From Chitinophaga pinensis (lineage in GTDB: Bacteria > Bacteroidota > Bacteroidia > AKYH767-A > OLB10), in the NCBI GenBank assembly GCA_943332105.1, contig CALQOD010000013.1, forward strand, positions 1-42,272: a stretch of DNA of 42,272 nt, written 5' to 3'. The notes below the pieces were generated by a model. That model saw only the letters and a program-made list of their open reading frames with translations. It searched no databases and was not told where the DNA came from. Of this stretch, positions 1 to 42,272 are shown one piece after another; the stretch's first letter is position 1, and each line of letters starts with the position of its first letter. A program made the position numbers and the translations under genes.

Positions 1-1936
1 CAAATGAGTGCTGTAATCCAATATTTACTACAGTTGCCTTTTCAGTTGGAACATATGCAGAGATATTGTTATCATATTCGTAGTTTACGATTTGACCAAT
101 ATTATCTTTTAAGTCAACCTGAGCAATTAATTTAGCTTTTGCAACATCATTTACATCAGCGTCAGAAACTGTTTCGTCTGCTACCTGATAAATTTTATAA
201 CCTTGGAAAGCATAAGAACGAGCAGCATCTGTTAATGTATCAAAAGAACCTGTTGAATTTTGAACAGCTTTCGGAATTACGGCATCAATCTCATTATATA
301 ATTCAACTTTCTTGTTCGCAACATTTTCTAATGAGAGAATTAATTTTCTGTCGCCTTCGCGAATAGCTAAATCTGGTGCATCAGGTCCATCTAAAATTTT
401 GAAACAGTTATCAAATATTGCCTGTGCTTTTTGATCTGCCAACTTCAATAATGAAATAGAAGCTAAAGGACCACCAGTAGTTGTACGTTGCCAGATAACA
501 CCTGTTGTGATATAATTCACCGCACCTGGTTGTAATGTAAATGTACCTGCAGATTGTAACCAGCGCATGTCATCTGGTTGTAAGTTAGCAGTTACCATTG
601 TCCATGGAGTGGAGAAATCAGGATCAGTATTATCAGGGAACATATAGTTACATGGTGTAGCAGTTGCTCCTGATCCACCGCCACGTCCATCACCACCATA
701 AGTAATTGGTAAACCATCTAACCAGCTACCTGATAAATACTCATAGTAGTCATCCGTTGTATTTGGATTCCCGTTAGGAACACTATTCGTATTTACATAG
801 TAAACGAAACGAGACATAATGATTTGCTCGCCTGGCTCATCAATTACACCATCTTTATTATTATCAATTCCATCATTTGCATCAGCTAAAGGACCTTGGA
901 AGAAATCGATACCAACTGAAGGAGGATTTAATCCATATCCTGAACCACCATCATCATCTGGATCACCATTGTATACATAACCAAGACCTAAACCTACATC
1001 ACACCCAACTAAGTCATCTGCAGCATTACCTAAATCTGGATCACACCAAACACCGAAGTAAGTTGAATCTAATACATCACTTGAACGATTGATAATTTGA
1101 TATTTATAGAAAGTCATGAAGTTAATCTCATTCGCTGTTTTGAATGAAAAAGCTTGGGCACGAATTTCTAACCCAATAGGATCAGAACTTGTTTCTGTCT
1201 TGATATTTCCAACATCATTGAATACCCACCAAATTGATTTATCACCAAACAAGTAATCATTACATTCTACTTTACCTGTAGTTGCATTTGAGCCGTAATC
1301 ACCGCTTAACAAAAAGTAAGGATAATCACCAGCTTCATAATCATAAACACCATTATTATCAGCATCAAAGAAAGGCGCTAAAAATGGTAGTTCTCCCTTA
1401 GAAAAATCTCCATTTCCTGGCCATGTTTTGATTTCATTTGTAGCTGCTCCTCCAGCAACAAAGTCAGAAACTTCTTTGCGACTGATTGGCCAGAACTTGT
1501 CATATAAATCACAAGTAGCATTATCAATAGAAGGTGAACCGGAAGAAGTATCAATTGGACCTCCCCAGAAATCATTGGATCCACCTTGACGGTAAGTTTG
1601 AGCAGCCACCTTTAACTGACCAGCCTGATCAAAACCACCAATCCAAAGAGCTCCAGAGTAGATAGAGTTCTTTCCACTTCCAATTGGAACTTCATAATAA
1701 GGTGTTTGACCAACTGGATCCCACCAAAGGTCACCACCAACTAAAACACGAGCACGAACCTGGTTAATATCCAAGTCGATTTGTGAGGATGTTGTAGGAC
1801 AGCTCGCTGCAACTTTTGCATTTCTTACAGGTGCGTGTGCTGCCTTCCCTCCTACATTCATCTTCGCGAACGTAGACGCGGACCATCCAGCCAATACTAC
1901 AAGGCTAAATAAGACTTTATATCGAAGCATTTTCAT
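1..1936 (-). CDS. Large secreted protein of unknown function, C-terminus outside window
   Basis: Reading the minus strand from ATG at 1936, the frame stays open for 645 codons to the left edge, so the C-terminus is missing. The first residues (MKMLRYKVLF...) form a signal peptide with a likely cut after STFA. The mature part is rich in Gly, Asp, Asn, Trp and Tyr, with stretches such as DLDINQVRARVL, GGDLWWDP and SGALWIGGFD near the N-terminus and an acidic DPDDDGGSGYG segment in the middle. I recognise this as a family of large secreted Bacteroidota proteins, often with a T9SS sorting domain at the unseen C-terminus, but its function is not known to me. It starts 34 bases after the TonB-dependent receptor stop, so the two are probably one transcript. 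I infer cell-surface or secreted location. Confidence 0.8.
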   Translation of the reverse strand, partial: MKMLRYKVLFSLVVLAGWSASTFAKMNVGGKAAHAPVRNAKVAASCPTTSSQIDLDINQVRARVLVGGDLWWDPVGQTPYYEVPIGSGKNSIYSGALWIGGFDQAGQLKVAAQTYRQGGSNDFWGGPIDTSSGSPSIDNATCDLYDKFWPISRKEVSDFVAGGAATNEIKTWPGNGDFSKGELPFLAPFFDADNNGVYDYEAGDYPYFLLSGDYGSNATTGKVECNDYLFGDKSIWWVFNDVGNIKTETSSDPIGLEIRAQAFSFKTANEINFMTFYKYQIINRSSDVLDSTYFGVWCDPDLGNAADDLVGCDVGLGLGYVYNGDPDDDGGSGYGLNPPSVGIDFFQGPLADANDGIDNNKDGVIDEPGEQIIMSRFVYYVNTNSVPNGNPNTTDDYYEYLSGSWLDGLPITYGGDGRGGGSGATATPCNYMFPDNTDPDFSTPWTMVTANLQPDDMRWLQSAGTFTLQPGAVNYITTGVIWQRTTTGGPLASISLLKLADQKAQAIFDNCFKILDGPDAPDLAIREGDRKLILSLENVANKKVELYNEIDAVIPKAVQNSTGSFDTLTDAARSYAFQGYKIYQVADETVSDADVNDVAKAKLIAQVDLKDNIGQIVNYEYDNNISAYVPTEKATVVNIGLQHSF

Positions 1937-1970
1937 AGCGTTAATTTTCTGTTTGTTTTTTTTGTAAATG

Positions 1971-4900
1971 TTAAAAATCGAATCTTACACCTAACCTTGC
2001 TCTTCTTGGCAAGCTGTAATTATCTGGGTTCAACAATCGAATATTGTATTGATCGATAAATGCTTGTTGAGAAGTCTGAGCTGAGGATAATTGCAATCCA
2101 TCAGCTGATTGAAGGAATCCGTCATCAGTAGCATTACCTGTGGCACGGTATACACCTACTACATTACGAGTATCTAAAAAGTTTTGAATCTGTAAATAAA
2201 CGTTGAATGTTCCTGATTTCTTCTCAGAGAATTTAACCTCAATATCCTTATCTAATTTTAAATCCATTCTAAACTGCCAAGGAGTACGAGCTCCATTTAC
2301 TAATCCCTCAACTGTACGCTGCCCGTTAGACTGCCAGCCGATAGCTGCAGCTTCACGAGTTGGTCGCGACTGACGAGTATAAGGAGTTCCTGAGTTAGCG
2401 CGGACTACTATGTTAGCTCCTGCATTAGCAAATATTGGTTTGCCAAATACAATTGGACCATCATAATCTTCTCCTGATTTATAGTGATAATCAAATGAAG
2501 CCGTTAATTGATGACGAGTATCGTAATCTAAGGGAATAATGAAACGTAGATTTGGTTGATCTGTATTTGTTAACTCAGTGTTTGAACTAGCACTAGATCC
2601 TGTTCCATCAGCAAACTGTAATGTATAGCTAGCCAACATTCGTACGTTACCTGTACGACGTAAATCGTAACTCATTGAAATACCCTTTACTGTTCCAAAA
2701 TCGATATTATCGTAAGTAGTATAAGTATTCGGATAAGCAAAATTTACTTTTGTAATCTGAATCATGTTTTTCAATTCACGATAGAAAGCTGAAATAGTTA
2801 ATGCAGATGACTTGCTGATTTTTTGTTTGAAACCTAACTCGTAATCTGTAGTTCTTTCTGGCTTTAATCCAGCATTGTTTAAAGAACCATCAGGATTTGT
2901 TCTTAATGATAAATACTCAGATGGATCATTTCTTAAAGCTGAAGAAGGTCGCTGTGTCAAAACATCATAATGCGCAAAGAATTGTGCTTCATCAGTAATG
3001 TTAAATGCAAATGCGATACGAGGCATCACAGAAATTTGCGGTTTATAATCTTCAAACACACCATCAATATTCCAAGAATCAGTTGCCAATTTACCAGCAT
3101 CTGGCTTAATAGCAGGAACGATTGTTCCAGTTGATGATTGAGATGCGATGATATCTGGATCACTTACAATTTGACCATTTTTATTATACCACACATTTCC
3201 ATCACGATATCCAATTACCGATGTAGGATCACTTGCAGAAGCTAAATAAGGAACGAATGAACCTCCGATATTATCTGGCTTACCTTCAATAGCTACTGGA
3301 TAATCATCAACAGTATATGAGTCTAATAATAAGAATTTATCTTTTAATGCCTTTTGATTAGCATCGAAACGATCAACACGTAACCCGATATTGAAACTTA
3401 AGTTATCAATTGTAAAGCGGTCTTGAATGTATCCTGCCATGTAAGTGGGACGGAAAGCACCAATAGCACGCGTGTAATTAGCACCATCTTTTTGAGTGAA
3501 ATAGTCTTTAAATGTTGGATTTGTAGACATCTTCTCACCTTTATAATCGAAACCATAGTAGCTCACTAAACCATTGGCTACTAGCTGATCTGCGTTGAAC
3601 ATTCCAATATTTAATTGGTCTGGAGATAACGCATCAAAATCAACATAAGCATTGGTAGCAATTCCTAATTCATTGCGCAAGTTCTCATAAAAACCGTTAA
3701 TCACATTTCCATTTTCATCCAATGTAGGAGCATAAGTTGAAGGGTGATTAATTGTATAATAGGTAGTATCTCCCGCAGTAATATTCATTCCGTAAACTGT
3801 ATCACCTACACTGAAATCTGTTTCAGTTAAGTTGAAGTTAGCATACTGGCGACCTAATCCCCATAAGCTTCTTGGAGCCACGCTATATCCACGATCAACT
3901 CGTTGTTCAAATTCAAAACCTACTAATAATGAATGTTTCTTAATATCCGCGTTTCCGCTTAATGTTACACGGTATTGGTCATTATCGAAGTTCTGATATG
4001 TATTTCTTAAGTTACCTACTCCTTCCCAAATAGCCATAACGCTATTTGTCGCATCACCATTTCTAACACCACCAGCACTTCTGATCTGATCTAATGAACT
4101 AACATTTACGACAGCATCATTAAATGCAGAATATGCTGCATTCGTGTATGCTTCAGCAATTGTATTGATTCCTCCAGCTTGATAACCATAAGCACTTGAA
4201 TAACCAATTTGCTCGCGAGTTGTATCATCCGTAGCTACATAAAGCGTACTACTTGTTCTATCGAATTTACCAATGTAACCATAGTTCCAAAGTTTATCTT
4301 TATGAACTGGGTCTTGATTGATTTGCTGATTTTTTGAATATTCTGCCTGAACTGTAAAATATACATTTTTAAAAACAGATGCATTTTCTTTCGATGATTT
4401 ATATGTAGAAGCAACTCTCTGAGTCAAACGACCAAAAACACGATAGTCACGATCTATAATTTGTGGATTCTCGTCGAAGTTATAAGCTACTCGATTAATT
4501 GAATAACTTCTTCTGTCATTTGTGTTATAACTACCGCCTAAAGTAAAAGTTGTGAATTCAGATGGTTGATAATCGAACTTAGCGGTAAAGCGAACACCCG
4601 TTTGTTTAACGTTATTTTTCGTTTTAGTTTTTTCAAAATCATCCATTGTATAATACTGCGCAGCATTATAAGAACCGAAACTTGTTGCTGAAGTTTGATA
4701 TAACTCAAGTGGATTTTTAATTAAATCCTGATATACATTATCCTTAAGCTTATACATTCCAATTCCTGATGGATCAGGATCTTTTTCAGATTGATATTCA
4801 CCTGATAAAAAGAAACCAAGAACTGCTCTTTCGCCGCCATTCTCTAGTTTTTTCATCATTAATGGACCTGATAAATCGGCTGATACCAAGTTATAACCAT

Positions 4901-5636
4901 ATTGGTCGAACATTTCAGAAGAAACAACCTCCAGCCCACCTGTGAAATCTTTTGAAGGACCTCTCGTTGTAATTGAGATAACCCCTCCTGTTGCATCCCC
5001 ATACTGTGCTGGTGTTCCACCTACTACTACAGTTACCTGCTCAATACCAGATTGAGGAAGTTTTTGAGATCCACGAATACGAATACCATCAACGTAGTAA
5101 TCTGTAGCATCCGAGCGCGAACCACGAACATTAAGATCATCACCTTCATCTTTTTGAAAGACGCTTGCCGCTTGTGCAGCTACTGACTTTACGTCACGCG
5201 TTGGAGCAGCCTGAATATCTTCACGCGTTAAAGTTGCTCCGCGTTGTACGTCATCTTTTCCAAATAAAGGTGCTTTGTATTCAATAATTTCTACTCCGCC
5301 TAATTCAATAGTTGTTGCAGAAATCATCAAATCTTGAAAGGTAGTTTTGTCAATAGACACCACCACATCGTTAATCACCAATTCTTTGTAACCGGTGTAC
5401 TTTAAACGGATGGTGTATTTACCAGCCGATAAAGGCTTGATAATATATTCACCATCAAAATCTGACTGGCCACCTGAAACTTGAGTTCCATTCATCTCCG
5501 CAATCACAGTCGCAAAAGGAATTGGTTGTTTGTTGGCTTTGTCAAGGATTTTACCTCTGATAGCTCCGGACTGTGCAAATGCTCCGGCGCATACAACCAG
5601 TAAAAACACAAGGGTTAAGTAAGCTTTCCTTATCAT
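1971..5636 (-). CDS. TonB-dependent receptor with carboxypeptidase-regulatory-like N-terminal domain
   Basis: A 1221-residue outer-membrane receptor, expected to move a substrate into the periplasm using TonB energy. Residues 1-22 are a signal peptide ending AFAQ. Residues about 24-95 form a carboxypeptidase-regulatory-like beta-sandwich (GAIRGKILD, FDGEYIIKPL). Residues about 115-235 are the plug, with NVRGSRSDATDYYVDGIRIRG and DATGGVISITTRGPS. The remainder is a beta-barrel ending in RLGVRFDF, with the C-terminal Phe typical of outer-membrane barrels. No SusD-like lipoprotein follows; instead a large secreted protein lies 34 bases downstream. The substrate cannot be read from sequence. No riboswitch was seen in the 469 bases upstream. 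The family call is secure and the specificity is unknown. Confidence 0.93.
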   Translation of the reverse strand: MIRKAYLTLVFLLVVCAGAFAQSGAIRGKILDKANKQPIPFATVIAEMNGTQVSGGQSDFDGEYIIKPLSAGKYTIRLKYTGYKELVINDVVVSIDKTTFQDLMISATTIELGGVEIIEYKAPLFGKDDVQRGATLTREDIQAAPTRDVKSVAAQAASVFQKDEGDDLNVRGSRSDATDYYVDGIRIRGSQKLPQSGIEQVTVVVGGTPAQYGDATGGVISITTRGPSKDFTGGLEVVSSEMFDQYGYNLVSADLSGPLMMKKLENGGERAVLGFFLSGEYQSEKDPDPSGIGMYKLKDNVYQDLIKNPLELYQTSATSFGSYNAAQYYTMDDFEKTKTKNNVKQTGVRFTAKFDYQPSEFTTFTLGGSYNTNDRRSYSINRVAYNFDENPQIIDRDYRVFGRLTQRVASTYKSSKENASVFKNVYFTVQAEYSKNQQINQDPVHKDKLWNYGYIGKFDRTSSTLYVATDDTTREQIGYSSAYGYQAGGINTIAEAYTNAAYSAFNDAVVNVSSLDQIRSAGGVRNGDATNSVMAIWEGVGNLRNTYQNFDNDQYRVTLSGNADIKKHSLLVGFEFEQRVDRGYSVAPRSLWGLGRQYANFNLTETDFSVGDTVYGMNITAGDTTYYTINHPSTYAPTLDENGNVINGFYENLRNELGIATNAYVDFDALSPDQLNIGMFNADQLVANGLVSYYGFDYKGEKMSTNPTFKDYFTQKDGANYTRAIGAFRPTYMAGYIQDRFTIDNLSFNIGLRVDRFDANQKALKDKFLLLDSYTVDDYPVAIEGKPDNIGGSFVPYLASASDPTSVIGYRDGNVWYNKNGQIVSDPDIIASQSSTGTIVPAIKPDAGKLATDSWNIDGVFEDYKPQISVMPRIAFAFNITDEAQFFAHYDVLTQRPSSALRNDPSEYLSLRTNPDGSLNNAGLKPERTTDYELGFKQKISKSSALTISAFYRELKNMIQITKVNFAYPNTYTTYDNIDFGTVKGISMSYDLRRTGNVRMLASYTLQFADGTGSSASSNTELTNTDQPNLRFIIPLDYDTRHQLTASFDYHYKSGEDYDGPIVFGKPIFANAGANIVVRANSGTPYTRQSRPTREAAAIGWQSNGQRTVEGLVNGARTPWQFRMDLKLDKDIEVKFSEKKSGTFNVYLQIQNFLDTRNVVGVYRATGNATDDGFLQSADGLQLSSAQTSQQAFIDQYNIRLLNPDNYSLPRRARLGVRFDF

Positions 5637-6105
5637 AGAGTTAATTTATTGTCTTCTTGGTGTTAATGTTTCGTTAATCGGTTAAGGGGCTAAAAATAGA
5701 AATAAAAGATTCAAATTCCCAAACTGATAAATTGTTTTGCATTTGAAATTTATTCACAATGGTAATTTTAAACAATATATTGGCTAAATTCTAATTGCTA
5801 TTTTTTTTATTTTCTTGAAATTGTAATCTGATTTACAATGATATGCGTTTATTTATAAAAAATAATTTGTATGAATAGGAGTCCCGATTTGTTAATAAAG
5901 TTTCTTTTAAATCACTTAAAAAATTGTGTTGTACCAACTTCGGATTAGCACAAAATGAAATTATTTTATCGAATAATTACACTTTTTAACAATAGAGTGA
6001 AAGCATTTTTTAAATTTGTTGGTTCCTAAAGTTAATACGGGTTTGCTAGAATTGAATGAAAGGCGGATTAATTATGTCAGGAAAAAATACAATCTTTAAA
6101 TAGTA
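5637..6105. other. Divergent intergenic region between TonB receptor and smc
   Basis: This 469-base AT-rich stretch separates the TonB receptor (minus) from smc (plus). I see no convincing coding frame. It holds a perfect inverted repeat, TTGTAA-6 bases-TTACAA, at 5821-5838, and a -7 box candidate TAAATTTG at 6011-6018 facing smc. No matching box was found for the receptor. The rest is T- and A-tracts with no RNA structure I could name. Confidence 0.5.
6011..6018 (+). promoter_or_regulatory. Candidate -7 promoter box for smc
   Basis: TAAATTTG matches the Bacteroidota -7 consensus TAnnTTTG exactly. No clear -33 TTG was found at the usual distance. It would give a leader of roughly 80-90 bases before the smc ATG, longer than most in this window. 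Confidence 0.35.
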
Positions 6106-9100
6106 ATGAGACTCAAATCACTTGAAATAAAAGGATTCAAAAGTTTTGGAGATAAAGTAATCATCCATTTTGATGAAGGCGTAACTTCTATTGTAGGTCC
6201 TAATGGCTCCGGAAAATCGAATGTAGTTGATGCAATGCGTTGGGTGCTAGGTGAACAAAAAACCAGAATGCTGCGGTCCGAAAAAATGGAGAATATCATT
6301 TTTAACGGAACTAAAACGAGAAAGGCCGCTAATTTAGCAGAAGTATCACTTTCGTTCGAAAACAACAAAGGCATTCTTCCAACTGAATTTACAACTGTTA
6401 GTATTACTCGCCGCCTTTACAGAACAGGTGAAAGCGAATATCAATTAAACGGAATTACTTGTCGTTTGAAAGATATCAACGACCTGTTCATGGATACTGG
6501 TATTGGACCAGACTCTTATGCAATCATAGAATTAAATATGGTTGATGATATTATCAAAGACCGAAATAACACTATCAATACATTATTAGAAGAAGCTGCA
6601 GGTATTTCGAAATATAAAATTCGTAAGAAACAAACTTTTCAAAAGTTAGAGGAAACAGATGCAGACTTAAACCGAGTAAATGATTTACTTTTTGAAATAG
6701 AAAAAAGTTTAAAGCAACTTGAAACACAAGCCAAAAAAACAGATCGTTACTACCGTTTAAAAGAAGAATACAAAGAGATAAGTACGCAGCTTGCAGTATA
6801 TTCAATTCAAAACAATAGCTCATCCTTCGAAGATTTAAAAAATAAAGAACAATCGCTTGGAGAGACAAAAGCAGAAATGCAACATAAACTTAAAGAGTTC
6901 GAATTGCATTTAGCTACTATAAAAGGACAAACAAACGAAAAAGAAATTGCATTACAAGCTGCACAAAAATCGTATAATGAAAAATTATTGGAGATTACGC
7001 GATTTGAAAATGACGAAAAAAACAAAAACGAAAAATTTAACTTTTTAATAGAAAAGCAAAAGCAACTTCAAACATCTTCTTTCAATGATGAAAATACATT
7101 AAAAGAAACCGAATCCTCAATCCTTTTACTTCAAGAAGAAAAACTAAGGGAAGAGGACCATCTTAAAAAACTGGAAGAAGAAGTATCAGTGTTGCGCCAA
7201 AATAGTGATGCGAGTAAATTGGCATACGAGTCTTCGTTAACGGCAATAAAAGAATTAAATCAAAAGATCTATCAACAACGTTCGATGATCAATGAATTTG
7301 AAACAAAGCAAGCTGTTCGTCAAACAAGACATCAATCTATTTCAGATGAGATAAAACGCTTACAACTTAACCAAGATGAAAATGTAGGTAGATTAAAAGA
7401 TTTAGAAAATCAATTATCAGACATTCTACCTAAAAAAACAAACGCAGACGAGGACTTAAAAAAATTAAAGCAAATTCGTTTAGAGTTAGATGAAGAACTT
7501 AAATCTACTGATGCGAGAATCAGAGAAGCAAACCAAGTAATACAAATTGAATCCAGAAAATTAGATTCTAAGAATAATGAATACCAGTTAACGAAAAACC
7601 TACTGGAACAAATGGAAGGTTATCCTGATTCTATTCGTTATTTAAAAATCAATCATGAACAATTTAAAAAAGCACCATTATTATCGGAGATAATTGTTTG
7701 TGATGATGAGTATAAAATTGCAATTGAAAATTACTTAGAGCCATTTTTAAATTATTTTGTTGTCCAAAATCAGACAGAAGCATGGACGGCTTTAAATTTA
7801 TTGAACGACTCCTCAAAAGGTCGTGCAAACTTTTTTATTCTTGATTCATTAAAATCATACAGCCAAACTAATTCTGCTCCAATCAACGGATGTACGAAAG
7901 CGTTAGATATAATTGAAAACAATAATCATTATAATGATTTGTTTGATTTTCTTTTATCACATGTATATATCGCGAACGATCAAAGCACTTTAGAGAATAT
8001 AGATTTGGCCTCACATCATTCTGTTGTGGTGCTTTCAATGAGCGGCAATTTTCTGCGTCAAAAATATTCGATAGGTGGTGGATCTATAGGAAAATTTGAT
8101 GGTAAACGCACTGGGAAATTTAAAAACCTTGAAAAATTAGCTGAAGAAATAAAATCTCAAGAAGACTTAATTGAAGATTTAAAAATCAGTTTAACACAGG
8201 CAGAAGATAATTTCACAAGTATTAAAAGTAAAATCGCCGATAATCAACAGCTTATTTCGAGTAAAGAAATTGAGTTTATGAAACTAAGTGGCGATGTGAA
8301 TTCTATTCAAAGCAATTTCGATTTTATTAATCGCGCAATTGATCAATCGAAAATAAATTTTGCTAAACTGAAGGAAGAATTAACAACAATTGAAAATACG
8401 ATTGCAGCAGAAAAGGAAAACCCTGATTTGTCGCCTGAAATATTAACTGAAAAATTAAATAATCTGATTCAGCAATTAAATGTTCAACAAGAGCAATCTA
8501 CACAGTTACAAAAAGAATCAGGAGAAAAAAATCAAGATTTAAACAACTATAATATCCAAGTACTACAGCAGCAAAATCGTATACAAAACACGGTTCGCGA
8601 TATGGGATACCGTAACAATCAAGTAGTTACTTTAAAGAAAAATATTGAATCTAGCGCTACCGAATTAACAAGCGTTAAAGAGCAAATTGATCAGTTATCA
8701 AACGGAATGGCTTCAACAAGTGACGAGTTGAAAAAGCTAATCGATGAGAAGAATCAATTTGATTTAGGCGTAAAAGATTCTGAAGTCAACTACAATTTTG
8801 CAAAACAAGAAATAGAATCTGAAGAAAAGAAATTAGCGGATTTTAGAAAGTCTAAAGAAGCTAATGATCTTAAACTTCAACAAGTAAATGATGAATTAAA
8901 TACGATAAAACTTCAGATGAACTCGCTGAAAGAGCGATTAAGTATTGAGTTTAATATCGACATAGAAGACCTAACGAGCATTGAACCAAATCCAGAATTC
9001 AACGAACCAGAAATGCGTCCGAAGGCTGAACAATTGAAAAAGCGCTTGAACGAATTCGGGCCGATCAACCCTATGGCGCTTGAGCAATACAAAGAAATTA

Positions 9101-9663
9101 AGGAGCGCTACGATTTTATTGTAAAAGAAAAAACTGATTTACAAAATGCAAAAGATGCTTTACTACTAACTATTGGAGAAATAGATAGTACAGCACAAAC
9201 TGTTTTCATGGATGCTTTCACACATGTCAGAACTAATTTTATTCGTGTATTCCGTTCATTATTTACAGATGATGATAATTGCGACTTAGTGATTTCAGAT
9301 ATGACTAATCCTTTGGAGTCAGATATTAATATTATTGCTCAGCCAAAAGGAAAGAAACCTTTATCAATACATCAGTTATCGGGTGGAGAGAAAACACTAA
9401 CGGCTACGGCTTTACTATTTAGTATTTATTTATTAAAGCCAGCTCCTTTCTGTATTTTTGACGAGGTAGATGCACCGTTGGATGATAATAATATTGACAA
9501 GTTCAATAACATTATTAAAAAGTTTAGTGCGGAATCACAATTCATCATTATTACACATAATAAGAAGACAATGGCTGCTACTGATATAATGTACGGAATA
9601 ACGATGGCCGAACCAGGTGTTACAAGTGTTGTACCTGTTGACATGAGGTCATTTGCTGAATAA
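6106..9663 (+). CDS. smc: Chromosome segregation protein SMC
   Basis: A 1185-residue SMC ATPase, which organises and helps segregate the chromosome as a coiled-coil dimer. The Walker A motif GPNGSGKS is at residues 31-38 after the typical N-terminus RLKSLEIKGFKSFGDK. Two long coiled-coil arms rich in Glu, Lys and Gln (about 170-510 and 665-1000) flank a hinge at about 525-660. The ABC signature LSGGEK is near 1091 and the Walker B segment FDEVDAPLDDNN near 1117. Length is normal for bacterial SMC (about 1,180). The kleisin partners ScpA and ScpB are not in the window. The start is the ATG at 6106, directly before the conserved N-terminus. Transcription probably ends at the hairpin at 9679-9712. 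Confidence 0.97.
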   Translation: MRLKSLEIKGFKSFGDKVIIHFDEGVTSIVGPNGSGKSNVVDAMRWVLGEQKTRMLRSEKMENIIFNGTKTRKAANLAEVSLSFENNKGILPTEFTTVSITRRLYRTGESEYQLNGITCRLKDINDLFMDTGIGPDSYAIIELNMVDDIIKDRNNTINTLLEEAAGISKYKIRKKQTFQKLEETDADLNRVNDLLFEIEKSLKQLETQAKKTDRYYRLKEEYKEISTQLAVYSIQNNSSSFEDLKNKEQSLGETKAEMQHKLKEFELHLATIKGQTNEKEIALQAAQKSYNEKLLEITRFENDEKNKNEKFNFLIEKQKQLQTSSFNDENTLKETESSILLLQEEKLREEDHLKKLEEEVSVLRQNSDASKLAYESSLTAIKELNQKIYQQRSMINEFETKQAVRQTRHQSISDEIKRLQLNQDENVGRLKDLENQLSDILPKKTNADEDLKKLKQIRLELDEELKSTDARIREANQVIQIESRKLDSKNNEYQLTKNLLEQMEGYPDSIRYLKINHEQFKKAPLLSEIIVCDDEYKIAIENYLEPFLNYFVVQNQTEAWTALNLLNDSSKGRANFFILDSLKSYSQTNSAPINGCTKALDIIENNNHYNDLFDFLLSHVYIANDQSTLENIDLASHHSVVVLSMSGNFLRQKYSIGGGSIGKFDGKRTGKFKNLEKLAEEIKSQEDLIEDLKISLTQAEDNFTSIKSKIADNQQLISSKEIEFMKLSGDVNSIQSNFDFINRAIDQSKINFAKLKEELTTIENTIAAEKENPDLSPEILTEKLNNLIQQLNVQQEQSTQLQKESGEKNQDLNNYNIQVLQQQNRIQNTVRDMGYRNNQVVTLKKNIESSATELTSVKEQIDQLSNGMASTSDELKKLIDEKNQFDLGVKDSEVNYNFAKQEIESEEKKLADFRKSKEANDLKLQQVNDELNTIKLQMNSLKERLSIEFNIDIEDLTSIEPNPEFNEPEMRPKAEQLKKRLNEFGPINPMALEQYKEIKERYDFIVKEKTDLQNAKDALLLTIGEIDSTAQTVFMDAFTHVRTNFIRVFRSLFTDDDNCDLVISDMTNPLESDINIIAQPKGKKPLSIHQLSGGEKTLTATALLFSIYLLKPAPFCIFDEVDAPLDDNNIDKFNNIIKKFSAESQFIIITHNKKTMAATDIMYGITMAEPGVTSVVPVDMRSFAE

Positions 9664-9678
9664 ATAATAATTCACAGA

Positions 9679-9712
9679 AAAAAAGGAGATTAAAAATTTA
9701 ATCTCCTTTTTT
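9679..9712. terminator. Bidirectional intrinsic terminator between smc and the convergent gene
   Basis: GGAGATTAAA and TTTAATCTCC form a perfect inverted repeat (9685-9706) with an AA centre. It is flanked by an A-run on the left and six Ts on the right, so it reads as a terminator on both strands. It sits between the smc stop (9661-9663) and the stop of the minus-strand gene at 9714. Confidence 0.85.
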
Positions 9713-9713
9713 G

Positions 9714-10031
9714 TTAATTTGCCGATGGTCGTTTTTTAGGAAACAACCGCTTTAGCCAATTAGGTCTGCTATCATTAGCATCCGAATGATGATAACGTCT
9801 ATCGTTTCTTTTCATTCGTCGCCTTACCTCTTTTGATTGCAATTTATTATGCTTCTTCTTTCCTTCTTTAATCGCTTTCTCCTGTTTTTTTGACTGCTCT
9901 TCTTTTACCTTTTCTGCATTATGAATTTTTCTTGAACCGCCAGACTGTTTATCAGACTGAGCGAATAATATTGACGTGAAAAATAAAAATATAACTGTTG
10001 CTACTATTTTAAGTTTCTGATTGAATTGCAT
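9714..10031 (-). CDS. Small basic exported protein, unknown function
   Basis: A 105-residue protein with a signal peptide (residues 1-25, ending ILFAQ). The mature part is very hydrophilic and basic, with Lys/Arg-rich runs (EKAIKEGKKKHNK, RRRMKRNDRR) and a C-terminal PNWLKRLFPKKRP segment. No catalytic motif or named domain is visible. Small Lys/Arg-rich exported proteins like this are common in Bacteroidota, but I cannot assign a role; binding an acidic polymer such as nucleic acid or surface polysaccharide would only be a guess. It begins 14 bases after the A-tract of a terminator-like hairpin that follows the upstream gene, so it depends on read-through or on a promoter I could not find. 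Confidence 0.7.
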   Translation of the reverse strand: MQFNQKLKIVATVIFLFFTSILFAQSDKQSGGSRKIHNAEKVKEEQSKKQEKAIKEGKKKHNKLQSKEVRRRMKRNDRRYHHSDANDSRPNWLKRLFPKKRPSAN

Positions 10032-10044
10032 GATTTGATGGAAT

Positions 10045-10074
10045 AAAAAAGCCCCGACTATTTTACGTCGGGGC
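10045..10074 (-). terminator. Intrinsic terminator after the minus-strand gene at 10093-10494
   Basis: GCCCCGAC and GTCGGGGC (10051-10058 and 10067-10074) form an 8-bp GC-rich stem with an 8-base loop. Read on the minus strand it is followed by six Ts (10050 down to 10045). It lies 18 bases past the stop of the 133-residue gene and just before the ATG of the next minus-strand gene. Confidence 0.85.
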
Positions 10075-10092
10075 TTCTCTTATAGTATGAAA

Positions 10093-10494
10093 TTATTTTA
10101 CCTGAACATTAGGAATTACATACTTAGCATCATAACGTTTCTCGTTTAAAAAAGTATTAATTGACACAATGTATAAAGGCAATTCAGAATCAGACCTTGT
10201 TACTTTAAAACATCCATCAGCAAAGCTAACCTCTTTAAAAGTTTCTGCATTTTTAAGAGCTATAGAAACAATTGTAATCTCAGCAGCGGTAGGTACAGCC
10301 TTTAATATTTTTCCATCAGCAGCGATTGGATATACTAATACATCGCTTCCTTTTTCAACAAATTCAAATTTCAAATCTTGCGATCCGAAAACAACTCCAC
10401 CATGCATTCCTTTTACAACATTTTCTGATGTTTGTCCATTGACAATACCACCAAGCATTAATGTTATTGCAGCTAATAAAATTATTTTTTTCAT
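10093..10494 (-). CDS. Exported 133-residue protein, possibly related to efflux metal-binding domains
   Basis: The protein has a signal peptide (residues 1-21, ending VNGQ) and a compact, probably all-beta mature part. The segment HGGVV followed by an alternating beta pattern (LKFEFVEKGSDVLVYPIAAD) and a Lys/Ala/Pro-containing loop resembles the small domain seen in periplasmic CzcB/CusB-type efflux proteins and their stand-alone relatives. That similarity is by eye and weak. Metal-binding residues are not evident apart from His in GMHGG. A -7 box TATATTTG lies at 10517-10524 on the minus strand, and a strong terminator follows. No efflux pump genes are nearby, so the function stays open. Confidence 0.75.
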   Translation of the reverse strand: MKKIILLAAITLMLGGIVNGQTSENVVKGMHGGVVFGSQDLKFEFVEKGSDVLVYPIAADGKILKAVPTAAEITIVSIALKNAETFKEVSFADGCFKVTRSDSELPLYIVSINTFLNEKRYDAKYVIPNVQVK

Positions 10495-10516
10495 TGCTTT
10501 ATTGTTTTTGATTAGT

Positions 10517-10524
10517 CAAATATA
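10517..10524 (-). promoter_or_regulatory. -7 promoter box for the exported 133-residue protein
   Basis: TATATTTG on the minus strand is an exact TAnnTTTG match 22 bases before the ATG at 10494. A TTTG (minus strand, 10546-10549) lies 21 bases further upstream and could be the -33 element. Confidence 0.5.
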
Positions 10525-10557
10525 ATACATTGCCCCCCACAAATGCAAATACAATAA

Positions 10558-10565
10558 TATCTTTG
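10558..10565 (+). promoter_or_regulatory. -7 promoter box for the Rieske-like lipoprotein gene
   Basis: TATCTTTG is an exact TAnnTTTG match ending five bases before the ATG at 10571, so the transcript would start at or very near the start codon. No -33 TTG was seen at the usual spacing. The box is divergent from the one at 10517-10524. Confidence 0.5.
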
Positions 10566-10570
10566 TTCTT

Positions 10571-10993
10571 ATGTACAAAATTACAACCCTATTTATATTA
10601 GTCTTATTAATCGTATTTTCTTGTCGAAAAAACGAAGATTTAATTCCAAATGTATCTGTAAATGAATATATTAACCTCAATCTACCCTCTTATTCCAACC
10701 TCAATGCAGTAAATAATTGGATTTATTATCCAGCGGGCGCCAAGGGCTTGATTATTTTCAGAAAATCGACAACCGAATTTGTGGCTTATGAAAGAGCCTG
10801 CACGTACGACCCTAATACATCAGGTGCTGTTGTTTATATGCTAACCAATGGAATTGATGCTAAAGACTCTATTTGTGGTAGTAAATTTTTCATCTTCGAC
10901 GGATCAATCATTAATGGCCCAGCTAGTCGTCCATTACAGCAATACAGATGTACGTATAATATCTCGGCTAATCAGCTGCACATCTACAACTAG
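10571..10993 (+). CDS. Lipoprotein with Rieske-like fold, ligand motifs degenerate
   Basis: A 140-residue lipoprotein with signal LFILVLLIVFS and lipobox Cys18. The mature part carries a pattern I associate with the Rieske superfamily in Bacteroidota: GLIIFRKSTTEFVAYERACTYDP, then CGSKFFIFDGSIINGPASRPLQQY. The second half matches the GS-F-G-GPA-PL backbone of the cluster-binding subdomain. The canonical CxH and CxxH pairs are absent: one Cys remains in each loop (RACTYDP and SICGSKF), without the paired His. It is therefore doubtful that it holds a [2Fe-2S] cluster. Related small lipoproteins are widespread in the phylum without a known role. A bidirectional terminator follows. Confidence 0.75.
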   Translation: MYKITTLFILVLLIVFSCRKNEDLIPNVSVNEYINLNLPSYSNLNAVNNWIYYPAGAKGLIIFRKSTTEFVAYERACTYDPNTSGAVVYMLTNGIDAKDSICGSKFFIFDGSIINGPASRPLQQYRCTYNISANQLHIYN

Positions 10994-11013
10994 TCATTAA
11001 TTATAAGCAATGA

Positions 11014-11045
11014 AAAAGGGGATGAAAATTAATTCATCCCCTTTT
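11014..11045. terminator. Bidirectional terminator between the Rieske-like gene and ahcY
   Basis: The arms at 11014-11026 and 11033-11045 (AAAAGGGGATGAA and its exact complement) form a 13-bp stem with a 6-base loop, with an A-run on the left and a T-run on the right. It lies between convergent stops at 10993 and 11066. Confidence 0.85.
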
Positions 11046-11065
11046 GTTTTATATAACACTATCGA

Positions 11066-12385
11066 TTAATAACGATATGCATCGTTTTTATAAGGACCTT
11101 GAACTGTTACACCGATGTATTCAGCTTGCTTTGGAGATAAAGTATCGATTTCTACACCAATCTTAGCTAGGTGTAAACGAGCTACTTTCTCATCTAAATT
11201 CTTAGGCAAAGTGTAAACTTGGTTTTCATAGTTTTTATGATTTGCCCAAAGTTCTAACTGCGCTAATGTTTGGTTTGTAAATGAAGCCGACATTACGAAT
11301 GACGGATGTCCCATCGCACAACCTAAGTTCACCAAACGACCTTCTGCTAATACGATGATGTCTTTACCATCAATTGTATACTTATCAACCTGAGGTTTGA
11401 TGTTCTCTAATGTCTGACCATAATTTGCATTTAACCAAGCCATATCGATTTCATTATCGAAGTGACCGATATTACAAACTACTGCATTATGTTTCATTGC
11501 TTTGAAATGCTCTTCAGTAATGATATTGAAGTTACCAGTTGCTGTTACCACGATATCCGCTTCTTTAATTGCATCAGCCATCTTCTTTACTTCATAACCT
11601 TCCATTGCAGCCTGTAATGCGCAGATTGGATCGATTTCAGTAACGATAACACGTACTTTAGAATCACGAAGTGAATCAGCAGAACCTTTACCTACATCAC
11701 CGAAACCAGCAACAACAGCTACTTTACCAGCCATCATTAAGTCAGTAGCACGACGAATCGCATCTACTAACGACTCACGGCAACCGTATTTATTATCGAA
11801 TTTCGATTTAGTAACTGAATCGTTAATATTAATAGCAGGAACTGGTAATGTACCATTTTTAACACGCTCATGTAATCGTAATACACCTGTTGTAGTTTCT
11901 TCTGATAATCCGCGGATACCAGCGATTAACTCAGGGAATTTATCAAATACCATATTTGTTAAATCACCACCATCATCTAAAATCATGTTTAATGGTTGGC
12001 GATCTTCTCCGAAGAATAATGTTTGCTCAATGCACCAGTCGAATTCTTCTGCGTTCATACCTTTCCAAGCATAAACGGAGATACCTGCAGCAGCAATGGC
12101 AGCAGCAGCATGGTCTTGCGTAGAAAAAATGTTACAAGAAGACCAGGTAACTTCAGCACCTAATTCTATCAATGTTTCAATTAAAACTGCAGTTTGAATT
12201 GTCATGTGTAAGCAACCAGCAACACGAGCTCCTTTTAATGGTTTTGAAGGACCAAATTCCGCTCTTAGCGACATCAAACCTGGCATTTCTGCTTCAGCTA
12301 GTCTAATTTCTTTTCTTCCCCATTCTGCAAGGGAAATGTCTTTCACTTTATATTTCACGAATTTTTCTGTTTGAGTGTTTATCAT
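11066..12385 (-). CDS. ahcY: Adenosylhomocysteinase (S-adenosyl-L-homocysteine hydrolase)
   Basis: A 439-residue NAD-dependent enzyme that splits S-adenosylhomocysteine into adenosine and homocysteine, relieving product inhibition of methyltransferases. Visible family features are [20 protein letters not shown] near the N-terminus, the substrate region with [13 protein letters not shown], the Rossmann glycine motif [19 protein letters not shown], and the conserved C-terminal KNDAYRY. Length is typical. The gene is monocistronic, with an exact -7 box on the minus strand at 12403-12410 and a bidirectional terminator after it. A cysteine synthase/CBS family enzyme that could use homocysteine lies 2.6 kb away but is not in the same operon. 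Confidence 0.98.
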
Positions 12386-12402
12386 TTTATTGAAATTTTA
12401 TG

Positions 12403-12433
12403 CAAATTTAGTTATTCATTATGACTCCTGCAA
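12403..12433 (-). promoter_or_regulatory. Promoter of ahcY (-7 and -33 elements)
   Basis: On the minus strand, TTG at 12433-12431 and TAAATTTG at 12410-12403 are separated by 20 bases, a good fit to the Bacteroidota promoter pattern. The -33 side lies next to the -7 box of the divergent gene, so the two promoters share about 40 bases. Confidence 0.6.
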
Positions 12434-12436
12434 TGT

Positions 12437-12444
12437 TATCTTTG
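12437..12444 (+). promoter_or_regulatory. -7 promoter box for the phosphopantetheinyl transferase gene
   Basis: TATCTTTG is an exact TAnnTTTG match ending 14 bases before the ATG at 12459. Transcription would begin just before that ATG, which excludes the longer in-frame starts further upstream. Confidence 0.55.
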
Positions 12445-12458
12445 CCAATTACTACGAA

Positions 12459-13094
12459 ATGGCATTAATCTACCAAAATTCCGGTCCATTAGGACAACAT
12501 ATAGTTATTTGGAGCATTTCCGAAACATACGATGAGCTCGTTTTGTTTTTAAACAATGTATTTTTTTTAAAAGAAATTCAAAACCTCGGATTAAAGTCGC
12601 CAAAAAGGGTTAACCAAAAGATATCAGCAGGCATCTTATTACAACATATTCTTCAGGATAATATCGAACTTTATTATGATGACCTTGGCAAGCCTCATTT
12701 AAAAAATCATCCAGGATTTATTTCCATTTCCAATACAAAAGACACCGTTGCAGTAATTTATCACCCTAACAAAGCCGTGGGGATTGATATCGAATTTCTC
12801 TCTGAAAGAATTGTAACAATTGCACCTAAGTTTCTTAATACGCAAGAGCAAAATTGGATAAATAACAGTCAAATACCATTGCATAATAACTGCTTTGTTG
12901 TTTGGTGCGTCAAAGAAGCCTTGTTCAAATTAATTGGTGGCGGAGGCATTGATTTCAAAGACCATATTTTAGTCAATGAGCCAATAAACAATGTTGGTAA
13001 ATTACATTTTTCAAAACTAAATCAGGAAGCAAGTTTCACTTATAATTTAATTTCCGTAAATGATTTACTGATTTCCTATATCGTTGGAAACTGA
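12459..13094 (+). CDS. 4'-phosphopantetheinyl transferase superfamily protein
   Basis: A 211-residue Sfp/AcpS-type enzyme that would transfer the phosphopantetheine arm of CoA to a Ser of a carrier protein. The two hallmark motifs are present: GIDIE at residues 108-112 (Asp110 and Glu112 as Mg ligands) and WCVKEALFK at 149-157 (Glu153, Lys157). The frame extends upstream to 12375, but that extension overlaps the ahcY start and lies upstream of the -7 box at 12437-12444. I therefore chose ATG 12459 (MALIYQNSG). The length fits a single-domain Sfp-like enzyme. It is followed 25 bases later by the GGGP-synthase-like gene. The carrier-protein substrate cannot be inferred here; fatty acid, polyketide or pigment pathways are possible. 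Confidence 0.9.
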   Translation: MALIYQNSGPLGQHIVIWSISETYDELVLFLNNVFFLKEIQNLGLKSPKRVNQKISAGILLQHILQDNIELYYDDLGKPHLKNHPGFISISNTKDTVAVIYHPNKAVGIDIEFLSERIVTIAPKFLNTQEQNWINNSQIPLHNNCFVVWCVKEALFKLIGGGGIDFKDHILVNEPINNVGKLHFSKLNQEASFTYNLISVNDLLISYIVGN

Positions 13095-13119
13095 TAATTT
13101 TTTCTCTTAATTTGCAAAC

Positions 13120-13866
13120 ATGATTTATCAAAAAATTCAGGAGGCTGCATTTAACGATCGTCGCCTTCTTTCTGTGCTAATCGATCCAGACAAATCTGGA
13201 GATAAGCACCTTGATAAAATTTGTGCATACAGTAACGAAGCTAATGTCGATTACTTTTTTGTGGGAGGAAGTTTAATTACTTCCGGCGATTTACAAAGCA
13301 CAGTTCTTGGAATAAAAAAACGTTCATCTATTCCAGTGGTATTATTTCCAGGAAATCATCAACAGATTAGTGAACATGCTGATGCTATCTTATTACTCTC
13401 ACTTATTTCAGGAAGGAATGCTGATTTATTAATTGGTCAGCATGTAACTGCTGCACAGCGATTAAAAGCATCTGAATTAGAAATTATTCCTACAGGATAT
13501 TTACTCATTGATGGAGGCACGATGACAACCGTGCAATATGTGAGTGGCACTGCTCCTATTCCAACAGATAAATTTGAAATTGCCGCATACACTGCCTTAG
13601 CCGGAGAACAACTAGGAATGAAATTAATTTTTGCAGAAGCAGGGTCAGGAGCAAAACATCATGTACCGATTAATGTAATTAAGGCAATTAAAAAAGAAGT
13701 CAATATTCCATTAATTGTAGGCGGCGGAATTCGTACACCTGAGAGCGCAGCTGCTATTTTTAGAGCAGGTGCAAATATGGTGGTAGTAGGGAATTCATTT
13801 GAAAAAGACCCTGAATTAATTATGGATATTTCTGCTACGCGATTTAATTTCAAAGACGCTGTTTGA
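13120..13866 (+). CDS. Geranylgeranylglyceryl phosphate synthase-like (PcrB/GGGPS) prenyltransferase
   Basis: A 248-residue TIM-barrel of the GGGPS/PcrB family, which joins a polyprenyl diphosphate to glycerol-1-phosphate through an ether bond. Family features are VLIDPDKSG near the N-terminus, YFFVGGSLIT, the central IIPTGYLLIDGG segment, LIFAEAGSGA, and the phosphate-binding VGGGIRTPE and GANMVVVGNSF near the C-terminus. In archaea this is the first step of membrane lipid synthesis; Bacteroidota carry group II homologues with the same reaction reported. The end product in Bacteroidota is not established to my knowledge. PnuC starts 3 bases after the stop codon, suggesting one transcript. 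Chain-length preference cannot be read from sequence by eye. Confidence 0.92.
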   Translation: MIYQKIQEAAFNDRRLLSVLIDPDKSGDKHLDKICAYSNEANVDYFFVGGSLITSGDLQSTVLGIKKRSSIPVVLFPGNHQQISEHADAILLLSLISGRNADLLIGQHVTAAQRLKASELEIIPTGYLLIDGGTMTTVQYVSGTAPIPTDKFEIAAYTALAGEQLGMKLIFAEAGSGAKHHVPINVIKAIKKEVNIPLIVGGGIRTPESAAAIFRAGANMVVVGNSFEKDPELIMDISATRFNFKDAV

Positions 13867-13868
13867 TA

Positions 13869-14429
13869 ATGAATGCAATTGAAATATTTGGATTCATTTC
13901 AGGATTTTCAGGTGTTTTCTTGACAGTAAAAAAAAATAAATGGTGCTTCCCTATCGGGATTATAAATGTTATTATTTCTTGCTATTTGTTCTATGAAAAT
14001 CGGTTATATGCAGACTCATTACAACAGCTATTTTATATACCTCTTTTGATTGCTGGATGGCTGAACTGGAATAAAAATACAAGCGAAGAATTTATTGCAG
14101 AACGAAGCCAAAGAAACGAAGGAATGATTTATTTCTCGCTATTTATTTTCACAGGATTAATACTTGGATTTATTTTAAAAACTTATTCGAATGCGAGCTT
14201 CCCATGGATTGATTCAATGGCAACTGCAGCATCATTTTTAGCGCAGTATTTAATTGCTAAAAAGAAAATTGAAAACTGGATTATCTGGATTATAGTAAAC
14301 ATCGTTTACATTGTTATTTATGTTCAAAAAGATCTACAACTTTACTCTGTACTTTATTGCGTTTATCTACTTTTAGCTATTCATGGATATTACCAATGGC
14401 GTAAGCATTTAAATCCATCAACTACATGA
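13869..14429 (+). CDS. pnuC: Nicotinamide riboside transporter, PnuC family
   Basis: A 186-residue inner-membrane protein with about seven hydrophobic segments. The family pattern appears in KNKWCFPIGIINVI, YADSLQQLFYIPLLIAGWLNW and, near the C-terminus, ENWIIWIIVNIVYIVIY, where the NWxxW...N...Y residues are characteristic of PnuC. PnuC transporters carry nicotinamide riboside; relatives PnuT and PnuX carry thiamine or riboflavin. Here the start of a riboside-kinase gene overlaps the PnuC stop by 4 bases, which favours nicotinamide riboside. The ATG at 13869 is preferred over a TTG at 13863 that overlaps the upstream stop. No TPP riboswitch precedes this gene. Confidence 0.92.
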   Translation: MNAIEIFGFISGFSGVFLTVKKNKWCFPIGIINVIISCYLFYENRLYADSLQQLFYIPLLIAGWLNWNKNTSEEFIAERSQRNEGMIYFSLFIFTGLILGFILKTYSNASFPWIDSMATAASFLAQYLIAKKKIENWIIWIIVNIVYIVIYVQKDLQLYSVLYCVYLLLAIHGYYQWRKHLNPSTT

Positions 14430-14956
14430 TTAAAGTGGCCATTATTGGTCCTGAGAGCGCTGGAAAAACAACACTCGCAGGTATGCTAAAAGCTCATTTT
14501 AACGGTTTCATCGTTAATGAATTTGCAAGAGAATATTTAAACGATAAATCATCTTACGAAGAAGAGGACTTACTAGAAATCGCAAAAGGCCAGGCAAATT
14601 TTGAAAACGAAGGAATTAATTCTGATAAAGACATTGTTCTGTTTGATACCAACTTTCTTGTGCTTAAAGTGTGGAGCGATTTAAAATATAATCGATGTCA
14701 TTCGTTTATTGAAGAAGAATTATCAAATCGCAAATACGACTTAACCTTGCTTCTACTTCCGAATATTCCTTGGCAATATGATCCTATGCGTGAAAGTCCT
14801 TCCATTGAAGACCGCATGAATATTTTCAATGAATATAAAAAGCAGTTGGAGTTATTAAATCACCCATATCAAATCATTCGCAATATCGGCTATGGAAGAA
14901 CACAGGAATCGATCTATCACATCGACGAATTGATTGCTTCTCAAAATCGTTTATAA
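14426..14956 (+). CDS. NadR-like nicotinamide riboside kinase (AAA/P-loop domain)
   Basis: A 176-residue P-loop kinase with Walker A GPESAGKTTL at residues 8-17, then NEFAREYL, LLFDTNFLVLKVW-type Walker B region (IVLFDTN), and LLLPNIPWQYDPMRE. This matches the C-terminal ribosylnicotinamide kinase domain of NadR. The NMN adenylyltransferase domain and the helix-turn-helix found in enterobacterial NadR are absent, so this is a stand-alone kinase that would trap imported riboside as NMN. Its ATG overlaps the pnuC stop by 4 bases (ATGA), indicating translational coupling and shared function in NAD salvage. The final NAD-forming adenylyltransferase must be elsewhere. Confidence 0.9.
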   Translation: MIKVAIIGPESAGKTTLAGMLKAHFNGFIVNEFAREYLNDKSSYEEEDLLEIAKGQANFENEGINSDKDIVLFDTNFLVLKVWSDLKYNRCHSFIEEELSNRKYDLTLLLLPNIPWQYDPMRESPSIEDRMNIFNEYKKQLELLNHPYQIIRNIGYGRTQESIYHIDELIASQNRL

Positions 14957-14960
14957 TTTG

Positions 14961-14968
14961 TATTTTTG
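14961..14968 (+). promoter_or_regulatory. -7 promoter box for the cysteine synthase family gene
   Basis: TATTTTTG is an exact TAnnTTTG match ending 18 bases before the ATG at 14987. It argues that a TTG inside the box (14966) is not a start codon. Confidence 0.5.
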
Positions 14969-14986
14969 CCACTCTTAAATAAGACT

Positions 14987-15967
14987 ATGAAAATCTGTAA
15001 TAATATCCTTGAAACAATTGGTAATACGCCAATGGTACGTTTAAATAAAATTATTGGCGATACTCCAGCTACTGTTTTAGCGAAAGTAGAAACATTTAAT
15101 CCTGGCAACTCCATCAAAGATCGCATGGCTTTAAAAATGATTGAAGATGCTGAGAAAGCGGGCTTGCTTAAGCCAGGTGGAACAATCATAGAAGGAACAT
15201 CAGGAAATACAGGAATGGGAATAGCCATTGCTGCTATTGTTAAAGGATACAAATGTATTTTCACTACAACTGATAAACAATCGAAAGAGAAAGTTGATGC
15301 CTTACGTGCATTTGGTGCAGAAGTAATTGTTTGTCCTACAAACGTAGAGCCCGAAGACCCTAACTCATATTATTCAGTTGCTAAGCGATTGAATAAAGAA
15401 ATCGAGAACTCTTTTTACCCAAATCAATACGATAATTTATCAAACCGTACTGCGCACTATGAGCAAACAGGTCCTGAAATCTGGGATCAGACAGAAGGAA
15501 AAATCACGCACTTAGTTGTTGGCTCTGGTACAGGTGGGACTATAACGGGTACGGGTAGGTACTTGAAAGAAAAAAATCCCAATATTAAAATCTGGGGTAT
15601 CGATACTTACGGTTCTGCGTTGAAGAAATTCCATGAATCAGGAGTTATCGATCAAAACGAAATTCACTCGTATGTAACTGAAGGTATCGGTGAAGATTTT
15701 ATTCCTGAGAACTACGATTTTAGCATCATTGATCATTTTGAAAAAGTAACCGATAAAGATGCGGCTGTTTATACTCGCGACATATGCTTGCAAGAAGGTA
15801 TTTGGGTTGGGAACTCAGCGGGCGCTGCGGTTGCTGGATTAGTTCAATTAAAAGACCAATTAACAAAGGATGATGTAGTAGTTATCATTTTCCATGACCA
15901 TGGCTCTCGTTACATCGGTAAGATGTTTAATCCGGAGTGGATGAGAAAGATGGGGTACAGTGAGTAA
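14987..15967 (+). CDS. PLP-dependent cysteine synthase / cystathionine beta-synthase family enzyme
   Basis: A 326-residue fold-type II PLP enzyme. The N-terminus has ILETIGNTPMVRL, the PLP lysine is Lys44 in NPGNSIKDRMA, the substrate loop is EGTSGNTGMGIA, and the phosphate-binding loop is VVGSGTGGTITGTG. These features fit O-acetylserine sulfhydrylase (cysteine synthase) or cystathionine beta-synthase. The exact reaction cannot be decided from sequence alone. The C-terminal pair of CBS regulatory domains found in longer relatives (about 450 residues) is missing; the protein ends soon after HDHGSRYIGKMFNPEWM. The ATG at 14987 is chosen because the in-frame TTG at 14966 falls within the -7 box. 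An array of 8-bp repeats begins at the stop codon. Confidence 0.9.
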   Translation: MKICNNILETIGNTPMVRLNKIIGDTPATVLAKVETFNPGNSIKDRMALKMIEDAEKAGLLKPGGTIIEGTSGNTGMGIAIAAIVKGYKCIFTTTDKQSKEKVDALRAFGAEVIVCPTNVEPEDPNSYYSVAKRLNKEIENSFYPNQYDNLSNRTAHYEQTGPEIWDQTEGKITHLVVGSGTGGTITGTGRYLKEKNPNIKIWGIDTYGSALKKFHESGVIDQNEIHSYVTEGIGEDFIPENYDFSIIDHFEKVTDKDAAVYTRDICLQEGIWVGNSAGAAVAGLVQLKDQLTKDDVVVIIFHDHGSRYIGKMFNPEWMRKMGYSE

Positions 15968-16016
15968 TGTGCTAATTTGCTAATGGGTTAATTTGCTAAT
16001 GTGCTAACGTGCTCGC
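15961..16016 (+). repeat. 8-bp tandem repeat, about seven units
   Basis: Units in register are TGAGTAAT, GTGCTAAT, TTGCTAAT, GGGTTAAT, TTGCTAAT, GTGCTAAC and GTGCTCGC, so the consensus is roughly KTGCTAAT with an 8-base period. The first unit includes the stop codon of the upstream gene, and the array ends 16 bases before the next ATG. Similar KTGCTAAT strings occur in intergenic regions of other Bacteroidota as I recall, but I cannot confirm copies elsewhere in this genome. Confidence 0.8.
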
Positions 16017-16032
16017 GAGACAATAGATTTTT

Positions 16033-16797
16033 ATGATTACTGATCAGCTAGGAAGAAAAGTAAACTTGAATTTGCCGGCGAAGCGGATTGTTTCGTTAGT
16101 GCCTTCGCAGACAGAATTACTTTTTGATTTAGGTCTTGATGAAGAAGTAGTAGGCATTACAAAATTTTGTATTTATCCTGAACATTGGTTGAAAGAAAAA
16201 ATAATTGTTGGCGGCACTAAGAATTTTCATCTTGATAGAATCAAAGCACTACAGCCTGATTTAATCATTGCTAATAAAGAAGAAAATACGAAAGAACTCA
16301 TAGAGGAATTAGCACTTGATTATCCAGTTTATATTAGTGACATAAACAATATTGAAGATGCATTGCAAATGATTGCTGATGTTGGAAAATTGACAGGGAA
16401 ATCAACATTAGCGGAGGATTTAATTTCTGACATAAAGAATTCGAGAAACGAATTATCCTCCACAAATCAAACAAAAAAAATCTGCTATTATTTTATCTGG
16501 AAAAACCCTTGGTTAACAGTGGGTGGCGATACGTTTATCAATACGATGATTGAAGAAGCGGGCTTTATTTCTCTTTCAAAAAACCAAACACGCTATCCTG
16601 AAATCGACCTTGACAATATAGATAAACAGCCAGACTTTTTATTGCTATCAAGTGAGCCCTACCCTTTCAAACAAGAAGATGCCGACTTCCTTCAAACAAA
16701 ATTTCCTGCATCTAAAATCCTATTTGTTGATGGTACCTATTTTTCTTGGTATGGTTCGAGAATGATAAAGGCTTTCGAACTTTGGAGAAAAAAATGA
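16033..16797 (+). CDS. BtuF-like helical-backbone metal/cobalamin-binding protein without signal peptide
   Basis: A 254-residue class III periplasmic-binding-protein fold. The N-terminus DQLGRKVNL, then AKRIVSLVPSQTELLFDLGL, VVGITKFCIYP and LQPDLIIANKEEN match the BtuF/FepB-type receptor family that binds cobalamin, haem or siderophores. The protein starts directly in the fold (MITDQLGRKV) and has no signal peptide or lipobox; no longer in-frame start with a leader was seen, because the upstream sequence is the 8-bp repeat. It is thus either cytosolic or differently exported. No BtuC/BtuD-type partners are nearby. The gene converges with the next one, with six bases between the stops and no terminator. 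Confidence 0.82.
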   Translation: MITDQLGRKVNLNLPAKRIVSLVPSQTELLFDLGLDEEVVGITKFCIYPEHWLKEKIIVGGTKNFHLDRIKALQPDLIIANKEENTKELIEELALDYPVYISDINNIEDALQMIADVGKLTGKSTLAEDLISDIKNSRNELSSTNQTKKICYYFIWKNPWLTVGGDTFINTMIEEAGFISLSKNQTRYPEIDLDNIDKQPDFLLLSSEPYPFKQEDADFLQTKFPASKILFVDGTYFSWYGSRMIKAFELWRKK

Positions 16798-16803
16798 AAG
16801 ACA

Positions 16804-18396
16804 CTATTGCTTAATCAATTTAAAATAGGACTGCTTGGAATTAAAACATTTAACTTCTAAAGTATAAATACCACTTGAAATATCCGAAAGTGAAATATAA
16901 TGTGAATTATTTATTGAAAAAATCAATCTGCCATCTAAATTAAACAGCTTCACATATTCGACATTTTTAAATTCCCCACCATTGAAAGGATTCAATATTT
17001 CAACATTATCTTGTGCTGGATTCGGATATAAGAGAAAACTTTTTTGCGTGCTGGTATTATTAATAATTCCATTAAGATTGTTAAGTTTGACAAACCAAGC
17101 ATCACAACCTCCATGTAAGCCTATTACATCACCATCCAATGAATTAGAATTCCCCCCCAAATACAAACTACCATCTAATTCTTGATGAACAAAGCCACCT
17201 GTTTCTTGACTACTGCCACCCCAGCAATTCTGCCAAATAATATTACCCAATGAATCAATATTAACAACCCAAATATCTCCAATTCCGCCATGATTTCCTG
17301 TAACGTCATAGTCGTATGATGTTGACATACCAGCCATTGTTAATGAACTTCCAGAAGTTTCTTCCAATGTATAGCAATAATCCATATTAGACCCACCAAA
17401 GGATTTTTGCCATTCTAAAATACCATTCTCACTAATTTTAACAATCCAATAATCGGATGTATTATTACCCATATATGCATTTAAAACATCCCCATCATGA
17501 GACCGAGCATAACCACCCACTATATACCCACCCCAACTAACTTTACTAATAGCGTAGGCCTCATCATTCAGAGTTCCTCCAAATGCGTTACTCCAAATAA
17601 TATTACCAATTGAATCAATTTTCAAAAGCCAAAAATCCATATAACCCATAGAATTGTGAATTCCATTAACATCCCCATCATTATAATTAGCAGAACCAAC
17701 TATTATAAAATTCAAACTATCAGTTTCAATAATACTATATGCTTTTTCTTCACCTAAACCACCATATGATTTTTGCCATATCAAAACGCCTCCAGCATTT
17801 ATTTTTAAAACCCAAAAATCGTAATCTCCATGATTATATGTTAAATCTCCATCGTAAGAATTTGAAAAACCAGATATAATAAAATTGCCATCACTTGTTT
17901 GATGTATAGCAGTCGGGCTATCAAACAAACTACCCCCGAAAGATTTTTCCCATTCTATAATTCCATGTTTATTAATCTTTACAATCCAAATATCACTAGT
18001 ATCGACACCTCCATGATGACTTGAAACATCCCCATCTGTGCTGCTTGACAAAGCACAAAAAATATATCCACTATCAATCGTTTCTTCTATATAATTTAAA
18101 CTTTCCCCTCTACTACCTCCAAAGCTTTTTTCCCAAATAATATTACCATTAATATCAATTCTTACAACCCAAACATCACCTAGCGTATGTACACCTGTCA
18201 CATCCCCATCGCTTGAAGTTGTATTGCAACCAAGTACATACCCTCCGGCTTTACATTCAACAGCATCAACAATATAATCACTTGATGACCCACCGAAGCA
18301 TTTGGACCATTGTATTGGTGGAATTTGAGCATGGAGTATACTAACAAAATAAAATAAATTTATAGTTATTAACAGTAAATGTCTATAAATTTTCAT
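16804..18396 (-). CDS. Secreted protein with seven internal repeats and T9SS sorting domain
   Basis: A 530-residue protein with a signal peptide (1-23, ending LHAQ). Seven copies of a roughly 58-61-residue unit follow. Each begins with a W-x-x-x-x-GG motif (WSKCFGG, WEKSFGG twice, WQKSYGG, WSNAFGG, WQKSFGG, WQNCWGG) and contains GGYI/V, SxxxDGDV, an HG segment and DxWVVKI. This suggests a seven-bladed beta-propeller. Residues from about 455 on carry the T9SS type A sorting domain (LYPNPAQDNVEIL ... LFNLDGRLIFS ... SGIYTLEV ... KLIKQ). It is predicted to be exported by the type IX system to the surface or medium. No catalytic residues are evident; a binding role is inference. A -7 box TATATTTG sits at 18432-18439. 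Confidence 0.9.
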   Translation of the reverse strand: MKIYRHLLLITINLFYFVSILHAQIPPIQWSKCFGGSSSDYIVDAVECKAGGYVLGCNTTSSDGDVTGVHTLGDVWVVRIDINGNIIWEKSFGGSRGESLNYIEETIDSGYIFCALSSSTDGDVSSHHGGVDTSDIWIVKINKHGIIEWEKSFGGSLFDSPTAIHQTSDGNFIISGFSNSYDGDLTYNHGDYDFWVLKINAGGVLIWQKSYGGLGEEKAYSIIETDSLNFIIVGSANYNDGDVNGIHNSMGYMDFWLLKIDSIGNIIWSNAFGGTLNDEAYAISKVSWGGYIVGGYARSHDGDVLNAYMGNNTSDYWIVKISENGILEWQKSFGGSNMDYCYTLEETSGSSLTMAGMSTSYDYDVTGNHGGIGDIWVVNIDSLGNIIWQNCWGGSSQETGGFVHQELDGSLYLGGNSNSLDGDVIGLHGGCDAWFVKLNNLNGIINNTSTQKSFLLYPNPAQDNVEILNPFNGGEFKNVEYVKLFNLDGRLIFSINNSHYISLSDISSGIYTLEVKCFNSKQSYFKLIKQ

Positions 18397-18431
18397 CTGT
18401 TTAATTTATGTAATTGTTTTTATATTTTATT

Positions 18432-18439
18432 CAAATATA
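18432..18439 (-). promoter_or_regulatory. -7 promoter box for the T9SS repeat protein
   Basis: TATATTTG on the minus strand matches TAnnTTTG, 35 bases before the ATG at 18396. No -33 TTG was found at the usual spacing. Confidence 0.4.
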
Positions 18440-18735
18440 ATTATTTTTAATTTAATTTAACATGACTTTTTTCATTATTTTAATTACCAAGTTGTTACTA
18501 TGCACGAATTAAAACTATAACGTAAAGTATAGTTATGATTGAAAACATTCTGTTGCATCTAACAATTTTAAATTCATGTTCAAAATCCTAATCTTGCCTT
18601 CCCTAGTTTTAACATCTTAATTATTTCTTTTAAACTAGGACAACTTTATCGTTAAAACACAGAACAAGAAATAAAATAGATTACTAAACATAAAAACAAC
18701 ATTGAATTATCTTATTAATCTCAAATTAGATTAAT

Positions 18736-18743
18736 TACCTTTG
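18736..18743 (+). promoter_or_regulatory. -7 promoter box for the patatin gene
   Basis: TACCTTTG matches TAnnTTTG and ends 18 bases before the TTG start codon at 18762, which supports that start. Confidence 0.5.
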
Positions 18744-18761
18744 TAATTCAATCTAAATAGC

Positions 18762-21050
18762 TTGAAATCAATCCGCATTTGCCTAACCATTTTATTACTT
18801 GCTTTATCACTGCAAGGCTACTCCCAAAAAGTGGGATTAGTGCTAAGTGGTGGTGGTGCACGCGGCTTTGCACAAATTGGAGTGTTAAGAGCCTTAGAAG
18901 AAAACAAAATTCCGATTGATTATATCACTGGCGTATCGTCTGGTGCATTAATTGGCTGCTATTATGCTACAGGAACTTCTCCATCTCAATTAGAGCGATT
19001 AGTCACACAGAAAATATTTGCCAAACGCGCCGAAGGTAAGTTTGACGAAGACAATCTGTATTCATTTTTAAAAAACCCAGTTGATGCGAGCTGGATAGAA
19101 ATTAAATTAATCAGCGATTCTATTTTCAAAACTCAGCTACCAAGCAACGTAGTTAATGCTGCTGAAATTGATTTTGCTTTAATGGAGAATCTTTCAATTC
19201 CGATAGCGCGTGCAGGAAATAATTTTGATAGTTTAATTGTTCCCTTTCGATGTGTTGCATCCGACATTACTGCAAAACGCGCAGTAGTATATAAGCAAGG
19301 CGACTTATCATTTGCCGTACGTGCTTCAATGTCGTTCCCTTTTTATTACGCTCCTCTACTCGACCAAAACCATATTATCTACGATGGTGGTATTTATAAC
19401 AATTTTCCAGCAGATGTTTTACAATCAGAATTCAATCCTGACATAATAATAGGAGTAAACACTGCAGATACGATTGACCGTCCAAGTGAAGTTAATTTTT
19501 TAAGTCAGCTGAAATCGATGATTCAGCGCTCAACAAATTATTCCATGAATCGTGATCAAGACATTATTATTTCACCAAACGTATCTGGTATCGGTTTGTT
19601 TTCGTTTGAAGATATAAGATCAGCCATCGACAGCGGCTATGCGATGGGGTTACGAATGATTCCTTTAATCAAATCTAGAATTGGAAACAGAGAAGCAGAC
19701 ACATTACTGCTTGCAGAAAAACGCAAACAATTTAGTTTCTCTTATAAGGATTTATTAATTGATTCGATAGCAGTAACAGGAGTAAATACTAAGCAAGCTG
19801 ATTATATTATCAAAACTATTAATCCGAAAGGCAAATTAATTACTGCCGATGAATTAAAGCAGAAATGGTTTCGATTAGTGGCAGATGAAAATCAACGCTA
19901 TTTATTTCCGAGCTTAAAGTATAATCCGAAATCAGGACGTTTTATTTTGTGTGTTGATGTGCGAAAAAACAAAGGCGTTTCATTAAACTTTGGGGGCAAT
20001 ATTTCATCACGACCAATTAATACTGCCTTTATTTCTGTTCAAAAAAATTATTGGGATAAATATAGCTTGAAGACTTTTGCAAGTATTTATTTTGGGAAGT
20101 TATATAGCAGCGGACATATACGAAGTCGCTTAGATGTACCAGGAACTATTCCATTTTATATTGAGCCATCAGTGACATTGAATCAATGGGATTTTTACAA
20201 GAGCAGCTCCGCTTTTTTTGAAGATGTTAAACCATCCTACTTAATTCAATATGACGAATCTTATCAAATAAAATTAGGAACGCCTCTAACAAACAAACTT
20301 AAATTAGAAGGAGGTGCAAATATTTTTGATGCCAAAGATAAATATTACCTGACAAGAGATTTTACGCAAACAGACACAAGTGACCTTACAGATTTTAAAG
20401 GCTATAGCTTCTTTATGGAGCTTGAACAAAATACATTAAACAGAAAAATGTATGCGACTAACGGATCTGGATTGTTTACGCGTTTTAGATATATTAAAGG
20501 GAGCGAAAAAACATTCCCTGGCTCAACAGGAATTCTTCGTGATACTACAACATATAGTCACGAATGGTTTCAACTAAATGTAAAATATGAAACCTACTTT
20601 AATAGCTTAAGAAGATTTAAGTGGGGGGTGTTTGGAGAATTAATGTTAAGTGGACAACCATTTTTTTCCAACTATCGGGCAACTGTATTAGCGGCACCTG
20701 CATTTAATCCTATAGCCGACATGCAAACACAGTTTCAGGAAACATATAGAGCGCACAACTTTCTTGGTATTGGAGTAAAAAACATCATCAGCATTAACGA
20801 TAATTTCGATGTCCGTTTAGAGGGATATGCCTTTCAACCATTAAGAGAAATTCTACAGGAAGAAAATTACAAATCACGATACGGAGACAATTTAGGCAAA
20901 CGCTATTTTGTTGGAACTTTCAACACAATTTATAAAAGTCCGATTGGCCCAGTAAGTTTAGCGCTCAACTATTACGATAAACGAGATAATCCATTTGGAA
21001 TTATTTTCCATATCGGATACATCATCTTTAACAGGAAAGCAATTTACTAA
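18762..21050 (+). CDS. Patatin-like phospholipase fused to outer-membrane barrel (type Vd layout)
   Basis: A 762-residue protein starting with TTG; no ATG precedes the conserved core, and a -7 box lies just upstream. The signal peptide is about residues 1-21 (QGYS). The patatin domain carries the oxyanion loop SGGGARGFA (29-37), the nucleophile motif GVSSG with Ser59, and DGG with Asp208, so the catalytic dyad is intact. A POTRA-like segment (about 330-400) and a beta-barrel (about 400-762) follow. This order matches PlpD/FplA-type Vd autotransporters, where the barrel carries the lipase across the outer membrane. Expected activity is phospholipase A or lipid acyl hydrolase. It converges with der, leaving two bases between the stops. 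Confidence 0.92.
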   Translation: MKSIRICLTILLLALSLQGYSQKVGLVLSGGGARGFAQIGVLRALEENKIPIDYITGVSSGALIGCYYATGTSPSQLERLVTQKIFAKRAEGKFDEDNLYSFLKNPVDASWIEIKLISDSIFKTQLPSNVVNAAEIDFALMENLSIPIARAGNNFDSLIVPFRCVASDITAKRAVVYKQGDLSFAVRASMSFPFYYAPLLDQNHIIYDGGIYNNFPADVLQSEFNPDIIIGVNTADTIDRPSEVNFLSQLKSMIQRSTNYSMNRDQDIIISPNVSGIGLFSFEDIRSAIDSGYAMGLRMIPLIKSRIGNREADTLLLAEKRKQFSFSYKDLLIDSIAVTGVNTKQADYIIKTINPKGKLITADELKQKWFRLVADENQRYLFPSLKYNPKSGRFILCVDVRKNKGVSLNFGGNISSRPINTAFISVQKNYWDKYSLKTFASIYFGKLYSSGHIRSRLDVPGTIPFYIEPSVTLNQWDFYKSSSAFFEDVKPSYLIQYDESYQIKLGTPLTNKLKLEGGANIFDAKDKYYLTRDFTQTDTSDLTDFKGYSFFMELEQNTLNRKMYATNGSGLFTRFRYIKGSEKTFPGSTGILRDTTTYSHEWFQLNVKYETYFNSLRRFKWGVFGELMLSGQPFFSNYRATVLAAPAFNPIADMQTQFQETYRAHNFLGIGVKNIISINDNFDVRLEGYAFQPLREILQEENYKSRYGDNLGKRYFVGTFNTIYKSPIGPVSLALNYYDKRDNPFGIIFHIGYIIFNRKAIY

Positions 21051-21052
21051 TC

Positions 21053-22375
21053 TTATTCTACTTCTTTATTACGCTCTTTACTGCGGAAATAAATAGTGAT
21101 AGGCACTCCGCTAAAATCAAAGTTTTCACGCATTTTATTTTCGATAAATCGTTTGTACGATTCATTGATATACTGCGGCAGATTACAGAAGAACACAAAT
21201 GTTGGTGCTTGTCCTGGTAACTGCGTAATGTACTTAATACTGATAGTCTTTCCTTTTGTTGCAGGAGGCGGATAGTTGTGTACATAAGGCAACAACACTT
21301 TATTTAATTTTGAAGTTGCGACTTTGGATGTTTTATTTTTGAAAACCTGCAACGCTGTTTCGAGTGCTTTAAATACACGCTGCTTATTAATAACAGAAGT
21401 AAAAATGATAGGAACATCTACAAACGGACTTAACTTCTCCTTGATTTTCTGCTCATAATCACGCATGGTATTCGTTTCCTTTTCCATAAGATCCCACTTG
21501 TTAATTAGAATAACAACACCTTTACGATTGCGCTCACATAGACGAAAAATATTCATGTCTTGAACATTTAGCCCTTGCGTAGCATCTAGCATTACTAAAC
21601 AAACATCGGCTTCTTCTATGGCTCTAACGGAACGCATTACCGAATAAAACTCAATGTCTTCTTTTACTACTTTCTTCTTTCTTAAACCGGCTGTATCAAT
21701 AAGTAAAAAATCAAAACCAAAACTCTGATAGCGTGTATATAAGGTATCACGAGTCGTTCCTGCTATAGGCGTAACAATCGCGCGCTCCACTCCTATCAAT
21801 GTATTTAACAAAGATGATTTTCCAACATTAGGTTGTCCAATAATTGCTATGCGAGGCAATTCCGGATCAATTACATCCTCTGGTTCAAATACAGCCACCA
21901 TATCATCCAAAAGCTCTCCCGTTCCACTTCCGCTCATTGCTGAGATTGGATAGACCTCACCCATTCCTAAAGCATAAAATTCGCCAACCTCATTAATACG
22001 TTTTGAATTATCTACTTTATTGGTAACTAGAAAAATTTTCTTATTACAGCGACGAAGCATATTCGCCACTTCTTTATCCATATCGGTTAAACCGTCGGCA
22101 ACATCCACTATAAATAAAATTACATTGGCTTCGTCGATAGCTAATGCTACCTGCTTACGAATTTCGCCTTCAAAAACATCATCAGAACCAATAATATATC
22201 CACCGGTATCAATAACAGAAAATGTTCTTCCTATCCACTCCACCTTTCCGTAATGTCGATCTCGCGTAACTCCTGATGTTTCATCAACAATTGCTTTACG
22301 TGACTCTGTAAGTCGGTTAAACAATGTCGACTTACCCACATTCGGGCGACCTACGATCGCAACAATATTTGCCAT
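21053..22375 (-). CDS. der: Ribosome biogenesis GTPase Der (EngA)
   Basis: A 440-residue protein with two tandem GTPase domains and a C-terminal KH-like domain, needed for 50S subunit assembly. The first P-loop is [14 protein letters not shown] at the N-terminus with DTGG and TNKVD (G3, G4). The second is [14 protein letters not shown] near residue 180 with DTAGL and NKWDL. The C-terminal portion has the [14 protein letters not shown] segment typical of Der. Length fits the family. It lies 9 bases downstream of era on the same strand, so two assembly GTPases form one transcript, driven by the -7 box at 23271-23278. Confidence 0.98.
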
Positions 22376-22384
22376 ATTTTAAAT

Positions 22385-23263
22385 TTATATTTCATAGCCG
22401 AATCGCTTCAGCATATTATCATTATCTCTCCAATCATCAGCCACTTTCACCGTAAGTTCTATAAAGACTTGCTTTTCTAATATAGCCTCTAGCCTCTTAC
22501 GCGACTCCATTCCTAATTTCTTAATTGCATTTCCTTGATGACCAATCAGAATTGCTTTTTGTGTTTCGCGAGAGCAGTATATCACCACTGATATACGATC
22601 AATCGTTTCATCTTCTTTGTAAGATGTCACTACCACTTCTACCGAGTAAGGAATCTCTTGTTGGTACAAACTCAATATACGCTCACGAACAATTTCCGCT
22701 GTAAAGAATCGCATATTACGATCACTCACTGCTTCATCCTTATCAAAATACGCAGGACCTTCGGGTATATCTTTTAGCAATTCAACAACTATATTTTCAA
22801 CAGAAAAATTATGTAATGCAGAAATCGGAAGAATAACTTTCGGCTTTAATATCTCTTTCCAAAAAGCAACCGCTTCCTCTACAACTTGCTGGGCTGCCGT
22901 ATCAATTTTATTAATTATAACATAAAGAGGTACAGAAAGAACGCTTAATTTATCTTTTAATTCTTCATCAATTTTTCGGTCATTCACCTCCGTTACATAC
23001 ATCACAACATCTGCATCGGTGAATGTTGCTTCAACAGCTGCAAGCATTTTATGATGCAATTTATAAGCTGGCTTCATAATTCCTGGTGTATCAGAAAAAA
23101 CAATCTGGTAATTATCATCATTTACTATTCCTTTAATTCGATGACGGGTAGTCTGCGCCTTAGGGTTTACCATCGACAATTCCTGACCCAGTAACGCGTT
23201 CATTAGCGTACTTTTACCCACATTGGGTTTACCAACTATATTTACAAAACCTGATTGATGCAT
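22385..23263 (-). CDS. era: GTPase Era
   Basis: A 292-residue GTPase with a C-terminal KH domain that binds 16S rRNA near its 3' end and helps mature the 30S subunit. Visible motifs are [14 protein letters not shown] (G1), the TTRHRIKG switch region (G2), SDTPGIM (G3) and INKID (G4). The KH signature appears as IGHQGNAIKKLGMESRKRLE toward the C-terminus. Length is normal. It precedes der with a 9-base gap. An exact TAnnTTTG box lies 7-15 bases before its ATG, giving a very short leader. Confidence 0.98.
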   Translation of the reverse strand: MHQSGFVNIVGKPNVGKSTLMNALLGQELSMVNPKAQTTRHRIKGIVNDDNYQIVFSDTPGIMKPAYKLHHKMLAAVEATFTDADVVMYVTEVNDRKIDEELKDKLSVLSVPLYVIINKIDTAAQQVVEEAVAFWKEILKPKVILPISALHNFSVENIVVELLKDIPEGPAYFDKDEAVSDRNMRFFTAEIVRERILSLYQQEIPYSVEVVVTSYKEDETIDRISVVIYCSRETQKAILIGHQGNAIKKLGMESRKRLEAILEKQVFIELTVKVADDWRDNDNMLKRFGYEI

Positions 23264-23270
23264 TTGTGTG

Positions 23271-23278
23271 CAAAGATA
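23271..23278 (-). promoter_or_regulatory. -7 promoter box for era-der
   Basis: On the minus strand TATCTTTG is an exact TAnnTTTG match, ending 7 bases before the era ATG at 23263. It places the promoter in the short gap after the Omp85-like gene stop (23314). Confidence 0.55.
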
Positions 23279-23313
23279 CCGATTTTATCCGTACCGATTA
23301 GAGAATGCTATTC

Positions 23314-25083
23314 TTAAAACAGATTAACCAACCCAAAGTGGATTTTAGCAGCTTTAAACGACAATGCCTGATCTTGCAAGCTTCCCACTGCATAGGTAAA
23401 AGAAAATATGCCCGCCGTCGTTTCAAAATTAATTCCAGCACCCAAACCATAAGGCTTATCATTAAAAACTGATAATCTCGCTTTGTCTTCGTAATATGCC
23501 TGATTAAAAAATAAGAACATAAATGAATTTTGTTCAAGAATAAAACGATATTCTACTTTGGCCATAACATATGATGAGGCAGAAAAACTTGTTTCATTAA
23601 AACCTCTCAACGACTTAAGACCACCAAAGCGAATTAGCTCATTCACAAAATATTTTTCCCCTTGGATTACTGATGCAAATACGCCGACATTGACAATACT
23701 TAAATTACTTAATGGAAAATAATAATCGGCATTAGCATCAAACCGATATTGATTCGTTCTTAAGTTTAGAGAGTCGTACCATACATCAGGAAAATTTACA
23801 TTTTTTTTAATTGTGCGCTGGCCTGCAGTTCCTGTTAAGTTAACATCATAACCATGATGCGGATTAAATCGATAATCTAAATTTTGCCATTGTATGCCTA
23901 AGCCATAATTCAGCAATTGCATGTCAGAAAGATCAGGCAAAGAATTTTGATTTTTAAATGCATCAACAGATATTAAGTTGTTTGTCTTTTTACCTGCAAA
24001 AACCTTTATTGCATTATTACCGTTCACCAAATATTGAATTCCGATTTGACGATTTACTTCGAACCAAAGGGTATCTTTTTTAAATAGCGAAAAATCAGCT
24101 TCGATACCAAAAGGCAAATCAAAAATATAAGGATAGTTAAACGTAATTTTCAAATCCTGCGTTCGCGGCTGAGGATTATTCCAGTTAAAATCGATTTTCT
24201 CTGCTCGTCCGAAAACATTTACTAATTTTATTTTAACATCGCCTGTAAGATATATCCTTCCTTTATTTACATTATCAGATTGAAATCCGATTATTCCATT
24301 TAGCATACTTGCCTTTTTATTTTGAAAATAAAAAACCGGATGATATGAATTCTCGCTGTACTCTAATTCAAAAGGCCTTACTTCGGAAATAAATGGAAGT
24401 TCTTTTATACGGAAAGCCCACTTTCTGATTTTATTTTCATTGAATAATTCATCTTTTTGGATATCCAGATAATTTAAAAAATACCGCTGATTCAACCTTA
24501 CATTACCTTTAATCAGAATTCCATCAAGATGGAAAGCATTCCCTTTGTTAAAATTTAAATCGGCCTTAAAAACAGAAGAGTCATTATCAACATGAATATT
24601 TTCCAGCTTCGCTAACGCAAAGGGATATCCGTTATTACAACCCCATTTCACCAAAGCCAACATCAGCTTATTATAATAAGAGGGAGTAAAACTTTCTTTT
24701 ATTGGATGATATCCAAGATTATTCAAAATTGTTACATCATTGCTTGAAACATTGATAGACGCAAATGAATACTTTAGACCTAGTGCCCAATAAACTGAAA
24801 TTTCATTTGTAGAATATTTAACACTATCAAAAGTTGTTGCTAAATAACCATTCGCTCTTAATGTTGATTCTATATTTCGAAGAGTTAAAACTAATGCAAT
24901 AGAATCTAAATTCGACTTATTTATTTTCTTTTCATAATCTGAAAGCAGCAGCGAGTCGTTATAGCTTTTCGAATAAAATACTATCGGAATAGTTGGGCGT
25001 GTATTAGCCACAGCCGGATTGGTAGTACTCAAAATTATGAATACAAAAATCAAAACAAGAACTAATAGTCTATTGCTTTTCAT
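23314..25083 (-). CDS. Omp85-superfamily outer-membrane protein (TamA/BamA-like)
   Basis: A 589-residue exported protein with a signal peptide (about 1-26). The N-terminal half (about 30-250) has POTRA-like elements, for example the DGILIKGNVRLNQRYFLNYLDI stretch followed by IRKWAFRIKELPFISEV. The C-terminal half is a beta-barrel with the Omp85 hallmark LRGF (in GGLKSLRGFNETSF) and a terminal Phe (FGLVNLF). It is shorter than BamA (about 800 residues) and has fewer POTRA domains, closer to TamA or a two-partner transporter. The function is probably insertion or export of an outer-membrane or surface protein; the client is unknown. The gene begins 3 bases after the ung stop. Confidence 0.85.
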   Translation of the reverse strand: MKSNRLLVLVLIFVFIILSTTNPAVANTRPTIPIVFYSKSYNDSLLLSDYEKKINKSNLDSIALVLTLRNIESTLRANGYLATTFDSVKYSTNEISVYWALGLKYSFASINVSSNDVTILNNLGYHPIKESFTPSYYNKLMLALVKWGCNNGYPFALAKLENIHVDNDSSVFKADLNFNKGNAFHLDGILIKGNVRLNQRYFLNYLDIQKDELFNENKIRKWAFRIKELPFISEVRPFELEYSENSYHPVFYFQNKKASMLNGIIGFQSDNVNKGRIYLTGDVKIKLVNVFGRAEKIDFNWNNPQPRTQDLKITFNYPYIFDLPFGIEADFSLFKKDTLWFEVNRQIGIQYLVNGNNAIKVFAGKKTNNLISVDAFKNQNSLPDLSDMQLLNYGLGIQWQNLDYRFNPHHGYDVNLTGTAGQRTIKKNVNFPDVWYDSLNLRTNQYRFDANADYYFPLSNLSIVNVGVFASVIQGEKYFVNELIRFGGLKSLRGFNETSFSASSYVMAKVEYRFILEQNSFMFLFFNQAYYEDKARLSVFNDKPYGLGAGINFETTAGIFSFTYAVGSLQDQALSFKAAKIHFGLVNLF

Positions 25084-25086
25084 TAT

Positions 25087-25764
25087 CTATAAGCGCCAGT
25101 CGATGGGTTGAATATTATTTTTTAATAGATACTCATTTGCTTTTGAGAAATGAGCACAACCACTAAATCCACTTCTTGCTAGTGGAGATGGATGAGTGGC
25201 TTCAAGAACTAAGTGCTTGGTTCTATCAACGCAAATTGCTTTTTGTTTTGCATAGTTGCCCCAAAGCATAAAAACAATATTTTCTTTATTATCTGAAACA
25301 GATTTAATAATTGCATCACTAAATTGCTCCCATCCTTTTTTCTGATGCGAACCCGCTTGATTTGCACGAACTGTAAATGTGGCATTCAACAATAGTACGC
25401 CTTGTTTAGCCCATGGTAAAAGATCACCATTCTGAGGAATTGAAATACCGAGATCGCGAAAAAGCTCTTTGAAAATATTTTTAAGTGAAGGAGGAGTTCG
25501 AATACCTGGCCCAACCGAGAAGCATAGGCCATTAGCCTGCCCTTCTCCGTGGTAGGGATCTTGCCCAATTATAACCACCTTCACTTTATCAAAAGGGGTA
25601 TTATCAAAGGCAGCGAATATTTGAGATTCTGAAGGGTAAATTATATGATTACAGGACTTTTCCTTCTGAAGAAAGTGAACCAGCTCACCGAAGTATGGCT
25701 TGTTTAACTCTTTCTCCATCTGAATTTTCCAACCACTTTCCAACTGTACATTTAGGGCAGTCAT
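25087..25764 (-). CDS. ung: Uracil-DNA glycosylase (family 1)
   Basis: A 225-residue enzyme that removes uracil from DNA to start base excision repair. Motifs are complete: the water-activating loop GQDPYHG with catalytic Asp69, LLNATFTVR, FMLWGNYAKQK, and the DNA minor-groove loop HPSPLAR beginning at His191. Length is typical of bacterial Ung. The Omp85-like gene follows after 3 bases, so they may be co-transcribed, although no functional link is obvious. No exact -7 box was found upstream. Confidence 0.98.
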   Translation of the reverse strand: MTALNVQLESGWKIQMEKELNKPYFGELVHFLQKEKSCNHIIYPSESQIFAAFDNTPFDKVKVVIIGQDPYHGEGQANGLCFSVGPGIRTPPSLKNIFKELFRDLGISIPQNGDLLPWAKQGVLLLNATFTVRANQAGSHQKKGWEQFSDAIIKSVSDNKENIVFMLWGNYAKQKAICVDRTKHLVLEATHPSPLARSGFSGCAHFSKANEYLLKNNIQPIDWRL

Positions 25765-25885
25765 TGATCTATTTTTTACCTGCTATTATAAACAATTTGT
25801 CGTGAGAAAAATAATTAAAACCTATCTCCGTTCAAAACATAAAAATACTTACTTTGTGGTGATTAATCATATTACCGATAAAAAC

Positions 25886-26008
25886 ATGCAAAAATTAATT
25901 TTAATCTGTGGCTTTATTTTAACTGTCACTTGCCTTGTTTCATGCAAAGCACGCGAAAAATGTCCTGCTTACGGACAAAACACTTCAACTTCACAGCGTC
26001 CTGCTTAA
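25886..26008 (+). CDS. Tiny lipoprotein with CPAYG motif
   Basis: A 40-residue protein: a hydrophobic leader (MQKLILICGFILTVTCLVS), lipobox Cys20, then a short tail KAREKCPAYGQNTSTSQRPA. The frame is open upstream to a GTG at 25802, but only the ATG at 25886 places the lipoprotein signal at the N-terminus, so I use that. I recall similar minute lipoproteins with a C-[PA]-A-Y core after the lipid Cys in many Bacteroidota, without known function. A near-match to the -7 box (TTACTTTG, 25849-25856) lies about 30 bases before the ATG. mgtE follows 36 bases later on the same strand. Confidence 0.7.
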   Translation: MQKLILICGFILTVTCLVSCKAREKCPAYGQNTSTSQRPA

Positions 26009-26044
26009 ACTAAAGCAAGAATTCAATTCACGACATAGCTAGCG

Positions 26045-27424
26045 ATGCAATCGGAAAACAATAAACCGATCGTACTAGAACTTCTTGAAAAAGGAGATAT
26101 AGAAAATCTTGAGGAACAATTAGAAAATTGGCTACCCCAGGAATTAGCCGAATTATGTTCGGAGCTTTCGTCGACAGAGCAAGCCATTGTTTTTAATGTT
26201 ATTGATCGTGAGCAAGCTTATCAAACTTTTGAGGAATTAGAATTCAGTATTCAAGTTGATCTATTAGAAGAACTACGATTTCGTCAGGTGCAACTTATCT
26301 TAAATGATATGTCGCCGGATAACCGCACAGCTTTTTTAGAGGAGCTGGAACCAGAGCGACTCAATAAATTATTAAAACTCCTTACACAAAAAGAGCGACG
26401 CGTTGCTTTATCTCTTTTAGGCTATCCTGAAGATTCGATTGGCCGTTTGATGACGCCCGATTATGTAGCCGTAAATCAAGAGTGGACGGTTAAACAAATT
26501 ATAGATTACATTAGAAGCCATGGAGAAAACTCCGAGACCTTAGATGTTATTTATATTGTTGATGAAAAAGGATACCTTGTTGATGATATTCGAATTGGTG
26601 ATTTATTGTTAGCAGAGGATGACATTCCCGTTAAGGAAATACTTGATGGAAAATATATCTCCTTATTGGTAACTGATGACGAAGAGGTGGCCGTTAAGAT
26701 ATTTAAAAAATCAAACCGAGTAGCTTTACCAGTTGCAAATGCAGGCGGATTATTATTAGGAATAATCACTGTTGATGATATCTTAGAATTAGCACAGGAT
26801 GAAAATACAGAAGATATCCAAAAAATTGGTGCAGTTGAAGCGCTTGATGAGCCTTATATGGACGTAGGGCTTGCTCAAATGTTACGCAAGCGTGCACCTT
26901 GGTTAATCATTCTGTTTATTGGTGAAATGTTTACAGCATCAGCCATGTCTTTTTTCGAAAATGAAATTGACAAGGCAGTTGTACTCGCTTTGTTTATTCC
27001 GTTGATTGTAAGTAGCGGTGGCAATAGTGGTTCACAAGCTTCAACCTTAATTATTCGTGCTCTTGCTCTCGGAGAAATAACTGTAATGGACTGGTGGCGT
27101 ATTATACGCAAAGAAATTGTTACGGGATTGTATCTTGGATTGATATTAGGCATCATCGGATTCGCACGGGTTACTACTTGGCATTTCTTTACAGATATTT
27201 ATGGTCCGCATTGGTTATTAATTGCTATCACTATTGGCATTGCCGTTTTTAGTGTTGTATTGTGGGGAACAATAATGGGATCAATGATGCCACTGTTTTT
27301 AAAGAAACTAGGGCTCGATCCAGCGACCTCATCTGCACCATTCATTGCTACTATGGTAGATGTAACAGGACTAGTTATTTATTTTTCCTTTGCTTCCATG
27401 CTGCTTAAAGGAACCTTGCTGTAA
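26045..27424 (+). CDS. mgtE: Magnesium transporter MgtE
   Basis: A 459-residue Mg2+ channel. Residues about 1-125 form the acidic MgtE_N domain of helical repeats. Residues about 130-260 are a CBS-domain pair (IGRLMTPDYVAV, then VADGG-like VANAGGLLLGIITVDDILEL). Residues about 285-455 contain five hydrophobic segments, including the pore-region signature SSGGNSGSQASTLIIRALALG and DPATSSAPFIATMVDVTGL. The order is that of MgtE, in which the cytosolic domains sense Mg2+ and gate the pore. Length is typical. The stop overlaps the ATG of the next gene by one base (TAATG), indicating coupling to a 2-hydroxyacid dehydrogenase. Confidence 0.97.
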   Translation: MQSENNKPIVLELLEKGDIENLEEQLENWLPQELAELCSELSSTEQAIVFNVIDREQAYQTFEELEFSIQVDLLEELRFRQVQLILNDMSPDNRTAFLEELEPERLNKLLKLLTQKERRVALSLLGYPEDSIGRLMTPDYVAVNQEWTVKQIIDYIRSHGENSETLDVIYIVDEKGYLVDDIRIGDLLLAEDDIPVKEILDGKYISLLVTDDEEVAVKIFKKSNRVALPVANAGGLLLGIITVDDILELAQDENTEDIQKIGAVEALDEPYMDVGLAQMLRKRAPWLIILFIGEMFTASAMSFFENEIDKAVVLALFIPLIVSSGGNSGSQASTLIIRALALGEITVMDWWRIIRKEIVTGLYLGLILGIIGFARVTTWHFFTDIYGPHWLLIAITIGIAVFSVVLWGTIMGSMMPLFLKKLGLDPATSSAPFIATMVDVTGLVIYFSFASMLLKGTLL

Positions 27425-28392
27425 TGAATAAGCCGGTTGTACTTTTAATCGATACGCTCCACTCGTCTTTTATTGATACCCTTACCCAACATGGCGTTGA
27501 TTATTTTGCAGGATATCATTTAACGAAAGAAGAAATACTATCACAATCTGAACTTTATAACGGGATGGCTATCCGTAGTCGTTTTAAGCTAGATGAAGAA
27601 TTTTTAAATAAGCTTACCAACACTGTAGTAATTGGTCGTGCGGGAGCTGGTATGGAAAATATCGATGCTGTTGCAGCTGCTAAAAACAATATTGAATTAG
27701 TTAATGCTCCAGAAGGTAATAAGGATGCTGTAGGAGAACATGCTATCGGAATGTTATTAGCATTGAACAATCATCTAGTTCGCGTGAATCAGGAAGTAAG
27801 AAATGGCATCTGGCAACGTGAAGAAAATCGAGGAATAGAAATTCAAGGAAAAACAATTGCCGTAATTGGTTTTGGAAATATGGGTAAAGCCTTTGCCAAG
27901 AAACTACAAGGTTTTGAATCTAACATTATTGTTTATGATCCTTATATCAAGATTAGCAAAACTGATTTTCCGTATGTAACACAAGTAGGTTTAGACGTCG
28001 TTTTTAGCGAGGCCGATATTATTAGTTTCCATGTTCCGCTAACAGAAGAGACCAACCAAATGGCAAATGATACTTTTCTTACCTCCTTTAAAAAAGAAAT
28101 TACGCTTATCAATACAGCAAGAGGGAAAGTCGTTAATACGCAGTCATTAGTAAATGCTATTAAATCAGGGAAGGTTAAATATGCCGCCTTAGATGTTTTG
28201 GAATACGAAAGTATTTCCTTTGAAAACCTAGATGCATCAAAACTTCCTGCAGCATTTCAATACCTTATTAGTTCAGATCGTGTATTGCTTTCTCCACATA
28301 TTGCAGGTTGGACATTAGAATCGAATAATAAAATTGCAACAACGATAGCAACTAAAATGATTGCCGTTTTTAAAGAAAGAAAACTACTTTAA
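27424..28392 (+). CDS. D-isomer-specific 2-hydroxyacid dehydrogenase (phosphoglycerate-dehydrogenase-like)
   Basis: A 322-residue NAD(P)-dependent oxidoreductase. The Rossmann glycine motif IGFGNMGKAFAKKL is in the middle, preceded by EHAIGMLLAL and GRAGAGMENIDA of the substrate domain. The catalytic Arg lies in NTARGKVV, and the catalytic His in SPHIAGWT near the C-terminus. This matches D-3-phosphoglycerate dehydrogenase relatives lacking the regulatory ACT domain. The substrate is not certain; 3-phosphoglycerate (serine synthesis), glyoxylate or hydroxypyruvate are candidates. Translation is coupled to mgtE through TAATG. Its 3' end overlaps the convergent acylase gene by 9 bases, with no terminator visible. 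Confidence 0.9.
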   Translation: MNKPVVLLIDTLHSSFIDTLTQHGVDYFAGYHLTKEEILSQSELYNGMAIRSRFKLDEEFLNKLTNTVVIGRAGAGMENIDAVAAAKNNIELVNAPEGNKDAVGEHAIGMLLALNNHLVRVNQEVRNGIWQREENRGIEIQGKTIAVIGFGNMGKAFAKKLQGFESNIIVYDPYIKISKTDFPYVTQVGLDVVFSEADIISFHVPLTEETNQMANDTFLTSFKKEITLINTARGKVVNTQSLVNAIKSGKVKYAALDVLEYESISFENLDASKLPAAFQYLISSDRVLLSPHIAGWTLESNNKIATTIATKMIAVFKERKLL

Positions 28393-30798
28393 TCCGCTGC
28401 GCTGGAAAATCAACTTGCCCGTTTTATTCTTGACAATATCAGCGCGGTTCATTTTCATTTTTCTATACTTCCCATTTAAGTACATTATAACTTGATCATC
28501 GTACCAGTGACTCATCAAATTACCAGACTGACCATTTGGTAAAACAGACTTAGCATTTTCCACATCTGAAAAATCAATAATATTTCTCATTGCAGGGCCA
28601 AACATAGAGGAATGAATTTTATCTCCTGATAAAATAAATCCAGATTGATTTATAACTTCTGGTCCGCCAGGAGCAGGGAACGGACCAACATTAAACACCC
28701 AATTAAATGGTTTGACTTTACCGATAGCATGTTTTAATTCCAGTTCATGCACTCTACCCCAATCCCAATTACCTACTTTCGATCCTAATTCCTTGATTAA
28801 ATCTTTTATTGTTTCATTAAAAGCCTTATCAATTATATCATTTCTGGTTTCAACTACATCACGCGTATTAATATTATTCCACCACACAGAATTTTCATTT
28901 AAAATAAAATTTAAATATGAATTCTTTGAAACGTGCGTCATAAAATATGCGTCTAGTCGATCTTTACCTAATTCATCTTGCATAGCCTCATAAAAAATAT
29001 GATATAGCAATTTGTAATAAATAGTTGGAGCTATATCGTGCAAACCATGTTTACCATCCCAACGGATTAACTTTCTGCTTGCTTCTTTATAGATGAAATT
29101 TTGATTTTTAATTTTATCTGAAACAACATCCATAATTGTTCGCGCAATTTTAGGAGTACTAAGAGAAACATCATCAGTGGCCATTAATTGAAAATCATCT
29201 ATCAACAAATGTGTTTTGTCTTTAAGTAAATTATCAATTCGTATAGCACGATCATAAGGAGTATAGTAACCTGGATATAATCGCCCATCCGACATAGTGT
29301 CCATTTGCTGATTTGCACTTAGGACATAACCAATTGCAGGATTTTCAATTTTAGGGTGTTCGTTAAATAAATAATATGTTACAGGAATTGTATCACTCCA
29401 TCCCTCTTGCAATAACACTGGATCAATAGCAGAATTTCTTTTAATCAACTTTCCAGCATGCCACAATGCAATATAGTTTTCTGCATCAGCATAAGTAATA
29501 TTTAATCCCGGCGAAATAATTTGAGAAACTGCATTTTTAACTTCATTCTTTGAAGAAGCATGATTCAAATCGTATGTAAGTTGCAATAAATTACTGGGAA
29601 ACTTTAAATGGGTCCAAGAGGCAGCAACAGGATCTCCAGTAACATCATTCCATTCAGGCATAGCGGTATTCATAATTGGTCCATGACGGCTATCCCTAAT
29701 AGTTATGACAACATCTTGTTCGCCTTTTACTTTAATAACTTCCGTTCTAACTTTAAATGATTCAACAGCATTACCAGCAATGTAGGCAGATGAATCCTTG
29801 GCAAAAATTTTCTCCTCGTAAAAATCAAGATCATCGTTTTCAAGCATTGTTACACCCCATGCTAACTTTCGAGAATGTCCTGTAGCTGCGAATGGCCAAC
29901 CTGCCAGGTAATCACCATAAAAACTAAAGCCTGGATATTCAATATGTGCTTCGTACCAAACCCCAGGCTGTCCGTATGCAATATGAGTGTCATTCGCAAA
30001 AAGGACTTTCCCTGTCTTTGTTTTTGATGGTCCTGCTACCCAAGAATTACTTCCTGTAATAGGTGAAACAGGGATTTTATTAAATATTTCTGTTATCGTA
30101 TTAAATGAATAATGTGCAGTAGCAAATGAATCTGCTCTATTAGCAGAACTTATATTTGATTTATTAAAATTTGAAGTTAAACTCTGATAATATTCTTTGC
30201 CAAATTTCTTCTCAATAAAAGACATTAAAGGATCCGTTTTAAAGGCCATCGCAAAATTAAACGACATATACTCCATACTTAAATATAAGTCAACATCTGT
30301 AAAATCAGTTTTCGGAATACCAAGCATTGCGAACTCAACAGGTGTTTGACCTACATGAATAAACTCATTCAAACCTTTCAAATATGCCTTTGCTGTTTTT
30401 TGGTAGGGGGCATTTGCATTTTGCAGATAAGTATTCTTCGACAATTCAGCATGCTGCTTTAAACCTAAGGTGCGAAAGAACAAATCTACTTTCAGCAAAT
30501 CTTTTCCAAGCACTTCCGATAATCTTCCCGCTGCAACACGACGAATCATTTCCATTTGAAACAAACGATCCTGAGCATGCACATATCCTAATGCATAATA
30601 TGCATCCTCTTCGCAAGAAGCATAAATATGCGGAACTCCATAATAATCATATATCACCTCAACAGGAGCTGTTAACCCTTTTAAAGTAACTGCCCCATCA
30701 TATTGAGGCTTTTGAGAAACAAGATAAGTATAAATTGAAATTACAAATAGAAATAGTATTCCAAAAAACCAAAAAACTATTTTCCTGAAAAGCTTCAT
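28384..30798 (-). CDS. Penicillin acylase family Ntn-hydrolase
   Basis: An 804-residue precursor of the N-terminal nucleophile hydrolase family that cleaves amide bonds of N-acyl compounds. Residues 1-27 are a hydrophobic membrane or signal segment (FWFFGILFLFVISIYTYLV). The alpha chain contains VIYDYYGVPHIYA and ALGYVHAQDRLFQMEMIRRVAAGRLSE. Self-cleavage is expected at ITG|SNSWVAG, giving a beta chain that starts with the catalytic Ser250. NDTHIAYGQPGVWYEAHIEYP and GHSRKLAWGVT follow in the beta chain. Natural substrates in Bacteroidota are unknown; acyl-homoserine lactones, acylated peptides or amides are candidates. The gene starts 14 bases after the stop of the secreted metalloprotease, so the two are likely co-transcribed. 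Confidence 0.93.
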   Translation of the reverse strand: MKLFRKIVFWFFGILFLFVISIYTYLVSQKPQYDGAVTLKGLTAPVEVIYDYYGVPHIYASCEEDAYYALGYVHAQDRLFQMEMIRRVAAGRLSEVLGKDLLKVDLFFRTLGLKQHAELSKNTYLQNANAPYQKTAKAYLKGLNEFIHVGQTPVEFAMLGIPKTDFTDVDLYLSMEYMSFNFAMAFKTDPLMSFIEKKFGKEYYQSLTSNFNKSNISSANRADSFATAHYSFNTITEIFNKIPVSPITGSNSWVAGPSKTKTGKVLFANDTHIAYGQPGVWYEAHIEYPGFSFYGDYLAGWPFAATGHSRKLAWGVTMLENDDLDFYEEKIFAKDSSAYIAGNAVESFKVRTEVIKVKGEQDVVITIRDSRHGPIMNTAMPEWNDVTGDPVAASWTHLKFPSNLLQLTYDLNHASSKNEVKNAVSQIISPGLNITYADAENYIALWHAGKLIKRNSAIDPVLLQEGWSDTIPVTYYLFNEHPKIENPAIGYVLSANQQMDTMSDGRLYPGYYTPYDRAIRIDNLLKDKTHLLIDDFQLMATDDVSLSTPKIARTIMDVVSDKIKNQNFIYKEASRKLIRWDGKHGLHDIAPTIYYKLLYHIFYEAMQDELGKDRLDAYFMTHVSKNSYLNFILNENSVWWNNINTRDVVETRNDIIDKAFNETIKDLIKELGSKVGNWDWGRVHELELKHAIGKVKPFNWVFNVGPFPAPGGPEVINQSGFILSGDKIHSSMFGPAMRNIIDFSDVENAKSVLPNGQSGNLMSHWYDDQVIMYLNGKYRKMKMNRADIVKNKTGKLIFQRSGLK

Positions 30799-30812
30799 AA
30801 ATTGAATTTAGA

Positions 30813-33074
30813 TTATTGTTTAATTATTTTTTGAATGATACGACCTTTAGAAGTTTGGATAACACAATTATAAAGACCCGAATTAATTTCATCAATATCC
30901 ATTTGCAATGAAATTTCTGCATTTGATTTAGAACCAGTTGTTGACTTTAACAATCGGCCTTGCATATCAAACAATTGTAAATCATAATTACCTGTATAAT
31001 CTCCGAGCCATGAGACTACAATACTATTTATTGAAGGATTAGGACTAACAACCAACTGCTGATTTACCATTATATTTTCTGAAACTCCCTGGGGAGCAGA
31101 AATGATAAAGTTTTTGTTAGAAATATCAAAGAAGATATTGTTAGTAGGCTTTACCATTATGCGTGCAGTATTCGTAGTTAAGTTAGGCATAGTAACAGTA
31201 CATGAACCATTATTTGCTACAGCTGTTGCAAGCGTTATTGGATAAGTAAAACCACCATCAGTACTTAAAGTTATATCGACATTCGCAGCATTAACAGGAG
31301 CGGCAGTTGTGCCTGCTACGTCCCAGGTAACCGTCTGCTGACTTAAAGCAGGCCACGTTAAAAGCACATTCGGATTAGTCACTAAAAATGGAGCCCCGGT
31401 ATTAACCGCATTAACTGTAAGTAAAGTTGGATTGTAAGTTACTCCACCACCACCAACTTTGTTATCGCGAGCCGTTAAACGGAATTTAATTGTACGTGCG
31501 TAAGTAGGAAGTTTTTCGCCTAAAGGATTTGCATTATTGGAGATAATATAATTTACTCTTGGAATAATTCGTGTAGGATTTAAGGACGCCGCTAAAGAGC
31601 GAAACAATGGCGCTGTACCTGTTGGTGTTGATGGAGCACCTGCAGGACCTAAATCATATTCTTCCCAGGAGTAAGTTAAAGTATCTCCATCGGGATCTGT
31701 TGCTGCGCCTGTTAACATAAACGGAGTTGAAAGTGGAATACTAACGTTGCTGCCTATACTCGTAATGACAGGAGCATTATTACCTGTTGGTGTTTGTAGC
31801 GGACAATTATTTCCTGTACTAATTGTAGTGTAATTCACAATCTCATCGAAGCTTGCAGTATGAAAAAATGCGTCACTATGACTAGCAACATCTTGTGGAG
31901 CACAAATTCCAGCGTAAGCCATAATGGTTGTTCCACTACCTGGTTCATAAGCAGTACTTGAATTACCATTACCTTGACAAGAACCCGTATTTCCATTGAA
32001 TGTATGATTACCACCATACTGATGTCCCATTTCATGCGCTACATAATCGATATCATACGGATCGCCTACCGGAGCGGTTGATCCTGTTACACCTTGAGCT
32101 TTGCTACCGCCGCATACAACACCTAACCCTGCTATTCCGCCACCTCCAGTACTAAACACATGTCCGATATCATAATTAGCAGAGCCGATATAACTATTAA
32201 CAGTTGTTTGATTCTGACCTAACATCGTACCTCCGTTACTGTTAGTATAAGGATCTGTATTGGCATTTAAGAAAATTAATGTGTCTGTATTCGCAATTAA
32301 ATTTAATCGAACATCTACTTCGCGTTCATAAACTCCTGTCACACGATTAATACTAGTAACCATTGCCGACAATGTTGCTTGCTTTGTGCCGCCAAAATAA
32401 GCAGCATACTCCCCAGTACAAGCTAATGCTAAACGATATGTGCGTAATGTACCTGCTATGCTTCGTGATGTTAATGATTGTGCGCCACGTAACTCAACAT
32501 CATGCGTAATTTCCTGCGCACGCTGAACATTCTCTAACGACTCAGGATTAAATGAACAATAATTTCCATCGTACTTGCTAACTGCATTCGTTTTATAATA
32601 ACACAAGTAAGTTGTTGAAGTAGTACGATTATATGGGTCTATAAAAAATGTTTTATCTCCATCTAAAATCATTGCATGAAATCCAAGGTAGGTAACATCT
32701 AATCTTCCACATGCTGAAGGATTTGTAATTCCTTGTAACAAATAAGTTTTGATACCTGGATAACGAACAGCTAATCCGTTTTCCATAATGGGCGATTGCA
32801 CCACAGCAAACTCTTGTGACTTTCCATCAGGTGTTGGTAGACTTATTTTTATTGGTGAAAAACCAATTCCTTCCAATGGCGCAGTTGCCAAATAATTTTT
32901 CAATGCTGTTAAATCCAGAATTAAATAATTTGAACGAGTAGTTTTTATATCTGCGTTTCCAAATTGAACAGCACAACTTTCTTTTGAGGCATTTGACCAA
33001 AAAGAAATGGAAGATGCGAAGAGTGAATTTGAAATTATTATTAAAACGGTAAGTGTAGATACTAACTTTTTCAT
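30813..33074 (-). CDS. Secreted reprolysin-type zinc metalloprotease with T9SS sorting domain
   Basis: A 753-residue secreted protease. The signal peptide is about residues 1-20 (NSLFA). A propeptide-like region (about 25-200) precedes a metzincin domain whose zinc site HEMGHQYGGNH spans 347-357, with His347, His351 and His357 as ligands and Glu348 as the catalytic base. A beta-sandwich domain follows (about 435 onward, ATDPDGDTLTYSWEE). The last 80 residues are a T9SS type A sorting domain (VSPNPSINSIVV ... LFDMQGRLLKS ... SGLYNCVIQT ... QKIIKQ). It should be exported by the type IX system and digest extracellular proteins. A -7 box lies at 33094-33101, and the penicillin-acylase-family gene follows. 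Confidence 0.94.
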   Translation of the reverse strand: MKKLVSTLTVLIIISNSLFASSISFWSNASKESCAVQFGNADIKTTRSNYLILDLTALKNYLATAPLEGIGFSPIKISLPTPDGKSQEFAVVQSPIMENGLAVRYPGIKTYLLQGITNPSACGRLDVTYLGFHAMILDGDKTFFIDPYNRTTSTTYLCYYKTNAVSKYDGNYCSFNPESLENVQRAQEITHDVELRGAQSLTSRSIAGTLRTYRLALACTGEYAAYFGGTKQATLSAMVTSINRVTGVYEREVDVRLNLIANTDTLIFLNANTDPYTNSNGGTMLGQNQTTVNSYIGSANYDIGHVFSTGGGGIAGLGVVCGGSKAQGVTGSTAPVGDPYDIDYVAHEMGHQYGGNHTFNGNTGSCQGNGNSSTAYEPGSGTTIMAYAGICAPQDVASHSDAFFHTASFDEIVNYTTISTGNNCPLQTPTGNNAPVITSIGSNVSIPLSTPFMLTGAATDPDGDTLTYSWEEYDLGPAGAPSTPTGTAPLFRSLAASLNPTRIIPRVNYIISNNANPLGEKLPTYARTIKFRLTARDNKVGGGGVTYNPTLLTVNAVNTGAPFLVTNPNVLLTWPALSQQTVTWDVAGTTAAPVNAANVDITLSTDGGFTYPITLATAVANNGSCTVTMPNLTTNTARIMVKPTNNIFFDISNKNFIISAPQGVSENIMVNQQLVVSPNPSINSIVVSWLGDYTGNYDLQLFDMQGRLLKSTTGSKSNAEISLQMDIDEINSGLYNCVIQTSKGRIIQKIIKQ

Positions 33075-33093
33075 AAAATAGTTTTGATTTGAA

Positions 33094-33101
33094 CAAATTT
33101 A
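33094..33101 (-). promoter_or_regulatory. -7 promoter box for the metalloprotease gene
   Basis: On the minus strand TAAATTTG is an exact TAnnTTTG match 19 bases before the ATG at 33074. It diverges from the TPP riboswitch promoter, with about 55 bases between the two boxes. Confidence 0.45.
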
Positions 33102-33156
33102 AGAATAATCTCCCATAAATATTTTTATAAAATCAAAGTTTATTTACTATTTATTA

Positions 33157-33164
33157 TAAATTTG
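33157..33164 (+). promoter_or_regulatory. -7 promoter box for the TPP riboswitch transcript
   Basis: TAAATTTG matches TAnnTTTG exactly. Transcription would start about 33168-33172, which is where the P1 stem of the TPP aptamer begins, so the mRNA would start essentially with the riboswitch. Confidence 0.55.
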
Positions 33165-33170
33165 CACTAT

Positions 33171-33241
33171 CACTGGGGTGCCTAAAAGGCTGAGATTATA
33201 CCCATCGAACCTGAAGTGGTTAGTACCACCGTAGGAAGTGC
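33171..33241 (+). ncRNA. TPP riboswitch (thi-box aptamer)
   Basis: The conserved TPP aptamer elements occur in order: CTGGGGTGCC (33173-33182), AGGCTGAGA (33187-33195), ATACCC and ACCTGA (33198-33213), and the P4/P5 region GTGGTTAGTACCACCGTAGGAAG. The P1 stem is CACT (33171-33174) with AGTG (33237-33240). The aptamer senses thiamine pyrophosphate and lowers expression of the downstream gene when TPP is plentiful. The gene controlled is a TonB-dependent receptor starting 40 bases later. A 7-bp hairpin (33244-33250 with 33272-33278) next to the ATG may be part of the switching region. Confidence 0.96.
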
Positions 33242-33280
33242 GATGACGAACCTTTTTCCACCCTCTTATAATTCGTCACT

Positions 33281-35752
33281 ATGAAAAAAACACTCTTATT
33301 ATCGTTAATCTCAATTGCGTTTGCGATGGTTTCATCTGCTCAATCATTTCGTGGAGTTGTAATGGAAAAAATTATTAAGTCGCCTGTAGTTGGTGCTATT
33401 GTCACTTTAAAAACAGACACCAACGGACCATTATTAGCTGCGTGCACGACTAACGAATTTGGCAAGTATTCATTACCCAGCAAAATATCAAAAGGCTATC
33501 TCGAAGTAAAATGTTTGGGGTATAAAAAAATTTATGTCCCATTCGATTTAATTTCTAATCCTAGTCCTGTTATTTACCTCGAGTATACTACTTATACCAC
33601 CAATGATGTTATAATCAATGCTTATTGGTTTAAAAATTATTCTCCTGTTACGCATACGACAATTTCTAAAGAAGAACTACAAAAATCAAATCTTGGACAA
33701 GATGTACCTTATGTTATACAAGATTTACCTTCTGTTGTTGTTACGAGTGATGCAGGAAACGGTATTGGGTACACAGGAATTCGTATTCGCGGAAGCGATC
33801 CAACGCGTATAAATGTTTCAGTTAATGGAATTCCAATTAATGATGCTGAATCGCAAGGAATGTATTGGGTAGATATGCCAGATATCGTTTCCTCCTCTGA
33901 AAACATTCAAGTGCAACGTGGAGTTGGCTCGAGCGTGAACGGTGCTGGATCTTTTGGTGGAAGTATAAATTTGACTAGTAAAAATTTATCGTCTATTGCC
34001 TTTGCAAAAAGTGAATGTTCCATTGGTTCATTTAATACACTAAAGAACAATATTTCTTTTGGAAGTGGATTATTAAATGAGCATTTTGCTTTTGAAGGAC
34101 GTTTATCAAGAATAAAAAGCGATGGCTATATTGATCGTGGCAGTTCTGATATGAAATCGTTTTTTGTTTCTGGCTCTTACAACAGCCATTATCTTTATTC
34201 ACGCATCAATATTTTCAGTGGAAAAGAAATCACTTATCAGAGTTGGAATGGAGTACCTGAATCGAGAATGAATGGAGATGTAAATGCTATGAACGAATAT
34301 ATTATTCGCAATGGATTAGATGAAGAGGAAGCAAACAATTTATTAAACAGTGGAAGAAATTATAATTACTTCTCTTATGCTAATCAGGTCGATAATTATC
34401 AGCAGGATCATTATCAATTCTTGAATACAATACGATTTAATTATAAAACTTCTTTGGACATTAACCTTCACTATACAAGAGGAAAAGGATTCTACGAAGA
34501 GTATAAAAAAGATCAGGCATTGTCGAACTATGGCATAGCCGATATTTATTTGAATGTTGATACAATTATATCGTCTAATCTAATCCGTCAGAAATGGCTC
34601 GATAATGATTTTTACGGAACTACTTATAGTCTGAAAAGAGTGTTGTCAGAAAATTCAAAACTTACAATTGGTGGTGGTTTGAATAATTATATCGGAGGAC
34701 ATTTCGGAACAGTAATCTGGGCACAATATGCAGGCAACTCTGAAATCAATAAAAAATACTATAACAACTCGGCTCGTAAAAGTGATTGGAATAATTACGT
34801 ACGATTAGAGAATTTCTTTTTCAATAGTAAAGTCAACACCTTCATCGATTTGCAATTCAGAAATGTTAACTATTACTTCGACGGATTAAATGTTGATGGC
34901 TCTATAAAACCAGATAATGCCAGCTTACAATTCTTTAATCCAAAGGCAGGAATAGCCTATAACTTTAATTCGAAGAACAGTGTTTTCGCAAGTATTGGAA
35001 GCACGCATCAAGAGCCTAACCGAGACGACTATACGCAATCAACTGCTAAAAGCCGTCCACAGGCAGAACAGTTAACGGATATTGAATTAAACTATCGTTA
35101 TACCGACAAACATTTTTACGGACAAGTAACGCTTTACAACATGACTTACAAAAATCAATTGGTGCTAACTGGCGCTGTGAATGATGTTGGAAATTATACT
35201 CGTAGTAATGTAGCAGATAGTTACCGCAGAGGAATAGAGATACAAACTAAATGGTTGCCTACAGATAAAATTAATTTAGGTATGAACCTTACAATTAGCG
35301 AAAATAAAATTAAGCAGTTTGTTGAGTTTACTGATGAGTATGATGCAGACTACAATTATGCTGGTCAATCTAAAATTGTATTTAACAATATCAACATTGC
35401 TTTCTCCGCTGCTGTAATTGGGAATATCAATTTCACGTATCAGTTTAATGAGCATTTATCGGCATCTATTATTGAGCGTTACATCGACAAGCAATATCTA
35501 GATAATACATCCAATGGAAATCGTGTAATAAAAGCATACATGGTTACAGATGCGCGATTAAGTTACAAACGCTCTACTAAGTGGTGTAAAGAGATTAGCT
35601 TTAATGTATTACTAAATAATATCGGAAGCTCGATGTATTCCTCTAACGGTTACACCTATGGGTACAATGTAGCAGGAAGTCGCACGCAGGAAAACTTCTA
35701 TTATCCGCAAGCGCCTTTCAACGCTTTGGGTCAAATTAGCTTGCTATTTTAG
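33281..35752 (+). CDS. TonB-dependent receptor under TPP riboswitch, predicted thiamine uptake
   Basis: An 823-residue outer-membrane receptor. The signal peptide is residues 1-20 (AMVSSA). A carboxypeptidase-regulatory-like domain covers about 22-105 (FRGVVMEKIIKSPVVGAIV). The plug covers about 125-235 with GYTGIRIRGSDPTRINVSVNG and GSFGGSINLTSK. The barrel runs to the terminal Phe (GQISLLF). The specificity is inferred from the TPP riboswitch directly upstream: riboswitch-controlled TonB receptors in Bacteroides take up thiamine. Thiamine phosphates or precursors are also possible. No inner-membrane thiamine transporter lies beside it; the PnuC at 13.9 kb is paired with a riboside kinase instead. 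The 3' end overlaps rsmA by 17 bases. Confidence 0.93.
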   Translation: MKKTLLLSLISIAFAMVSSAQSFRGVVMEKIIKSPVVGAIVTLKTDTNGPLLAACTTNEFGKYSLPSKISKGYLEVKCLGYKKIYVPFDLISNPSPVIYLEYTTYTTNDVIINAYWFKNYSPVTHTTISKEELQKSNLGQDVPYVIQDLPSVVVTSDAGNGIGYTGIRIRGSDPTRINVSVNGIPINDAESQGMYWVDMPDIVSSSENIQVQRGVGSSVNGAGSFGGSINLTSKNLSSIAFAKSECSIGSFNTLKNNISFGSGLLNEHFAFEGRLSRIKSDGYIDRGSSDMKSFFVSGSYNSHYLYSRINIFSGKEITYQSWNGVPESRMNGDVNAMNEYIIRNGLDEEEANNLLNSGRNYNYFSYANQVDNYQQDHYQFLNTIRFNYKTSLDINLHYTRGKGFYEEYKKDQALSNYGIADIYLNVDTIISSNLIRQKWLDNDFYGTTYSLKRVLSENSKLTIGGGLNNYIGGHFGTVIWAQYAGNSEINKKYYNNSARKSDWNNYVRLENFFFNSKVNTFIDLQFRNVNYYFDGLNVDGSIKPDNASLQFFNPKAGIAYNFNSKNSVFASIGSTHQEPNRDDYTQSTAKSRPQAEQLTDIELNYRYTDKHFYGQVTLYNMTYKNQLVLTGAVNDVGNYTRSNVADSYRRGIEIQTKWLPTDKINLGMNLTISENKIKQFVEFTDEYDADYNYAGQSKIVFNNINIAFSAAVIGNINFTYQFNEHLSASIIERYIDKQYLDNTSNGNRVIKAYMVTDARLSYKRSTKWCKEISFNVLLNNIGSSMYSSNGYTYGYNVAGSRTQENFYYPQAPFNALGQISLLF

Positions 35753-36530
35753 AAGCTTGAATAGCTTTCGCCAAAAGCACAAATTGCTCCCACGACAAAG
35801 CCTCTGCACGTAAATTCATAAACGGAATCACGCTCACATCTTCAGGTAACAAAGGTCGTAGTGCATTACGTAATGTTTTGCGACGCTGATTAAATCCTGT
35901 TTTGACAATCATCTTAAAATAAGATTCCTCAATGCCTAATTCTTGGCGTTCATTACGAATCATACGCAACACCCCCGACTTTACCTTTGGTGGCGGAATA
36001 AATTTATTTTCATCAACAGAAAACAGGTATTCTATTTTATACCATGGTTGTAAAAGCACACTCAATATTCCATAGCTTTTATTCCCAGGACCAGAAGCAA
36101 TGCGTTGTGCTACTTCTTTTTGAAACATACCTACCATTGCGGGGATATGCTCTTTGTTTTCAAGTACCGCAAATAAAATCTGTGTTGATATGTTATAAGG
36201 GAAATTACCGATTAAATAAAAAGGCTGAGAAAAAACAGCTTTCAAATTCAGCTGTAAAAAATCACCTTGAATAATTTTATCTTTAAAAGTAGGATAATGT
36301 TGTTCTAAATAAGCTACACTCTGCTTATCCAGTTCAACAGCACTTAAATTTAAATCGGAGCGGTTCAATAAAAACTTGGTTAGGACGCCAGTACCGGGAC
36401 CAATCTCCAGCGCATCCATCTTATTTTCATTCTTCGGTAAAGCATTAACGATAGCCTCAGCAATTGTATCATCATTTAAGAAATGCTGACCGAAACTTTT
36501 CTTGGCTCTAACCGAATCGTGATACATCAT
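35736..36530 (-). CDS. rsmA: 16S rRNA (adenine1518/1519-N6)-dimethyltransferase RsmA (KsgA)
   Basis: A 264-residue methyltransferase that dimethylates two adjacent adenosines in helix 45 of 16S rRNA during 30S maturation. The N-terminus has RAKKSFGQHFLND, the SAM-binding motif is LEIGPGTGVLTKFLL, and the catalytic motif is GNFPYNIS. A small C-terminal helical domain contains FNQRRKTLRNALR. Length fits KsgA. The start overlaps the DUF4286 stop by one base (TAATG), so translation is coupled. The 3' end overlaps the convergent TonB receptor gene by 17 bases. Confidence 0.97.
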   Translation of the reverse strand: MMYHDSVRAKKSFGQHFLNDDTIAEAIVNALPKNENKMDALEIGPGTGVLTKFLLNRSDLNLSAVELDKQSVAYLEQHYPTFKDKIIQGDFLQLNLKAVFSQPFYLIGNFPYNISTQILFAVLENKEHIPAMVGMFQKEVAQRIASGPGNKSYGILSVLLQPWYKIEYLFSVDENKFIPPPKVKSGVLRMIRNERQELGIEESYFKMIVKTGFNQRRKTLRNALRPLLPEDVSVIPFMNLRAEALSWEQFVLLAKAIQASKIAS

Positions 36531-36835
36531 TACTTAACGACCTCTAATAATGTTCTAAAGGCAACAAACTTACCTGAAAACTTTTGTAAAGCATCAGCTT
36601 GCAGTGCTGGTGCGAATTCTTCTTTATATCGTTCATACATGTCCATATTCTGCGCACGATATTGAATCGCATAAGTTATTCCGCCGGAATTCTCATCGCC
36701 GACCAAACGCAAGATAGAATAACTCTCGAACATTCCTGTATTTAATACATCCGGAATATGCGCTTCCATCATCCATTGCAACCATTGCTCAGCAACATCA
36801 TTATCAACGTTTACTGTTACATTATAAATAATCAT
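36530..36835 (-). CDS. DUF4286 family protein
   Basis: A 101-residue cytosolic protein beginning IIYNVTVNVDNDVAEQWLQWM, with HIPDVLNTGMFESYSILRL and YAIQYRAQNMDMYERYKEE. This is the DUF4286 pattern, a ferredoxin-like alpha/beta fold similar to antibiotic-biosynthesis monooxygenase-type dimers; no catalytic role is established. It is translationally coupled to rsmA (TAATG) and sits 37 bases downstream of the TPR gene. From memory the DUF4286-rsmA adjacency is common in Bacteroidota, which hints at a role near translation, but that is inference. Confidence 0.88.
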   Translation of the reverse strand: MIIYNVTVNVDNDVAEQWLQWMMEAHIPDVLNTGMFESYSILRLVGDENSGGITYAIQYRAQNMDMYERYKEEFAPALQADALQKFSGKFVAFRTLLEVVK

Positions 36836-36872
36836 AGCAAAATAAGTAAAGTGTAAAGGTAAAAAAATAGTT

Positions 36873-38690
36873 TTAGAGTTTATCGCCTCTCAAACTTCGG
36901 AAGTGTTTTCTGGCATCTACCACAAATAAACTTCCTGGATATTTAGAAAGAAATGCCTCGAAAATTGTCTTCGCCTTTTCTTTATCATTTAGTTGATCTT
37001 CATACATGCATGCCAATTGATACATCGCATCATCACCTAATACATCATCCGGGAATTTATCGACTACTTCTTGCATAAGCTGTGCTGACATTGTATAGTT
37101 CCCCTTCATTTTATAGATACCAGCTTTCTTAAATAGCACCTCATCGGTTAAAGAGTGCTCCGGAAATTGCTTTAATAACGAATCTAATGTAATTAGCGCC
37201 AAACTATCTTTATGCTGAAAATCGAGTAAGTCCGCACGCGAATACATCAACAACGCATCAATTGTTGTATCCATGTTGGTGTTATCGGTAATTATCAATC
37301 CAAGTTGTAAAGCATCATTTGAAATCAACTGACTCGTTGCAGCCTTTAGTACTTTTAATTGATCTTTTGCCCAATCAAATTCTCCAAGATAATACGATAA
37401 ACGCGCGTTTCTAAATTTCGCTTCACGACCTATCGCATCATTTTTAAAATCTTTATCAACTTGTCCGTATAACAGTGCAGCATCCCAAACCTGTTCATCA
37501 AAAACATAGATATCACCAAGTTCCAATTTACATTCTGCTTTAAATTGATTACTTAAATTCGGAAACTCTAATAACTCATTGAGTAAATCTATTGCACTCT
37601 GTGTATCGTGAATATAAAATGCTTTTAAATGAGCGTAGGATTGTATCAAATTAGCAGTCGCAGCCGACTTACCTAAATCAGTAATAGCAGTTTGATAATC
37701 TAAATCCAACTTCATCAATTCCGCAGGAGTGAATCCTCCGTTCGTAATAATTTTAGTATTAACTGCGTTGATTAATTCAATTCGCGCATTGATATAATTC
37801 ATGCTCTCCTTGCCTTTCTCTAAAATTGTTTGAAAACAATTAATACCTGTTTCATATTCTCCATTGCTCACACATGCACGACCTAAAGCAATTAATCGGT
37901 CGCCATCTTCACCTAAGCGCTTATCTAAAGATTTAGCTTGTATAAAAGCAGATTCAAAATCTTTCTCCTGCAAGAAAAGCCAATACAACAGCTCGCTGAA
38001 GGTTGATGAATTAGGATTCTTCTGAATTTTTCTCAATAATATCTGACGCAACTGATCGGCAACATTACCACTTAAATCATTTATGATTTTTGACTGTAAT
38101 AACGTTTGAACACTTGGCATGTACGAAGCATTAAACTCAATAGCATCGATATACTCAGTTAACATTTCTGTTCCTTTTCCATCCTGCGCGTAGGCATCTG
38201 CCAGCTCAAACGAAAATGGATAAGTGCCCTTTAGAATTTTTCTTCCTTGCAAATACGTCTGCTGCGAAAATTTATAAAGCTGTCGCTGATTAAAAGCATT
38301 TCCCGTCTGAATAATCTGATTCACATCAACAGGAAGATTTTTTATTACATCCGCGTAAGCCTTATCTGCTTTTGCGCTATCCCCCATCAATTCATATAAA
38401 GAACCTAGTTCGATTCTTAAACTTACATCACCCGAAAATTTCTTTTGTTGTTTTTTGATCAGTTTTTCAGCACCTTCAAAATCTTTTAGCTCTAGAAAAC
38501 ATTTCAAATAATTACCAAATGATCCATAAGGATCCTGCTGATAATATTTTTCGTAGTAAACAATTGCTTTATCAAAATCGCCTGTATTAAAATACTGATT
38601 AGCCAACTCGACGTTGGATTGTTGCGCTAATACCGAACAATTTCCTACAAGAAGAAAAACAAATAATAGTATGTTAATTTTTTTCAGCAT
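36873..38690 (-). CDS. Exported tetratricopeptide-repeat protein
   Basis: A 605-residue protein with a signal peptide (1-22, ending SVLAQ). Degenerate helical TPR repeats follow throughout, for example NQYFNTGDFDKAIVYYEKYYQQDPYG near the N-terminus and LFKKAGIYKMKGNYTMSAQLMQEVVDKFPDD near the C-terminus. It ends with a YbgF/BamD-like run (AKTIFEAFLSKYPGSLFVVDARKHFRSLRGDKL). It is probably a periplasmic or outer-membrane scaffold; partners are unknown. Its ATG overlaps the serS stop by one base, so the two genes are translationally coupled. Confidence 0.9.
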   Translation of the reverse strand: MLKKINILLFVFLLVGNCSVLAQQSNVELANQYFNTGDFDKAIVYYEKYYQQDPYGSFGNYLKCFLELKDFEGAEKLIKKQQKKFSGDVSLRIELGSLYELMGDSAKADKAYADVIKNLPVDVNQIIQTGNAFNQRQLYKFSQQTYLQGRKILKGTYPFSFELADAYAQDGKGTEMLTEYIDAIEFNASYMPSVQTLLQSKIINDLSGNVADQLRQILLRKIQKNPNSSTFSELLYWLFLQEKDFESAFIQAKSLDKRLGEDGDRLIALGRACVSNGEYETGINCFQTILEKGKESMNYINARIELINAVNTKIITNGGFTPAELMKLDLDYQTAITDLGKSAATANLIQSYAHLKAFYIHDTQSAIDLLNELLEFPNLSNQFKAECKLELGDIYVFDEQVWDAALLYGQVDKDFKNDAIGREAKFRNARLSYYLGEFDWAKDQLKVLKAATSQLISNDALQLGLIITDNTNMDTTIDALLMYSRADLLDFQHKDSLALITLDSLLKQFPEHSLTDEVLFKKAGIYKMKGNYTMSAQLMQEVVDKFPDDVLGDDAMYQLACMYEDQLNDKEKAKTIFEAFLSKYPGSLFVVDARKHFRSLRGDKL

Positions 38691-39964
38691 TACTTAATCC
38701 ATTCAAATCCTGTGTAAGGAACTAATGCCTTCGGAATTTTTATTCCTTCAGGCGTTTGATTATTTTCAAGCATCGCTGCTACTATACGAGGTAACGCTAA
38801 TGCACTGCCGTTTAGTGTATGTGCCAACTGCGGCTTTGCACTTCCTTCGCGATAACGTAGTTTCAAGCGGTTCGATTGAAATGTTTCAAAGTTTGATACA
38901 GAGCTCACCTCTAACCAGCGCTGTTGTGCTGCCGACCATACTTCCATATCGTACGTTAATGCAGAAGCAAAACTCATATCACCACCACATAAGCGAAGTG
39001 TACGGAAAGGCAATTCTAATTCGTGTAATAAACTCGCAACATAGTCTTTCATCTCCTCTAAAATAGCATAGCTCGTATCAGGATGTGCTACCTGAACAAT
39101 CTCTACTTTATCGAACTGATGTAAACGATTCAAACCGCGTACATGCGCTCCGTAAGATCCTGCTTCGCGACGAAAACAAGGAGTGTAAGCAGTATATTTA
39201 ATTGGCAATGACTCCGCCTTTACAATCTCATCTCTAAACATATTTGTCACTGGCACTTCAGCAGTAGGAATTAGATAAAACCCATCACCGGTTACATGAT
39301 ACATCTGCCCTTCTTTATCAGGCAACTGACCTGTTCCATAACCTGAATCAGCATTGATTAAAATGGGGGGTTGAACTTCATAGTATCCTGCTTTATCCGC
39401 ACGATCTAAAAAGAAATTAATCAACGCACGTTGCAATTTGGCTCCTTGTCCTTTATAAACCGGGAACCCAGCACCTGTAATTTTATTTCCTAATTCGAAA
39501 TCGATAATATCATATTTAGATGTCAGCTCCCAATGCGGAACTGCAGTATCAGGCAATACAGGTAATGATTCCGTACTTTTATAAATCACTTCATTCTCCT
39601 CTGGCGTTTTACCTGCGGGCACAGAAGTATGCGGCATATTAGGAAGAGTGACTAAAATATCATTGATAGCAACTTCTGCATTCGCTACCCCTTCTTCAAG
39701 AATTTTACTACGTTCTTTTAACTGTATACTTTTCGCTTTCAGTTCATCGGCTCTATCTTTATTGCCCGACCTAAACATCTCTCCTATTTGTTTCGCGATG
39801 TTATTTTGCTCAGCAAGTAATCCTTCTAATTCAGTTTGTTTTTTTCGTTTATCTGCATCAAGTGACAGCACCTTATCGAGCGATGAAGCAGCATCAATAT
39901 TTTTAATGGCCAATCGTTCTAGAACAAAGTCTTTCTTCTCACGAATAACATTCAATTGCAACAT
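38690..39964 (-). CDS. serS: Seryl-tRNA synthetase
   Basis: A 424-residue class II aminoacyl-tRNA synthetase that charges tRNA-Ser (and tRNA-Sec where present). The N-terminal coiled-coil arm covers about residues 30-105 (KRKKQTELEGLLAEQNN ... SKILEEGV). Motif 2 is CFRREAGSYG with RGLNRLHQFDKVE, and the TAEVPVTN segment of the active site precedes it. Motif 3 lies in HTLNGSALALPRIVAAMLENNQ. Length is typical. It heads a minus-strand cluster with TPR, DUF4286 and rsmA. A -7 box TACATTTG sits at 39992-39999, 27 bases before the ATG. Confidence 0.98.
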   Translation of the reverse strand: MLQLNVIREKKDFVLERLAIKNIDAASSLDKVLSLDADKRKKQTELEGLLAEQNNIAKQIGEMFRSGNKDRADELKAKSIQLKERSKILEEGVANAEVAINDILVTLPNMPHTSVPAGKTPEENEVIYKSTESLPVLPDTAVPHWELTSKYDIIDFELGNKITGAGFPVYKGQGAKLQRALINFFLDRADKAGYYEVQPPILINADSGYGTGQLPDKEGQMYHVTGDGFYLIPTAEVPVTNMFRDEIVKAESLPIKYTAYTPCFRREAGSYGAHVRGLNRLHQFDKVEIVQVAHPDTSYAILEEMKDYVASLLHELELPFRTLRLCGGDMSFASALTYDMEVWSAAQQRWLEVSSVSNFETFQSNRLKLRYREGSAKPQLAHTLNGSALALPRIVAAMLENNQTPEGIKIPKALVPYTGFEWIK

Positions 39965-39991
39965 AATCTAACTAATATTTATTTACTGCTA

Positions 39992-39999
39992 CAAATGTA
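39992..39999 (-). promoter_or_regulatory. -7 promoter box for the serS cluster
   Basis: On the minus strand TACATTTG is an exact TAnnTTTG match 27 bases before the serS ATG. No clear -33 TTG was seen at the usual spacing. Confidence 0.45.
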
Positions 40000-40071
40000 A
40001 CCGATTTACATCTATTTTAGCAGCCGTGGTACGAAGCAAATTTAAAAACGTTTGCCTTTAGGAATACCGAC

Positions 40072-40545
40072 ATGGAAGAATACAGAAAAAAATGCTGTTT
40101 GGCCCTTCTGCTCGATGAACAATCGGAGTCGGAAGATATTCTTCATGCTCTTGCTGAGACGCCCTATCATACTGTGATTTGGAAAAGCAACTCGAGTATT
40201 AATCCTAATGAAATGCTACTTCCCGAAGGTCCAATGCCCGAAGTTTTAAATACTGTTTTTGAAGATGGATTCTCGAGAGGATTTCGAAAAGTAGTTATCT
40301 TGAAACCTACTACTGAAATAAACCCAGCATTATTAGATGAAGCTTTTTTAAGTCTGAAACTGCTAGAATGTTGCATTGGTTTAAAAGACAATGGTGATTT
40401 TTATTTACTTGGAATGAATGACTTCCGACCAGAGATTTTATCATTTATACCTCCTGACGATGTAGCGGTGAGCAAAAAAATTATTCGCCGTATTGGCGAT
40501 CAGAAATTAGCCTTGTATAAGACTCCGACTTTGCAGTCTGAATAA
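40072..40545 (+). CDS. Short, degenerate DUF2064/glycosyltransferase-like protein
   Basis: A 157-residue cytosolic protein. The stretch FEDGFSRGFRKVVILKPTTEINPALLDEAFLSLKLLE, followed by CIGLKDNGDFYLLGM, aligns by eye with the TIGR04282/DUF2064 family, a GT-A-fold group whose members have GSDCPDLTP-like and DGGYYLLG motifs. Here the IGSDCPD part reads LKPTTEI and DGGYYLLG reads NGDFYLLG, so the nucleotide-sugar/metal site appears lost. The protein is also shorter than usual (about 200 residues). It may be an inactive or repurposed member. Confidence in the family is moderate. It diverges from serS by about 107 bases. Confidence 0.65.
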   Translation: MEEYRKKCCLALLLDEQSESEDILHALAETPYHTVIWKSNSSINPNEMLLPEGPMPEVLNTVFEDGFSRGFRKVVILKPTTEINPALLDEAFLSLKLLECCIGLKDNGDFYLLGMNDFRPEILSFIPPDDVAVSKKIIRRIGDQKLALYKTPTLQSE

Positions 40546-40555
40546 CTTAACATAT

Positions 40556-40983
40556 TGTACTCTAGCAGTACAGGCTCCTACTTTTTTCTGTAGCAAAAAA
40601 AGTAGGCAAAAATGCCACCGCTGTAAAATAATTGCGGAGCTTACTTCTTGCGCATCGGAAATAACCGAACTCGCAATGTAGGACGGGGCCGACATAGCTC
40701 AAACACCGCTTATTTCTGATCGTTGCTTTCTTCGTCAGCTAATTCCCGCAATTGTTTTAAGGCGGACCCTATTTTTTAATTAATAAAATAAATCGGCCTC
40801 AGTTTATTCGGTTTTTGACGAAGATAAAATTGCGTTAAACAAATTTAGAAGTTCCGAGCCTGTGAGGAAATCACTGAATTTGTAGCAATTTTATCAAGGA
40901 AAAAATTTGCATGCAAAAGAATAAAGTGCAGCCTTGACTTTTTCTTTGGTTCTTTCAATTTGTGTCAAGACAAAAGAAAGAAC
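40556..40983. repeat. Candidate structured interspersed element (non-coding)
   Basis: The stretch is bounded by A/T-rich hairpins: CCTACTTTTTT (40577-40587) with its complement at 40596-40606, and GTTCTTTC (40949-40956) with GAAAGAAC (40976-40983). Inside is a long stem, GATAAAATTGC (40823-40833) with GCAATTTTATC (40885-40895). That stem continues inward with ACAAATT/AATTTGT and TTCC/GGAA. Its base composition (local G/C-rich patches) differs from the flanking DNA. From memory, sequences of this look recur between genes in Bacteroidota genomes, so it may be a dispersed repeat, but copy number cannot be judged from one window. No target-site duplication is evident. Confidence 0.5.
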
Positions 40984-41115
40984 ATTCAATAAATTAATCA
41001 TAACTAGAAAATAGTTATTGAAAACCAATTATTATCATATTCTCTTAGCTATTTTAAAAGTAGCCACTTATTAGGTTGCTTTTATTAACAATTACTCTTA
41101 TACCTAAATTTCCCT

Positions 41116-41123
41116 TACTTTTG
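41116..41123 (+). promoter_or_regulatory. -7 promoter box for the amino-acid dehydrogenase gene
   Basis: TACTTTTG is an exact TAnnTTTG match ending 25 bases before the ATG at 41149. No -33 TTG was found at the expected distance. Confidence 0.5.
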
Positions 41124-41148
41124 CATCTTCAAAATACCAATAAAAATC

Positions 41149-42272
41149 ATGTTAGACTTGCTAAAGAAATTCGAAGAAAAGAAACCAGAAATAATATTTG
41201 AGTGGAACGATGCGTTGACCGATGCTACTGGATGGGTTGTCATTAATTCCTTACGCGGTGGTGCTGCAGGTGGTGGTACTCGTATGCGTAAAGGCCTTGA
41301 CCGTAGAGAAGTGGAATCTTTGGCAAAAACAATGGAGGTTAAATTTACTGTCGCAGGTCCTGCAATAGGTGGTGCAAAATCAGGTATCAACTTCGACCCT
41401 ACTGATCCTCGTAAGCAAGATGTTTTGAAGAGATGGTATAAAGCTGTACTTCCTATTTTAAAACAATACTATGGTACGGGTGGCGATTTATTCGTTGATG
41501 AAATTCATGAAGTCATTCCTATAACTGCAGACTTAGGTCTATTGCATCCGCAAGAAGGTGTAGTAAATGGACATTACGGAAGTTCAGCGAAAAAAGAGCG
41601 CATTCAGAAATTACAAGAAGGAGTTAGTTTATTAGTGGATGATGCGCAATATGTCCCTACTGGTACGCAATATCGTATTGCTGATATGATCACTGGCTAT
41701 GGAGTTGCTGAATCAGTGATTCATTATTACCGATTGAAAAACGATTCTGTAGCTGGAAAGAAAGTGCTAATCCAAGGTTGGGGAAATGTTGGAGCTGCTG
41801 CAGGATTTTATTTAACACAGCAAGGAGCGAAAGTAGTAGGTATTATTGATCGCAATGGCGGACTTACTAACAGTAACGGATTTACGCAAGAAGAAGTAAA
41901 CCATTTATTTAACACAAGAGTTTCAAATATGTTTGATGGATTTACCAAAGATGAAAACATCAATACGAATTTCTGGAATGAGCCTGCAGATATTTTTATT
42001 CCTGCGGCTGCTTCACGTTTAATTACAAAAGAACAAGTGGAAAGCATGCATAAAAACGGATTACAAATGATTGCATGCGGAGCGAATGTGCCTTTTGCAG
42101 ACTCTGAAATTTTCATGGGTCCTATCGGACAATTTGCTGATGAGCATTTAAGTGTTATTCCTGATTTCTTATCGAACTGCGGAATGGCAAGAGTCTTTGC
42201 TTATTTGATGAGCAATCCGAATGATATTAGTGCAGGAGCTATCTTCCAAGATGTTGCTGCAACGATTCAAAA
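41149..42272 (+). CDS. Glu/Leu/Phe/Val dehydrogenase family protein, C-terminus outside window
   Basis: The frame is open from ATG 41149 to the right edge (374 complete codons), so the C-terminus is missing. It encodes an NAD(P)-dependent amino-acid dehydrogenase that deaminates an amino acid to its 2-oxo acid and ammonia. Features are the N-terminal dimerisation domain with LRGGAAGGGTRMRKGL, the catalytic-lysine loop VAGPAIGGAKSG with Lys77, GTGGDLFVDE, and the Rossmann motif GWGNVG at residues 210-215. The split into dimerisation and NAD domains is typical. Glutamate versus leucine/phenylalanine/valine specificity cannot be set by eye. The gene has its own promoter box. Confidence 0.93.
   Translation, partial: MLDLLKKFEEKKPEIIFEWNDALTDATGWVVINSLRGGAAGGGTRMRKGLDRREVESLAKTMEVKFTVAGPAIGGAKSGINFDPTDPRKQDVLKRWYKAVLPILKQYYGTGGDLFVDEIHEVIPITADLGLLHPQEGVVNGHYGSSAKKERIQKLQEGVSLLVDDAQYVPTGTQYRIADMITGYGVAESVIHYYRLKNDSVAGKKVLIQGWGNVGAAAGFYLTQQGAKVVGIIDRNGGLTNSNGFTQEEVNHLFNTRVSNMFDGFTKDENINTNFWNEPADIFIPAAASRLITKEQVESMHKNGLQMIACGANVPFADSEIFMGPIGQFADEHLSVIPDFLSNCGMARVFAYLMSNPNDISAGAIFQDVAATIQ

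Follow-up and report, generated by a model that had tools for sequence, protein, structure and literature searches.

The element described here occupies positions 40556–40983 of the window (the whole stretch of 42,272 nt that was analyzed) and lies in an intergenic region of contig C13 of a 2.77-Mb draft genome. It is preceded by the end of a 157-aa ORF (40072–40545) and followed by an ORF starting at 41149, which presumably encodes a Glu/Leu/Phe dehydrogenase. The limits of the element given in a preliminary description, made from the sequence alone, proved almost exact. The region had also been described as non-coding and, indeed, the longest ORF touching the element has 62 aa, and the element contains no ORF of at least 80 aa. 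The long hairpin proposed at 40823–40895 is present as well, with GATAAAATTGC at 40823–40833, the exact complement at 40885–40895 and more pairing inside, as are the A/T-rich hairpins near both ends, at 40577–40606 and 40949–40983. An ungapped repeat search of the region from 40400 to 41100 returned one inverted pair, which was none of these hairpins, and one two-copy 13-nt direct repeat; the hairpins were missed because their stems are bulged or short, which is a limit of the method. Folding of the + strand from 40550 to 40990 yielded −118.9 kcal/mol vs. −93.6 kcal/mol (SD 5.6) in 100 dinucleotide shuffles, none of which was as good (z = −4.53); for the − strand, z was −2.80, and 1 of the 100 shuffles was as good. 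Two further features were noted elsewhere in the window: a TPP riboswitch at 33164–33254 (66.8 bits, above the gathering score), directly upstream of an 823-aa ORF (33281–35752), and four degenerate 71-nt direct repeats at 17210–18180 within the ORF 16804–18396, which probably encodes a repeat protein.

The order of parts in the element is hairpin end, module A, spacer, module B, and hairpin/pseudoknot end; all coordinates refer to the + strand. At the 5′ end, a mini-hairpin (GTAC-TCTAGCA-GTAC, 40556–40572, outermost pair T40556–A40572) occurs in other copies in compensatory variants (GTAC/GTAC, ATAC/GTAT, TCAC/GTGA). In A2, a plain MAFFT alignment of 10 module A copies, this mini-hairpin is helix 1, with 95.3% of the cells paired and two-sided changes in 2 of 5 pairs; RNAalifold preferred an overlapping AGCC/GGCT pairing. 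Module A consists of the 5′ terminal hairpin and of a second, long and imperfect hairpin whose tip varies. The terminal hairpin (CCTACTTTTTT/AAAAAAAGTAGG, 40577–40606), recognized by inspection and as helix 2 of A2, is 98.0% paired, with a two-sided change in 1 of 11 pairs, in a single copy (L023). The long hairpin (40618–40765, CCGCTG to TAAGGCGG) was delineated with the same alignment, and its variable tip is flanked by the conserved motifs AACTCG (40668–40673) and CTCAAAC (40698–40704). Altogether, across the 10 copies and including the 5′ hairpins, there are 59 pairs, 18 of them with two-sided changes, and 94.2% of the cells are paired vs. 88.2% in shuffles, the measure of further pair types being reached by 19 of 500 shuffles. 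An A/T-rich spacer (40766–40791), not conserved among the copies as judged by inspection, leads to module B.

Module B starts with an imperfect hairpin of about 140 nt (40792–40929); behind it stands another hairpin, the loop of which pairs with an upstream strand in an H-type pseudoknot. The imperfect hairpin scores 168 bits with R1, a covariance model of 40792–40929 derived from 16 copies, the window copy itself having been used to build R1. Its apical part (helices 5–7 of the alignment A4, see below) is the long hairpin of the preliminary description. Three unpaired motifs, GTTAA (40834–40838), GAAG (40848–40851) and ATCA (40870–40873), are largely constant while the surrounding stems vary, with deviations at GTTAA in genome G258 and in some others. 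In A1, a plain MAFFT alignment of 19 B modules, 16 of the 54 consensus pairs display two-sided changes. A larger set, A4, comprises 45 matches from 45 chosen loci (43 distinct rows) and was aligned to the model structure, so that it leans towards the model; in this set, two-sided changes occur in 38 of 45 pairs vs. 20.6 in shuffles, 94.3% of the cells are paired vs. 77.6%, and the covariation is 0.389 vs. 0.137. None of 500 shuffles was as high on any of five measures, and, as a control, structures slid by 1–3 columns paired only 34–53%. Because A4 is fitted to the model, a second model, R2, was built from A4, and a second set, A5, was obtained from the R2 search: 16 matches in 14 loci, likewise aligned to the model structure and leaning towards it, with two places used for R2 (L230, L236), five matches from genera that contributed to R2 (L241, L242, L237, L243, L234) and the remaining nine from two families that gave nothing to R2. 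In A5, 89.0% of the cells are paired and 34 of the 45 pairs have two-sided changes, levels reached by none of 500 shuffles. Two-sided base changes are thus present in both modules where the covariation had been proposed as a check, and stems preserved by matching changes on both sides indicate a real element rather than a chance hairpin. In module B, selection has preserved the fold of one strand through such changes.

The folded strand of module B is the + strand. The RNAalifold consensus of A1 reaches −41.0 kcal/mol on the + strand vs. −23.7 kcal/mol on the − strand, the corresponding values for A4 are −20.5 and −11.0 kcal/mol, and the A4 cells include 116 G·U vs. 35 A·C combinations. Module A reaches a slightly lower energy on the − strand (−47.7 vs. 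−42.7 kcal/mol); because A lacks a preference for the + strand, the strand specificity belongs to B. Nothing in the window except the TPP riboswitch matched an Rfam family at the gathering score, and a search of 10 loci at E ≤ 1 returned seven matches, all below the gathering score and none over B.

The 3′ end (40933–40983) contains the hairpin GTTCTTTC..GAAAGAAC (40949–40983), and the pseudoknot is formed between CTTGAC (40933–40938) and the complementary hairpin loop GTCAAG (40964–40969). In A4, the loop hairpin lies within 150 nt of B in 36 of 45 copies, and in 27 of the 45 the hairpin is accompanied by an exact complement of 6 nt; of the nine with the hairpin and without the complement, four are cut by a contig end. 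Among the complement-bearing copies, the loop is GTCAAG in 14, ATCAAG in seven and TTCAAG in six, each with its own complement, so that the last pair of the pseudoknot is C-G, T-A or A-T, and one such change is found within the window's own genome (L041). A separate scan, with another list of copies and a stricter filter, detected the complement in 25 of 39 copies, and in 10 of 17 from the window's genus. The exact left strand is kept in only 12 of 20 copies of this genus. In seven copies (L011, L012, L034, L042, L043, L045, L046), small complete hairpins (CCCGATAGCTATCGGG-like or GGGTGTAGTAGCTTGCTCACTACACCC) take the place of the left strand or stand beside an altered one, and the orthologous copies L032 and L045 do not have the same left strand.

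These properties of B could also be those of a mobile functional RNA, that is, a transcribed RNA of about 190 nt (a component of a ribonucleoprotein, a ribozyme or a regulator) with a 3′ pseudoknot and a MITE-like carrier. The strand-specific folding with its preference for G·U, the internal loops conserved in sequence amid changing stems and the pseudoknot are all consistent with such an RNA, as are the copies in which, by inspection, B is intact where A has decayed (L041, 5635–5830, and L042), and the different outer parts that carry B in different families. Within the element, the + strand also has one sigma-70-like match (40603–40632), which is weak because 800 bases contain five such matches vs. 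2.5 expected. Against an RNA stand the lack of a match to the Bacteroidota-type promoter pattern in or near the element, the lack of a relation to any Rfam family, the variable position relative to genes, the patchy distribution, and the persistence of 3′-truncated copies (L049 and the second copy in L041). We consider this reading possible, on the unlikely side.

The element is not confined to the window. A nucleotide search, as suggested in the preliminary description, detected at least 18 matches in the window's own genome, the window itself included and two of them (C64) being pieces of one copy. This copy number, like the covariation described above, goes against the refuting condition set in the preliminary description, namely a lone copy devoid of covariation and of a transcript. 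Modules A and B occur together in the window, C37 and C64, and also in C6 and C75, where A is damaged; C17, C103 and one place in C42 have A without a complete B, whereas C34, C42, C62, C35 and C20 have B with a decayed or no recognizable A, and C46 and a further place in C42 contain 3′-truncated pieces of B. All copy numbers are lower bounds, since the best 8 to 40 candidates were scored per genome (the best 8 in the R2 class search) and copies also lie at contig ends. Five of the seven genomes of the genus, including the own one, match at E = 1.7e-53 or better (the others being G001, G002, G004 and G006), and no element was found in G003 and G005. Among all 61 genomes searched, 13 contain any match; in the more distant ones, the matches are for the most part short fragments of the 3′ end. 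With R1, B was detected in 7 of 295 genomes of the class; a sample of the phylum yielded a single genome of 395, the window's own. With R2, B was found in 12 of 395 Bacteroidia genomes, representing 8 of 197 genera and eight families; nine of the 12 carry B more than once, and four belong to families new to R2 (G134; G127, G734 and G747). No match to the element was found in plasmids or phages, nor, with one 22-base pattern, in viral contigs; the same pattern recovered 19 stretches among genome contigs, all titled as Bacteroidetes, Bacteroidia or Chitinophaga MAGs. Carriage by a phage or a plasmid was rejected on the basis of these absences.

Some copies are accompanied by other repeats. A palindrome with G/C-rich arms, GGGTTTAAACCC, lies beside element copies in L041 (1700–2400) and L048 (1700–2310, reverse strand). 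The loci L152, L150, L151, L153 and L042 contain another repeat, characterized by CCATGGGGGGACAGCAGCCCC and AAACGTTTA-like ends, of which near-tandem copies adjoin the element in contig C117 of G004.

The setting of the copies relative to genes bears on the question of whether the element acts in cis, as a riboswitch, leader, terminator or stabilizer of an mRNA, which its intergenic position and its structure might suggest. In the genus, 25 copies or pieces were placed relative to genes, and 23 of them share no more than 30 bases with any ORF of at least 80 aa. The strand of the upstream ORF is the same in 13 cases and opposite in 11, that of the downstream ORF the same in 11 and opposite in 13, with one copy lacking a known neighbor on each side and orthologous copies counted separately. 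This lack of a gene-orientation bias argues against a riboswitch, leader or terminator, and the orientation varies even at orthologous sites. Given also the lack of an Rfam match, a riboswitch or leader was rejected, and we regard cis-regulation in general as highly improbable.

The comparison of orthologous sites bears directly on movement. A copy in contig C43 of G212 is missing at the matching site in contig C2 of its sister species G183, where the flanks are near-identical. This is one site only; about 60 unrelated nt take the place of the element, and the right junction is not clean; a gain in G212 and a loss in G183 are equally possible. At the L079 site, which was left out, the G183 match stops short of the junction and gives way to other repeats, and at the L038 site, the four relatives examined have only one flank in common and no empty site is readable. 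Nine orthologous sites were compared for orientation, which is opposite at four and the same at five. At the window site, the orientation is opposite to that in G001, G004 and G006; because the flanking intergenic DNA differs too, a simple inversion is not claimed, and turnover by recombination is possible. The copy in C64 is reversed relative to that in G001:C145, which is of the same subtype and 91% identical, and G004 is oriented like C64; judging from the sequences, this reversal fits an inversion in place. The orientations are also opposite between L062 and L082, and between L232 and L240, which have one long and one short flank in common. The last two loci come from two species of one genus, and in both the element is upstream of the same kind of gene, which we take to encode an asparagine synthase. 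The orientation is the same for L010/L011, L025/L046, L032/L045, L235/L239 and L055/G212:C75, the last pair differing in subtype. The repeats could, then, be non-mobile, occupying fixed intergenic sites among which recombination merely exchanges the copies, and the sites with a different subtype or orientation (the window vs. G001/G004/G006, L055 vs. G212:C75, and L062 vs. L082) fit such exchange. However, the absence at the G183 site and the patchy occurrence across families require gain or loss, and we find this explanation improbable.

Variants of the same plan recur elsewhere. In G183 and G212, the 5′ end, TTTACTTTTTTCCTTGATGAAAAAAGTAAACAAAAAAATCAAG, reads by inspection like the 3′ end in inverted form. 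In G747, there is a 415-nt element with both ends, an AACTCG[hairpin]CTCAAAC module as in A of the window, and B. At L232, which comes from a family other than that of the window, AACTCG[hairpin]CTCAAAC occurs together with inverted hairpin ends. Two B modules are arranged back to back in inverted orientation in G734 and G747. In G258, B is enclosed by another inverted repeat, TAGTTGAGCCTCAAAAAG, which ends with TA and has 28 matches in that genome with up to three mismatches, vs. three for a reversed control pattern. Nine of these matches are no more than 240 bases away from where a stretch stops, which is read as a contig end, as expected because repeats break draft assemblies. The TA at the ends may be a duplication or part of the repeat. 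In the window's genus, the two hairpin ends have no clear match to each other, and no target duplication is apparent by eye.

Inverted ends, as in G183/G212, the TA-ended and abundant TAGTTGAGCCTCAAAAAG, and the deletion derivative L216 are what an ordinary DDE-type MITE would exhibit, that is, an element whose terminal inverted repeats are cut and pasted by a transposase, its hairpins being incidental. The absence of a visible target duplication in the window's genus speaks against this, and such an origin leaves the two-sided changes deep within B unexplained. Furthermore, DDE_3, which we take to be the IS630-like family, was absent from all seven genomes searched for it. An IS630-type owner was rejected for that reason, the search having covered DDE_3 alone among the DDE families. 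Taken together, an ordinary DDE-type MITE appears distinctly unlikely.

In RAYT repeats, a Y1 transposase gene is flanked by the same repeat. We detected 31 matches to Y1 transposase genes, distributed over all 13 genomes examined, including G003 and G005, in which no element was found. Apart from short weak pieces near two genes in G047, none of the 30 Y1 loci checked is flanked by element ends. The Y1 loci of the own genome carry other hairpins, such as CAACCCCGCCATACGGCGGGGTTG at L051, and ownership of the family by one of these RAYT genes was rejected. An integron attC site was also discarded: in attC sites, RYYYAAC and GTTRRRY are paired at the base of the hairpin, whereas, by inspection of the window sequence, GTTAAAC lies in an internal bulge of B. 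No gene was found between element ends at the places inspected. Because draft assemblies break at the repeat and only some of the ends were followed, an autonomous partner could be missed. That the element is a remnant of a coding mobile element finds no support, given the short ORFs (62 aa at most), the places inspected, which have no gene between the ends, and the lack of an adjoining Y1 gene.

Compared with described systems, the family combines familiar with unfamiliar traits. The bacterial MITEs covered by one account (Correia/NEMIS, ERIC, RUP) are about 100–200 bp long, mostly have terminal inverted repeats and often end with TA; their transcripts are described as forming long stem-loops, for which cleavage by RNase III has been proposed in Neisseria (PMC2229807). 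The element resembles them in being small, non-coding, intergenic, dispersed and devoid of a transposase of its own, and the TA termini of several of them are also present in the G258 copies (PMC2229807). It differs from them in its length of about 430 bp, its two folded modules and terminal pseudoknot, its many two-sided changes across families and, in the window's genus, the lack of a clear terminal inverted repeat or target duplication (PMC2229807). With the REP/BIME repeats and their RAYTs, it shares many-copy palindromic units, inverted pairs (BIME) and an intergenic location (PMC2817692, PMC3733652). REPs, however, measure 20–40 bp (PMC3733652), whereas B with its end comprises about 190 nt and no Y1 gene examined carries element ends. 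Like the structured RNA families of Rfam, the element has a conserved fold, compensatory changes and conserved loops, but, unlike them, it has no match at the gathering score. The main text of a catalogue of stem-loop repeats contains no words starting with bacteroid, cytophag, flavobacter or porphyromonas (PMC2267715), and a literature search, which included five stretches of the element sequence and had a coverage mostly outside subscription journals, returned no paper recognizably on the family.

We conclude that the element is a copy of an apparently undescribed, non-coding, folded, dispersed repeat family with a patchy distribution in diverse Bacteroidota. The family is real and probably mobile, and the suggestion that the element is REP/MITE-like and dispersed is borne out by its dispersal, by presence and absence at one site and by a structure under selection. 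It is likely that we are dealing with a non-autonomous mobile element selected for its fold, the folded strand being either single-stranded DNA or an RNA. The folded single strand may be recognized, through the terminal hairpins and the conserved internal loops of B, by an enzyme supplied in trans, which may move or re-insert the element. REP/BIME repeats are handled as single-stranded DNA by a HUH/Y1-type (RAYT-like) enzyme, and a putative enzyme of this type, acting on single-stranded DNA, is favored here because of the strand-specific folding, the hairpin ends, the inverted pairs and the lack of a clear target duplication in the genus; we rate a single-stranded-DNA mechanism at somewhat below an even chance. 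The best explanation of the whole, an old non-autonomous mobile family of Bacteroidia with a fold recognized in trans, has roughly an even chance of being correct. Alternatively, B might be a self-contained RNA of about 190 nt whose internal loops are conserved and which carries a pseudoknot at its 3′ side; it would spread across Bacteroidia in the manner of a transposon, in changing shells, these being the A hairpin, the inverted partner and the TA-ended repeats, and would outlast the decayed shell; taken jointly, this appears unlikely. The readings considered here overlap, and their probabilities need not sum to one.

With the covariance models, the recognizable ends, and a site at which one sister species has a copy and the other lacks it, the family is now defined and searchable. 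It comprises a large fold that is under selection across families of a class while sequence, outer parts and orientation vary, and it brings within reach of a test the long-standing question of whether bacterial structured repeats are kept because movement requires the fold or because of the role of an RNA in the cell.
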